From Pegoplata infirma (taxonomy: Eukaryota > Arthropoda > Insecta > Diptera > Anthomyiidae), in the NCBI GenBank assembly GCA_963921195.1, contig OY992537.1, forward strand, positions 76,886,894-76,950,893: a stretch of 64,000 bases of DNA, in the 5' to 3' direction. Below the pieces are notes generated by a model that was not told the origin of the DNA, searched no databases, and saw only the letters and a list, made by a program, of their open reading frames with translations. Positions 1 to 64,000 of this stretch are shown here, piece after piece (the first letter of the stretch is position 1; each line of letters begins with the position of its first letter). The position numbers and the translations under genes were made by a program.

Positions 1-37
1 CAATAAAAAGTATATATTTTTTATAGAAAATTAATTT

Positions 38-443
38 GTGGCAGTCTATTAGATAACTTTAAATCAGCCCTAAAATTTCACCTGTTTAAGATATCTTTAA
101 CCCGCATTGGCCAGGGGTCAAAAATGACCCCGGCAAAAACTTTTCGGCATAGTGCTTGAATTTTTTGATATCAACAAAATTTATATTTTTTAATAAATGG
201 GTCACTTTTGACCCCCTACCAAGAAGGGTTAACGATTTTTTTAAAGATAATATATAAATACGAAATAATAGTTGAGGTAAAATACACAAAAGCCGTTTTA
301 TACTTGTTTATAGCACAAAATTTAAGCTCTAAACTTAAAATTTCTTGCGGGGGTCATTTTTGACCCGCAGCCAATGTGGGTTAAAGACGTCCTAGATCGG
401 TAAGATTTCATGACAGACTTAAAGTTATCTAATAGAATGCCAC
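38..443. mobile_element. Palindromic MITE with ~95-bp inverted arms
   Basis: The left arm begins GTGGCAGTCTATTAGATAAC and the right arm ends in the near-exact complement (GTTATCTAATAGAATGCCAC). Identity continues inward for about 95 bp to the motif GGGTCAAAAATGACCC, which occurs in both arms (near 115 and 350). A variant, GGGTCACTTTTGACCCC, sits at 199-215. Weak inverted similarity seems to continue outside both ends, so the true termini may lie further out and the left one may precede the window. A short open frame inside it has no recognisable product. Confidence 0.7.
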
Positions 444-1375
444 GACACCAAAAAAAGTTAATTTTCACAAAAATGAAATTTATAAGATTTTATTAATCCA
501 AATTATAGATAAAACCAAAATTTCCTTGAAATCCGCTAACTTCGCCCCGTGATTCCCAAAAAGTGGCTCGACAGATATCCGTTATATTTCACATTTTTCT
601 TCTCCAAGGTGTTCTTAATGAATTCAGAAAGAAAAAATGGTATATTTAAAATTTTTTTTTAATAAAATTTTCGAATTTTGAAAAAAGGTGTTTTGAGAAC
701 GCCCCCAAAATCATGCCATTTTTTTGGTATCAAGTTTGAACGGGTTAGTGATACCGTAAAATCTTTCAATTTCATATTTAAGTATTTATGATCAAATATT
801 ATACAAAAAAATTTTTTTCATTATTTTAATAAAAAAACTTAAATTTTTTTTTTTTTTTTTTCTAAAGTCCTTTTTTCCAAAAACCCCAATTTTGAGGCTC
901 AAAGTGGAGACAGAAGATAAACTCCGATCGGAGTAATATTTTGCACGTGAGTTACCCTTAGGGGACCGACACTTTTGGCGGGTATTAGAATTTGATCAGA
1001 GAGAAAAGTCCAAAAACGAGCCACCCTAGTAAACACCCATTACCAATAAGAAGTAAAATAATTAGTCAATTAAAACATTTAAAATCTTAATTTTTTTTAC
1101 CAAAAATAAAAAATTGAGTAATTTTTATTAAGTTTTAAAGTACTTTTTAAGTTAATTGAATTGTAAAGGTTAAAAAATGCAAGTGCAAGGAGATATTATT
1201 ACTTGAAAGTACTTTTATAGCATATTACTGAAAAGTAGTTATTTTAGGCTGAAAATAATGCTAATGGTAATGTGTACTCATTATAAATAATGTGCTTGGT
1301 AATGATTACTTTTCACAACTCATCACCATGTTTTTGCTGGGTTGTTACTGTCACAGTTCAAATAATTTTTTTTCT
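444..1375. other. Gene-free AT-rich stretch
   Basis: No coding potential recognised. It holds poly-T/poly-A runs (for example around 841-861). The tail at about 1240-1345 (TGGTAATG..., ending in TTTTGCTGGG) resembles a worn copy of the right end of the CCCAGCAAAACTT elements found at 42089 and 58515. Confidence 0.4.
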
Positions 1376-2260
1376 TAATCTACAGATTTAATAAACAATT
1401 TTTTTTTTTAAGTTTATTTAAATATGATTTTTTTGTAAGTTTTTTTAAAATATATATATTTTTTAATAAATACAACAATTCCTATGGTTTAAAAACATTA
1501 AGTGCTGCATATTTATCTTAAAAAAAAAATATATAAAAATTTTATTCAGCCAGGCATTATTTTTTCAGTTTCAGTTTCGGTTTTGGTTCGGTTTCGGTTT
1601 GGCCTCGAAAAACTGGTTTCGGTCGGACTCTATTGATTTGTCATATTTATAATAAGAATTCGACTGTTTTTCAAGATTCTTCGTATCAAAGTTGCATTCA
1701 ATATCATAAAATGACAATATTTCAGAAGTGATCTTTGCCTTATGATTGTTGAAATTCTGGGACGCCGCTTAGCCATTTACTGGAATAATTCCAGGCAACA
1801 ATATTTGTCGTTGTTAATTTTTAGGAATACTCTAATGTTAAACATATTGCCTTACATCTAAAAATTTAAAATATATCAGAAGTGGACAAGTTCCAAAAAA
1901 TATTTTAAATCTGCACTTCAAAAATTTTACAAACCTTCTTCATCATTTAAAAGATTTTAAAGTTCAAAAAAATTGTCATTCTAATTACACAGAAAACGAG
2001 TAAGCGATGGCACTGTATGTCTCCAACAAAAAAACAGTCGAATTCCTATAAATAAGACAAATCAGCTCAAAATCTGTTATGTAAATAGAATTAAACAAGC
2101 TTTTTGTAAGTGCAAAAATAAATTTATCGTGGCGTATGAGTGATATGGAAAATAAAATAAGACATTCAAACTTTAAAGCCAATTTTCTCGAAAACCAAAA
2201 ATAACTGCTCTCTGAAAATTTAATATGATGCACAGAGGGCCAGAGAGATCGATTTCCGGC
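1376..2260. repeat. ~0.9-kb dispersed repeat (copy 1)
   Basis: This segment is present again in reverse orientation at about 28960-29790. Shared landmarks include a GTTTCGGTTTCGG-type stretch near 1570-1625, 'GAATTCGACTGTTTTTC' near 1659, and the end 'ATAACTGCTCTCTGAAAATT' near 2203-2222. No protein homology is recognised in any frame, and the short open frames here are not conserved as coding. The family is unidentified. Confidence 0.75.
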
Positions 2261-2329
2261 CAAAAGTCCTTATTTGTAAATTCACAAATATCCCTCTATC
2301 TGACAAATATCCCTCTATCTGTTTGTCTG

Positions 2330-3250
2330 TGTTTGTAGATAAAAAAAGTTTTTGATGAAAAAAGTTTTTAATGAAATAAAGATTGTTGTTGAAAAAAAAT
2401 GTTGATGAAAATATAAATGAAAAAAAAAAAATATTGATGAAAAAAAAATATTGATAAAAAAAATATTGATGAAAAAAAATATATTGATGAAGAAAAAAAA
2501 ATATTGATGAAAAAAATATCGACGAAAAAAAGAATATTGATGAAAAAAAATATTGATGAAAAAAATATTGACAAATATTGATGAAAAAAATATATTGATT
2601 GAAAAAAATATTGATGAAAAAAATATTGACGAAAAAAAGAATATTGATGAAAAAAATATTGGTGAAAAAAATATTGATTAAAAAAATATTGAATTAAGCA
2701 AGTATTGATAAAAAAAATATTGATGAACAAATATTGATGACAAAAAAATTTTTGATGAAAAAAAAATATTGATGAAAAAAAATTTTGATAAAAAAAAATA
2801 TTGAGTAAAAAAAAATTAATGAAAAAAAAAATAATAATGAAAAAAAAAATATATATTGATAAAAAAAATATTGATGAAAAAAATATTCAGGAAAAGAAGA
2901 AAAAAATATTGATGAAAAAAAAAATTATTATAAAAAATTTTGATGACAAAACAAATTGTTGAAAAATAATAATGTTACGTTTTATTGATGAACAAATATT
3001 GATGACAAAAAAATTTTTGATGAAAAAAAAATATTGATGAAAAAAAATTTTGATAAAAAAAAATATTGAGTAAAAAAAAATTAATGAAAAAAAAAATAAT
3101 AATGAAAAAAAAATATATATTGATAAAAAAAATATTGATGAAAAAAATATTCAGGAAAAGAAGAAAAAAATATTGATGAAAAAAAAAATTATTATAAAAA
3201 ATTTTGATGACAAAACAAATTGTTGAAAAATAATAATGTTACGTTTTATT
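2330..3250. repeat. GATGAAAAAAATATT minisatellite with a 264-bp duplication
   Basis: An irregular 14-17 bp unit (GATGAAAAAAATATT and variants) is repeated throughout. From about 2718 a 264-bp block is duplicated in tandem: 2718-2982 and 2983-3248 are nearly identical, including the non-repetitive tail ending AATGTTACGTTTTATT. The same array plus tail recurs at 32515-33045. A long open frame through the array on the minus strand is a repeat artefact. Confidence 0.85.
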
Positions 3251-4163
3251 CACAAGCTGTTGAACATTTCTTTTTATTCACCACGAGGTGAATTATTATC
3301 CAAGTTACAAACCCAAGTTATCAAAATTTTTGGTTTTAAGAAAATTATACTTATTTTCTTTTTTGTTAATCGTTATCTTATATAGTCCAACTGAGGTGGC
3401 GTCCTGCATTTTTTTTTAATTAGACACCAGCCTAAAAACACTATAATGTTAAAAAAAAGTTTAATGAATTTAAAAGAACAAATTCTTTTTTATAATTTTT
3501 TTGACTGCCAAAAAAAGCGCCCAGTGTACTCTTTTTTCTTTTTTGCCTAATTGTTTTTCTTTTATCGTGTAAAAACATAGTCCGCTTAAAATTGGAGTAA
3601 ATCTTCCCCAGGGCACCGTGATTTATTAATTTTAAATTAAATTAAAAAATTTAATTTCAAGCAATTTTTAAAATCTTTTGAACGGTTTTCTAGATACCGC
3701 TATCTGAAATTTGCATAAAGGTGTTTCTTGGCGCCCTTCTATCAAAGTTTTTGGATTATTGATAAATTTCCACTAAATGAGTTTTGAAAAACTTTGAGAA
3801 AAATTATTCCAGCTGGATATCATATTTCTTTACTAATCAGTACGATAGTATTCCCAATTAGAAATGTCGTTAAGACATCTCAAAGACTTCCTTATGACAA
3901 TGTCAGTGTACCTGCTGACTGAAAAATATCTGACCATACAAAAAACCTTATGACACCTCCTGACTTTTTCAAGTATTTTGTCAAAATTCCTCGCCAACAA
4001 GTATGCAGGTAGTCAATAGTGTTGACTACATTATGACATGTACATATTACGTCTGAGATCGTCCAAAAACTTAAAATTTATTAATCACGCCTTTTAATTT
4101 ACACTACTTACTATTTTTATTTGTCCATTTCTTAAATTTAATTTTTTAAAACTTACTAGTTTT
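3251..4163. repeat. Flank of the minisatellite repeat; otherwise gene-free
   Basis: Positions 3251-3330 ('TTCACCACGAGGTGAAT', 'CCAAGTTACAAACCCAAG') match 32965-33040. Positions 3375-3440 ('AACTGAGGTGGCGTC', 'TTAGACACCAGC') match 35290-35345. This is therefore one dispersed repeat that has been split by later insertions at 33-35 kb. Positions 3795-3880 ('CATATTTCTTTACTAATCAGTACGATA') weakly resemble module A of the family-1 element described at 18933. Confidence 0.6.
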
Positions 4164-4601
4164 GAGTCCCCGCACAACAATGTCGGTGACTTTTTTTTCA
4201 TACAAATTTGGCATGAAAAAACGCTCGACCGAAATCCGCTAGAATAAAATCAATTTTATTTTTGTGTCGGTTTCTCTCTCTCCTTTAATTTTTGAAATTA
4301 AAATGTTGCCACTTTTTTACAAATATTTAGATTTTTTTTCGATAAAGTAAACAAAAAAATATGATCTCTAAAAAGAAAAATATTAAAATTGAAAAAAAAA
4401 ACAGCAAAAAACGAATCAATATGAAAAAACCATATTGATTATTAAAAATACAATTAATTTAAATAAAAAAGTGACGAACAAGTGAAAAAATAGTGTGAAA
4501 ATCAACATATGACAGAATTTTCCGCTGCCGTTTTTGTTTTGCGCCTATACTCTCTCAGGACCGAAAACGTCAACCGCTCCGACATTGTTGTGCGGGGACT
4601 C
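4164..4601. mobile_element. MITE with GAGTCCCCGCACAACAATGTCGG termini
   Basis: The terminal inverted repeats begin GAGTCCCCGCACAACAATGT and are perfect for about 23 bp; the right end closes at 4601. The interior is AT-rich and non-coding. I could not assign a target duplication with confidence (both sides carry T-runs), so the superfamily is open. Confidence 0.7.
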
Positions 4602-4606
4602 TTTAT

Positions 4607-4682
4607 CTGCCTCACTTGGTCCGCGAACTCAGAACCTTCTGTTCACTGGTCTAGCACCTTACCCCTTTAGCCAAACTTTGAT
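4607..4682 (-). ncRNA. tRNA-like / SINE-head-like sequence (weak)
   Basis: On the minus strand a TGGCTAAAGGGG box lies about 35 nt upstream of GGTTCTGAGTTCG. This resembles the pol III A and B boxes of a tRNA gene or tRNA-derived SINE. The arms do not fold into a clean cloverleaf by eye, so it would be a decayed tRNA pseudogene or SINE head. It abuts the MITE at 4164-4601. Confidence 0.25.
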
Positions 4683-6473
4683 AATAAATGTGTTTATTTA
4701 AAAACAAATTTAAATTAATTTAATTGAATTGTCCTGTTATATACATTTCATCACCTGAATTGAGAAACGAGTATTGATATTTGTATTAAAGAAAACTGCC
4801 AAATTTTTGCACAAAAAAACATATGAGAGTATTTTTTTTTTTTGGTGTGAAATATTTTTTTGAGTGTAAAAATTGTTTTTGATTGACAAAAACACTGTTT
4901 TAAGTATTTTTGCAAAGAACATAAAAATATGTTGTTTTTTATGTTCAATATTCAGTTCTTTTCAATATGCAGTTCTTAGGATGTATTAAGGAAATTACAT
5001 GTAAAAAAAATATAGTTTTGGGAATTTTCGGTAACTTAATTATCAGAAATTTTCAAAATTATCACAAAACTTTTTTAAAAATGTTTATATAAAATTTTAT
5101 TTTCACTGAAGCCTCCAAATCCAATAGGAAAAAATATGAAATTGCATATAATTTTTCTTTCCCTGCACATAACCAACTAATTTGGCAGCCATGTTATATT
5201 TGCGTCTGCATATAAACGTATATACATACAAAAACTATTGTATTTACAAACTAATATTTATGACTTTATTTACACGATTATCTCAATATACAGTACACAG
5301 TTTAGTCATTATTAAGACGGTTTAGATATTTAAAAATATACGCTTTATTTTCCACACTGGGTAAATGTGTTTATGTGAGCAGCAATGTGAACCAAATAAA
5401 TATGAAGCTTTAACAATAAAAATGGTTTTTAATAAAACACTGTTTATTAGAAACCAACTAATTTTAAGCATTCTAACGATTTGCACACATACTGTACACA
5501 TTAAAGTAAAAGTTATATTGGAAAAACTTTTTTATTATTTTTTTTTTGTTTCATTTACAAGTGTTTTTATTTAACGCATAATTAAAACTTGTTTTTGAAA
5601 CTAAAAATGTGTGTAATTTACAATGTTAAATAATTTTTAGAACAAAAAAATATGTGTGTATATCACATTTAATAACTATGAATTTCAGTTTAAATTGTTA
5701 TAAAAAAAACATGTTCATTTTATGTTGTTAATATTAGTTTATAATAACATGTCTAATAATTTAGTATGTTTTTTTTATTGTAATTTATTGTTGTAAACTT
5801 TTAGAATTTATTGTATTGTTTTTCAAAAATGATTGTATTGTCACGCAATTGTATGGACATTCAACATAAATTCATGCTAATCATTTGTCATGTAATTCAA
5901 TTCTAGGAATATTTTACAGAATTATGTAAATTAGCGTGTCCCAAAAAGTTAGTTTTCGAATTTTGATTTTAATCGCACTTTAAATATTGAGTTTTATAGA
6001 AAAAATTTCTTAGAATCTTAGACCTTTTCTATGGAAAAAAAGTCTTAGAATCTGATACTTTTTCTTTGGAAAAAATGTCTCAGAATCTGAGACTTTTTGT
6101 AAAAAAGAGAAAATAAATTAAAAAAAAAAACAAAAATGATTTTAAAAACCGTGGCAAGAAAACGTATGAAAATCAATTTGTTAATGTTGTTTAATTAACA
6201 GACTACTAAAAAATATTTTGTTTTTTCGGTTCAGCCTAATATACATATTTCAAAATGTTTTGATGTTAAACGTTTTGTTTCAATTTTTTTTTTTGTCAAT
6301 TTATGAACATGCATATTACGAAATTTTGATTACAATAAATAATACGAGAAAATTGGTATAACAAATTATTCAAGTTTTGCTTATAAAATAGGGTTGCAGC
6401 TAAATCTTAACTTTTGTATTTTCATCATGTCTTACATGTTTTTTTTTTTATTTCACAAATATTTTAAAAAACA
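4683..6473. other. Gene-free AT-rich stretch
   Basis: No gene recognised on either strand; the short open frames are very T- or A-rich and show no motif. At 6000-6105 a ~48-bp unit, TCTTAGAATCT...TTTTTCT.TGGAAAAA, repeats about twice. It resembles longer runs of the same kind at 16290-16800 and 34360-34520. Confidence 0.4.
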
Positions 6474-6731
6474 CCGGCCCAAAAAAATCGTTACTCAATT
6501 TTATGTAAAAAATTATATATTTTCGAATTATGCTGGTTTCAAAAAAAATTTATGGGGAATTAAGTTTTAAACAATGCATTAAAAAATTTCATTTGCATCA
6601 CAAATGCATTTTTTAAAAAGGATCGTTTTTTTGCATTTATTTACTAAAGGACAATTGTTAGAGTCAAATGCTTTTTGAATCGTAAAAATCAAATAAATAC
6701 TTTCGAAGCTATGGCTCTTCAAAGTTACATA
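6474..6731. repeat. Direct-repeat copy 1 (~250 bp)
   Basis: This segment (landmarks 'TTGTTAGAGTC', 'CTTTCGAAG', 'ATGGCTCTTCAAA') is repeated in the same orientation at 7669-7931. The Tc1-type MITE at 6732 was inserted at the end of this copy. Confidence 0.7.
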
Positions 6732-7574
6732 CACTCAAAATAATACATTAGTTAGCTAACCTTTACCAATTTTTTTGGCTGAGATTAGCATGTTAGCAAA
6801 AATATGTTGTAAACTTCATTTAGCGCATTAGCAATTTTAATCAAAAATTGAACTAATTTTTTTTCGTAATTTTAAAATTGAGTTGACCAACTTTTTACAA
6901 GTTTTTTTTGCTAATATTAGCAAAAATAATTGTATTTTTTTTTTTTTTTAGAAACTGAAAATGGCGCTATCTCGGAAACTAAGCCAGATAGAGCAAATTG
7001 GAGAACATTTTTGGTTCGCCGATTCTCTTCACATGTGTGGACTCTAATGGGTCCTAACTTTGGATCCAAAAAAGTTAGTATTCCCGAAAATTTTAAAATG
7101 CTCATATCTCGGTAAATATTGCCGACACAACAAAAAGTTTAAAGCATTTTTGTAGCTGTCAACATGTAGAACAAGACTTCAAAATAACCAAAAGCTCTCC
7201 GAGTAATATTTTTGAAGTTTTCGGGTTTTTTAATTCTCAAAACCCCAGTGGTCCCGTAAAATCACGTATCTCAAAAACTAAGCAAGGTAGAGCAAAACGG
7301 ACACAAATTTTGGATCAAAAACTATGACAGTTTTTAAGGAACCTAACTAGGTCTGGGCCCATCGGGGTCTGGACCTATCGGGTCCGGACCCAATGGGGTC
7401 CTCAAATGTGTATGAACTAAGTTGAAATAAAAAAAATTTCAGTTAACTAATTTTTGGCAAAACATTTTTGCTAACTTTACAAAAAAAATTGTGGGTTCGA
7501 AATCAGCAAATTTTCTTGTAGGTTTACAAGCTTTTTTTGCAAACATTACAGTTTTTTTTTTTTTTTTTTGAGTG
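6732..7574. mobile_element. Tc1/mariner-type MITE, CACTCAAAA termini
   Basis: The element begins CACTCAAAA and ends in TTTTGAGTG. It is flanked by TA on both sides (6730-6731, 7575-7576), the Tc1/mariner signature. A reverse-oriented relative is at 56638-57519. Interior landmarks shared by the two copies are AACTAAGCCAGATAGAGC near 6977 and GTCCGGACCCAATGGGGTCC near 7381. Open frames on both strands of this conserved interior show no known domain. Confidence 0.8.
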
Positions 7575-7668
7575 TAGTTTTTTTGTTAAACTTACAGAAT
7601 AAACACACAATTTATATTTTGTATGGCAACATCTCATAAGTAGTTTTTAAAAAAATCACGAAGGGTGG

Positions 7669-7931
7669 AAAAGCCCCAAAAAAAGCGTTACTAAGATTCA
7701 TGTAAAAAATTTTATTCTTTCGATTTATGCGGGTTTCAGAAAAATCGAAGGTGGATAAAATTTAAAAAAAGGCATCTAAAAATTGCATTTGCATCAAAAT
7801 CGTACTTTATAAAAAAAAAAAAAAAAATTGAGTGCATTGGTATAAAAAAGCACGATTGTTAGAGTCGAATACTTCTTGAGTGGTAGAATTCGGATAAATA
7901 CTTTCGAAGACATGGCTCTTCAAAATATCAT
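7669..7931. repeat. Direct-repeat copy 2 (~250 bp)
   Basis: Second copy of 6474-6731, in the same orientation. It ends 'TTTCGAAGACATGGCTCTTCAAA'-like, as copy 1 does, and contains a 17-A run (7810-7827). Confidence 0.7.
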
Positions 7932-8276
7932 ACTTTTCTGATTTTTAAATTTTTGAAGAAAATAAAATCCGTGAAAAAATTTTTAAATTTAAAAAACTGA
8001 AAATGGATATGTTTTGTTCGCTCCATAGTACAAATTTGTACAAAAAATTAGAAAAATTTGATGATCCTCGGTTAGATTTTATAAAATCTAATAAAAAAGA
8101 AAGTAACCCAGTTAAATTCGGAAAAAAATTATGATTGAACTTGTTTAAATACCATTTGGTATCCAATTTTGTTCACATTTGTCCACCAGCATCCGAATAA
8201 TTTTAGGTTATTAACATTTTTTTTCGTTTTTTTATAACAAAAAGTTCATTTTGACTAAAAATTATTTTGTTTTATT
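7932..8276. other. Gene-free AT-rich stretch
   Basis: No gene recognised. Positions 8130-8190 ('GAACTTGTTTAAATACCATTTGGT') resemble a segment of the DINE-like elements at about 22231 and 40100. Confidence 0.35.
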
Positions 8277-8632
8277 TTGAGGATGTTAATTCTGGCTCGA
8301 GGTCATTATTTTCTTTACTAATTAAAACCATGATATTCTCATAGAATAATTTTCAAGAAAATTATTTTTTGTTTTAAAATTATTTATGTTAGTCATTTTT
8401 GCAAGACTTAATCGACACGTGTTTCGGAATTTGTCAGATTCCATTGTCAAGATTATTTAGCAAAAATAATAAAAAAAAAAAATCGTTGTTGTGAATGAAA
8501 TAATACCATATTAGGGTTATTCATCACTATGGCGTGCCAACCATTATGTTCAAATTCTGATTAATTTTTATTAAAAAATAAAAATTGTTTTATTCGACCT
8601 TTAAAATTTTATATTTTGAGCATAGCTGTATG
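8277..8632 (-). mobile_element. Family-1 retrozyme-like element, internally shortened
   Basis: Read on the minus strand the order is module B (TTAAAGGTCGAATAAAACAA ... GTTGGCACGCCATAGTG), a short module C, the hammerhead-like motif (8396-8466), and module A (CTATGAGAATATCATGG ... CCTCGAGCCAGAAT). It is collinear with 19090-19640 but lacks about 190 bp of module C. No coding capacity is seen. It lies directly upstream of the PLE ORF but in the opposite orientation. Confidence 0.75.
8396..8466 (-). ncRNA. Hammerhead-ribozyme-like motif (family 1)
   Basis: Minus strand: outer stem I TTTTTGC/GCAAAAA, internal loop, inner stem I AATC/GATT, core TTGACAA (in place of CUGANGA), one unpaired T, stem II GGAAT/ATTCC, GAAA, self-complementary helix III CACGTG, then cleavage dinucleotide TC. 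Relative to the consensus, position 3 is U and position 8 is A, which still allows a 3-8 base pair. The fold was inferred by eye. Confidence 0.6.
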
Positions 8633-8764
8633 CTATGATTGAAATAACGAAATGAATAAATAACAATATTTTTTCAAAAATAATCAAATAACAGATTATT
8701 TAAATATTTGAAAATGAATAATATTTATTTTGATTTTATTTGAATAACGAAATACAATACGAAA

Positions 8765-10378
8765 ATGAATCAACTGTTAGATGATAAAAATACGTATAAA
8801 ACAACAAGAATAGATCCTACTCAAAAACTACAAAGGACAAATAATAAATTAGTGATGGAACTTTTCAAGCAGAAATACATTACATTACATGAAAAAATAA
8901 AACTTACATCAAATTCAGCCAATGCCCCAAGACTATATGGATTGCCGAAGATACATAAACCTGATATACCGTTACGCCCAATATCTTCTTCTGTAGAAGT
9001 ACCGTGCTACAACCTCTCTAAACACATTGGAACCATTTTGAAAAACGTTATATTAGAAAAATATAACATAAAAAACTCCTTAGAACTAAAAACTAAACTA
9101 GACGCAATAATTTTGGACGATGACGAAATTCTTATTTCATTGGACGTGGTATCGTTATTTACAAACATACCTATACACCTAGCTATAAGTAACATAATGA
9201 ACCAGTGGGACACTATTAAGAAGCATACCACAATCCCAAGGCAACAATTTTTAAAAATTCTTCAATTTTGTCTTAATGACAACAATTACTTTATTTATGG
9301 TGATAAAATTTACAATCAAACGTACGGAATGCCCATGGGGAACCCACTGTCCCCGACTATTGCGGACATTGTCCTAGATAAACTTTTAGAAGAAACTACG
9401 GAGGAATTGAAAAAGGAGAACATACAAATGAAATTAATAACAAAGTACGTAGACGATCTTTTTGCCATTATAAAGAAAAACGACGAAGAAAGAATATTAA
9501 AATTATTCAACAACTATCACAATAAACTCAAATTTACGATTGAAAAAGAAATAGAAAATTCAATTCCATACCTTGATATGAAGATCATAAGGGAAAATAA
9601 TAAAATTATAACCGATTGGTATATGAAATCAATAGCTTCAGGACGCATAATAAATTTTCACTCAACACAACCATTTTCACAAAAGACCAATACTGCGACA
9701 AACTTTATCAATAAAGTTTTACAATTAAGTCACGAAAAATTCAAAACCAAAAATATAAAAACAATAAAAGAAATGTTATCAAATAACAACTATCCACACA
9801 ATATAATTAACGAATTAATAAACAAATCAATAAATCCCCAATCAGGGGAAAGAAACATAAACATAAACAATACATCTGGTAACACCAAATTCTATAGTGT
9901 ACCATATATACCAAAACTCACTGAAAACAAAAAGCTTAGAGAAATAATGGAAGACGAAGGAATAATTTTAGCACACAAAGCAAACAAAACTATAAATCCA
10001 CTTTTTACACAAACAAAAACAAAAATCAACAAAGAAGACCAAAGCAATGTAGTATACGAGATTAAGTGTGCAGGTAAAACCGATGAAAGCTGTGATAAAA
10101 TTTACATAGGAACAACAAAAAGAAATTTAGGAGTTAGAATGGCTGAACACGAAACGGACATCAAAAAGTACCGACTATCTACAGCGCTTGCCCAACACTG
10201 TTTTGAAAATTCACACACAGCTGATATTGAAGGAATAAGAATACTGCATAAAGAAAGAAAACAAAACAAACGATTTACATTAGAAAGCTTAAGTATACAA
10301 CAAAAAACAAATATAGCAATTAACAATAAGACAGACAAGGACAACGCTAATGCTAATTACAACATTGCACTTGTTTAA
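8765..10378 (+). CDS. Penelope-like element RT + GIY-YIG endonuclease, 5'-truncated
   Basis: Encodes 537 residues of the single PLE polyprotein, the reverse transcriptase and GIY-YIG endonuclease used for retrotransposition. Visible motifs: APRLYGLPKIHKP (54-66) and RPISS (71-75); motif A SLDVVSLF with Asp127; motif B GMPMGNPLSP (188-197); motif C YVDD (228-231). After a linker comes the nuclease: VVYEIKC (429-435), YIGTTKRNLGVRMAEH (447-462), and Cys435, Cys443, His478 and His484, which fit the CCHH finger of PLE nucleases. Known PLE proteins have a longer N-terminus. Here in-frame codons upstream of the Met reach a stop at 8741 after ITKYNTK, so the copy is 5'-truncated and the Met is just the first available. 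The 537 codons have no stop or frameshift, which suggests a fairly young insertion. A hammerhead-like motif follows at 10631-10695. Confidence 0.93.
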   Translation: MNQLLDDKNTYKTTRIDPTQKLQRTNNKLVMELFKQKYITLHEKIKLTSNSANAPRLYGLPKIHKPDIPLRPISSSVEVPCYNLSKHIGTILKNVILEKYNIKNSLELKTKLDAIILDDDEILISLDVVSLFTNIPIHLAISNIMNQWDTIKKHTTIPRQQFLKILQFCLNDNNYFIYGDKIYNQTYGMPMGNPLSPTIADIVLDKLLEETTEELKKENIQMKLITKYVDDLFAIIKKNDEERILKLFNNYHNKLKFTIEKEIENSIPYLDMKIIRENNKIITDWYMKSIASGRIINFHSTQPFSQKTNTATNFINKVLQLSHEKFKTKNIKTIKEMLSNNNYPHNIINELINKSINPQSGERNININNTSGNTKFYSVPYIPKLTENKKLREIMEDEGIILAHKANKTINPLFTQTKTKINKEDQSNVVYEIKCAGKTDESCDKIYIGTTKRNLGVRMAEHETDIKKYRLSTALAQHCFENSHTADIEGIRILHKERKQNKRFTLESLSIQQKTNIAINNKTDKDNANANYNIALV

Positions 10379-10630
10379 CTTTTAGTTTAATTCCAACTGT
10401 GATCTAATATTAAGAAACAATTATACTGTGATATTTTTTGTGTTAATTATTTTTGCATTTATACATAATTATGTGTTTTATGTCGTACCATTCGTATCGT
10501 GAAATATTATTTTTATTTAATTATAAATGTAAAGCTGACTAAAGGATTATATGTAAGTCTAATTGTTGAAATAATATTGTGAGTTTTGTTGGTATTATTA
10601 AAATTATTGTTCTTTTGTTAATGTTGCCAG
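10379..10630 (+). other. PLE 3' untranslated region
   Basis: About 250 bp of AT-rich sequence between the PLE stop codon and its hammerhead-like motif. No open frame or second gene is seen. Confidence 0.6.
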
Positions 10631-10695
10631 ATTCAATAAAAATTCCCCTGAAGATGTTGGAAAAATCCCAACGAAACGTCGGATAGAAAATGAAT
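10631..10695 (+). ncRNA. Hammerhead-ribozyme-like motif of the plus-strand PLE
   Basis: Outer stem I ATTCA (10631-10635) pairs with TGAAT (10691-10695). Inner stem I CC (10646-10647) pairs with GG (10681-10682). Core CTGAAGA is at 10648-10654, then one unpaired T. Stem II is GTTGG (10656-10660) with CCAAC (10668-10672), then GAAA (10673-10676), a two-base CG helix III, and cleavage dinucleotide TC (10679-10680). PLEs are known to carry hammerhead motifs in their terminal regions. The position just after the ORF fits this; activity is inferred. Confidence 0.7.
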
Positions 10696-10979
10696 AAATA
10701 ATGCCTTTTATTTACATTTAGGAGAAAAAACTGACCTTAAAAGCCTGTATTAGAAATAATTTCTATAAAAATCAAATAATTAATAAGAAAAAGGTCGATA
10801 AACTATAAAAATCATGAAAAATCGAATAATTTTTTCTGATTTTTTTTATTCAAACAAACAAAATATATTTTATTTGTAATTTGGCCAAGTTTATTTTCTA
10901 TAATTTGTTTTGGTTTTACCTCAAGCTAATCAGGCCTAATGTTTTTAATGTAAATAAAATTCTTTTATTTCATTTTTAC
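10696..10979. other. AT-rich junction between the two convergent PLEs
   Basis: No gene is seen. It includes AAATCAAATAATT-type low-complexity sequence (10770-10860) like that upstream of the first PLE and around 15905-16120. A short open frame spanning 10881-11126 on the plus strand runs antisense to PLE 2's 3' region and is not convincing. Confidence 0.4.
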
Positions 10980-11016
10980 CCAACGTTTCGTCAATGTTTT
11001 GTTGACTTTATCAAGG
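10980..11016 (-). ncRNA. Hammerhead-ribozyme-like core of the minus-strand PLE
   Basis: Minus strand: CC (11016-11015), core TTGATAA (11014-11008), one unpaired A (11007), stem II GTCAA/TTGAC with a 7-nt loop, GAAA (10989-10986), CG helix III, TT cleavage dinucleotide, GG (10981-10980). The layout is the same, element by element, as 10646-10682. As in family 1, core position 3 is U and position 8 is A. It lies about 190 bp downstream of the PLE 2 stop codon. Confidence 0.6.
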
Positions 11017-11206
11017 GTTTCGTCTATTTAAAATTAAAAAACAATACATTAATAACAAATAAATTCAACTTTTCAATAATTTTAACTCACAATAATATAA
11101 AAATTATTCACATTAAGTCACAATAATTTTACATAAAACATCTAACATAAACACAAACATTTAATTTAAACACAACTTAAAATTATTATCACAGGTTATT
11201 TGTTAT

Positions 11207-11713
11207 TTAAGATAAAGCAACTCTATAACTGGCGCTAATGTTGTCGGTGTCTTGTTTTAAATTCATTGTTCGTTGTATATTTTGTTGTATTCGTAAACTT
11301 TCAATTGTAAATCTCTTTCTCTCCTTGCTTTCTTTGTCTAATATTCTAATGTTCTCAAAATTTGGTTCGTGTCCACTCTCCATAATATGTGTTGATAAAG
11401 CTGTGCTCATGTTTTTCTTTAAAATATCGTTTTTATGTTCACTCATCCTTGTGCCTAATGTTCGTTTTGTTGTGCCAATATATATTAAGTTGCAGTTTTG
11501 TTCTGCGTTCCCCTTGCACTGCACTTCATACACAACATTGCTTTGTTGTTCTTTCTCTACTCGTGCCTTAACATTAGAAAAAATTGTATTAATTGTTGTA
11601 TTTGGTTTGTAAGCTAATTTTGTGTTTTTTGATTGTATTATTGCTTTGATGTTTTTTGCTTTGAATTTTTCAAAATAATCAACAAAAATTTGTGATTTTT
11701 TTTGGTTATTCAC
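11207..11713 (-). pseudogene. 3' fragment of a second Penelope-like element (GIY-YIG domain)
   Basis: A 168-codon open frame that is mostly the C-terminal nuclease of a PLE: LAYKP (33-37), SNVVYEVQC (58-66) with Cys66 and Cys74, YIGTTKRTLGTRMSEH (78-93), His109 and His115, then a FTIESLRIQQ tail matching FTLESLSIQQ in the PLE at 8765. The two proteins are clearly related but diverged (roughly half the residues match by eye), so they are different PLE families. The RT domain is absent. The first ~17 codons (11664-11713) belong to flanking repeat DNA also found near 15860-15906, so the true PLE break is near 11663 and the start is a chance fusion. It converges on the plus-strand PLE. Confidence 0.85.
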
Positions 11714-11842
11714 AAAAATTCAAATAAATAACGTATTATTCAATCAACAAAAAATAAATATTCTTGAAAATTTTGTGTTTGAAAAAAAAACTATTTTATT
11801 TATTTTGTACAGTTTAACAAAAAATTATTCTTACAAAACAGT
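11664..11842. repeat. Inverted-repeat arm (partner 15715-15906)
   Basis: The reverse complement of this ~180 bp closely matches 15715-15906 ('TCAAACACAAAATTTTCAAG', 'TTTTGTGAATAACC'). The match stops exactly where PLE 2 sequence begins, which marks that element's 5' truncation point. Confidence 0.75.
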
Positions 11843-12017
11843 TTTGTTTTAATATCAGGTTCTTATAAATTGTAATTTATAAAAAGTCCATTTGAATTCA
11901 GAAAAGTTAAGTTGTGATTTAGGAAATTCCAAGTGCAGAGCTATAAACTTATGCAAATATTTACTTAACAAAACTTTTTTTTTAAAGAAAAGTATAAAAA
12001 TCTGTAAAAATTGGCGA

Positions 12018-12330
12018 CTTTCATAGGTTGGTTTAAGGAGTATACTCACTTTGTCATTCCGTGTGTAAGCATCGAAATATCTATCTAACAAACCATAAAA
12101 TATATATTATTTATTAGTGATCGATTGTTACACATTCTGCAGATGTCCGTCCGTTCGTCTGTGGAAGACATGATACAATCCAAAATATATCTTATGGTCT
12201 GAGGCTGGTTAAGTACGGAAATGGGCCAAATCGGATCATATTTAAAAATTTGAAAAAAGGCAGAAGCAAATGAAATATTTCTATGGCAGAAGAACTTCAA
12301 CGTCCTGCAGTTGAATCCAGGGGACTAGAA
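12018..12330 (-). mobile_element. DINE-1-like (Helitron-related) fragment
   Basis: Landmarks are 'GTATACTCACTTTGTCATTCCG', 'GCATCGAAATAT', 'ATGTCCGTCCGTTCGTC' and 'GGTTAAGTACGGAAATGG'. They occur in the same order as in the longer copy at 21287-21915. It is truncated and has no coding capacity. The superfamily assignment rests on resemblance to the dipteran DINE-1/INE-1 type. Confidence 0.6.
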
Positions 12331-13873
12331 AATGAAATTTTATGATAAAATTTAGCGGTCATATAACCAAATTTAAAAACATGCGATTTGCAAAATGGAA
12401 TGATATCTGATAATAATGATAAATACCGAAATGTTTATTTATTACATACACTCAAAATATTATGTCAGTAAATTCAACAGAAAATACGTTTGAAACTAAT
12501 GAAACTTTATTTAAAAAAAAGACTACACCTGTTGTCGTATGGGGGAGCGGGTCGCAGTGAGTATTTTCCGTTCGAGTTTGGAGTGGTACGTTGGCGGACA
12601 GAGCGACATAGCTTTTTGATGTTTGGGTTTGTCCATGTGCCATATTGTCTTTAGACTCTCTTTAGGTTGTTGTGGAACTGTTAGACATTATTGCGTTAAT
12701 GTCAAAAACTAAGAGTGGATTTTATATAATACGGACCTGTAGAATCCAAATCTGTCATCTAAAATGCTGTAGCTTGTTTCGTTTTTGTGTTTTTCGCGCT
12801 TAAAAATGTGCCCAATTCCATAGCATATAAAATACATTCAAAATAATTATGTTTATTTTTTGACCGTTTGAATACTGCAATGTAAATTTTTTTGAATACT
12901 TTATATAAATGCATAATTCCAAATAATATTTGTTTTTTTTTGATATCTCTAGTTTTCGAGAAAATTCGAATATAATAATCTTTTGCAATTCAACCGCGAT
13001 TTTTGAAAAAAGTGCTCGATCGATGTTTTGGTTTTTGTTCCTATATTATTCTTAGACATTCCAAATACGTATTCAAAAAAGAAAATATACACTCAAAAAA
13101 ATACGTTAGTAAAAAAGTTTGTAAAATTGTTTGTATCCGAACTTTACAACTTTTTTACTAAATTGTACTAAAAAAATATTTTTTTGTAATTCGTTTTAGT
13201 AAACTCGCGTTACAAACTATTAATTTTTTACCGATTTTTTCATAATTTTTTCAGTTGATTTTTTAAAAATTTCGTATTAACTTTTCGGGTTTCTTTTCTA
13301 GAAAAGTAATGCACTAATAAAATACAAAAAGAAAATGTTATTAAAATATTTAGAAATTAAAAAGAGCATTTAAAAAAAATATACAGTTAGTTATTTTTTT
13401 ATTTTAATGGTAAAACTTCGCTTTGATGAGTATGAATATGTTTATTATTTTCAATATTGAATTACACTTATTTGTCTGCTTCATTGTAACTACTTTGTTT
13501 TCTTTCAAATAAAAAAGTATATTAAAAAGGGAACAAAATGCAGTAAAGAGAAGATATGCAAAATTCAAAAAAACACCGACCTTTTTCAATTCTTTTTTCT
13601 TTCTTCTCCACTTGCGGTCCTTTTTTGTTTTACGCTATCTGCGAATTTTTTTTTCTTGTGTACAGTGTACACAAAGGGTTGATTTATTAATATTCAGTAT
13701 TGGTAATGTTGTGTACTTTTCTTCATGCCTTTCTTTCTATTATTCAGTTGAAAAATAGCATTTGAATTGACAACGTCGCGGAGCGGAAGAAATAAAAAAA
13801 TGTACAAACAACAAAATATTACAACACAAAATACAGGTAGCCAAATGTTAAAGTATTTTTTGTTTAAAATTAA
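12331..13873. other. Gene-free stretch with CACTCAAAA-type ends
   Basis: No gene recognised. CACTCAAAATATTATGTCAG near 12450 and CACTCAAAAAAATACGTTAG near 13091 look like left termini of the Tc1-type MITE group, but matching right ends were not found. Positions 12525-12700 are noticeably G+C-richer than their surroundings, with no motif I can identify. Confidence 0.35.
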
Positions 13874-14548
13874 GGGCCTAATTTTGAAAACGCAACGCGC
13901 CTTTTCATCTCGCGTTGGACAATTTTCTATTTTGTAAAACGCGAGCACTGAACAGCTGTTTTTTCGCGTTGACTTACGTGTTTTTAGAACAAATTGTATG
14001 GAAAATGGAATTTTGTAAAACGCAAGAGAGTGTTTTTCATCACTTGAAGTGTCAAAATGATCACTTGAAATTTTGGGGCGTTGATGTAACAAATATGCTT
14101 TTAAATAGCAAAAAATAAATAAATAATGTTGGAATATGTAAATATACAACAAAAAAGTTATAAATGTGTAAAAAAAACTTCTCCGGCAGAAGAAAAACAT
14201 CGAAAATAGCAAAGCGTCTCGTTGTGATTTTTCTTGCTTTTTTCAACTAATTTATGTTACTTTTTTTTTGTTCTCTTTTTTCTCAAATATTCTCTTTGCA
14301 GGTGTTGCCTTATCGTATATATGTGTTACCCCACGATAATGGGTGTGTATCCCCTGCAAAATGGGTGGCCAATTTTATTAATTTTAGAATGTCTGGCAAC
14401 ACTGATTCAAATTTAATTGACATTTCAAGTGATGACGTAAAAATTGAACGCAATAACGTATTGATTTACAAAATTGCACTTTTTGAGCCTCGCGTTCACG
14501 TTAACGTTGGTGATGCGTTCAACGCGAGTGATTTACAAAATTAGGCCC
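13874..14548. mobile_element. PIF/Harbinger-type MITE (GGGCCTAATTTTG ends)
   Basis: Termini are GGGCCTAATTTTG at 13874 and CAAAATTAGGCCC ending at 14548, flanked by TAA on both sides (13871-13873 and 14549-14551 by inspection). GGGC-type ends and a 3-bp TWA duplication fit PIF/Harbinger. The interior carries several 'TTTTGTAAAACGCGAG'-type sub-repeats of the terminus. Open frames inside are not recognised proteins. Confidence 0.75.
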
Positions 14549-15714
14549 TAACTCTTTTTTTAGGACAATAAATAAAACAAAATAGAAAATTATGAAAGCA
14601 GGTAACAACTGTATATTTATGTGTTCCATTTAAATAATATCATATAATGTATTTTTTATTCTAGAACACCAATTTATTCAACATGTCATTTTATTCAACA
14701 CAATTTTCAAAGCATTAATTTTATGTGGTATGTAATTTATATTTTGTATTAAAAAAAATGTATTCAATATTTTCTCTTACATATTTCAGATCAAAAATTC
14801 AAACAAAACCTGACTTGCATTGAAATAGTAATGGCGACAACAAGCGCAATACGCAGTTTACATATAGTAAAAAGACCAAAAATTTAAAATACACAATTTA
14901 CAATTTTTTTACAAAAAAATTTAATAATACTAATTTTTTTAGTGTTTTTTAAGATTACTAATTTTTGAAAACCCGTGTTTTACTTGGTTGGTCAAAGTCA
15001 CAAATTTTACCTGGCCTATGTGATATAGTTATAAAGTAAATTTGAAACATTTTTGATATATTATAACTTATTATTTTAATTATTTTCATGCACTAATTCG
15101 TAGAAATTTCATGCACTAATTCCTAGAATATTTTTTCCCTTTTGGTAGACTTCAATGTATCTCGCTTAAAAAATATAACAGTTAATCCGTAAAATGAGGG
15201 ATAGAAGGATAGATCGTTATGTGCTAGAGAATCACAATAAATTACATCATCAGTACAACATCAGTTTTACCTCAAAAGTAGTCAAAATTAAAAAAATATT
15301 ATAAGCAAATATGCATTTAAATTTTAAAAATAGAATAAAGCATTTTCTATTGCAAAAATGTTCAATTGTATAAAGAATGAAATTTTTTTCGATTAAAATA
15401 ATTTTTGTGTAGTAGAAACATTTCACAGTTAATACTAAAGAATATTTTCTTAAAAATGTCACCAAAGCAAAAACCCTTAAAAATCTCAATGTTTTGCAAA
15501 ATAAACCTTTACAATTAAGGGTATTTAAGTAATTATACATCCTTTCACGACTTTTTATTGTTTAAGAAAAATATCGAAAAGTCTAATCAACTAGAGTTTT
15601 TTCCATAAGAAAATGTTTTAAGAACATTTTTTAATCAGTAAAAGTCAATTTGGGAAAAAATGAAAAATAATCTAATTAATGTTTTAGTAAAGAAAACCTT
15701 AAATAAGTAAAACA
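14549..15714. other. Gene-free AT-rich stretch
   Basis: Nothing recognisable as a gene, RNA or element boundary. The open frame on the minus strand at 15250-15540 is of low complexity (K/I/F/L-rich) with no motif. Confidence 0.35.
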
Positions 15715-15906
15715 ATAGTGGTTTGTAAGAATAATTGTGTGTTTTACTGTATAATAAAATTCAAAATAAATAAAAAAAAAATTATTTTTCAAACACAAAA
15801 TTTTCAAGAATATTTCTTTTTTTTGTTTAAATAATACGTTATTCATTTGAATTTTTGTGAATAACCAAAAAAAATCACAAATTTTTGTTGATTATTTTGA
15901 AAAATT
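15715..15906. repeat. Inverted-repeat arm (partner 11664-11842)
   Basis: Near-identical in reverse orientation to 11664-11842. Beyond 15906 the sequence changes to AAATAAAAT-type low complexity (15906-16120), where the partner changes to PLE 2. Confidence 0.75.
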
Positions 15907-16119
15907 CTATTTTGTTTGTTTGAATAAGCAATCAGAAAAAATTTATTTGATTTTTTTGGAAAGAAATATTATTTCATTTTTATGAATTTGAATAAAATAA
16001 AATTTTATTTTATTCAAACCAAAATAAATAAAATAACAAAACATTTTATTTTTTGATAGCCAACTAAAATATCAAAGTATTTTATTTTTTTCCAAAAAAT
16101 CCAAATAAAAAAAATCAAT

Positions 16120-16205
16120 AATACAGCTATGCTCAAAATATAATATTTTAAAGGTCGAATATAACAATTTTTATTTTTTAATAAAAATTAATCAGAATTG
16201 TTTTG
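16120..16205 (+). repeat. Isolated family-1 module B, inverted to 8530-8632
   Basis: 'CAGCTATGCTCAAAATATAA' followed by 'TTTTAAAGGTCGAATATAAC' and 'AATAAAAATTAATCAGAATT' is the reverse complement of 8550-8632. The two copies bracket the 7.5-kb interval that contains both PLEs. Confidence 0.75.
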
Positions 16206-16289
16206 TTTAAATATACTTTTTTCTTTTCTTTGGTTCGGGCTTTAGATTCTGAAATTTTATTTATGTAGAAAAATTCAAATGTTAAGCGA

Positions 16290-16805
16290 CTGTTTTTCAT
16301 AGCAGTATTCTCAGATTCTTCAAAATTTTACCTCTTCGTAGACGCTAAGATATTTTTCACAAATAAAACGATTCTGAAACAGACTCAAAGACATGTTCCT
16401 CATAGGGACATTCTCAGACTCTGAAACGTTTTTCGTACAAACAATTTCTTAGATTTTGCATTTCTGCTAATATTTTTTCAGTAAAAATCTTCACAAATTC
16501 TGCAAAATGTTTTGAAACTGTTTTTGTACAGAAAAATTATCAGACTATAAGATATTTTTCGTAAAAAAAAATCCCAGACATTTTTTGCATATAAAATTTT
16601 TCAGATTCTTGGACATTTTTTGCAAAGAAAAAATTATAAGACTATAAGATGTTATTCGCATAGAAAATTCTTTGGTTCTGAGACATTTTTTGCAAATGGT
16701 TCAGAAACTTTTGGGTTTGGGAAAATTTTTAGATTTTGAGACATTTTTAATAAAGGAATATTCCCAGATTCTAAGACATTTTTTGCAAAGAAAACTAAAA
16801 TATTC
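16290..16805. repeat. Degenerate ~40-bp tandem repeat
   Basis: The unit is approximately TCAGATTCTGAGACATTTTT followed by TGCAAAGAAAA, repeated about a dozen times with substitutions. Similar sequence occurs at 6000-6105 and 34360-34520. Confidence 0.6.
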
Positions 16806-16876
16806 TAAAGCAATTTCAACATTTAATATTTAGACAAATTTTTGGATAGCAATAATTTTCAAAATAGCTGCACTTG

Positions 16877-17300
16877 AGGTAGAGGTATAAGAAATACAAG
16901 TGCGAATGATTAATTTTGTATTCATGCAATTCATCACTATACGCCTCAATGCATATTTTAAAATACAATATATTTTCTTCAAAAAAGAGCAGTTCCCATA
17001 AAATATAAAAAACATTTCAATAAATTGTTTTTAACAATTTAACATTTTACTAACAAACTTGGAAACATTTTTTTTTTATTTTTTTTAAGTTATAAGAAAT
17101 ACCAGTGCGTATGATTAATTTTGTATTTATGTATACAATTCATTACTCATACGCCTCAATATTCTTCATGTATATTTTCAAATACAGACAGTATTTTCTT
17201 GAAAAAAGAAAAAAAAAAAATTTCAGTAAATTGTTTTCAACAATTTAAATTGTTTTCAACAATTTTACTAACAAACTTTAAAACTATTTATTTTTTTTTT
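16877..17300. repeat. Tandem duplication, ~215-bp period
   Basis: Positions 16877-17080 and 17091-17300 share 'TATAAGAAATAC.AGTGCG', 'ATGATTAATTTTGTATT', 'TACGCCTCAAT' and 'ACTAACAAACTT' in the same order. Short open frames in it are not conserved between the copies. Confidence 0.7.
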
Positions 17301-17526
17301 AATTTTTTGTAAATTTATCTTCTTCTCATTTCTCAATAAACAGCAATATCCTGGTAAAATTTTTTTACTCTACATTAAAATGTTTATCTAAACATTGTCT
17401 TTTTACAAATAACAACATAAACAAGCGGAAATAGACAAAAAGAAAACAAAAAGAAAAAATAAAAAAATGCTAAAAAAAAAACAAATAAAATGCATAACAA
17501 TTTTCGATATGACCTCGTTTGTAAAA

Positions 17527-17710
17527 CTATGGCCCTTACCACAAGAAAACAAAAAGTCTATTTTATCAAAAGTTTTATTTTAAATTTCAAATTTTCTATA
17601 CATTTTTTGAAAGTCGATTTTAAAAACAAAAACAATTGGTATGGAAATAAAATTAAAGGCTGATTTTAAATATATTTTATTTTTCTATGGTAAGGCTGTA
17701 TATTTTTTGT
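17527..17710. repeat. Direct-repeat copy (partner 18744-18925)
   Basis: 'GGCCCTTACCACAAGAAAAC' through 'TTTCTATGGTAAGGCTG' is repeated at 18744-18925 in the same orientation, 1.2 kb away. The repeat starts GGCCCTTACCA and ends TGGTAAGGC, so it is bounded by a short imperfect inverted repeat and may itself be a small mobile unit. Confidence 0.65.
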
Positions 17711-17867
17711 TTGAGACTTTCAGCACACACAAAAATAAAAACATGCACACTTACACAAAATATAAACAAAAAATATGCTGAATTTTAAATATTAAGTTCA
17801 AAAAATGACAAACGGTTTTCAAGATTTTGCCCCTTGAAAATTTCTAAGAATGATCCAATGTTTATTT

Positions 17868-18000
17868 ATTTTTTTATACCCTCCAGAATGGGGGTATATT
17901 CACTTTGTTATTCCGTTTGTAATGCATCGAACTATCGCTCGAGGACCTCATAAAAACCACAAATCTGGACTTAGGTCGTCATATTTTTTTATATTGTGTA
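17868..18000 (-). mobile_element. DINE-1-like terminal fragment
   Basis: 'TATACCCTCCAGAATGGGGG', 'TATATTCACTTTGTTATTCC' and 'GTAATGCATCGAACTATCG' match one end of the DINE-like copies at 21287 and 22672. It is truncated after ~130 bp. Confidence 0.55.
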
Positions 18001-18029
18001 TAAAGACATTCCCATTTACAGTTTATTTT

Positions 18030-18400
18030 AGTTCCAAATACTCGCGATTTTATTCGCGATTTTCATTTTATAAAAATTAAAAAAAAAAAGTTGTGTAGTT
18101 TGAAGAGCTATAACTTTTTAAATAAATATCGGATTTTTATAATCAAAACTGAAATTAAAAGCTAAAGTTCTCTACCGTAAACTTAAAAGATAAAAAAAAT
18201 AATTTTATAAAAATTAAAAAAAAATAATATATATATTAAAAAGTTGTGTAGTTTGAAGAGGTATAACTTCTTAAGTAAATATCGGATTTTTAAAACCAAA
18301 ACTAAAATTAAAAGCTTCAATCCTCTACTTTAAACATAAAAGTTAAAAAAATGTGTCATTGAAAAATGTATTTTATATGCAAATGCATAATTTTAGTCAA
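18030..18400. repeat. Tandem 'TTTGAAGAGCTATAACTT' repeat
   Basis: Two ~155-bp copies ('GTTGTGTAGTTTGAAGAG', 'TATCGGATTTTTA', 'AAGTTCTCTAC') sit side by side. The same dispersed repeat occurs at 43750-44060, 63330-63580 and 63780-63900. It is non-coding and of unknown family. Confidence 0.65.
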
Positions 18401-18743
18401 TTCTTACCCCTTTTGATTTTTTTTTTAATTAACACATTACACCATCCGACAGCTAATGTTAAACATAATCCGGATAATATATATACGTCTGAAAGTAGAC
18501 ATCAAATGGAGTAAAACAACATTTACAGTTTTCCATTTCGTGATGCTGTATCCTTTTAAAAGGACTTCAAATTTTTAAAGGAGATATTTTGTAAAATGTT
18601 TTTTGAATTTTTGTACTTCTCTTATAATATCACTGTTTATTGCAAGTAAAAGAGGAGAATCTTCGCTAATTTTTAATTTTTTTTTTATTTTGCCATATCA
18701 GGAAAAAGGATGTAAATTATGTACTTTCAAAAATTTATGAAAA

Positions 18744-18925
18744 TATTGGCCCTTACCACAAGAAAACCAAAAGTCTATTTTAACAAAAGTTATATTTTAA
18801 ATTTCAAATTTAAATCCATTTTTTGCAAGTCGATTAAAAAAAAAACATTTTGTATGGAAATAAAATTAAAAGCTGATTTTAAATATATTTTATTTTTCTA
18901 TGGTAAGGCTGATTTTGTTAAAAAT
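18744..18925. repeat. Direct-repeat copy (partner 17527-17710)
   Basis: See 17527. Both copies are about 180 bp and end at GGTAAGGCTG. Confidence 0.65.
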
Positions 18926-18932
18926 TTTAAAT

Positions 18933-19640
18933 GATATTCTGATTAATTTTTATTAAAAAATAAAAATTGTTCTATTCGACCTTTAAAATATTATATTCGA
19001 CCTTTAAAATATTAATTTTCTTGAAAATTATGCTATGAGAATATCATGGTTTTAATTAATAAAGAAAATAACGACCTCGAGCCAGAATAAACATCCTCAA
19101 AATATAATATTTTAAAGGTCGAATAGAACAATTTTTATTTTTTAATAAAAATTAATCAGAATTTGAACATAATGGTTGGCACGCCATAGTGACGAATAAC
19201 CCTAATGTGGTTATTACATTCACAACAATAAATAACATATTGTTGTAGTCCATTGGACTATCATATGTAAAATGTTTTAAATATTTTTGTTGGTTATTGA
19301 CAATCGTTGCCTTACTAGTATAGTACAATTTCTTCGTCTTTCTAATTTCACATTGTGGATAGAGTCGAATATGTTCTTATACTTTAGTTTGTGTACAAAC
19401 GATTTGTCGTTAGACTCGTTTGCTACTTTGTAGTAAATCGTTTCTTTTTTTGCTAAATAATCTTGACAATGGAATCTTGACAAATTCCGAAACACGTGTC
19501 GATTAGGTCTTGCAAAAATGACCAACATAAATAAATTTAAAACAAAAAAATAATTTTCTTGAAAATTATGCTATGAGAATATCATGGTTTTAATTAGTAA
19601 AGAAAATAATGACCTCGAGCCAGAATAAACATCCTCAAAA
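18933..19640 (+). mobile_element. Family-1 retrozyme-like element with 90-bp direct repeats
   Basis: Order: an inverted piece of module B (18933-19010), module A (19014-19101), module B, module C, a hammerhead-like motif (19447-19518), then module A again (19550-19640). The two A modules are nearly identical, so this is a little more than one 536-bp monomer of a head-to-tail repeat. No open frame encodes a recognisable protein. Copies or relatives occur at 8277-8632, 22905-23310, 28240-28510 and 57918-58510. The structure suggests a non-autonomous element that copies a circular or multimeric RNA; this is inference. Confidence 0.75.
19447..19518 (+). ncRNA. Hammerhead-ribozyme-like motif (family 1, best copy)
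   Basis: Outer stem I TTTTTGC (19447-19453) pairs with GCAAAAA (19512-19518). Inner stem I AATC (19459-19462) pairs with GATT (19501-19504). Core TTGACAA is at 19463-19469 with one unpaired T. Stem II is GGAAT (19471-19475) with ATTCC (19484-19488), then GAAA (19489-19492), self-complementary CACGTG (19493-19498) as helix III, and cleavage dinucleotide TC (19499-19500). The only departures from the consensus core are U3 and A8, which can pair with each other. Confidence 0.65.
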
Positions 19641-19837
19641 CATTTTAAATGATATTTAAGGACAAAGTTTCGAAATTACATTACTTGCCTCCTTTTCTCT
19701 GATATGTCAAAATAATAAATAAGGAAAATTAGCGAAAATCCTCCTCTTTAATTTGCCATCACTAGTGAAATCCAAGGAGAAGTACAAATAGGTGGAAAAA
19801 AAAGCAGAACCCGTTCTGATATTTCCCATTTTGAAAA

Positions 19838-20197
19838 AAGTCAAATTATCAAAAATCCGGCCACTTTTTATATTTTTTTTTTTAATTTTAGATGTTGTTC
19901 TATACACAAAAAAAATCTGACGCGCGTTTTTCGGTTTTTTTCGAGAAAATTGCACTTGAATATTAAATTTCTTCAGAAGTTTGTAATTTACTCTTATTTT
20001 TTGTTTCAATAAATAGTCCACGCTATGTTGAAACAAGAATACAAGCAGTTTACGAAATTGTTATGAAATTTCAAATGCAATTTCTTCGAAAAAAGAAAAT
20101 AAAAACGCGAGCCTAAATTTTTTGTGTAGATAGAAAAACATTTAATGTTAAAAAAAGAAAAAAAAAAATTGGCCGGATTTTTGATAAATTGACGTTA
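19838..20197. repeat. Foldback with CCGGCCA arms
   Basis: 'ATTATCAAAAATCCGGCCA' near 19845 faces 'TGGCCGGATTTTTGATAAAT' near 20170, about 320 bp apart. Central sequence 'TGACGCGCGTTTTTCGG' and 'AAAAACGCGAGCC' also partly mirror each other. Superfamily unknown. Confidence 0.6.
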
Positions 20198-20329
20198 AAA
20201 AAAATGTAAATTTAAGAATGGGTTCTAAAAAATTTTTCCAAACAAAAATATTTAAACTAAAGCCTTAAAAAAATATACTAGAATACAAATTTTTGAGATT
20301 ATGGTGCATTCCGTTTTAATTTGATAAAT

Positions 20330-20490
20330 ATTTAATCACGGCAACTCGGAAATTTCCTCCTAAGCACAGGTTTAAAGAGATTGAAAAACCAAAAACGCAA
20401 TTTTCTAAGTTCCATATAGGGCTATCAATACAACCTATTAAAAAATTTTCTGTAGCTGGACATTTGATGTGGAGTGCTGCATATGAAAAT
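20330..20490. repeat. Dispersed repeat (partner 53120-53275)
   Basis: 'GAAAAACCAAAAACGCAATTT', 'ATATAGGGCTATCAATAC' and 'CTGTAGCTGGACATTTGATG' match 53150-53265 in order. Non-coding. Confidence 0.6.
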
Positions 20491-20510
20491 TTTTTTTTAA
20501 CAACAGCTAC

Positions 20511-21025
20511 ACCCAGGCAGAAAAATACAAACTGGCCAACGTTGGAATGAAGTTGGCGGCGACGGTACCAACGTTGGCGAATCATATCCTTTTCTAAGTC
20601 TACGACGTCCTTCCGAGGTTGAAATGATAACAGTGGCCAACGATCGCTCGACTTTTGTTTTGACGTTGGGTTAACATTGATTTTACAAATTTACGACACT
20701 GGATTTACCTACTGCTTAGGGATGTATTGAAAATCTCGATGTATTGCTTTTTAGTTACCATTTTGTACAAATTGGTTGAAAAAGCAACTACTTAAGTGTT
20801 CACTTAGATTAAAGAGTTGAGGTCTATGTAAATCAAAAACTTTTTAAAAAAATAAAAATGCTAAACTTTAAAATTATAATCTATAGTGTAGTGTTTTATG
20901 TAAACACAAAGTTGTGCCAACACAATATTTTTAGTAAAACTGTTGTACATTATACACTGTTGTATTTTTTGGCTAGCCCGATATTGTACCAACACAAAAT
21001 TACCGTTGGCAATTTCTGACTGGGT
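20511..21025. mobile_element. MITE with ACCCAG.CAGAAA ends
   Basis: The left end ACCCAGGCAGAAA (20511) pairs with the right end TTTCTGACTGGGT (ending 21025). Next to the ends the interior carries short inverted 'GCCAACG' sub-repeats ('TGGCCAACGTTGG', 'CCGTTGGCAA'). 'AACAACA' occurs just outside the right end and 13-20 bp outside the left, so the exact boundary is uncertain. Confidence 0.55.
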
Positions 21026-21286
21026 AACAACATTTTTATGCATCCATATTAGGGTGGAGCAATTTTGGGAGCAAAAAAAAACAGAAACAAATTTTTTTTT
21101 TTTCCAATCAAAAAAAACATTTACCGTACAAGCAAGTTTCTGGTAATGTTCGAATATTTACTACTTAATATTTTAAACTAAAAACATATGTTAAAAAGAT
21201 ATATTTCTCACTTTGTTCGGAACTTTCCGATATTTAAGTCAAAAAAAAAACCCCAAAGAAATTGACATACAGGTCCAATATTTTTG

Positions 21287-21915
21287 TATACCCTCCAACC
21301 ACAGTATGGGGGTATACTCACTTCGTCATTACGTGTGTAACGCATCGAAATATCGGTCTAGGACCCAATAAAGTATATATTTTATCGATCAGTGATCGAT
21401 TCTAAGACATTCTAGCGATGTCCGTCCGTCTTTAGAGTACACGATACAGTCCAAAATAAAAGAGCTAGACTTCAGAAGTTTGGCTCGAATATGTCTTATA
21501 TTCCTAGGCCGGTTAAGTTCGGAAATGGCAAAATCGGACCAAGGGGAAAAAAGTTCCCCCTTGGAGAACTAAAACAACCTCTGAAAAATACCATTTTTGC
21601 ACATGATTTTTTTGTGTTTTTGTTTAACAAATGCAACGTTTTTATGCTATAAAATGTTTAAAGTCCTGCATTTTGACCCAAAGAATTAGAAAATGTGTTT
21701 TTTCGGTCCGCCCCCCTTTGATGGGCGTGGAATAAATTTGTTATTTGAAATATTTATAAACTTGTATCTCTTTAGCGCAAAAAGCATAAGAATGAATATA
21801 TAAACACATATACGAGAGGAAATTTGACAACCCCCCACCCCTCAACTATCACTACCACCAAAATAAAACGCCCCTGCATTTTTTTTGCATGTTGGAGGGT
21901 ATAAATTTAACACTC
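21287..21915 (-). mobile_element. DINE-1-like element
   Basis: It runs from 'TATACCCTCCAACCACAGTA' to 'GTTGGAGGGTATAAATTT'. It contains 'CATTACGTGTGTAACGCATC', 'ATGTCCGTCCGTC' and 'AATCGGACCAAGGGG', typical of dipteran DINE/INE-1-like Helitron relatives. No coding capacity. Confidence 0.7.
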
Positions 21916-22039
21916 TTAGTTTTTTGTGTTAATATTGACCCTAAAAGACAAATTTTCCTACCCCGATGAATTTGAAATTCAAAAAAACTAAAACTTGCTC
22001 CACCCTATTGTGCCTATTTTAGGGCCAATATTAACATAA

Positions 22040-22672
22040 AACAAGTAAAATTGTTAAATTGTTAAATTCGGCCTTTCCGAATGTAGTGATACCCTCCACA
22101 ATTTCAAAAAGATTATTGAAAAAAATTTTATTTAAAAGGAACTTACTTAAAAAAAAAAAAAAATTCCGCAAAAAAAAATTTTTTTGGTAAAACAAAAAAT
22201 CCGCGATTTTTTACTTTTTTTTGTCAAAAAATATGTTCGTACTTGTTTAAATACCAGTTGGTGTTCAATTACGTTCACATATGTCAACCAGCAGCCGAAT
22301 TAAAGTATTTTGTATTTTAGGTTAGGTTATTATTTTTGTTATGTACTAAAATTTTGGAGGTGTCCTTACATTTTCGTTCATAACTTTTGAACCGCTGAAC
22401 CGATATCGCTCAAATGCAATACCAAACTTCTCGGGAGAACTTCCAAAAAATATTCAGTCACCTCCGTGTAATATTTTGGCCGTGATCACCATTTCCACAG
22501 ACAGACAGACGGACCGACGGACAAACGGATATCGCTAGAATGTCTTAAAATCGATCGGTGATCGTGAATATATATACTTTATGGGGTCCCAGACCGATAT
22601 TTCGATGAGTTACAAACGGAATGACAAACTTATATATACCCTCTATCACTAAGTGGAGGGTATAAAAATTGT
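22040..22672 (+). mobile_element. DINE-1-like element (opposite orientation)
   Basis: It starts 'ACAAGTAAAATTGTTAAATT' and 'TTCGGCC...GATACCCTCCAC', and ends 'AGTGGAGGGTATAAAA'. It contains 'CAGACAGACGGACCGACGG' near 22501 and 'CTTTATGGGGTCCCAGACC' near 22577. The same subfamily, interrupted by nested insertions, is at 39887-43395. Confidence 0.75.
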
Positions 22673-22904
22673 ATTCCCTTTGATTAAAGGCAACTGTTCC
22701 GACACCGAGGCTAAGTGAAATCGAAAAAAAAAACAAAAATCGCTCCACCCTAATGCACAAGTATTGGATTACAATATTTTTGTACAACTAAAAAACTGCA
22801 GAGCATAAAAAAAAATATTGGTTTACTTTTTATGTGGAACATTACAAACATATGGCAAATTTAATTTAAATTACTTGACCAAAGAACAAGGCGATAAACT
22901 TTGA

Positions 22905-23310
22905 TGAATAATTTTCAATAAAATTATTTGTCTGTTTTCAAAATTTATTTATGCTGGTCATTTTTGCACGAACTTAATGTGTTTTGGAATTTGTCAGATT
23001 CCATTGTCAAGACTATTTAGGACATATAAAAACGCTTTTAGTTCTAAAAGTAACAAAGGTAATTTAAATGACCCGCTAATGTTCAAAAAAAAAATTTAAT
23101 ACATATTCAACTCTACTCTCATTGAGAATTAGAAGAAGAAAATTGTGCAATATCGTCGTTCATTTCCTTAAAAATTATTTTATGAGAATATCATAGTTTT
23201 AATTAGTAAGGGAAATAATTTCCTCGAGCTAGCATTAGCCTTCTCGAAAATAAAATATTTTACAGATCGAATAAAACAATTTTTATTAAAAAAATAATCA
23301 GAATTTTAAA
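22905..23310 (-). mobile_element. Family-1 retrozyme-like element, decayed
   Basis: Minus-strand modules B-less C, hammerhead remnant (22961-23020) and A are recognisable ('TTTTTGCACGAACTTAATG', 'TTTGTCAGATTCCATTGTCA'). At 23175-23310 a further A-B block follows ('GAGAATATCATAGTTTTAAT', 'CGAATAAAACAA'). The hammerhead is broken: GAAA reads AAAA and the CACGTGTC segment is altered. Confidence 0.6.
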
Positions 23311-24479
23311 TCAATATGTTTTATTTCTTTAATTTAATTCCGATAAAATTATTGGAATTTATCAATTTATTTTTAAATTTTTATAAAAATTAGTTATTTG
23401 TTCAACCTTTTCAAGAGTATATTCTAGTTCGAGGTCACTTATTTTTTCATAATAAATTAATAGAACAATCACAACGAATACTTTACTTCATCCCTTACAG
23501 GAAAGAGAAGTATTGTGTAGAAAATCAAAAATGTACCACCTCTAACATATACTCATAGAATTTCTGCTTTCAAAAATTTTGGCTTTTTCCCAAAATCCAA
23601 AATTGTATCTCAACACTCTATTACACAATAATCCGATTTATAAAATTGAAAGTTTAATTTTAAGTGTCACTCTTTTGTAGGTACTACATGTTTTTAAAAG
23701 AAATTACCCATATTCTTTACATTTCTCCAATATTTACATTGTTGTTTGCTGAAATTGCATAAAAATCTAATAATACAATAATACAACGAGTACTGCATGG
23801 AGAGCAAGGAAAAGAGGTTATGTTTGTTTTTTTTTAAGTATGTTGTTTACTTAAACTTTATGGATGATAGAAAAGTGTATAGTAGTATGACAGTGGCGGT
23901 AAACAGGAAAGTTTTATTTAATACCTTTTTTACTCCAAAAATACGGTTTAGTATGGAAACTCATAATTGATCGATTTGTGTTATCAATATGGATCTTTAA
24001 AATTGTTTCAAAATATGTCATTCTAGTTTTTAAATTGTTCAAATCGAAAAATTCTTAGATTTCATGGCTTTAAAAAAAACATTTCAAATTCTGTAATATT
24101 TCTTTTTAGAAAAATTTTTTAATTACGTGACATAAAGAAAATTATAAAAAATGTCAAATTATGAAATATTTTTCCAATCAAAAATTTCTATTTTTCTATA
24201 AAAAATTTTCAGTTTTTAAAATATTTTACGTTAAGAGTATTTTTATTTTTATGTAAAGTCTACCATATTTTTCTTATATTTTTTTTTTTAGAATTTTCCG
24301 TCAAAGACTTTTACTTTAGTTTTTGACTAACGCTCATAAACATAAATGTAATCTAGGGTGGCAGCAAAATTTCAGGTTTGGATTTTTAACCTTGTCGAGA
24401 CGGAATATTGTGTCTGAAACTAATGTGAATTTGATCCCTTTGAATTTCACAAGGTAAAAAATCAAATTTTATACAAGCA
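23311..24479. other. Gene-free AT-rich stretch
   Basis: No gene recognised. 'TATTCTAGTTCGAGGTCACTT' near 23418 is another small family-1/2 module-A relic. Positions 24030-24300 hold loose repeats of 'AAATTCTTAGATTTCATGG'-like sequence. Confidence 0.35.
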
Positions 24480-26770
24480 AAAATTTTTTGCCAAATAGGA
24501 TTTTTGGAGAAACTCCTCCAGGCATATAGAAGACGTTCCTGAGGCATCCAGCCTGGATGATCCGGGCTTCTTGTCCTCGCACCCTGGGATACCTGAACGA
24601 TCGTAATGGTGTGTTCTATCTCCAGTAGAGCGTCGCTGTATCTCCTTCTAAACACGCATTTTCCGGACAATTCTATGACAAAGTTTCAAGCCTCGCAACG
24701 TTCTGGCGCCCAAACATCTGAAATTACTTTGGAAATAATAAATATGCCAACAATAATCAGGCCGATTAAAAGCTCAAGGCCCTATATAATCATCATGGAG
24801 GGATACCAGAGTCGTCTTTATCTTGATGGCTGAGAAAAGTTCCCACACAGTTCTGAAGGATTTCATACCGATAAGACAAAGAAAAAAATGATAGAATCAT
24901 ATTTTCGTAGAGTGATTGACCCGAGGTTCCTTTTGACAGGGCAACATGCATACAGCAATGCTAGATCAACGGAAACAGCTCTTCATGAGAGAGATAACTT
25001 TTGGTAAACTATGGTGGCCTTTCTTGACATAGAGGGGGCTTTTAATAATATCATCCCAGACTCGATAATTTTGGCATTGTCTAGTCTTGTAGTGAAGCGT
25101 GGGCTCGTTTAAATGGTGGAAGATTTACTTGCCAATAGACGTATAACTTTTGATTTGGAAGCGTCTATCATAGCTCGATTTGTGAATAGAGCACACCACA
25201 AGGAGGTAATCTTTCGCCACTTCTTTGGAACCAGGAACTGAGTTCCATGCTGCTCTCTCTAGTACCATGTGGTTTTCATGTTGTCTCATATGCTGACAAT
25301 GTCGAAATAGCGAAATTTAGATGTTGATCTGAAAGGTCTGTGGCAAGAGACTGTGGTCTGGTAGTTAATACAAGTAAAACAGAGCTTGTCTTATTTAAAA
25401 GGAAAAATAAGATTCCTGCTTTGATTCAATTTATCTGGACGGCTCTTAAATCACATTCTCAAATGGAGCCAATCATCTTGGAGTATTTCTAGATAGGAAG
25501 TTAAGTTTCAGGCGGAATATTGAGCAATGATTGTTTTATATTCTGCTTCTGGAATCATTGTCTGGTGGCCTACTTTATAGACAAAACGGAACTTTGTCTT
25601 TATCACGAAGGTACAGGGTATGGCGTCGATGTGCATTACTGTTGCTCTTTGTACTACACTCCTCCTTCTCATGATACCATTGGCCATATTGGATAGGCAG
25701 TATGCGGATACATCGGCAATTCGACTTAATAGCACACTGCAATGGAAGAGTAGTAATTGTGGCCATAGTGCGATCTTAAAGTAGATAACAATAGCACCAA
25801 ATGTGGACTCCTTCTATGAGCCATTTTGAGTGAAATTTTAACACTATGATACCATCTAGGGAGTCTTGGATAAAGGGCATTCCGGGTAGTAGAGCCTCCA
25901 TAAATTTGTATACGGATGGATCGAGGCTGCACGAACAATTGAGTTTTGGAGTCTATTCGGAGGAGCTTGGGTCGAGCGTGGCGCGAAGATTTCCAAATCA
26001 TTGCAGTTGATGGCACAGATGCTGGCAATAAAGGAAGTAGCAGACTGCTTGAGTTGCAATGTATTCTCTACAACTGCAGTCAACATATATTTTGACAGTC
26101 AAGCCACGGTCAAGTCTCTGGAGTCATTGTTTCTGAAAACAATATCTACCCTTTACTGCCGCACGTCTTTAAATGAGATGGTCCAGCAGTTTGACATACG
26201 ACTCATAAGGGTACCAAGTTTTGGAGTCTATTCGGAAGAGCTTGGGTCGAGCCTGGCGCGAAAATTTCCAGATCATTGCAGTTAAAAGCAGAGACATTCC
26301 AGGGAATTGCAAGCCGATGAAGACAGGGAACTACCTTACAGCTTCCAACAGAATTGGAATATGTTCCTATGCCTCTAGAAACTGGAAACCTACGGCTTTG
26401 TTTCGCGACAGAGACTAATCAAAGATGGTCAAATGGGTGGACGTGTGAGATTACATGACAAAAGGAGAGATTTCGACGGTAGTTGCTATAATTACCGGAC
26501 ATTATTATATATGGAGGCCCGCAGAGCGGTTAAATGTGCCGTTCAATGATTTTGGTCGGAGTTGCATGAATGAGGAGAAGTTGGGAACAATCGAACACTT
26601 CATCTGCCATTTCCCTGCACTTTCCGGTTAGAGACTTGCTATACTGGGATCTAGGGAACTGCATGATTTTTCTGATTTGTCGGATGTCAAAAATCAATAT
26701 CTTAGGAGTTTTATTAGAGGCTCAATTGGTTTAACGGCCGGGACTATTAGGGGAATCTATTGCAGTCCCG
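24480..26770 (+). pseudogene. LOA-like non-LTR retrotransposon ORF2, decayed
   Basis: A plus-strand reverse transcriptase with RNase H, broken by many stops and frameshifts. In order: SLYLLLNTHFPDNS (~24628), QHAYSNARSTETALHE (~24943), RT motif A VAFLDIEGAFNNI (25014-25052), remains of PQGG motif B (~25200), motif C VSYADN (~25283; the second catalytic Asp is Asn), and RNase H YTDGS (~25908) with FDSQATVKSLES (~26091). Then come RDIPGN (~26290) and a C-terminal ITGHYY...SCMNEEKLGTIEHFICHFP stretch. LDIEGAFNN plus an RNase H domain after RT fits the LOA-like part of the I/jockey group. A ~69-bp piece of the RNase H region is duplicated (25942-26010 and 26217-26285), interrupting the VPGH.IPGN motif. 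The 5' end is missing or unrecognisable. Minus-strand open frames here are antisense shadows. Confidence 0.85.
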
Positions 26771-27060
26771 TTGAATCACAAAGGACATCAGAGTCTATGT
26801 GTGCTGACGCAAGGTGCCAGCAGCCTCTTGCATACTTACCTCAACTAACCAGCCTTCTTTTGACTCCAGATAAAAAGTTTCGTTCAGAACATGTTGATTA
26901 TTTTTATTAGTTTGAAAGGTTACATCAGGTTGATGAGTTTGACAACTTTGAAAATCGACTTTAACCAAACTGTGGAAAAAACTCATGCTCCCGATGAGCC
27001 TATAAAGGGAAGTGTGGATGCGCTACAATGGAAGTAGTTTTTAACACCGCCTTTATTGTG
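26771..27060 (+). other. Probable 3' untranslated tail of the LOA-like element
   Basis: It follows the degenerate C-terminus and holds 'CTCAACTAACCAGCCTTC' and 'GAAGTGTGGATGCGCTACAA', moderately G+C-rich like the coding part. No clear poly-A tail or target duplication found. Confidence 0.4.
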
Positions 27061-28239
27061 GGCGTGGCAACAAAAATTACAAAAAATAATATTTTTGGAA
27101 ATTTAAAAAAGGAAATTGGAAATTGGAGTATTTATTGCAACAAATTTTAAAATTTATTACTGCTATTACATTTCTATTAGGAAGAAGTATTTAAATACAA
27201 AATATGTATGTATAATGACGTTGTGCCTAAAAACAAAAATAAAAATTTTTATTTAAAAACGTTGCGTTATTTTTTTAAAAAATGGTAATGTTGGGAGGCA
27301 AAAATTATTAGAGGTCGGTCTTACATTTTACCCATCTAAAAGGCACCGTGGAATCGGCAGGAGCTAATTTAATAAATCAATTTTATTAAAATTGTATAGG
27401 AACCACCTTAAAGATTGAAGATAGACTGTAAATGTGTTTGGGAAAATTTTGGGTTTTAAAAATTATTCGGGGTTGTCACTTGTTTGCAATTCCCAGTTCA
27501 CACATCAGCTCGAAAATACTTTGACTATGACCATTTTACATTTTATGGCTATGGGTCCATTTCTTACTGAATGGCTGAGTTATAAAAAAAAATAGCAACT
27601 GTGCCCTGTTTACATTCTCCACCTCTGTCTTAAACCGAATGTCCTTTTACATTTAAAAACTTTATAAATATTATGTATCATGTTTTTGTCTAGTCACTAA
27701 TATTTGGCGTCATGCTAAAAATTATTTAACATCACTTACATGCAAAGTTTACTTTACTCTATATATTTTCTCTATAAGTAAGTGGTAGAATCATGAAATG
27801 GCTACGAGTGTTCTATAAACAATACATATGCATGTATTTTCAACGTGTTGTAATGCGGCTAACAATATATAAAATAAAAATGTAGAAAGTATTTTTAAAT
27901 TTAATAACATGGTATTGAAGAGTAATGAAATATTATTATTAAGTTTATTTTTATATCTTTATTTATAGAATGGCCTAAAAAATGCATTTAAATAAAGTTT
28001 ATCTATATTCAAGGTTAATTTGTTTAATTAATTTTGTTTGTTAGTTTGTTTGCTTTGACATTTAGAAAAGATATAAAAAAATTAAGGGAAAATTTCTATA
28101 CCCGGTGAAAAATGTCAGATGTTATTCATATATTATTCATATATGCTCGCCCATATGTATTACATTTATGAAGCAAATGCGAAAATTGACGGCATATGTA
28201 AATATATGGACATATATGGTCAAAAATTCTATTTTGAGA
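27061..28239. other. Gene-free AT-rich stretch
   Basis: No gene, repeat boundary or RNA recognised. 'AGGCACCGTGGAATCGGCAGG' near 27341 is a short G+C-richer patch of unknown origin. Confidence 0.35.
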
Positions 28240-28510
28240 AAGATTATTCTAGCTCAAGGTCATATTTCTTTCACTAGTCATTACGATGATATTATCAAAG
28301 TCACAATTTTCAAGAATCTATTTATAAAGTTGTTTGTTTTAAATTGATTGGTTCGGTCATTTTAAAAGACTTACTAAGTAGACACGTGTTTCGGAATTCG
28401 CCAAATTCCAACTACTGTCAATTTACTAAATACTCTTGACAATGGAATTTGACGTATTCCGAAACACGTGTCAAAATGACCAAACAAATTAATTTAAAAC
28501 AATATAATAG
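28240..28510. mobile_element. Family-1 relic with two facing hammerhead-like motifs
   Basis: Module A ('TATTCTAGCTCAAGGTCATA') leads to a minus-strand motif at 28380-28421 and a plus-strand motif at 28434-28474. Both keep GGAAT/ATTCC, GAAA, CACGTG and TC, but inner stem I is lost and the minus-strand core is interrupted. The two form a local inverted pair, like a head-to-head insertion of two 3' ends. Confidence 0.6.
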
Positions 28511-28584
28511 TTTCCTGGGAATTATTACTTAGACAATATTATTATTTGTTTATTAGTCTATGGAACATAAATTCCTTACAGATA

Positions 28585-28765
28585 GGGATGTGCGATTAAT
28601 CGATTATTCGAGCACTATGATTAATCAAAATCCTGATTAATCAATTAATCGATTAATCATAAATTCTGATTAATCAAAATAATGATTAATCGATTAATTT
28701 CAATTTTGAATAATCAAAACTCATGATTAATTGATTAATCAGAAAGTTGAATATTCAAAAATTTG
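28585..28765. repeat. GATTAATC array
   Basis: About ten GATTAATC/ATTAATCGATTA units with short spacers. It forms the left end of the larger foldback that follows. Confidence 0.75.
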
Positions 28766-30330
28766 AATAATTGAATAAATTTTGTTTGTTTATATTTTGT
28801 TATTTTTTGTTTTGTTTTTTAATTTTTTGGACTTGAAAAATTTTGTAAATATTGAATTTTTAAATGTTTTTATGTCGGAATTTTTCAAATAAAAAATAAA
28901 AATCGATGTAGCAAAAAACACGCAATTTTTAATTTTTTTTTAAAAAAATTTAAATTAAAGTTCATTTCATTCTCTACATCATATCAAATTTTCAGAGAGC
29001 AGTTATTTTTGGTTTTCGAGAAAATTGGCTTTAAAGTTTGAATGTCTTATTTTATTTTCCATATCAGTCATACGCCACGATACATTTATTTTTGCACTTA
29101 CCAAAAACTTGTTTAATTCTGTTTAGATAACAGATTTAGAGCTGATTTGTCTTATTTATAGGAATTCGACTGTTTTTTTGTTGACTTGAGACATACAGTG
29201 CCATCGCTTACTCGTTTTATGTGTAAAAAAAAATTTAACTTTAAAATCTTTGAAATGATGAAGATGGTTTGTAAAATTTTTGAAGTGCAGACTTTAAAAT
29301 ATTTTTTTGAACTTGTCTACTTCTGATATATTTTAAATTTTTAGTTGTAAGGCAATGTGTTTAATATCAGAGTATTCTTAAAAATTAACAACGACTGTGA
29401 ATATTGTTGCCTGTTGCGGCGTCCCAGAATTTCAACAATCATAAGGCAAAGATCACTTCTGAAATATTGCCATTTTATTGATATTGAATGCAACCTTGAT
29501 ACGAAGAATCTTGAAAAACAGTCGAATTCTTATTATAAATATGACAAATCAATAGAGTCCGGCAGAAACCAGTTTTTCCGAAACCGAAACTGAAAAAAAA
29601 TTAATGCCTGGCTGAATAAAATTTTTTATATATTTATTTAAAAAAAATATATACAGCACTTAATGTTTTTAAACCATCGGAATTGTTGTATTTACTAAAA
29701 AATATATATATTTTAACATACTTACAAAAAAATCATATTTAAATAAACTTAAAAAAAATGTTCATTAAATCTGTAGATTAAGAAAAAACAATATTTGAAC
29801 TGTAACAATAACACGTTAACTGGAAAACCTTGTTACATTTTTTAAAATGAACTGAATCAAGTGTAATGATACTCGAAATTGAAAAATTCAGCAACTTTTA
29901 TATATATTTTTTAAAATACTAAAATTTTTCCGAGTACCGAATAGAGGCCGAAACCCCATTATTCGGCCGAAGTCGAGACCGAAACCGAATATTCGGTTGG
30001 ACTCAACAAATCAGCTCTAAATCAATTATCTAAATAGAATTAAACAAGTTTTTGGTAAGTGCAAAATAAAAATAAAAATAAATGTATCGTGGCGTATGAG
30101 TGATATGGAAAATAAAATAAGACATTCAAACTTTAAAGACAATTTTCTCGAAAACCAAAAATAACTGCTCTCTGAAAATTTGATATGATGTAGAGAATGA
30201 AATGAACTTTAATTTAAATTTTTTTTAAAAAAAATTAAAAATTGCGTGTTTTTTGCTACATCGATTTTTATTTTTTATTTGAAAAATTCCGACATAGTTC
30301 TGAATTTTTTCCAAAAACTAATAATGCCAA
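28766..30330. repeat. Foldback with ~280-bp arms enclosing the 0.9-kb repeat (copy 2)
   Basis: Arms about 28875-29155 and 30010-30296 are near-exact reverse complements ('AAAAACACGCAATTTTTAA', 'TATCAGTCATACGCCACGA', 'TAGAGCTGATTTGT'). The segment 28960-29790 is the reverse-oriented copy of 1376-2260. Positions 29935-30000 carry GAAACCGAA-type sequence. Non-coding. Confidence 0.7.
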
Positions 30331-30724
30331 TCGATAGCCCATACAAAAGACTATAAATTAGATGTGTTTCGAAAATTTCAAAATCGTTGAGTTACTGTAG
30401 AAAAAGTTAAATATAAAGCGACATCATGCAAAATTTGCTCAATTTTACCATGTTTGACCACGTCTATCTCGCCCACTTTTCCGATAAACGAAAACTTTTG
30501 TTCCACGATTTGTTACTTTTATATAGGGCAATAAGCTTTCAAAGTTTGACTTTGATCCAACAACATCTTTTTTCGTGGTACGTTTGAAATAGAAACCTTC
30601 ATATTAAACTTTAATTTGATTCACTTAAATATTTTGTTACACAGAAAATAATAATATGTCTGCGAAGTTCGTACTCTTGCCGTAACCATTGAATCATGAT
30701 AATGTTTTGCTGTATAAATAGGTG
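30331..30724. other. Gene-free stretch
   Basis: Nothing recognised. It ends at the 9-bp target duplication of the element at 30734. Confidence 0.35.
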
Positions 30725-31452
30725 TTCTTTCAAGGCGTACGGACATAGCGCCCAAGTGCATATCGCCCAAATTAAAAAAGTCATTCCACCCAAAAAAAAT
30801 GTGTGTTAGTTGTTGTTGCAAAATTTTTTGGACGATATGACCATTATTTTTAGGTATTTTAACAATTTTCTTTAAATTAATATAAATTGTCAAAAATGTC
30901 ATATTACCCAAATATTAAAATGTTGAATTTATAAAATGTCATATCACCCAAAAAAAATAATCATAAAACTCACCAATATTGTTTTTTTTTAACACAATAT
31001 TTTAAAGTTTTTATGCGTAGCCGGCCTTCGGCCGGGCTTAGGGATTACAAAATCCATGCATTAAACCCACCCTCTCCGCAAAGTAAAGTTTTCTAGGTAG
31101 CAGGCCTTTACACTATCAAATTTGTTATGCATCAAAAAGGCCTGATAACCAAAATAGCTTTGGTTTGCAGAGAGGGTGGGTTTAATGCATGGAGTATGTA
31201 ATCGTTAAGCCCGGCCGAAGGCCGGCTACGCAGAAAACCTTTATTACAAAAAAAAAAAAACAAATCATAGAAGTCGTAATTTCGACATTTCGCCCAAAAA
31301 AAAATATTTTGGATTTTTTGACAATTTTGTTTTGGGAGAAATAACATTTTGAGACCTATCATTTTGGGCTATATGTCGCAGCTTGGGCGATATGACATTT
31401 ACGGTTTTGGGCGATAAGACCTTGGGCGCTATGTCCGTACGCCTTCTTTCAA
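30725..31452. mobile_element. Mutator-like (MULE) non-autonomous element with 9-bp TSD
   Basis: The element itself is 30734-31443. Its ends are GGCGTACGGACATAGCGCCC plus three more matching bases, perfectly inverted. It is bounded by the exact 9-bp direct repeat TTCTTTCAA (30725-30733 and 31444-31452). A 9-bp duplication with long inverted ends is the Mutator-like signature. The arms contain repeated 'ATATCGCCCAAA' sub-units. It carries the nested element at 31015. Confidence 0.85.
31015..31231. mobile_element. 217-bp MITE with ~70-bp inverted repeats
   Basis: Both ends read GCGTAGCCGGCCTTCGGCCG inward, and the match continues through 'CCATGCATTAAACCCACCCT' on each arm. The terminal GGCCTTCGGCC is itself a small hairpin. 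G+C content is far above the surroundings. It lies at the centre of the MULE-like element. Confidence 0.8.
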
Positions 31453-31479
31453 AGCAAAATTTTTCTAGAAAAAATAACG

Positions 31480-31906
31480 CTATATTTATTTGTCATTCCA
31501 TGCAAAACGCATTGAAATATCGGTCGAAGACCCAATTATATTACATTTTATTGATCCTTAAAGGTTTCTCAGATATTAATGATATCCATCTATCTGTTTG
31601 TCGATAAAAAAGTTTATGATGAAAAAAAAGTTTGAGTCTTAAATTCAGATGTGTTGAATTTTTGTACCCTCCAAAACGTAAAAAAAATAAAAATAAATTC
31701 CAGGGGCGTTTTTTAGGAGGTGGTAAACTTTTTTTATCCGCTGGTTGCACATCCAGAATTTTGAATTTCTTTTGACAAAAAAATTTTGCATTTGCTTAAC
31801 AAAAATAAAAAAAATCCTGCGCCATTTGCGGTTTTTCTAAGGTGGGCTTAGTTCTCTAAGGGGAACTTTTTTTCCCCTTGGTCCGATTTTCCCATTTCCA
31901 AACTTA
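31480..31906 (-). mobile_element. DINE-1-like fragment
   Basis: 'TTTGTCATTCCATGCAAAAC', 'GCATTGAAATATCGGTCG', 'TGTACCCTCCAAAACG' and 'TTCCCCTTGGTCCGATTTT' are DINE-like landmarks, partly rearranged. A short GATGAAAAAA motif near 31617 links it to the minisatellite repeat. Confidence 0.5.
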
Positions 31907-32494
31907 CAAGGGAAGTCACCCTAGTGTCACCCGCGGATGTTTATGGAATTGGTTTTATTTTGCAGAGCAGAAAAAATAAAGGGACAAATTTTAGCGGCCC
32001 AAATTCATATTTAGGGGTAAAAAGGAGGGGGGACAAGGCCATTTTTAAGCTTTTTTTCGGTTATCTCCTATATTATTCAAAACAACCTAGTCATGTTGAA
32101 CACCAAATGAAAGGTCTTTGGAAAACCTATCTACGTGTGTTAAGAACTTGTCCAAACATGCACAACTTTTCGTCATATTGAGTAAAATACCAAAATTTTA
32201 GGACATTTTTCTTAATAAGTTGAAAAACATTAACTTGTTTGGTCCGTTGTTAGCACAACGAGATAGGTATTGTTAATACCTTTAATCTGATACCACACAT
32301 GCCCATAGTAATTTTGTTTAAATAGGCGTTAATCGTAAAAAACTAAAAAAGGTCAATTTCCCCCCATACAAATCGACCCCCCTAAAAATGAGTTTGGGCC
32401 GCTAAAAAAAATAATTGTCGAATTAATTTTCGTTCTCAACAACATATCCAAATTTCATGAAGATCAGAGGGTGACACCAGGGAGACTTCCCTTG
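31907..32494. mobile_element. MITE with CAAGGGAAGTC.CCCT ends
   Basis: The left end CAAGGGAAGTCACCCTAGTG and the right end (complement CAAGGGAAGTCTCCCTGGTG) match except for two bases, and continue with TCACCC. Flanks ACTTA/ACTTG could be a 5-bp duplication. The open frame inside at 31924 shows no known domain. Confidence 0.7.
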
Positions 32495-32514
32495 ACTTGA
32501 TCAAAAAGAAAAAA

Positions 32515-33045
32515 ATATAAAAAAAAAATTATGAAAAAAAAATTAATAAAAAAAATATTGATGAAAAACAAAAAAATTTATGAAAAAAAATAATGATGAA
32601 AAAATATTGATGAAAAAAAAAATATGGATGAAAAAAAAAATTATGATGGAAAAAAATAATGATAAAAAAAATATTGATGAAAAAAAAAAATATTTAAAAA
32701 AAACATTGATAAAAAAAATATAAGTGGTATTCAGAGTCTTACTTGCCAGCCCTGGCACTGGTGGTAAAAGAGCACTTTTTAAAATTACTTTTCCAAATAC
32801 ATGTATTTTTTGAAAGAAGTACTCTTTTGCTACATTACTAGGGCTGGCAACAAGATTCTGAATACCTCTATTGATAAAAAAAAAATATTGATGAAAAAAA
32901 GACTGATTAAAAAAAAATATTGATTAAAAAAAATATTGGTGAAATATAATTAAGTTACGTTTTATTCACCAACTGGTGAATATTTTTTTTATTCACCATG
33001 AGGTGAATTATAATCCAAGTAACAAACCCAAGTTACTAAAATTTT
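32515..33045. repeat. GATGAAAAAAATATT minisatellite, second locus
   Basis: Same array and 3' tail as 2330-3330. It is interrupted by a 141-bp MITE at 32726-32866. The tail 'TTCACCATGAGGTGAATTAT' matches 3278-3296. Confidence 0.75.
32726..32866. mobile_element. 141-bp MITE, GGTATTCAGA ends
   Basis: GGTATTCAGAGTCTTACTTG at the left and CAAGATTCTGAATACC at the right are inverted repeats that continue through GCCAGCCCTG/AGGGCTGGC. It sits within the minisatellite and, from that context, is a clean later insertion. Confidence 0.75.
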
Positions 33046-33061
33046 TTAAACAAGACAAACC

Positions 33062-33134
33062 GACATTTAAAATCCTACTGAAGATGACACTAACTGGGGT
33101 GTTTGAAACCGGTATAGGAAATACCAGAAATGTC
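33062..33134 (+). ncRNA. Hammerhead-ribozyme-like motif (family 3, copy 1)
   Basis: Outer stem I GACATTT (33062-33068) pairs with AAATGTC (33128-33134). Inner stem I CCTA (33074-33077) pairs with TAGG (33115-33118). Core CTGAAGA (33078-33084) matches the CUGANGA consensus. Stem II is GACAC with GTGTT, bounded by a T-T mismatch. Then GAAA (33105-33108), self-complementary CCGG (33109-33112), and cleavage dinucleotide TA (33113-33114). The internal loop in stem I is where type I hammerheads make tertiary contacts. Confidence 0.78.
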
Positions 33135-33271
33135 TATAATTTTTAGAAATTCAATTTTTCTTCTGCATTTTTTCAACTTGAACCCTTATAACAAATATAA
33201 TTTGAGCCCGTGCTCGATCTGTACTTACAGAAAAAATCAAATAAAATTACTGACAAAATATGTCGCCATTA

Positions 33272-33718
33272 AGCCCCTATGACACTACATTTTTTGTATT
33301 GATGAAATTTATGTGAACAGTGCAAATATATCACCATAGGAAATCTGAACAAGTGTGAAGAGTAAAAGAATACTAATAAAAAATAGTAAACGTCAAATTT
33401 TATTCTTGTGTTATCGATAAATTTGGTTATCAAATGACTGAATGTCAAAAAAAATGTAAAAAATTTACATATTTTTTTGACATTTATGCATTAATGATAT
33501 TAAGTGTTGCCAACTTTTCTGTTTTTCATTAAATGAAGCGATTTTTTGTTTGTTTTTGGCGGTTATTTGAATTTATACAGAGGGTTTTTATTAAAAAGAA
33601 AGTAATCACCACTATTTGTTTGTTTATTTTATGTTTCTTTTTCATTTCTTCTTTTGCTGTTTCATTCTTTCAATTAATAAAAAATAAAATACAAAAAAAA
33701 TCTAGTGTCATAGGAGCT
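33272..33718. mobile_element. PIF/Harbinger-type MITE with TTA duplication
   Basis: AGCCCCTATGACACTA at the left and TAGTGTCATAGGAGCT at the right are inverted with one mismatch. They are flanked by TTA at 33269-33271 and 33719-33721. Inserted in the family-3 unit. The open frame from 33533 crosses its right end and is not a real gene. Confidence 0.75.
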
Positions 33719-33953
33719 TTAGGCACGTCTCCGAAACAGAAAATGCAAATTCCTTCATTTGTGTCTGCAATTCCAGATCATGTTGGTAACCCTTGCGAAA
33801 TAATGTAAGAGTCAAAAAAGTTGAAAGAAAGTATGAGGTGAGGTTGAGATTGCTAGAAATAGAATTGTAGTGTTGGAAACTGTCAAAATTTATTCTGTAG
33901 AAACTATAAATATTCACATATATAAAAAACCGTTTTCATTAACAAGACAAACA

Positions 33954-34026
33954 GACATTTAAAATCCTACTGAAGATGACACTAACTGGGGTGTTTGAAA
34001 CCGGTATAGGAAATACCAGAAATGTC
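33954..34026 (+). ncRNA. Hammerhead-ribozyme-like motif (family 3, copy 2)
   Basis: Identical in every paired and core position to 33062-33134: GACATTT (33954-33960)/AAATGTC (34020-34026), CCTA (33966-33969)/TAGG (34007-34010), CTGAAGA (33970-33976), GAAA (33997-34000), CCGG (34001-34004), TA (34005-34006). Confidence 0.78.
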
Positions 34027-34084
34027 TATAATTTTTAGAAATTCAATTTTTCTTCTGCATTTTTTCAACTTGAACCCTTATAAC

Positions 34085-35190
34085 TAGGGCAAGTACTTTA
34101 ATGAAAATGCATGTTTTTACTCGGCACTCCAAACATAACATAAATAAAATATCTATCCGAATCTATAAATTTGCAATAAAATGGCATCGATTTGTAGTTG
34201 CATATTTTTGCATATTTTGGTATAAATGCATATTTTTGCATATTTTCATATAAATTGCACTTTTTTTAATTTTCATAAAAATTTTTTAAAAAATCATTCC
34301 AAAACCCTTATATAATCCAAAACCGATCCACTATTTCTTGGAAAAAATATTATTTTCTTATAGACGTGATATTCTGAGACATTTCTTTAGAAATCTGTTT
34401 ATTTGTTTCTGAAAATAAAATTTTTAGATTCTTAAAAAAATTTTAAATTTTCCAATTCTGAAACATTTTACTATTCGAAAAGAAAAATTTCTTAGAATTT
34501 AAAAATATCTAACAGGAAAATTGTCCCAGAAATGCAACAAAAATATCTAACTTTTGTCATTCTCCTGGTCAGATGGTTATTGAATTTTAGGGAAATTTGC
34601 ACATTAGTTTAGAAAATGTAAAAAAAAATAGGATGGGTTTTACCTTGAATTCACGTGTTGGACAAAAATATTTTACAAAGTATTTTTGTGTCTCAAATAA
34701 TTTTTTAGCTCAAAAAAAATTTACAACCAAAAATTATATATTTTTCTTTTTCAAAAATTGCTAAAGAAGTATTTGACTCAAAATTAAATATTTTTAGTAA
34801 ACATTTTGAAACATTTTTTTTACGTTGAAGTAGAACTTTAATTTTCTACTGTTTATTTATAAAATTTGTTCCAGAAATTGATTCTGGTTCGACTCTAAAG
34901 AAAATTTGTTCAATTTAAAGTTTTTATGTCAATAAAAAAATATTTTTATATTAAAAGCTGTGCCCACTCAAAAAAACATTCGTTTAATAGTGTAGAGGGC
35001 ATTAAAATATTTGAAAAATTTAATTTATGTTAACAAAACTCTCTTTTAGTAAAAGAATTTTATTGTTAAAATACATATTTTTAAATTTTAAGTGCATATT
35101 TTTTAAATTTTAAGTGCATATTTTTGGTTTTTAGAAGCATATTATAGGCACATATTTTCGATTTTTAGGTGCATGAAAGTACTTGCCCTA
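34085..35190. mobile_element. hAT-type MITE with 8-bp TSD (copy 1)
   Basis: Ends are TAGGGCAAGTACTTTAATG and the inverted TAGGGCAAGTACTTTCATG. It is flanked by the perfect 8-bp duplication CTTATAAC (34077-34084 and 35191-35198). Removing it restores the host sequence seen at 33190-33200. Next to the ends are runs of 'ATATGCAAAAATATGCA'. hAT elements make 8-bp duplications and commonly start TAGGG/CAGGG. Confidence 0.9.
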
Positions 35191-35735
35191 CTTATAACAA
35201 ATATAATTTGAGCCCGTGCTCGATCTGTACTTACAGAAAAAATCAAAAAAGAAAACAGTTATTCTTATTTTATTTTTTGGTAATCGTTAGATTATAAAGT
35301 CAAACTGAGGTAACGTCTTCCAAGATTTTTAAAATTAGACACCAGCATAAAACATCATTTTAAAAAAAAAATTGTAAATTTTTAATACTGTTGAGTAAAA
35401 AAAATTCTCAATTTTGCAAAAATACTCGATTTTGCACCTGTAAACGATTTAAGTATGCCAACAAAATTGAGTAAATTTTTAATTGACACAACTAAAACTT
35501 GACTCAAAATTTTTTATTGACACAATAATATTTTTATTGACACAATAATATTTTTTTTTTATTAAGTTTTTAATTGTGACAAGTAAAAATTTACTCAAAA
35601 TTTATCATTTTTTTAAGTTTAAAAAATTTTAAAATTTTTTTTACATTCTTTTTTTCAAAATTTTTTACAAAAAACTATAAACTAAATGAGAATTCATAAA
35701 ACTAAGAGAATAAAAAAAAATTAGAAAATATATTA

Positions 35736-37851
35736 AACTAGCTGGCCCGGTCCGCGTTGCTGGCCCAAATATAAGATCAGTGTTATATTTCGCCTTGCTT
35801 CAAATATATAGCCTTGCAAAAAATGTAATGAATTTATTGGCTTAGAAAAATTTGTGAGCGTGGTTTTAAAGACACGATTAGGCAGAAAATAATGTTCAAA
35901 ATATATTTTAAGAAATCAACATGTCTTCGAATTTGCGAACAGTACAAATTTAAAGCTTCTTTAGTATCATTACGAACAACACAAAAATAAATTACGCATA
36001 TCGTTTGTTCTTATCGTGAGCTATTGTCTTGAGTTCAAACAAACCGTTATAGTTTTTCTGAATTTTCCATTTTTCTGGGACACTTTTCTCATTTACATTT
36101 CCTTGAAAACCTAATTAGAACTATAATTATCGTAAAAAATCGGTCCAGTTATTAGTAGTTGACATATTTAGACAAAATTGTTCGTTAAAATTTGTGTCTC
36201 AGATTTTAGATATATTAAAAAAAGTGGGAGTGGACAAATTTTCTTTATGTAAAAACCTTAGTTGTACTATCACGAACGTCACCAAATACTACTAATAGAT
36301 AAATCGGCCATACCGTTCTTCTATTTGAGATATATCGAAATAAAAGTGGGAGTGAACAATTTTTATTTTCATTTAAACCTACGTTCACACAAAAAATTAA
36401 TGGCTAAAAATTTTCAATTAAATTTATTGATCAACAAAATTTAAATGAGTCAATCAATGCTTTAATTGGAATTTTTGTTATTTTCTTTAACTGTCGAATT
36501 ACAAATTTTCAACATACCATATTTTTTTCGCTTTAATTTATTTGAATAGATTAATTCACAAATATACAAAATAATCGGGTTTTACTTTTTTTTAATTGTT
36601 TGCAACGTATTGGAAAGCAAAAAATATAAATTTTTTGATAATTTTGTCATAAGCTAACAATTCATTTGTTAATTCAATCAATATTTTGATTGACTGTAAA
36701 TAAAAAATTGATCAATCTTTTGATCAAAAACATTTTCAATCAATCACCTACAATTTGATGATTGGTATAACAATTTTTTTTATTGGAGGAATTTCAATCA
36801 AAAAATTAATTGAATCCGCGTTTTTGTTAATTGAGATTAGTTTCAAATTTTTTCTGTGTTGGACTATGACGAACATTTAAAAAAAAGGTAAGTCAAATCG
36901 ATCCAGCCGTTCTCCGATTTAAGATATATCGAAAAAAGGACGCGTAAAAGTGAGCGTGATTAATTTGTTTTCCGAAAAAACCTAAGACGAACATTTAAGA
37001 AAAAATATTATCCATATCGGTCAGTTCTCGAGTGATGCGATTACCAACGAACTACATTTGATTTTTATTTATATTTTATTTTTCTTTATAGATCAAATTT
37101 TATATGTATCGAAAAAAAGAGTCGGTGGAAAACTTATCTTGCCGTAAAAACCTAATTTGAATTTTACCAACTTGGTCCATCCATTCAAAAGTGGGCGTAG
37201 AAATGGAAAATTGTTCTTTCCGAAAAACCTCAGTTGGACTATGATGTACATTAAAAACAAAATAAGACAAATTGATCCAGCCATTCCATGATTTAAAATA
37301 CATATATCGGAAAAAGTTGGCGTGGACAATTTTTCTTTCCTTAAAATTCGTTTTCTATGTTCTTTCGATACAAAGAAATTTTACTATCCGTAAAAATCTT
37401 AGTTGAATTATAGCAAACATTTTCAACAAAAATTAGACAAAGTGGGCGTGGTCAATTTCTTTTTTCGTAAAAAACAAAGTCGAATATTATTAAAATTCAT
37501 TTAAAAAAAATTAGTAAAATCGGTGCAGCCATTCTCAGATTTTAGATATATTGAAAAAGTGGGCGTAAAAGTGGGTGTGGTCGATTTTTCTTTCAGTAAA
37601 AACTTAAATTGGATTACTATGAACATGTAAATAAAAATATACTTAAGTCGGTCCAGCCGTTTTCCGATTTTAGGTAAATCGAAAAAAGTGGGCGTAAAAG
37701 TGGGCGTGGTCAATTTTTCTTGACGTAAAAACCTAAGTTGGGCTATGGCGAACATTTCAAAAAAAAAATTGTCCAAATCGGTCCAGCCGTTCTCAATTGA
37801 TGCTGTTACCAACGAACGACAATTGATTTTTATTTATATAGATAGATAGAT
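35736..37851. repeat. Element made of ~140-bp tandem units, ATAGATAGATAGA tail
   Basis: It starts 'CTAGCTGGCCCGGTCCGCG' and ends 'TTTATTTATATAGATAGATA'. Between lie many ~140-bp units with 'ACCTAAGTTGGACTATGACG', 'TCGGTCCAGCCGTTCTC' and 'GTGGGCGTGGTCAATTTTTC'. Such a structure (fixed head, unit array, short simple tail) suggests a non-autonomous retroelement, but I do not recognise the family. Open frames across units are repeat artefacts. Confidence 0.65.
36379..36862. mobile_element. CACA.AAAA-ended MITE within a tandem unit
   Basis: It interrupts one unit cleanly: 'AAACCTACGTT' before and 'GGACTATGACGAAC' after rejoin to the normal unit. Ends are CACACAAAAAATTAA and AAATTTTTTCTGTGTT. The interior is rich in CAATTAA/TTGATTG motifs. 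Confidence 0.6.
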
Positions 37852-38460
37852 TTCTATAAAATTATTTACTAATTTTTTTTTAAACTTTTGAGTAAATTTA
37901 TTATTTCTTCACTTAAATAATAACTCAATTTTTTTTTTTGAAATTTAAACAATTGATTACTCAAAACTTTTCCCCCATATTTTTTTTCTGTGTACTTATT
38001 GTAGCTTAAGCTTTTTCTATGTATCTCTTTTAAGATTTCCTTTTGCTTTTTTTTACAGTTTTATATATTTTTTATGAAACATTCTTTTCGTCGTCTTCCA
38101 AGAAGTTTGGCAAAAAAAAAATTGTTTGTTCTTCTTCAAGTATTTAATGTGATTTTAAATTGTGGTCAAGACAATTAATTTCCGTTTCCTCCTTTCTTGT
38201 TTTATTAACAAGAAAAAAATGTTAAAATATAAAAAAAAATACCAACTTAATTGTATAAAATTTTTTAGTACAAAGTTATTTTTAGAAATTCTGTTTTACT
38301 TTATTTTCACTTGAGAATTTAAAGGATAGAAGAAAGTTTTGACATATAAGCACTTTATTAAAAATATGATTAAACAGACTTATTTTTAGTACAATAAAAT
38401 TCTGTTTAACAAAGAAAGACATCATTAATGAATGGTAAAAAAAAGTAAAAAATTCTCATT

Positions 38461-38650
38461 TCCTAAGTTCATCTCAGCAGATTTTAGAAAATCACTGTTG
38501 GTCAATCAAACATCAAACCATACATACATATATTTCACAACTTCTGTATTTCTCATTTAACGTATGAAATATCTTGAATATTATATTTGGTTTGATGTTT
38601 GATTGAACAACAGTGATTCTCTGAAGTCTGCTGATGATCCCTTAGTTTTC
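38461..38650. repeat. Facing pair of family-2 3' fragments
   Basis: 'GGTTTGATGTTTGATTGA' with 'TCTGCTGA' appears on the plus strand (38590-38636). Its reverse complement appears at 38466-38518. The same sequence precedes the intact family-2 hammerhead at 47965-48021. The CTGATGA core begins here but GAAA and helix III are missing, so both motifs are broken. Confidence 0.6.
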
Positions 38651-39645
38651 ATATTTATTATGATTTTCCTGAACAAAAGTCTTACGTCTGGTTAAAGTAA
38701 TCGATTTGGTTATGGAGCAGGAAGTCGATTATTCATAAAATCCAATTTTTTTCTCGATTACCTTTTCGAACATTTAATGCTGGGTTATGTTTTTTTAATG
38801 TTTTGTGTTTTAATCATTTTTATTATAACTCAATAGCTGAAACTATGTACTTCTTATCTTTTCAAATACTTTAGTATACTTCATAGATTGTATGTGGAAG
38901 CAGTACACATGCTATATTAATATTGTCTATCTATAAGAAAATCTTATAACTACATGCCACATAAAAAATACGTGTTATCTAATATATTGGCTACGAGAAA
39001 ATTTCTGAAGAAAAAGTTTAAAATTTTTCAAAAATAGTTTCCCTTTCGAATGAAACCGTTCCGGTGTATGTAGCATCCTTATAAAGTTTCTAAAAGTCAA
39101 AATAACTGAAAATGGGTGAAGCCAATAATTTCAAACAGGTCGATCTTAGACGTTTTTTATTTTTTTTAAATCAAGTAGATTCACTTTTCGGGTTTTCCTT
39201 GTAAGATAGAATTCAATTCTGATGGCGAAATCGAATTCAGGAGTTTAAAATACTTACAAATTAATGGGTATAGTTTCTGGTTTAGAAACATTTTTTTTTG
39301 TAGGGCTGTGTAGTCAATACAAGAAATTATACTTTCCTTAATCCAATCCAAATATTTTTTTACTATGTTGTTTCTAAAGTACCAAATTTTATGATATTAC
39401 TGCAGTAAAATACATTCCCCAATTTTCTGATGGTTGGGTTTGAGTAAGTTTTTTGTTTATTTTTTTAATACAACAGAGAAACAACAAGAAACATAAACAT
39501 CTATAAAACATGGGTCCCTAAATTTACAGTTTGTAAAACTGTATTAAAATTGTATTAAAAAAGTAATTGTGGGAGTGTTTTTATAATATGCATTAAATTG
39601 GAAATAAATAAATCCAAACTTTGATTTTCGATCCCTTGGGGGGTA
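38651..39645. other. Gene-free AT-rich stretch
   Basis: No gene or element boundary recognised on either strand. Confidence 0.35.
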
Positions 39646-40184
39646 GTTTGATTTAGAGATGGGCACATGAGCAGATAAGAGCGTGATTCACGTGATTCAC
39701 GCGAGAGTGTGACTGATTTCAATTTCACTCACGTGATTGTGAGTGAGTGTGAGTGGAGAAAAAAATTGCGTGAGTGAGTGTGCGTGAGTAAGATTTTTGC
39801 GTGAGTGAGTGTACGTGAGTCGATTTTTTTTGCGTGAGTTTGCGTGATTTATTTTCTCTTCCTATTTCCTTTTGTACCAAAAAACAAGTAAAAAAGTTAA
39901 ATTCGGCATTGCCGAATGTAGTGATACCCTCCACAATTTCTTAAAGATTATTGCAAAAACTTTATTTAAAAGAAAATTACTTTTTCAAAAGCGATTTTTT
40001 TTTTGAAAAAAAATTTCCGCGAACAAAAAAAAATTTTCCGCGAAAAAAAAATTTTGTAAAAAACAAAAATCCGCGATTTGTTTTTGTCAAAAAATATGTT
40101 TGTACTTGTTTAAATACCATTTGGTGTTCAATTATGTTCACATAAGTCAAGCAGTAGCCGAATTAAAGCATTTTGTATTATCAG

Positions 40185-40808
40185 TAGGGCAAGTACTTTC
40201 ATGCATCTAAAAAGCGAAAATATGTGCCTATAATATGCGTCTAAAAATCCAAAATATGCACTTAAAACTTCAAAAATATGCATTTTAAAAATTATTGTTT
40301 TTACTAAAAAAAATAATTTGTCAACATAAATACGGCTTTGTCAAATACTTTTAGGCCCTCGACATTTCTTAAAAAAAAAAATTTTAAATGGAAATAATTT
40401 TAAATTAGTACAATATTTTTTTACTTGAGAAGTTTTTTTTATATGTTCTTTTTCCTACAAAAATATTTATTTTTAAAATATTTTTTTTTTTACTTTTTTC
40501 GGAGTTTTCCGATAAATTTTCTATAAAAAATGCATCAGAATATGATTTCTATAATATTTTTCTATACGATGGGGATATGTTTTGAATTTTTCTAAGGAAG
40601 TTTTGAAAAAACATTGATGAAATTTAAAAAAGGTCCATTTTATATGAAAATATGCAAAAATATGCATTTATACCAAAATATGCAAAAATATGCAACTACA
40701 AATCAATGCCATTTTATTGCAAATTCATTGATTCGGATAAATATTTACTTTATGTTATGTTTACAACGCTGAGTAAAAATATGAATTTTCATGAAAGAAC
40801 TTGCCCTA
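40185..40808. mobile_element. hAT-type MITE with 8-bp TSD (copy 2)
   Basis: Same ends as 34085 (TAGGGCAAGTACTTTCATG; right end complement TAGGGCAAGTTCTTTCATG). It is flanked by the perfect duplication ATTATCAG (40177-40184 and 40809-40816). The interior again carries ATATGCAAAAATATGCA repeats. The open frame at 40652 spans its right end and host DNA and is not a gene. Confidence 0.9.
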
Positions 40809-41059
40809 ATTATCAGGTTATATTGAATGTACTAAAATTTTTGAGGTGTCCATACATTTTCGCTCATAACTTTTGAACCGCTGAACCGATATCGCTCAAA
40901 TGCAACGCCAAACTTCTCGGGAGAACTTCCAATAAATGCTTTAAGTTTCAGTCATCTCCGTGTAATATTTTGGCCGTGATAACCATTTCCACAGACAGAC
41001 AGACGGACAGACGGACATCGCTAGAATGTCTTAAAATCGATCGAGGATCATAAATATAT

Positions 41060-43337
41060 GGGGCATTCCATGTGAAATCGGACACTTTGAAAAATTTTTT
41101 TTTTTAGATTTTCCCAATTTGTTTACAGTTTTTAGTAGCCTTCGAAAACTCCTTCGTGGTAAATTTTCAGATTTTTTTGATAACCCGTTCAAAAGATATC
41201 GAATTTTTAAAAATTGGTAGTTTGTTCCTTTACTCAAATTTCTTTTATTCATAACTTCTTCAATAATGGTCCAAACTTAATTTTTTTTTTTTTCAAAATT
41301 TTTGTTTTTTGCGTACTTTTTAAAAAAAAATCCCAAAAAATTCTTAAAATCGCTCTAGTATGCGATTTTTAAGTTTTTAAATTTAAATCTCATTTTTGAA
41401 AATGTTTGTACTCTTCGATTTTTTTGAAATTTTTTTGTGTAAAACTTCTATCGATTCTACAAATTTTTTGCCCACGAAGATAGTGGGATAACGATTATTA
41501 CTATTTTTTAAAATTTTTTGAAAAAAATTTATTGTAATTTTCCAATCTTAAAATCATTTCTACTGCTCCAATGGTGCGTCATAGAGGGGTCATTTATAAG
41601 ACCGACCCCCATTAATTTTTACGTCTTAACATTTCTTCGGAACAAATTAATAACCTATCTCCAATTTCTAAGGGGGCTCCCACACAAAACGACATTTTTT
41701 AAAATTTGCTCCAACCGCTCTAACTGCCCTAATAGTGCCCTTAGAGCAACAAAATGCATGACCGACCCACAATATTTTTTCAGTCCAAACATTTTCTATG
41801 AACATACCTACCTTCTATCTGTAACTGTTAAGGCGGTCCCCATACAATTTTTTTTTATTTTTTGTAAATTTGTTTTATTTAATCAGCTTCTACCGGTCTA
41901 ATGGTGCGTCCGAGAGGGGTCATTAGTGAGACCGACCCCCATTTATTTTTACCCTCCAACATTTTTGTAAAATATACTTACGCCCTATCTCCACTCCCTA
42001 AGTAGGCTCCCCTACAAATAACAGTTGGAGCAAATTTTATAAAAATGTAAATTTGAATGGAAGCTACTTAGCGAGTGGGCTGTGGTATCCCAGCAAAACT
42101 TACCTTACCATATAAGGTATAAAATAAGGTATAAGATCTCTTATTTTATACATTGCAGCATTGATGATTTTAACAGGCGATGAGACTAAAAGTAATGCAT
42201 ATACATTATCACAAAGAATACCAGTAAGGTATAAAATAAGTCATAAATTTATAACAAAGAATACGAGTAAGGTGTAAAATATATGATATTTTATAGGTTA
42301 CGAGTAAGGTATATAATATAGCATACCAGAACGTAATATATAAGGTGTTACGAGTAGTGAAAAAGTAATTTTGTATTAAATTTACTCACGTGATTGTAAG
42401 CGAGATAAAATATACTCCTGGGTGAGTGTGTGTCATTAACAAATTTCTGTCGTGAATCCATCTCTAGTTTAAACTTATGCATTTTTTTATAAAATATTTA
42501 TTTTTTATGTTATTGTAATGCATTATGTATTCAATTATAAATAATGCATTATTTCAAACTTTGAAATAATACATAATGTAACCAAATATAAGTCATCCAT
42601 GATTTAATGTTTAGAAATAATAAATATGAAATACATTTTTTTCAATAATCATGCATTACGTAGCTAATTATTAGTAATGTATTATTTTTCACTTTAAAAT
42701 AATACGTTGTGGAACAAATGTTTGGTAAGACATCATAAAATAATGCTACAAATAAGATATATACATTACCTGGTAATGTGTTATATAATCACCACCCATT
42801 ACCAAAGTTTTGCTGGGATGTTTTACAAAAATGTTGGAGGGTAAAAATGAGTTGAAAATTACAATAATTTTTTTTCAAAAAATTTTAAAAAATAGTAATA
42901 ATCGTTATCCCACGAGCCTCCTGGGCAAAACATTTGTAGAAATGATAGAAGTTTTACACAAAAAAATTTCAAAAAAATCGAAGAGTACAAACAATTTCAA
43001 AAATGAGATTTAAATTTAAAAACTTAAAAATCGCATACTAGAGCGCTTTTAAGAATTTTTTGGGATTTTTTTTTTTTAAAGCACGCAAAAAAACAAAAAT
43101 TTTGAATAAAAAAAAATTGAAATTTGGACCATTATTCAAGAAGTTATGAGTAAAAGAAGTTTGAATAAAGGAACAAACTACCAAATTTTAAAAATTCGAT
43201 ATCTTTTGAATGGGTCATCAAAAAAATTTGAAAATTTACCACGAAGCAGTTTTCGAAGGCTACTAAAAACTGTAAACAAATTGGGAAAATCTAAAAAAAA
43301 AAAATTTCAAAGTGTCCGATTTCACATGAAATGCCCC
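41060..43337. mobile_element. Long foldback element, GGGGCATTCCATG ends (copy 1)
   Basis: Arms of ~470-500 bp (41060-41520 and 42836-43337) are near reverse complements and start GGGGCATTCCATGTGAAATC / GGGGCATTTCATGTGAAATC. They encode look-alike short open frames (MNKRNLSKGTNY and MSKRSLNKGTNY) that are simply the two arms and not evidence of a gene. The centre (41560-42030) has three ~160-bp tandem units ('AATGGTGCGTC', 'GACCGACCCCCATT'). Inserted at an ATATAT site in a DINE copy. Confidence 0.8.
42089..42817. mobile_element. MITE, CCCAGCAAAACTT ends (copy 1)
   Basis: CCCAGCAAAACTTACCTTAC at the left and CCAAAGTTTTGCTGGG at the right; collinear with 58515-59271. Both copies share an embedded right end of the GTGAGTGA-type element (42381-42466 here, ending ATCTCTA), so the capture predates their spread. 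Superfamily not assigned. Confidence 0.75.
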
Positions 43338-43639
43338 ATATATACTTTATGGGGTTCCAGACCCTCCACTCTCACTAGAGTGGAGGGTATAAAAACATCA
43401 AAAAATTGGAAATATGGCTTTATTTAATATTTCGTCCCGAAAAAAGCAAAAAAAATATAAAATTTTGCTGAAAATTTTGAAAGATTTTTTTAATTTTAGT
43501 TTTTGATTTTTTTTTTTTTAGTAGAAAAAAATTGCTCGTGAGTGAGTTTTCGTGATTCAAAAATTCCTGTCGTGAGCGTAAGTGAGTGTGAGTCAAAAAT
43601 CACTAAAGCGCCTATCTCTAGTTTGAATGTTTCAAAAAT

Positions 43640-44070
43640 ATATCGCCTTTTCCATCAAACAGAACGAGAAAAAAGCTATTTTTTGATCAGATGCCTTCAG
43701 AAATTTTTCGTATTGTGTATAAAGATACCATATGGAGCCATTTATACACTCCCATTTACAGTTTAATTAAATTCCAAAAGCTCTCGATCTTATTCGCGAT
43801 TTTCATTTTTTAAAAATCACAAAAAAATTAAAACGTGTTGTAGTTTGAAGAGCTATAACTTCTTAAGTAAATATCGGATTTTTATTATCAAAATTGCAAT
43901 TGAAAGCTGAAGTCCTCTACTTTAGACGTAAAAGTTAAAAAAAAAAATATGTCATTAAAAAAAAGCATTATTAATGCAATTGTAGTTTTTGAGTACATTT
44001 TCGTCAACTTTTGCCCCTTTTGATTTGTTGTGATTTTTAAAATATGAAAATAGCGAATAAAATCGCAAGT
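43640..44070. repeat. Dispersed 'TTTGAAGAGCTATAACTTC' repeat
   Basis: Matches 18030-18400 and 63290-63580 ('TTTACAGTTTAATTAAATTCC', 'ATTTTATTCGCGATTTTCAT', 'TAAGTAAATATCGGATTTTT'). Non-coding. Confidence 0.65.
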
Positions 44071-44229
44071 TTTTGAAATTTATATGGGAATGTCTACATG
44101 ATTCCATAGAGCACCTGTGCTCATTATATAAAAAAAAATCTGAAGACCCACGTCCAGATTTGTGGTTTTGTATCGCTATTTTGAACGATATAAATATTAG
44201 AGTTCGTTTGGTGACTATGTCACTTCATC

Positions 44230-45243
44230 TCTTTATCGGATATCATCATTTTTTTAAAGGATTTAGGGGAGCTAAAAAGAATGCCGGTATTTTTTTTGGA
44301 AAAATTTTCACTCCTTGGGGTGGTTCAAAGCATCTGAAAACGCGGATTTTGAGATGATTTTTCTGCAGAGAAAAAAAACGGCTGAATAAATTGCAAAGCT
44401 GTTTTTTGAACTCTTAAAAAAAGTTCCAATAACCCACAGCAGGGGGCGGAAAAATCGATTTTTTTTTTTAAATTTAAATAATTTTTTTAATCATGCACGA
44501 TGAAGAGGCAGTTTTTGCTAAGCAAATTGGTACAAAAAGCACCTTTCTATCACAACCCATTAAAAAGTTATTAGGCTTCAAAGGCTCTTAATGCTGATTC
44601 CAAATCTGGTTTCCAAAATGTTCCGTTTTTTCGTCAGGTTTTTGAGATAATTGAGGTCAAAGTTCACAAAAAATTCATTTTTGTGCATTATTGAGAGCAT
44701 TTTTTTGTGACGTTTTTGGATGATATTCTGGGGTCATAAAACTTGTTTTCGATTAACATTTCGATGCTGATTCTGAATCTAGTTTTCAAATTTTTCTATC
44801 ATGTCATTTATTCGAGAAAATTGAGGTCAAAGTTCTCAAAAACCGTGTTTATGCCCATTTTTGAGAGCTTATAACTTTTTAACGGGTTGTGATAGAACGG
44901 AAAATTTGGTACCATTTTGTTAAGCTGAAAATATCCTTTAATTGTGCATATTTAAAAAATTAATTTAAAAAGAAAATTAAAAAACCTTAAAACCTGGTGG
45001 GTTTTTTGGAACTTTTTTTAAGAGTTTGAAAAACGACCATTGTATTATTTTTTGCTGTAGAATCGACTGGTGAAATCAGATTAGCGATATATTCAGCCGT
45101 TTTTGCTCTGCAGAAAAATCAGCTCAAAATTCGCGTTTTCAGGTGCGTTGAACCACCCCAAGGAGCGAATTTTTTTCCAAAAAAGTACCGCTATTCTTTT
45201 TAGTTCCCCTAAATCCTTCAAAAAAATTGTGAAATCCGCAGAT
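44230..45243. mobile_element. Foldback with ~260-bp arms
   Basis: 'AGGATTTAGGGGAGCTAAAAAGAATG'-type sequence at 44258 mirrors 'ATTCTTTTTAGTTCCCCTAA' at 45194, and the match runs inward past 'CTCCTTGGGGTGGTTCA'. Inside, a second pair ('GATGCTGATTC.GAATCT', 'TTGAGGTCAAAGTTC') is a direct duplication (44590-44690 and 44762-44870). Confidence 0.7.
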
Positions 45244-45750
45244 TAAATTTTCAAAATTAACTCTAATAAATATATTTACAATAAAAAAAAATTCAAACCT
45301 TTTTCAATATTATTTGTAACATACCTTTGTTAAAACGAAAATTTTAACTTTAAGTTCCCTTAACCACTAATATTTCCGAATCATCAGAAAAATTTGTAAA
45401 AACTTTCAATTTTTTATGTTTTGGGGGAAAAATGTAATTTTTTTTCTAACTTAAAATTGTTTTTTAATTGCATTGGTATAAATGGTTAGGCCCTGCCGAA
45501 TTAAACACTCCCACATTTTTTTTTTTCGTTTTTACAAAAATATTTTAAATCTTCAATAACCTTTATAATCAAAAAATGATTTCATTTTAGAAAACTTAAT
45601 ATGCCAAGGTTGATTACATTATGATGTTAAGTATACTTAACATTGCAAATCGAGTTTCAGGTGTACATATATGTTATTTTCATTTTTCTTTTGCAGCCAG
45701 TTAAATGAGATTTAAAGCCTACAATAAAGTGTATATGAATGGTTATAAAA
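45244..45750. other. Gene-free AT-rich stretch
   Basis: Nothing recognised beyond low-complexity sequence. Confidence 0.35.
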
Positions 45751-45903
45751 ATGGGTTTAAATAATGTTACATACAACAATAATATGGATAAAAAAAAAAA
45801 TCATACACATTCAGTAGTAGGAGCAGCAACCAGCAATAGCAACAAAATCATGCAACATAACAAATATTTTATACAATCAGCCAACCATTATACACGAGGA
45901 TAA
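45751..45903 (+). other. Possible exon-like small ORF
   Basis: An ATG-to-stop frame of 50 residues starting MGLNNVTYNNNMDKKK and continuing HSVVGAATSNSN. It is in a CAG/CAA-rich (opa-like), G+C-richer patch. No domain recognised. Another opa-like patch follows at 45995-46095 (AQKQQPKPTSITIATHK in one frame). These could be exonic or 3'-UTR pieces of a host gene, or chance. Confidence 0.2.
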
Positions 45904-46369
45904 ACCAAAGTTCCTTTTTTAATACATATAAACATACAATTTTATAACTTTATGATAAATTTTTTTGTGGTTTAATTTAAATATGAAATAGCTCAGAAAC
46001 AGCAACCAAAGCCAACCAGCATCACCATTGCCACCCATAAAACAACCAAATAACAGCAGTAGAGGCAGGAAGCACCATTAGACAGGCTGAAATGGTTTAG
46101 TGTATTAGAGTGAATTGATAAAAATTTTATTTAAAAATTAACCGTTTTTTTTAATTTAAAAACCTCTGAGGTAAAACAATTTGACTTTCGAATAGATGCT
46201 GAAGATATTTTTTTTTTCAAAACTGAACTAAAATCGGATTTTTTTTTTTTTCATTCTACTCTAATAAAAGAACAATCATATACACAATAATAAGTCATAA
46301 TTTAAATTGTCAAAAATGTAAAAAAAAAATTGTTGATATTGAGGATTTTTTATGATTTAATACCAAGCT

Positions 46370-47346
46370 AACAAAATTTAGAGCCCTCAAAATTTTTGGC
46401 TTTAAAATGAGTACAAAAATGGATTGTTTTCGGTGCACACATATTTTGGAGTCGAAAAATATTCATATATGAAACTTTTATTTGAAGTTTAAATTTTGTT
46501 CGTCATAAAACGCTCCTTTATTTTATTTAAAAAGAAGCCATCTAAAATGTGTCCAAAAAGACTCCAAAATGGAAGGGAAATATTTTTTAAAAAAATTGAG
46601 TTTGAAATGACTCTAAAAAGTTGAAAAATTAAACTGTTTTTTTAGCACTCCAAAAAGACTACAAAAATTTATTCTTTTTGGAGCCTACAAATTAATATTT
46701 TAAAACAAAACAGAATTTTAAGTCAAAAATTTTCAAAATAAAATCGACTTTTCCTGTACGCATTTAATTTCTGGTCGTAATATACATAATTCTAAAAAAA
46801 TATACAATCTACAAAATAAAATTATCAAAAATATGACTAATAACACCGCTTGTAAGTACAGGAGGATGGGAGTCAATTCCACCACAGTCGGATCTACTCG
46901 GAGCCCCAGCAGCACCAACCAAGGACTGTCAACCAGCATGCTGCTACAACAACAATAACAGGAGTCTAGGAGAAAGTGTTTGTCAACCGTAACGTTTTTG
47001 CTTTTGGTTTATTTTTATTATAAATTTGTATTTTTTTATTAAAATAAATATATGAGATAAAACATTAAAAATGTCTTATTTTTTATCAATAAAGATTAAA
47101 AAATATTAGAAACCATTAACGATCCTAAAAGTGCTCAAAAATGTTTCCAAAAATGCTCAAAAATGAGCCTTTAGAGACTCCAATATAGGAGGGAAATTTC
47201 CCCTCACACGCTCAATTCCCAGACTCATTTTGGAATCCAAAAATAAGGCTCTTTTGGATGAACCACTTTCATACAAAAATTTGAATTTCTTGTTATGTTT
47301 TTGGAGCCCATTTTGGAGTCTAAATTGAGTCTGCTTGTTTGCTGGG
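46370..47346. mobile_element. Element ending AGTCTGCTTGTTTGCTGGG
   Basis: The right end 'TTTGGAGTCTAAATTGAG' plus 'TCTGCTTGTTTGCTGGG' has a much decayed inverted counterpart near 46370-46410 ('AGCTAACAAAATTTAGAGCC'). The interior has repeated 'GACTCCAAAA' motifs on both strands (46560, 47180, 47300). Low confidence in the left boundary. Confidence 0.4.
46850..47050 (+). other. G+C-rich exon-like patch followed by AATAAA
   Basis: Positions 46855-46985 stand out as G+C-rich in A+T-rich surroundings. It is preceded by 'CGCTTGTAAGTACAG', which could act as a 3' splice site. One frame stays open to a stop near 47000 (GGWESIPPQSDLLGAPAAPTK in part). Another gives QEDGSQFHHSRIYSEPQQHQ and ends in a stop near 46970. 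An AATAAA-type signal lies near 47043. It could be a terminal exon, but several frames look plausible, none is recognised, and it lies inside a candidate mobile element. Confidence 0.2.
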
Positions 47347-47463
47347 TATGCTTAAAATAATTTTTCAGATGTTTGAGTATTTGGTAACATTATTGAATTG
47401 GAGTGGAAAAAAGTCTACGTATTATAAATATTTTTATTTTTAAATGTTGTTTTTTTATTTTTA

Positions 47464-48172
47464 GTACCAAAAGGTACATAAAAATAAAATGTATTTATTC
47501 GGCCTTTATATATGTATATATATTCGATTAGAGTTTTATTCTAGTTCGAGGCCCAAAAATATTTCTATATATGATATTGTCATAATAGAGTATTTTTAAT
47601 TTATTGCTTTAATAGAGTATAATAGAGTATTTTTAATTTATTGCCTCGAACTAGAATAAAACTCTAATCGAATATATATACATATATAAAGGCCGAATAA
47701 ATACATTTTATTTTTATGTACCTTTTGGTACTAAAAATAAAAAAACAACATTTAACACAAAGTTTAGTACGACTTATCCTACCAACACTATTGTTTGGTT
47801 AGGTACTGTTGTTATTGTAAAATAACAGCAACACATATATTAATAATTACCGATGGTGATTTAGTATATACAATTTTTGCTTTAAAAGAGTTATTTTTGT
47901 TGGAAAACAGATTTCGGACCTTCATAATAGTATTTTTCAAATAACTTGTGAAATATATCAAATATTATGTCTGGTTTGATGTTTGATTTACCAACGATGA
48001 TTTTCTAAAGTCTGCTGAAGATTCCTTAGTGGGGATGAAACTGATCAGTACAGACATACTATGAGATGAGTAACTTTTTTAAAGCAATAAATTAAAAATA
48101 CTCTATTATGACAATATCATATATAGAAATATTTTTGGGCCTCGAACTAGAAAAAAACTCTAATCGAATATA
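47464..48172 (+). mobile_element. Family-2 retrozyme-like element
   Basis: Order: inverted B'-A' (47464-47610), then A' end plus B' ('CCTCGAACTAGAATAAAAC', 'AAAGGCCGAATAAATAC'), module C', a hammerhead-like motif (48010-48055), and A' again (48085-48172). The layout is that of family 1, including the inverted module at the 5' side, but with only small patches of similarity such as CCTCGA.C.AGAAT. No coding capacity. Confidence 0.75.
48010..48055 (+). ncRNA. Hammerhead-ribozyme-like motif (family 2)
   Basis: Stem I GTCTG (48010-48014) pairs perfectly with CAGAC (48051-48055). Core CTGAAGA (48015-48021) fits CUGANGA. Stem II TCC (48023-48025)/GGA (48033-48035), with a T-T mismatch below it and a T-G above. 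GAAA is at 48037-48040. Helix III is the 8-base self-complementary CTGATCAG (48041-48048). Cleavage dinucleotide TA is at 48049-48050. All catalytic-core bases are consensus. Confidence 0.75.
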
Positions 48173-48289
48173 TATATTTTTATTTTTGTTTAAAGGTAGA
48201 AAAATCATCGTCAGAAAAACGATTTTAAGGAATAAGTATAAATAAATAAAGTCAAAATATACCATGAAAATGCAAAACATTGAGCATTT

Positions 48290-48410
48290 AAAAACTCAGT
48301 CGTTTTAAAATGCATTTATACGAAAATATGCAAAAACATGAAATTAGTATTACCAACATGATATTTCCTTCAAATTTATTTATCAAATTTAAAAGAACTT
48401 GCCCTAAATA
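48290..48410. mobile_element. Truncated hAT-type MITE right end
   Basis: 'ATGCATTTATACGAAAATAT' and the terminal 'AAGAACTTGCCCTA' match 40660-40808. The left end is missing. Confidence 0.6.
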
Positions 48411-48964
48411 TAAGTGTATGAGAAGTGTATCCAAAAACTTAGAATGGAAAATAATTTTTAAATAATCTCTTTTATCACACAAAAAGGTTGCCTTTTATGG
48501 CTTAAACTCACAAAAATATTGGACCTGTAGGACAATGGCTTTGGGTTTCTTATTTGACTTCAAAATCGAAGTTTTTTTTTTACTTTTTTTTTTCTTTAAA
48601 TATAAGTTTATACTCGGAAACTACTGAAAGTGTTTTTATGGTAAGTGTTTTTTGTATTAATATGTGCTAGCATTTAAGCAAAAAAAAAAAAATATTTTTT
48701 TTCCACTTTGTTCGGAACTCTCCGATTTTCAAGTCAAAAAAGGAACCCAAAGCAAAAAAACAAGTAAGAGTGTTAAATTCGGCTGTGCCGAATCTTTTAT
48801 ACCCTCCAACACGTTAAAAAAAATCGCAGGGGTGTCTTTTCTTTTTCACCTTTACCACCGCTATATCCCAACAGAAATTTTGCTGAACTGGCAGCAGCTT
48901 TTGTAAAGGAAACTTGAGTCAAGGAGCGCATCCAAACCTACTGAATTCATGCATGATTCTCTAA

Positions 48965-50198
48965 GGCGATGTTACACTTTAGAGCGCTAGTTGGATACAC
49001 CGAAAAAGCGCTCTTAAGATGCTCTGAATTCACATCTCTTTAGAGCGCTGAAAAAATCGCTATAAAGATGCAGTGTATTCATGTATCTTTTTAGAGCTGA
49101 TTTAAGCAGAATAAAGATGAAGCACATTTGACTATTTCTGAAATACAAATTACAAAATCTGCACAGAAAAAAATAAAAAAAAAATTTGAGTAAATTTTTA
49201 ATACTATTGAGTAAAAAATTACTCAATTTTCCACCAGTAAACGATTTAATAGTATTGAGTAAACTTTTAATAAAAAATTATTAAATGCTTAATAAAAAAT
49301 TTGAGTAAATTATTAATTCACACAATTAAATCTTTACTTAAAATTTTTTAGTATTTTTAAGTAACTTTTTAATTGTGTCAAGTAAAAATTTACTCAAAAT
49401 GTATCAAATTATTTTTTTAAAAAGTTTAAAAAGTTTCTAATTTTTTTTTTCCAAAAAAATTGCTTTTACAAACTTTACCAAATATACTTATGTCTTCAAG
49501 ACAAAGTAAAATTTTATAAAGATGATTTCAAACTTTCATATACATATACAAAAAACAATAAACTAAATGAGAATTCAAAACACCAAGAGAAAAAAAAAAT
49601 AAATAAAAAAAAAAATATTAAATTTGTATTAAATTATTTACTCAAACTTTATTTTCAATTTTTGAGTAAATTTTTAATTGCGTCAATTAAAAAATTACTC
49701 AAATTTTTTTTAAAAAATTAAACAAGTGATTACTCAAATTTGTTTCCTCCATATTTTTTTCTGTGTGAAATACAATTGACTATTTCTGAATGCAATTGGA
49801 AAATCTTAAATACAATCCCTGCTATGATAGGACATTTTTTGCAATATAATTTGTATTTTCTGAAACTAAAGTGGAAATAGTGTACTAATTTTTTTTTTCT
49901 TTCAAAATGTTATAGGTGTTATGATTGAAGCACTTTTTACAGCGCTGATTAATGCGCAATAATTATGCAATGAAATCATGTGTCTTTGTCCAAAACTCAT
50001 GGTTTTTTATTCAAAAAGTGTTAAATATATTCAAAAGGAAAGCATGTTTAAAATTTTATCTATATATAATTTTATATTTTAAGTTTTATATAAAAAATTT
50101 TAACAAAAAATTTAAATTTTTTCCCCTTACTTTTACTGCATCCTCAAGAGCGCTCTTTGGATGCGCTTTGGTATGCTATAAAAAGATGCTGTGTCGCC
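48965..50198. mobile_element. MITE-like element with GGCGA/TCGCC ends and AGAGCGCT motifs
   Basis: It starts GGCGATGTTACACTTTAGAG and ends AGATGCTGTGTCGCC. AGAGCGCT/GAGCGCTC palindromes occur near both ends (48981, 49010, 49040, 50148). Only the outer five bases are a clear inverted match, so the assignment is tentative. It contains the nested MITE at 49162. Confidence 0.45.
49162..49765. mobile_element. MITE with CACAGAAAAAAAT ends
   Basis: CACAGAAAAAAATA at the left and ATATTTTTTTCTGTG at the right. The interior is made of 'TTGAGTAAATTTTTAAT' motifs on both strands. The same family, split by another element, is at 35350-37997. Confidence 0.7.
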
Positions 50199-50766
50199 AA
50201 AATCCCGATTTATTTTTGCTGGGTTGTGTTTACAAATTATTTGTTTATGATATTTACACTTAAATAATACATTTTTATCGTTATTTTTAATTAATTTCTA
50301 TAACCATGCCCACAAAGGAGGCGGCCTGAAAAAAATTGAATTTCCTAACCCCCTTGGTCCAAGCGCACGTCTATAAATATAATATGGTATAAAAATGTTA
50401 CATTTGTTGAGCAAAAATTAAAAAAAAAATCGTAAAAATATTGTATTTTTCAGGGGTCATTTTAGTTCTTTAAGGGGGAACTTTTTCCCTCTTGTCCGAT
50501 TTAGCCCATCTTCGAACTTAACCTTACCAGTAACATAAGAGATATTCCTGTCCAATTTCAGGGGTCTAGCTCTTTTGGTTTGGACTACATCGTTATTTCT
50601 ACAGACGGACGGACGGACGGAGGGAGGGGCATCGCTAGAATGTCTCAGATTCTATCATGGATCAATATTATACATATATACTTTGTGGGGTCCCCGACCG
50701 ATATTTCGATGTGTTACACACGGAATGACAATAATAAAAATAAAAAATTATTTAAAAATAACGTAA

Positions 50767-50994
50767 AATTTTTGTAGTACTCGTCTATCCAGTAGATCAC
50801 ATCCATTCGTAGTCGAATGTCCAATGTATCGCACAACGCATTACAGAGAAAATTCGTTTCTCAGTCGAACCAGCCGTATGTGGAATAAACTTCCTGCAGT
50901 TGTCTTCCCAGTCAGCTACGACCTAGAAAAATTCAAATTAAACGTCCACAAACACTACTCCCTCTTTCCTCCACCTCATAACCTATTTTCCTAA
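50767..50994 (+). pseudogene. 5'-truncated jockey/CR1-like retrotransposon, ORF2 C-terminus
   Basis: An open stretch of 75 codons ending TAA at 50992-50994 that reads CSTRLSSRSHPFVVECP, then YRENSFLSRTSRMWNKLP, then YDLEKFKLNVHKHYSLFPP. The RT.R.WN.LP and F K..V..H pattern is the conserved C-terminal tail of jockey/CR1-group ORF2 proteins. There is no Met at its head, and a stop (50764-50766) precedes it. It is followed by a ~55-bp 3' UTR and a 30-A tail (51051-51080), as expected for a short, recent, 5'-truncated insertion. Confidence 0.8.
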
Positions 50995-51045
50995 TACCAA
51001 CACAATGCATTGCATTAGTAGGGGGCATCCCCTGAGTGTTGGCTC

Positions 51046-51050
<5 letters not shown>

Positions 51051-51080
<30 letters not shown>
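51051..51080 (+). other. Poly-A tail of the truncated non-LTR element
   Basis: Thirty uninterrupted A residues directly after 'GAGTGTTGGCTCAAAGT'. The length suggests a young insertion. No clear target duplication was found. Confidence 0.8.
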
Positions 51081-51082
<2 letters not shown>

Positions 51083-51088
51083 ATACAA

Positions 51089-53040
51089 AAACAAGTAAGA
51101 AAATTATGGTCGGTCAAGACCGACCATATAATACCCTACACCAGAGTTTCCCGGAAAATGGGTCCCAAGTTCAAACATGGACTGATTTGAGCTATATATT
51201 TTTTGAAATCTTTAGTAAGTGTAAAAAACACTCACAAATCAAATTTGAGTGAAAAAGGCTTCTTTCTGTTGACAATATACAACTTTAACTGAATATCGGG
51301 CAAAATTTTCAAATGGGGCGGGTCTAAGTCCAAAAATGGTCCGATGATAATCAGATTTTATACGGTTGTTAATGTATGCACAGAAAATAATATCGTAATT
51401 TTTTTTTCAATTAAATTTTTTTTGATAATAAATTCAACTTCAATTAAATATTTTAATTGATTCAATTACTGTTTTAATTGAATTTTTAACTTTACCGAAA
51501 ACAAAACAAAAATACAATAAAATAAACCGGTTTTGTATGCATTGAAGAAGTCAAACACACAACGTGCAAGAAATAACAAAACTTTTGGTTTATAGTTTTG
51601 TAGGGACTTGATTGTAGACGAAAGATACACACAAAATTCAAAAAGCCAATATACATATGTACCCAACGCAAAAAACTTTTAGAATTTTTGTTTTGTATGT
51701 ATGGATTAGTATACGCAGAAAATGCATACATATTAAATAAAAAAAGCAAAAACTACTTTTATTATTTTTCCGAAGCGAGAGGACGTGTTGCAGATAAAGT
51801 AGTTTGAGTTTGTTAAAGTGATGTAAAATACAATAGAATTTTGTTTGTACTAAATTATTAAAAAATATAATTTTTAGTGTTATATAAATTTTTATATTTA
51901 ACATTTAGTGAAATCAGAAAAACAAAAATAAGGTCTAATGACACATAACAACATAATTTATATTAACAAATAATATTGTTTTTTGTTTTAACTGTACTTA
52001 CATTAAGTGACAAAAACTCATGAAATATCAGTGCTAAAGTTTAAAAAAAAATTGTTGTTTATGTTTTAATTTATTTACTAATAATATTTTTCTATGTATT
52101 TATTTTTTTTAATTCATTAAATAAAAAAAAACAAAAAAATGTTTGGTTCTCTTATATAAGGGTGACTTTTTTCAGTGAAACTTTTGATATGTTCGTTAAA
52201 TTTAATTGATTTTTGGTTTTATTTCAATTAAAAATTTCATTTGAATCAATAGATTTTTTAATGGATTTTAAATTTTATATTCAATTAAATTTTTTATTTA
52301 TTCAATTCAAATTTGAATTGATTTTCTATTTATTTCCAATCAAAACTTTAATTTATTCAATTAAACTTTAATTGAATTTCGAAAATAAATTTAAATAAAA
52401 CGTGTAATTAATATGCGCATATTCGTGATAGGCCCGACATCAATTAAATTTTTAATTGAATCAACGAATTTCGTAATTGAAATTCGTTTTTATTTTTTTT
52501 TGTAAGCGTTTAACATACACAAACAAAATTTTAATTAAATATTTTCTATTTTCATGAAATTTAAGAGATTTATGTGAAAATCGGGAAGGTGGTTTGTATG
52601 GGAGCTACAAGAAGAACATGTCGGATGTCTTTAAAATTGTGTAGATAAAAACAGGATTATATGCCAAATTTCGAAAATATACCTATTATAATGCGGTTAT
52701 TAGAGTCATTTGAGCCAAAACTAAAGAGGACCTTTGTAAAGGGGCTAGGTCTAAATATGGACCGATTTTTTCCAATTTCAATAGGCTTCGTTCTTGGGCC
52801 AAATGAGCCTTAAAATTCAAATTTCAAGTCAATTGATTAAAAATTGCGACCTGTATCGTGTTTACAACGTTTGCATGGACAGACAGACGGACGGATGGAC
52901 GGACGGTCATCGCTAAATCGACTCAAAAAGTGATTCTGAGTCGATCAGAATCACTTTTTGTGGGACCAATTTTTCGGGTAGTTACAAACATCAGCACAAA
53001 CTCATTATACCCTGTACCACAGTGTGGTGTAGGGTTTAAA
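51089..53040 (+). mobile_element. DINE-1-like element, second subfamily
   Basis: It starts 'ACAAGTAAGAAAATTATGG' with the hairpin TGGTCGGTCAAGACCGACCA, and ends 'TGTGGTGTAGGGTTTAAATA'. It holds 'CAGACAGACGGACGGATGG' near 52879 and the palindrome TGATTCTGAGTCGATCAG near 52932. Positions 51379-52500 are a CAATTAAA/TTTAATTG-rich insertion with poorly defined ends. Open frames here are of low complexity. Confidence 0.65.
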
Positions 53041-53119
53041 TATACATATTTTAAATACTTTGTTAATATTACATTATATTTTCATTTTAAATAGTAATTT
53101 TTTACCATTTTTTCAATAT

Positions 53120-53275
53120 TTGACCACGCCTCCTAAGCCCAATTTTGGAAAATTGAAAAATCAAAACGCAATTTTCATAGCTACATATAGGGCTTTTCAT
53201 AAAACCTATTCAGAAATTAACGGGACACATGTTTTTCTGTAGCGGGACATTTGGTGTGGAATGCCTCATATATGG
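53120..53275. repeat. Dispersed repeat (partner 20330-20490)
   Basis: Matches 20372-20480 ('AAAACGCAATTTTCATAG', 'CTGTAGCGGGACATTTGGTG'). Confidence 0.6.
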
Positions 53276-53915
53276 ATTACAGAAAATTTTCTATAGAAAT
53301 TTTATAGTTATCGATAAAATTTTTTGCAACAAATTTATAGTTTTTGAGATATTGATTACAGAAAATTTTTTTATAGAGATTTCTATAGTTATCGATAACA
53401 TAAAATTTGTTTGAAAATTCTATGGTTATCGATAACAGAATATTTTCTATAGAAAATTCTGTAGTTATCGATAAAAGAAAATTCACTATTGAAAATTTTA
53501 TGGTTATCGATAACAGAAAATTTTCAACAAAAATTCTATAGTTATCGATATATCGAAAACAAAAAATGTTTATAGAAAAGTCTATTGGCATCAATATATT
53601 GATAACAAAAAAATTTTTTATAGGAATTTCTATAGTTATCGATAGCAGAAATTTTCTATAGAAATTTCTATGTTTATCAATATGTCGATAGCAGAAGTTT
53701 GTTTATAGAATATTCTATAGTTATCGATACATCGATAATAGAATTTTTTTATAGAAAATTCTATAGTTATCAATAACAGAACTGTCTTTAAACACTTCTC
53801 TGGTTATCGATAACAGAAAATTTTTTATTGAAAATTCTACAGTTACTAATAACAGAACATTTTCTATAAAAAATTCTATAGTTATCGATAACAGAAAAAA
53901 TTCGATAAACTTTAC
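53276..53915. repeat. ~37-bp minisatellite with TATCGATA cores
   Basis: About 16 units of 'CTATAGTTATCGATAACAGA' plus 'AAATTTTCTATAGAAAATT'. At least nine units keep an exact TATCGATA. The open frames reading IENFL, SITI and ENFLLS on either strand are translations of the repeat. Confidence 0.85.
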
Positions 53916-54857
53916 GAGTATATGAAAAATTCTGTTTATTTATTGGCCCTGAAATCATCAAAACCCATATAAGTAGTAAACACTCTTGAAAATATTTTAT
54001 GCTCCATTTTCCTCAAGTTAAATTAATGTGGATATGTAAGCCGATGTTGATTGTTTGTATAATTTAATAGGAAAATTAACGTTCTTGTGATTTTCATGAA
54101 TTTCAATTGTGACAAATTAGCTCAAGTATTTTGACAACAATAAGAATTGGTTGGCTGACAATACTTGCGAGATGAAGGAAAAAATAAAAACAGCTTACAT
54201 TGTATGTATGTATAATGAATAAATGAGTGAACATAAACATACTGCACACATACATACCAGTTTCGCATGCATAAGTGATTGTTAGTCAGTCGTTTTTTTT
54301 TTTTGTATTCTCATTTTATAACAATGTCAAAATCTTCGCTTCTTTTTAGTGTAAAAACTCAGTATCATCATAAATAACAATGTCAAGTTAACCTAACAAT
54401 TTTCTGCTGTAAATAAATGTATATTGAAAAACTATGGTAAAAAAGTAGGTATAATAATATAAAAAGCAAAATCTGTGTTGTAAGATGACCTATTCCTTTA
54501 ACTTGTGTCTTAACATCTCTTTGGAATACTTGTTCCTAGAAATATATTTTAGGCCAAGAATTTGTTGTTTCTTTATTTCCATTAAAATTAGTTTTTGCTA
54601 TTTAATTTTTCAGTTTATTCTGTACCACAGAACTACCACTGGTGAAATGGTTAAGCTAATATTAAAAGAAATGAACAAAAAAATACTTTAATTTGCTGGA
54701 ATTATGGAAGAAGATGAAAAGCAACGACAGGAAGGAAGGAAACTGAAAACGCGTTACACATGAGTATGTTTTTTTGCGAACTTTGCTTTTAAATACATTG
54801 ATTTCACATGCAAAAAATTGCCTTTAGGGAAAATACGAGTATTTGTCGTATATATAT
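53916..54857. other. Gene-free AT-rich stretch
   Basis: Nothing recognised. The open frame at 54485-54691 has no motif. Confidence 0.35.
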
Positions 54858-57774
54858 GGGGCATTCCATGCCAAATCACTCACTTTTAGGCCCGACCCCC
54901 TTCGATTAATTTTATTTTTGGATATGTTTTAGTACGTATTAAATGCAACTTGCAGCCAAATTTTCAGCCTTTTATACCAAGGTGGTGTTGAGTAATCAAT
55001 TTTTCAAAATGGCGATTTTTTCCAAAAAATTAAAAAATTTAAATTTTCAATCAATTTTGACCAGTAAAAAATATAGATATTTTAAAAAAAGTTGGACAAC
55101 GTTTTGTTGGTATTTAAATGTAGTTTTAGAAAAAAAATGTGAAAAAATTATTCGAAGTAATTATCACTTATTTTTTGACGTTTAAAAATTAAAATCGACT
55201 TTTTGAAAAAGTCCGAAACCTTCGATTTTTTTGTAAAAAACTATAAGAATTCTACTCTAAATTATGCAACTTTTAAGCCATAACTCGAGATGTGATCACA
55301 ATTCTTTCTATTTTTTTTTTTAATTTTTAAAATTGCACCTTTTATGTTTTGGCTCTGATTTATTTTATATGGAGCTCCAAAAAAAAAAAAAATGGTAGAT
55401 ACTGCCCTAACTTATCCTAAATATATTCATTTGGAGGTAAATATACGTTTCACAAAAATTTGGGACGATCGGACATGTGTAAGGCGCTTAGCATGGTCCT
55501 TGAAGTTTAAAAAACGGATTACAAGGAAAAATATGAATTTTTTTCTGTTTTCGCAATTTCTTTGGTATTTTAAGTTAAGTTTTAATTCAAGTGATTACAG
55601 AATTATGATGTGGAGTAAAATGCCTTTCTAATAAGGTACTAAAAACTAAAATCGGTTGAAAATCAGCCAAGTTATTACAACTTCCCCAGGCATCTAGCGT
55701 GTGCCATACCACTTGATTAAAAAATACGTGTACCTTTTTTTAAATTTATTGAAATTTTCTACTGTAATAACATTTTTTCATTATTCATGTTTCAGTGTAA
55801 TATTTTTTTGACTTTTCCAAATTTTAAAACAAAAAAAATATTTTTTTTTTTAAAATAGAGATTTCAAAAGGGTGTGGAAAATGCAGGCATTTTTAGCACT
55901 AATTTAAAAAATGTTAGCAAAACACAATATGAAAAATACTTGTCATCTAATAACATTTGAACTTGAAGAATAAAAAAATGTTATTACAGTAGAAAATTTC
56001 AATGAATTTCAAAAATCGGATTGTATTGATTAATCAAGTTGTCTGCCACACGTTAGATGCCTGGGGAAGTTGTAATAACTTGGCTGATTTTAAACCGATT
56101 TCGGTTTTTATGACCTTAATAGAGAGACATTTTACTCTACATTTTAATTCTGTAACCATTTGAATTCAAAATTAACTTAAAATACCAAAAAAATTAAGAA
56201 AACAGAAAAAAATGCATATTTTCCCTTGTAATCCGATTTTCAAACTTCAAAGCCGATGCAGCACGCCTTACCCATGTCCGATCATCATAAAATTTTCTGA
56301 GACGTATTTTTACACCCAAGTTAATATATCTAGGGGAAGTTACAGTCAATATTTACCAAATTATTTTTTTTGGAGCACCATATAAAATAAACCAGAGTCA
56401 AAAAAAAAAAAATGCAATTTTCAAAATTTGAATAAAAATAGAACGAATTACGATCACATCTCGAACTATGACTTAAAAGTTGCGTAATTTAGAGTAGAAT
56501 TTTTTGACATTTTTAAAAAAAAATCGAAGGTTTCGGACTTTTTCAAAAAGTCGATTTTAATTTTTATACGATAAAAAACAAGTGATAATTACTTCGAATA
56601 ATTTTTCATATTTTTTTTCTAAAACTACATTTAACTACACTCAAAAAAAAAAAACTGTAATGTTAGCAAAAAAAGCTTGTAAACCTACAAGAAAATTTGC
56701 TGATTTTGAACCCACAATTTTTTTGCTAAAGTTAGCAAAAATGTTTTGCTAATAATTAGTTAACTAAATTTTTATTTTTTTTTGACACATTTGAGGACCC
56801 CATTGGGTTCGGACCCGATAGGTCCAGACCCCGATTGGCCTAGACCTAGTTGGGTCCCTTAAAAATCTTCATAGTTTTTGATCCAAAATTTGTGTCCGTT
56901 TCGCTCTACCTTGCTTAGTTTTTGAGATACGTGATTATAGGGGACCACTGGGGTCTTGAGAAATAAAAAACTCGATAACTTCAAAAATATTACTCGAAGA
57001 GCTTTTGACTATTCTGCGGTCTTGTTCTACGTATTAAGAGCTACAAAAATGCTTTTGGACTTTTTGTTGTGTCGGCAATATTTACCGAGATATGAGCATT
57101 TTAAAATTTTCGGGAATGCTAACTTTTTTGGATCCAAAGTTAGGGCCCATTAGGGTCCACACATGTGAAGAGGACCCTCGAAAGTATGGAGATTCTAAGA
57201 ACCAAAAGTGCCCTCCATTTTGCTCTATCTGGCTTAGTTTCCGAGATAGAGCCATTTTAAGTTTTCTGAAAATAAAAAAAAATTTACCATTTATTTTTGC
57301 TAATGTTAGCAAAAAATCTTGTAAAAATGTTGTCAACTCAATTTCAAATCTTAGCAAAAGAAATTAGTTCAACGTTTGTTTAAAATTGCTAATGTGCTAA
57401 ATGAAGTTTACAAGAATTTTTTGCTAACATGCTAATCTCAACTAAAAATTTGCTAAAAGTTAGTTAACTAGCATTAGCAAAAAAAAATTAGTAAATCTAC
57501 TAACGTATTTTTTTGAGTGTACCAACAAAATGTTATCCATCTTTTTTTAATATATCTATATTTTTTACTGGTCAAAATTGATTGAAAATTAAAATTTTTT
57601 CATTTTTTGGAAAAAATCGCCATTTTGAAAAATTTATTACTCAACACCACCTTGGTATAAAAGGCTGAAAATTTGGCTGCAAGTTGCATTTAATACGTAC
57701 TAAAACATATCCAAAAATAAAATTAATCGAAGGGGGTCGGGCCAAAAAGTGAGTGATTTGGCATGGAATGCCCC
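54858..57774. mobile_element. 2.9-kb foldback, GGGGCATTCCATG ends (copy 2)
   Basis: Ends are GGGGCATTCCATGCCAAATC and its exact complement. Arms match for well over 1 kb: 54858-55640 against 57774-57525 and 56630-56090, once the MITE at 56638 is removed. The left arm then continues to 'CTTCCCCAGGCATCTAGCGT' (55681), mirrored by 'ACGTTAGATGCCTGGGGAAG' (56050). It shares its terminal 13 bp, but not its arms, with 41060-43337. ATATAT flanks both sides. No protein domain seen. Confidence 0.8.
56638..57519. mobile_element. Tc1/mariner-type MITE, reverse copy of 6732
   Basis: CACTCAAAA ... TTTTGAGTG with TA at 56636-56637 and 57520-57521. The empty site is visible in the opposite foldback arm (AAATACCAAC near 55117), which confirms TA duplication. 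The interior matches 6732-7574 in reverse. Confidence 0.88.
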
Positions 57775-57917
57775 ATATAATAACAATATATAATTTAATC
57801 AGAGCTTAAAAATAATTACATATTTTTTGAATGCAATTTGCAAATAGACTTCTACATTAAAGAAAACTTGTAAAATGACAAGGAAAATCGCAAAAAAATC
57901 ACAAGAATTCCTTAGAA

Positions 57918-58510
57918 ATATTTTGAGGATGTTTATTCTGGCTCGAGGTCATTATTTTCTTTACTAATTAAAACCATGATATTCTCATAGCATAATTTTC
58001 AATTGATTTTTTGTTTTAAATTTATTTATGTTTGTCATTTTTGCAAGACTTAATCGACACGTGTTTCGGAATTTGTCAGATTCCATTGTCAAGATTATTT
58101 AGAAACGATTTACTACAAAGTAGCAAACGAGTCTAATGACAAATCGTTTGTGCACAGACTAAAATATTAATACACATTCGACTCTATCCACAATGGGAAT
58201 TAGAAAGACGAAGAAATTGTACAATACTAGTAAGGCAACGATTGTCAATAACCAACAAAAATATTTAAAACATTTCTACATATGATAGTCCATTGGACTA
58301 CAATAATATGTTATTAGGGTTATTCATCACTATGGCGTGCCAACCATTATGTTCAAATTCTGATTCATTTTTATTAAACAATAAAAATTGTTTTATTCGA
58401 CCTTTAAGATATTATATTTATAGCCACAACAAACATCCTCAAATTAAAATATTTTAAAAGTCGAATAAAACAATTTTTATTGTTTAATAAAAATTAATCA
58501 GAATTTGAAC
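57918..58510 (-). mobile_element. Family-1 retrozyme-like element, near full length
   Basis: Minus strand: inverted B, a short A end, B, full-length C ('GTAGTCCATTGGACTATCAT', 'GGCAACGATTGTC' on the plus strand), hammerhead motif (58038-58096), A. It is collinear with 18933-19550. Its 5' side is interrupted by the MITE at 58515. Confidence 0.75.
58038..58096 (-). ncRNA. Hammerhead-ribozyme-like motif (family 1, third copy)
   Basis: Same inner stem I (AATC/GATT), TTGACAA core, GGAAT/ATTCC, GAAA, CACGTG and TC as 19447-19518. The outer stem is lost because GCAAAAA reads GAAACG beyond 58100. Confidence 0.58.
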
Positions 58511-58514
58511 ATAA

Positions 58515-59271
58515 CCCAGCAAAACTTAGATTACCAAATAAGGTATAAAATAAGGTATAGGATCTCTTATTTTATACATTGCTGCATTGATGATTTTAAC
58601 AGGCGATGAGACTCAAAGAAATGCATCCACATTATCACAAAGAATACCAGTAAGGTATAAAATAAGTCATAAATTTATAACGAAGAATACGAGTAAGGTG
58701 TAAAATATATGAAATTTTATAGGTTACGAGTAAGGTATATAATATAGCATACCAGAACGTAATATATAAGGTGTTACGAGTAGTGAAAAAGTAATAGTGT
58801 ATTAAATTTACTCACGTGATTGTAAGTGAGTGTAAGTAGATAAAATATGCTCGTGAGTGTGTGTCGTTAGAAATTTCTTGTCGTGAGCCCATCTCTAGTT
58901 TAAACTTATGCATTTTTTTATAAAATAATTATTTTTTATGTTATTGTAATGCATTATGTTATGTTATTGTAATGCATTATGCATCCAATTATAAATAATG
59001 CATTATTTCAAACTTTCAAATAATACATAATGTAACCAAATATAAGTCATCCATGATTTAATGCTTAGAAATAATAAATATGAAAGACATTTTTTCAAAT
59101 AATCATGCATTACGTAGCAAATTATTAGTAATGCATTAATTTTCACTTGAAAATAATACGTTGTGGAACAAATGTTTGGTAAGACATCCTTAAATAATGC
59201 TACAAATAAGGTTTATACATTACCTGGTTATGTGTTATATAATCACTACCCATTACCAAAGTTTTGCTGGG
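58515..59271. mobile_element. MITE, CCCAGCAAAACTT ends (copy 2)
   Basis: Collinear with 42089-42817. It carries the same captured GTGAGTGA-type end (58808-58897), plus a small ATGTTATTGTAATGCATT duplication near 58936-58980. Inserted in the family-1 element, just after GAATTTGAACATA. Confidence 0.75.
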
Positions 59272-60429
59272 TAGGAAAGAGTTTTCAGAGAGTTATATTT
59301 ATACATAATTTTTTTTTATCCTCCATGACGTTAGGGTTATGACTTTTTGATTTTTTTTTCCAAATACCAAATTTTACATGCCGCATTCAAAATGGCCATT
59401 ACAACTGCTAAAAATCGCAATTTTACTTTTTAAAGAATTAACTCTTTCTAAGCTCTGATTAAAATAATATTTCCTCGTATTATGTTGGTTCCCACAATCA
59501 TTTCTACAGCTACTTTTACTGATGTTGACATTATTTTTGAGAAAATTCAACGATTTACAAAATGTGTAAAGCTACAAATATGTGTAAACATCTATCCCTC
59601 GAAATTCACACCACATGTTGCGAAAAAAGGGTCCAGTTATAATAAGACACAACAAGATAACCTCTCAAATTATGTAACACAAATACATATATTGCCATAT
59701 GCTCCTTAGATTCGGTTTTTATATACCCTGTAAAACAAGAATTTGGTTTAAATGTGTAAGTTAGAAAACATTTTTTTTTTATACTTATGCAAAAACATTT
59801 TATTTTACCCATAGTGATGGTTCTCTTTTTTTTATATTTAGAAAAGTAGGATTTTCGTAAAGCAGCTTTAATTTTAGCTAATTTTATTCAGTCAACAAAA
59901 AAGAACGTTAAAAAACTGTATACATTGTTATAAAAATAAAAAATAAAATATTTGGAGAGGAAATAGCAGTTGAATAACAAAAGTTTTTTTTTTATTTTTT
60001 TTTCTCAAAATTCACATCATGTAATTTAAACATAACGACAAAACAAACGAATTGAATTTAAATTATGCAAATGTTTGTAAATTACTCAAAAAATATATTA
60101 TGCAAAAAAAAAAAAAGTTACAATGTATTTATTTACTCTGAGGGGTTTTTGAAAATTTAAAAAAAGGATATGCTAAAAATGGATGCTAATAATTTTATGT
60201 TAAAATTTAAGATATTATTTGAATTTTGGTGAAATTTTTAGTTGTTTTCGAAGTTAAAAAAAATAGTGAAATATTAAAATTCTAATATTACACCGTCCGA
60301 CAGCCAATATTAAACATGAACCGGATGATAACTGAAGTTACACCGAGTTTGGACCATGTGATAAATTTTCTAAATTAAACAGACTCAGACTTCTTCTTAT
60401 CCCCTGAGTCCAAGTGAATGACTTTGATT
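59272..60429. other. Gene-free AT-rich stretch
   Basis: No gene recognised. 'CACCGTCCGACAGCCAATAT' followed by 'TTAAACATGAACCGGAT' (60292) resembles 'CACCATCCGACAGCTAATGT' at 18432, a small shared repeat. Confidence 0.35.
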
Positions 60430-60884
60430 TAAAGATGGGCACATGAATGGATTTTGACCCACACTCACTCACTCACGCTCACGCAAACATAATCGAATCA
60501 CGCGAGCAGGAAAAAATGCTTACGCTCACGCGTGACTAATGCTGAATTCAATCACGCTCACGCGTGAAACAGGAAAGCTTTACTCACGTTATTGCATTTT
60601 CTTACCAAAAAAATAAAAATGCAAAAAATATTGTTTTGGATAGAAAAGACAAAAAGGCAATAAAAAATTGTAAAATCAAGTCACGCAAACTCTCGAAAAA
60701 TAATGAATCACTTACTACTCACTCACGCTAAAAATGAATTAGTCACTAATCATTCACGCAAAAATTCGGCTCACTTACTAATCACTCACGCAGATTTTTT
60801 TTAACTCACTCATAATCACGTGATTAAAATGAAAATCACTCACACGTGAATCACGCACAATCACGCGTCAAGCAACCATCTCTA
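60430..60884. mobile_element. GTGAGTGA-type hAT-like MITE (simple copy)
   Basis: The left end TAAAGATGGGCACATGAA and right end CCATCTCTA are flanked by CTTTGATT (60422-60429) and CTTTGAAA (60885-60892), a 6-of-8 match. The whole interior is CACTCACGC/GCGTGAGTG sequence, an inverted arrangement relative to 39665-39845. Confidence 0.7.
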
Positions 60885-60954
60885 CTTTGAAATTCTAGAA
60901 TATAAATGTTTTATTTGTTAAACAAAAAATACAAAGAAGATGTACACTCAGAAA

Positions 60955-62847
60955 ATTATGTAAGTTACTACATGTTAGTTGTTTGTATATTTTACAGTAG
61001 TTAGTTCTTATCAACTACAAAGTCAGTAGTTTTTGTATGAAAAATATCAAACAACTATTTCTGTTAGTTATTTTAAGTCGTTTTTTTGAACTACTAACAA
61101 AAAAGTACTGTAATGTAGTAACAGTTATTTAAAGTACACGCAAAAAAAAAATCTGTGTCAGATTGAGCAATCCTACTTGGTAAAACTTTTTTCATACCAA
61201 AAAAAAATTTTACCAAATTTTTGCTAAAATTATGCTTGTCGATGTTAAAGTAACATAATTAGTTTTTTATGTAAAATAACCAAGTAGCTTGCACAATAAC
61301 GCAAATTACTTGCACAAAAATTTATCGAAAGAAAACAACAAAAAAAAAAAAAACAAATACAGACCGCCATTTTCATTTTGTATTTTTGTGTGCGTTCTTC
61401 GTTTATTTTTTTTTGTTATAAAAACATAAAAAGGAAATTGATAAATAAAATTAAAATAAATTAATAAATAAAAATAAATAATTAGTTTTTTAAAAGATAA
61501 ATAAATGTAAGATAAAAAAATGCTAAAGTTAATTTTGCTGTCATAACTTAAAACACCATTCATTTAGCAAAACTGAGCAAAACCAATGAAGTCCCAGACG
61601 TTTGTTTCAATGAATTACAAATGGAATGATAATGTGAGTATACCCCTATTCCTAAGACACCAATAAGGTTTAATAGATTTTTAGTTAAAAATTAGTGTTT
61701 GGTAATAATTTTCTATTTTTACAGGGTACTGCTAAATAAATTTTTGAAGCTATGGTGAATCCTTCACTACAATAAAGAGCGTGGGCACCAGTCCTCCCTT
61801 TAGTTATAAAATTAAAACCTAAAAACTCATTTATATAGCAAAGCCAATGGAGTCCAGACCTGTTTTGATGAGTTACAAATGGAATCACAAAGTAAGCGTT
61901 CCTCCTAACCAAAAGACGAATGGGGTTTACTAGTTTTTTAAATTAAAAATTTATGTTTTGTAATAATTTTCTATTTTTACAGGATGCTTTTAAATAAAGT
62001 CGTGAAGCTATAGCGGATCCTTCACTTCAAGAAAAAGCGTAGGCAGCCGTCACTGGAGAAAATTGTACATAAAGGGTCAGTTGGTCGGTGGTAAATAAAA
62101 TCCTACACAACATTTATTATATTAATATGGATTTATTCTGTGAAAATTTTAAATTCAACAAATATACAAATTTTTACAAAAATTTTATAGAAAATTTACT
62201 TTAGCATAAATGTGGTAATTTTTAGCATTATTTTTAGTCACCTTTTCTAATAATTTTGGTATATTTCACCATATTTCTTTTGGCATATTTTACCAAGTTT
62301 TTGCTTAAATAGCATTAGCATTTTCTTCAAAATTTTTTACATAAGTGTTTTGGATAAATTATGAAAACTACTTCGTCGGTTGTAGTTTTAGCATATTCTT
62401 GGTAAAATTATGCCAGATTTTTGCTCACTCCGACACAGATTTTTTTTTGCGTGTTGTTAATTTTATTTTTTTTATCTCTGAAAATTTTTCAAAGTTTTTT
62501 TTTCCAAAAAATAAAAATTCAATATTCGTTTTTTGTTTTTATTTTTCACAATTTTGTTAAAAAAACAAAAAAAAAAAATTGGAAAAAATTTGGTCTTCAA
62601 TTTTTTTCTGAAAAATTTTTTGAAAAAAAAAATTATATACTGATTATTTTATTTTTACTACATTTTAGTTGTTTAGACTACAAATGTAAGTAGTTTTTAC
62701 TACATAAGTCAGTTGTTTTTTGTCAGTCAAAATAACTAACATTGTTAGTTGATTTAACTGAAAAAGTAGTTGACCCCAAAACAACTTACAAAGTAGTTAT
62801 TTTAACTGACATTTTCAGTTGATTTTACTAACATAATTTTTTGAGTG
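60955..62847. mobile_element. Tc1-type MITE (CACTCAGAAAA ends) with nested element
   Basis: CACTCAGAAAATTATGTAAG at the left and CATAATTTTTTGAGTG at the right, with TA on both sides (60953-60954 and 62848-62849). The own arms carry 'TAGTTGTTT'/'CAGTTGATTT' motifs. It is interrupted by the element at 61138. Confidence 0.75.
61138..62452. mobile_element. Element with ACGCAAAAAAAAATCTGTGTC ends
   Basis: Left ACGCAAAAAAAAAATCTGTG and right CACAGATTTTTTTTTGCGT are inverted. Inside, 61605-61800 and 61848-62060 are a ~243-bp tandem duplication ('GAATTACAAATGGAATGA', 'TTCTATTTTTACAGG', 'TCCTTCACT'). 'AATGGAATGATAATGTGAGTATAC' hints at a DINE-like source. Confidence 0.65.
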
Positions 62848-64000
62848 TAAGAATTGTGATTTTTATAGTTTTTTCTAGTACTTCAAGAGGGGCATTTTTT
62901 TAACGAGTTTTCCCTTTTAAGAACTTAACCTTCCTAGGACAATAATAAATATGAGTAAAAACATGTCAAGTCAACCGAAAAAAGGAACATTTTTTACCGC
63001 ATCCCTTTCGAATTGAATCAAAGTTGAAGTATATTTTGTCATTTACAAAAAAAATTATAGTTCTAAATTTTGGACTTGTGGTGGTTTTTCTTCCCGAGAT
63101 ATGGGGTCTTTAAAATTGGGAAAATCGTACATATTTGACAAAAGTGTTCTGAGATGAATGACGTTATCTCAAAAAATAATCAAGGTACAGGTAACGAAAA
63201 TGCCTTTAAAACGGCATGCACCATGATTTTTTTGGAAACTTTAAAAGGTCATTGTTTCGACCATAATTTTTGAAAGTCTGTATCTTTAAAAACGACAGAT
63301 GCGCTATGAAGCCATTTAGTCATTCACTTCTACAGTTTTATTAAATTCCAAAAACTCGCGATTTTATTCGCGAATTCCATTTTTTATAAGTCATAAAAAA
63401 TTTAAAAAGTGGTGTAGTTTGAAGAGCTACAACTTCTTAAGTAAATATCAGATTTTTATAATCGAAATTGAAATTAAAAGCTAAAGTCCTCTACTTTAAA
63501 CATAAAAGTTAAAAAAAAATTGTGTCATTAAAGATGCATTCTAAATGCAAATGCATTTTTGGTGTGAATTTTCGTCCACATATTATTAAAGTACAAAATT
63601 TTTACTAACAAAGTCAGTCATCATTTTCATGGGACACAAAGGTCTTTTATTTTTAATATATATTTTTTTTTAAATTTTGCTAATTTTTTACCATACAAAA
63701 ATGAAAAAATTATAGATTTTGTTTGTTTTTTTTTAATTTTGTAAATAATTGTTTTCAAAATGCTTTTTCAATGAATTTTTGAAGAGCCACAACCTCTTAA
63801 GAAAATATCGGATTTCTATAATCAAAATTGAAATAGAAAGCTAGAATCTTCTACTTTAAACCTTAAGGTTCACAAAAAATGTCTCAACATAAAAATTAAT
63901 TTTAAATGCAAATGAAAATTTTTAATTTTTAATTAAAAGGATTTTTTTATTGGGGGAAAAAGTTCCCCCTTTATGAACTAAACCAACCTCTGAGAAAACG
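62848..64000. repeat. Gene-free; dispersed 'GAAGAGCTACAACTTC' repeats
   Basis: Positions 63330-63580 and 63780-63900 are copies of the repeat at 18030 and 43640. The final bases (63955-64000, 'AAAAGTTCCCCCTTTATGAAC') resemble a DINE-like segment (21550). No gene recognised. Confidence 0.5.

Follow-up and report, generated by a model that had tools for sequence, protein, structure and literature searches.

The closest described relatives of the element analysed in this work are the metazoan non-LTR retrozymes, a retrozyme class with circular RNAs described by Cervera & de la Pena in 2020, for which the available parts of the paper name Penelope-like elements (PLEs) as "a strong candidate" for the helper, from shared features and co-occurrence and without proof, and mention LINEs among the possible helpers (PMC7229834). 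Statements that retrozymes may rely on PLEs are also found in the accessible portions of two other papers (PMC11722881, PMC8969392), and a further one, as far as its available text goes, reports no conserved motif in the repeats that would identify the helper (PMC7761336). The PLEs themselves follow distinctive rules of insertion. According to the available parts of the respective sources, a purified PLE protein cuts and extends both strands of the target, reverse transcription begins at two adjacent internal sites that match the "tail", and the PLE hammerhead needed protein for its cleavage (PMC11167929), while insertions exhibit a pLTR in inverted orientation, a one-sided tail of 31 bp and target site duplications (TSDs) of 8-10 bp, with insertions devoid of TSDs also recorded (PMC3846280). 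Type I hammerhead variants without most of helix III have been described for PLEs (PMC7761336, in part), and a helix III comprising one pair with a palindromic tetraloop is found in axolotl (PMC7229834, in part).

Here we describe a locus of Pegoplata infirma that contains one copy of a young non-coding mobile element, whose RNA, judging from its sequence, probably cuts itself into a 442-base circle that is rewritten into DNA by a Penelope-type enzyme. The window, i.e. the whole stretch of 64,000 nucleotides that was analysed, corresponds to C2:76886894-76950893 of the 1.384-Gb assembly (813 contigs). The whole insertion (33049-35247, plus strand), delimited by the repeat boundaries and by an empty paralogous site, comprises 1.44 units and two MITEs. 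It begins with the first, pseudo-LTR-like copy of the repeat (33049-33241; u1-193 in the unit coordinates used throughout, where u1 is 33049 and the predicted cut falls at u66|u67), which is followed by the remainder of the unit (33242-33940, u194-442), split by a 447-bp MITE at 33272-33718 with the TIR AGCCCCTATGACACTA and the TSD TTA, which by these features we take to belong to the Harbinger/PIF superfamily. The second copy of the repeat is likewise interrupted: its first part (33941-34084, u1-144) is separated from the last (35199-35247, u145-193), which ends at one of the two 3' sites discussed below (site A), by a 1106-bp MITE at 34085-35190 with the TIR TAGGGCAAGTACTTT and the 8-bp TSD CTTATAAC, presumably a member of the hAT superfamily by the same rule. 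The repeat is thus longer than the earlier note had it, and its two copies differ at a single one of 193 sites (33061 C vs 33953 A). No ORF of at least 110 aa is present within 33049-35247. Removal of the Harbinger-type MITE with its TSD leaves 892-450=442 bp, in agreement with the unit length proposed before; a 442-nt monomer would come from the unit without the MITE, whereas the window copy as it stands would release about 892 nt.

The flanks of the insertion align to a copy of the target repeat that lacks it (3161-3458, plus strand) up to 33046 and again from 35249. This paralogue lacks some six of the target bases (GGTTTT), and the window copy consequently exhibits no clear TSD. A degenerate TTGATGAAAAAAAATA repeat forms two arrays in the window (2352-3250 and 32504-32940), each adjoining one copy of the target repeat.

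Each copy of the repeat carries a hammerhead motif of type I with an open stem I, and, as had been claimed, the two are separated by exactly 892 bp and share the same core and stems. In motif 1 (33062-33134, plus strand; predicted cut 33114|33115), the outer stem is formed by GACATTT (33062-33068) and AAATGTC (33128-33134) and the inner one by TCCTA (33073-33077) and TAGGA (33115-33119), which gives a stem I of 5+7 bp. The core consists of CTGAAGA (33078-33084), GAAA (33105-33108) and TA (33113-33114). Stem II (GACACU/GGUGUU) has 6 bp, wobbles included, with a basal U.U; helix III consists of a single A-U pair capped by the palindromic CCGG (33109-33112). In sequence terms, the core of a type I hammerhead, the U-H cut site and all three helices are present, with helix III being minimal. 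Motif 2 (33954-34026, plus strand; predicted cut 34006|34007) is identical; since both are copies of one repeat, this identity provides no independent evidence for a ribozyme, and the two were counted as one event in the estimate of chance. A descriptor requiring exact CTGANGA and GAAA and stems of at least 3/3/1 matches the window three times (33078, 33970 and 48015), compared to a mean of 0.095 per dinucleotide shuffle, and a stricter one (stem I at least 4, stem II at least 5) finds any match in only 3/200 shuffles. The covariance-model search that the earlier note had suggested gave no support, as Rfam reports no hammerhead in the three motif regions, whether at the gathering threshold or with a permissive E<=10, and this held for a query of 101 bases as well. 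An exact search of viral contigs for the pattern yielded 0 matches.

The minimum free energy fold of a monomer pairs core bases with those of helix III and is better than the hammerhead fold by 3.1 kcal/mol, while the self-pairing of ACCGGU between two motifs is computed at -8.3 kcal/mol. This competition, together with the capacity of ACCGGU to pair between molecules, makes a dimeric form of cleavage likely. Small hammerhead variants of PLEs that cleave as dimers were reportedly the subject of a 2017 work by Lunse, Weinberg & Breaker, the likeness being suggested by its title. Folding of two strands revealed no helix III dimer, with a program that does not consider pseudoknots. Taken as a whole, the unit RNA is strongly self-paired (z of -3.15 as a linear and -3.36 as a circular molecule) and its GC content is 0.32, both values being calculated for one unit of the array L003.

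The third descriptor match, at 48015 (plus strand), belongs to a separate hammerhead-like motif (approximately 48000-48055) with CTGAAGA..GAAA, TA and a 5-bp stem I, in which the palindromic CTGATCAG replaces helix III and a U.U is again found at the base of stem II. On the 5' side, this motif overlaps with the terminus of a repeat related to foldback elements. One such element, of about 316 bp and 86% identical to its own reverse complement, is located at 47440-47755, and an inverted, 97% identical copy of part of it at 48073-48176. A long hairpin at 38473-38635, to which the sequence at 47930-48030 is related, scores 49 bits against the miRNA family MIR859, far below the gathering score of 130, and is probably a foldback transposon.

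The element is dispersed in the genome. With the repeat as the query, all 40 scored matches (of 350 candidates), located on six contigs and including the window's own, show 100% identity over 202 nt or more, and many are spaced by exactly 442 bp; with the internal part, 39 of the 40 scored matches (of 572 candidates) are at 99%. These copy numbers are lower bounds from a sample biased toward near-identical copies. The identity of these matches and the single difference between the two window repeats lend no support to the view, prompted by the inserted MITE, that the window copy itself is old. Outside the window we mapped at least 35 loci with 45 arms, which consist of dispersed tandem units of 440/442 bp with the hammerhead included; 37 of the 45 arms exceed one 442-nt unit, and the longest has 6.4. 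The search for further dimers was thus rewarded, and the interpretation as a retrozyme-like, non-autonomous retroelement stands. Two arrays were left out of the mapped set, C1:19036105 and C1:49925338-49928213, the latter with seven consecutive units listed. When one unit from each of 30 arms is compared, none of the 26 variable columns falls in the core or the stems of the hammerhead and one falls in its loops. Roughly half of the loci were found through their identity to the motif-containing repeat, and for this reason we make no claim that the hammerhead changes more slowly. Within the core, u34, the free N of CTGANGA, differs in five arms, and no other core position does so in two or more.

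The 3' ends of 40 of the 45 arms fall at two sites, whose distances from the predicted cleavage site are fixed. Site A (u193-197, ATCAAATAAA; 33241-33245 in the window, plus strand), +127-131 nt past the cleavage site, was mapped in 25 arms, and site B (u142-143, after CCCTTATA(A); 33190-33191, plus strand), at +76 nt, in 15, the end of L069- being assigned from L073. The mapped ends span u193-203 and u141-155, respectively, and this spread is taken to be due to chance matches in A/T-rich flanks, the true ends being near ATCAAATAAA and at CCCTTATA(A). Under uniform placement, 39 of 44 ends within 29 of 442 positions would have a P of about 6e-41, where the windows were chosen after inspection of the data and the count precedes the resolution of L069-. 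The five remaining ends are those of L010+, L051-, two L037+ arms and L004+; the array L004/L003, of 4.67 units, ends at u406, at neither canonical site. On the other hand, the 5' ends of the 45 arms scatter (KS p 0.06), and two of them lie near the cleavage site (u64-70; 0.7 expected). Thus, of the expectation that genomic copies would start or end relative to the motif, the part concerning the 3' ends holds and that concerning the 5' ends does not. The scatter also led us to reject the possibility that the two window repeats are true LTRs.

Direct repeats accompany many of these insertions. The word shared by the two junctions has a mean length of 6.32 nt in 34 insertions, compared to 3.84 nt with mispaired flanks (0/20000 permutations), and words of at least 6 nt occur in 19 of the 34 vs 4.7 expected, where up to three element bases per side may be included; L004+, L010+, the second L037+ arm and the short second L048+ arm were dropped from this count. 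TSDs with cores delimited by eye are exemplified by L069 (AATCAAGT), L046 (TATTTTAC) and L040 (ATGTATTTTT). By no means does every insertion show a TSD, as the shared word has only 3 nt in 8/34 and 2 nt in 2/34.

The identity of the units within an arm bears on the nature of the template. We cut 65 complete motif-to-motif units from 30 arms, 16 of which have at least two. In these 16, all but one of the 65 within-arm pairs (64) are identical, whereas different arms differ by a mean of 3.6 and a maximum of 11 changes. Such identity is what would result if reverse transcription went several times around one circular RNA. It can be mimicked by a linear multimeric template if the source arrays were already homogeneous, and 224 of 2015 between-arm pairs are also identical, while 12 of the 16 multi-unit arms have a unit equal to one in another arm, so a homogeneous source RNA explains part of the pattern. 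The discriminating cases are L038, L039, L041 and L055, which have their own variants in all of their complete units, and in which common variants (e.g. a 2-base deletion at u240-241 or G/A at u339) are never mixed. In L037+, an arm with a single complete unit, two partial units differ at several positions.

In the light of these data, we regard as unlikely the alternative in which a parental array is read through and its linear, multimeric transcript serves uncut as the template, so that neither hammerheads nor circles would be needed at insertion. Such a template would be in line with the sharing of units between arms, with the lack of a clear enrichment of 5' ends at the cleavage site, and with the in vitro insertion of uncleaved RNA, including that of ribozyme mutants, by the PLE "PAc", as given in the available part of PMC11167929. 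However, new changes would arise in single units, so parental arrays should often be mixed, which is at odds both with the near-complete identity within arms that differ from each other and with the private variants of the four arms mentioned above; moreover, the first origin of the multimers would be left unexplained.

The window also contains a member of the candidate helper group. The ORF at 8765-10378 (plus strand) encodes a PLE protein with the reverse transcriptase domain RVT_1 (PF00078) and a GIY-YIG-like C-terminus: the latter is 49% identical to 11207-11713 on the minus strand, a region whose own GIY-YIG match lies just below the Pfam cut-off. Pfam detects no GIY-YIG domain in the ORF 8765-10378 itself, and comparison of the PLE protein with PDB sequences gave 0 matches. 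Downstream, a minimal motif resembling a hammerhead is present at 10648-10685 (plus strand; CTGAAGATG..GAAACGTCGGATA), after which comes the long variant of the PLE 3' tail; this PLE adjoins the region 11207-11713, which is a diverged remnant of a second PLE on the opposite strand. At least 82 PLE matches are present in the genome, with 81 of the 2095 candidates having been scored; open frames of 820-840 aa are found in many of these matches, and some are in tandem. Nine distinct PLE motifs show covariation of the stem II strands (GCTGG/CCAGC, GTCGG/CCGAC, GTTGG/CCAAC and GTAGG/CCTAC). In the tails of L087, L090, L096 and L098, the motifs are without a clean U-H cut site after GAAACG...GG (e.g. 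GGAAAAAA), and despite the stem II covariation they may be inactive as ribozymes.

The 3' ends of the resident PLEs also fall into two types. Sorted by eye, by a yes/no rule according to whether the tail has the AAGGTCGA strand, 13 of 23 ends are long and ten are short; the 23 comprise two sets of genomic ends (19 and three) and one end in the window, with three tandem-internal stretches left out. In the 16 measured ends, the distance from the end of the motif is +91 to +100 in six short and +127 to +144 in ten long ones, as upper bounds derived from relatives (L084, a long one, was compared only with a short relative; L089 with none, and L087, L090 and L096-L098 were left out). The retrozyme therefore resembles the PLEs in having two sites for its 3' end, with a spacing of some 30-55 nt; its long end (+127-131) falls within the range of the long PLE ends, and its short end (+76) is nearer the cleavage site than theirs. 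No significant sequence similarity accompanies this parallel: the retrozyme unit has no significant match to PLE DNA, and its tail shows no significant similarity to 12 PLE tails (16 to 136 of 300 shuffles score equally). A resemblance suggestive by eye, ATATAATTT..TACTTA, was not significant in the 12 tails, and we do not claim homology. It follows that any shared recognition would have to involve structure or short motifs.

Seven loci (L037, L040, L046, L047, L051, L052 and L069) contain twin arms in head-to-head orientation, separated by no more than 25 bp (the L010 pair, with a gap of 77 bp, was excluded). In five of the seven, both ends are canonical, and every one of these combines site A with site B, with neither A+A nor B+B found; L051 combines A, and L037 combines B, with an odd end. 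Likewise, all three PLE pairs that are head to head by order and strand (as read from their outer tails) join a long with a short end, and their outer junctions share words of 9-11 nt, a figure with no permutation control. The chance of five A+B combinations out of five is 0.025 (pA 0.6, pB 0.4), or 0.003 when the three PLE pairs are added, both being estimates from small samples that leave out the twins with odd ends. An inverted head-to-head arm with a one-sided tail is therefore common to most of the twins and to the PLE pairs. In L046 and L047, the two arms carry different sub-lineage variants, u339 among them, which makes two RNA templates per insertion likely and would not fit the self-priming model proposed for the inverted arms of PLEs in the available text of PMC3846280. 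A choice of opposite start sites on the two strands, if that is what the twins reflect, would have to be reconciled with the purified PLE protein, for which the accessible part of PMC11167929 reports no difference in start site between the strands.

The twins also bear on the identity of the helper. Copying of the retrozyme RNA by a different non-LTR element, such as a LINE of the L1, RTE or CR1 type, appears improbable to us. A fixed 3' region, variable 5' ends and TSDs would also fit target-primed synthesis by LINEs, which, as noted above, have been considered as helpers. In the twin priming of LINEs, the inverted arm starts at arbitrary positions of the RNA. Here, five of the seven twins start their arms at the same two sites, one each, like the resident PLEs. 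Finally, it is very improbable that we are dealing with an ordinary tandem satellite or a segmental duplication with a coincidental likeness to a hammerhead. The lack of an Rfam match, a helix III of one standard pair and the copying of both window motifs from one repeat would agree with this explanation, but the dispersal of many short arrays, the direct repeats at the array junctions, the empty paralogous site, the 3' ends fixed at PLE-like distances from the motif and the restriction of recurrent core variation to the free N of CTGANGA argue against it.

By the features tested, all of them read from sequence, the element joins the metazoan non-LTR retrozymes as a new member. Like those in the available text of PMC7229834, it forms short arrays of tandem units with a type I hammerhead, is non-coding and low in GC, has a self-paired RNA, is flanked by TSDs of more than 4 bp (in many of the genome insertions, none being clear in the window copy) and co-exists with PLEs. 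The one-pair helix III with its palindromic tetraloop recalls the axolotl HHR_Amex1, and the U.U mismatch at the base of stem II recalls HHR_Amex2 (PMC7229834, in part). Its unit of 442 bp is larger than the circles of about 170-400 nt given there, where repeats of 150-450 bp are cited, and the twin arrays and the two fixed 3' ends present here are not mentioned in the available part of that work. Nor did our literature search, whose scope excluded most subscription papers, reveal any paper on animal retrozymes with twin arms or mapped 3' ends. Compared with the plant LTR retrozymes, as covered by the accessible parts of PMC7761336 and PMC11722881, the element is likewise non-autonomous, with a hammerhead in direct repeats and a circular RNA in the model, whereas the plant elements have type III hammerheads, LTRs with PBS/PPT, 4-bp TSDs and a Gypsy-type helper; the open helix of stem I and the scattered 5' ends place our element outside that group. 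With PLEs, as far as they are covered in the available text of PMC11167929 and PMC3846280, it shares partial tandems of the pseudo-LTR type, the inverted head-to-head arm, the optional one-sided tail, TSDs of about 8-10 bp, 5' truncation and a minimal type I hammerhead near the starts of reverse transcription. It differs from PLEs by the absence of an ORF for the reverse transcriptase and GIY-YIG nuclease (hence it is not a PLE itself), by the lack of significant similarity to the resident ones and by the position of its short 3' end.

Hence, we consider it quite likely that the element is a non-autonomous, non-coding animal non-LTR retrozyme of 442 nt, mobilised by the PLE machinery via a circular RNA. 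The reading of PLEs as the helper is supported by the agreement with their published rules, namely the two start sites of reverse transcription and extension of both strands (PMC11167929, in part) and the inverted pLTR, the 31-bp one-sided tail and the TSDs of 8-10 bp (PMC3846280, in part). In the scenario we propose, genomic tandem copies would be transcribed, and the type I hammerheads, probably dimerised via the helix III palindrome ACCGGU, would cut the RNA into 442-nt monomers, which a host ligase would close into circles. A Penelope-like reverse transcriptase/endonuclease would bind the circle and open AT-rich target DNA with a short stagger, and reverse transcription would begin at one of the two fixed positions, some 76 or 130 nt downstream of the cut. 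Synthesis would then proceed around the circle, at least six times in the longest arm, with variable stops, yielding identical tandem units with variable 5' ends. Sometimes both DNA ends would be extended, usually from one site each, and the cDNAs would join head to head. The cleavage, the ligation into circles and the involvement of a PLE protein as the helper are all inferred from sequence.

Several observations speak against this PLE-based model: the missing Rfam match, the competing monomer fold, the lack of significant sequence similarity to PLEs and the short site at +76, as well as the 5/45 odd ends, the units shared between arms and the differing partial units of L037+. The published PLE, as reported in the available part of PMC11167929, showed no difference in start site between the strands and inserted uncleaved RNA. 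With somewhat less confidence than for the element itself, we favor the more general proposal that animal retrozymes are copied by the PLE machinery directly onto the target DNA, with several rounds of reverse transcription on the circle and with both ends of one break primed from opposite start sites, and with two templates in L046 and L047.

What is new here is the insertion record, i.e. the anatomy, the identity of units within arms, the two 3' sites, the scattered 5' ends, the twins, the junction repeats and the parallels with PLEs, which links an animal retrozyme to Penelope-type copying of the circle. This record bears on the question of which autonomous element moves the animal retrozymes. 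In this young family it is still readable: the identity of the units argues for circular templates, the start sites of reverse transcription are suggested by the two 3' ends, and the twin arms resemble those of the resident PLEs with open frames. The question of the helper can now be put to a direct test that needs a single circle and a single PLE protein, and the twin arms also bear on how the inverted arms are formed in the PLEs themselves.
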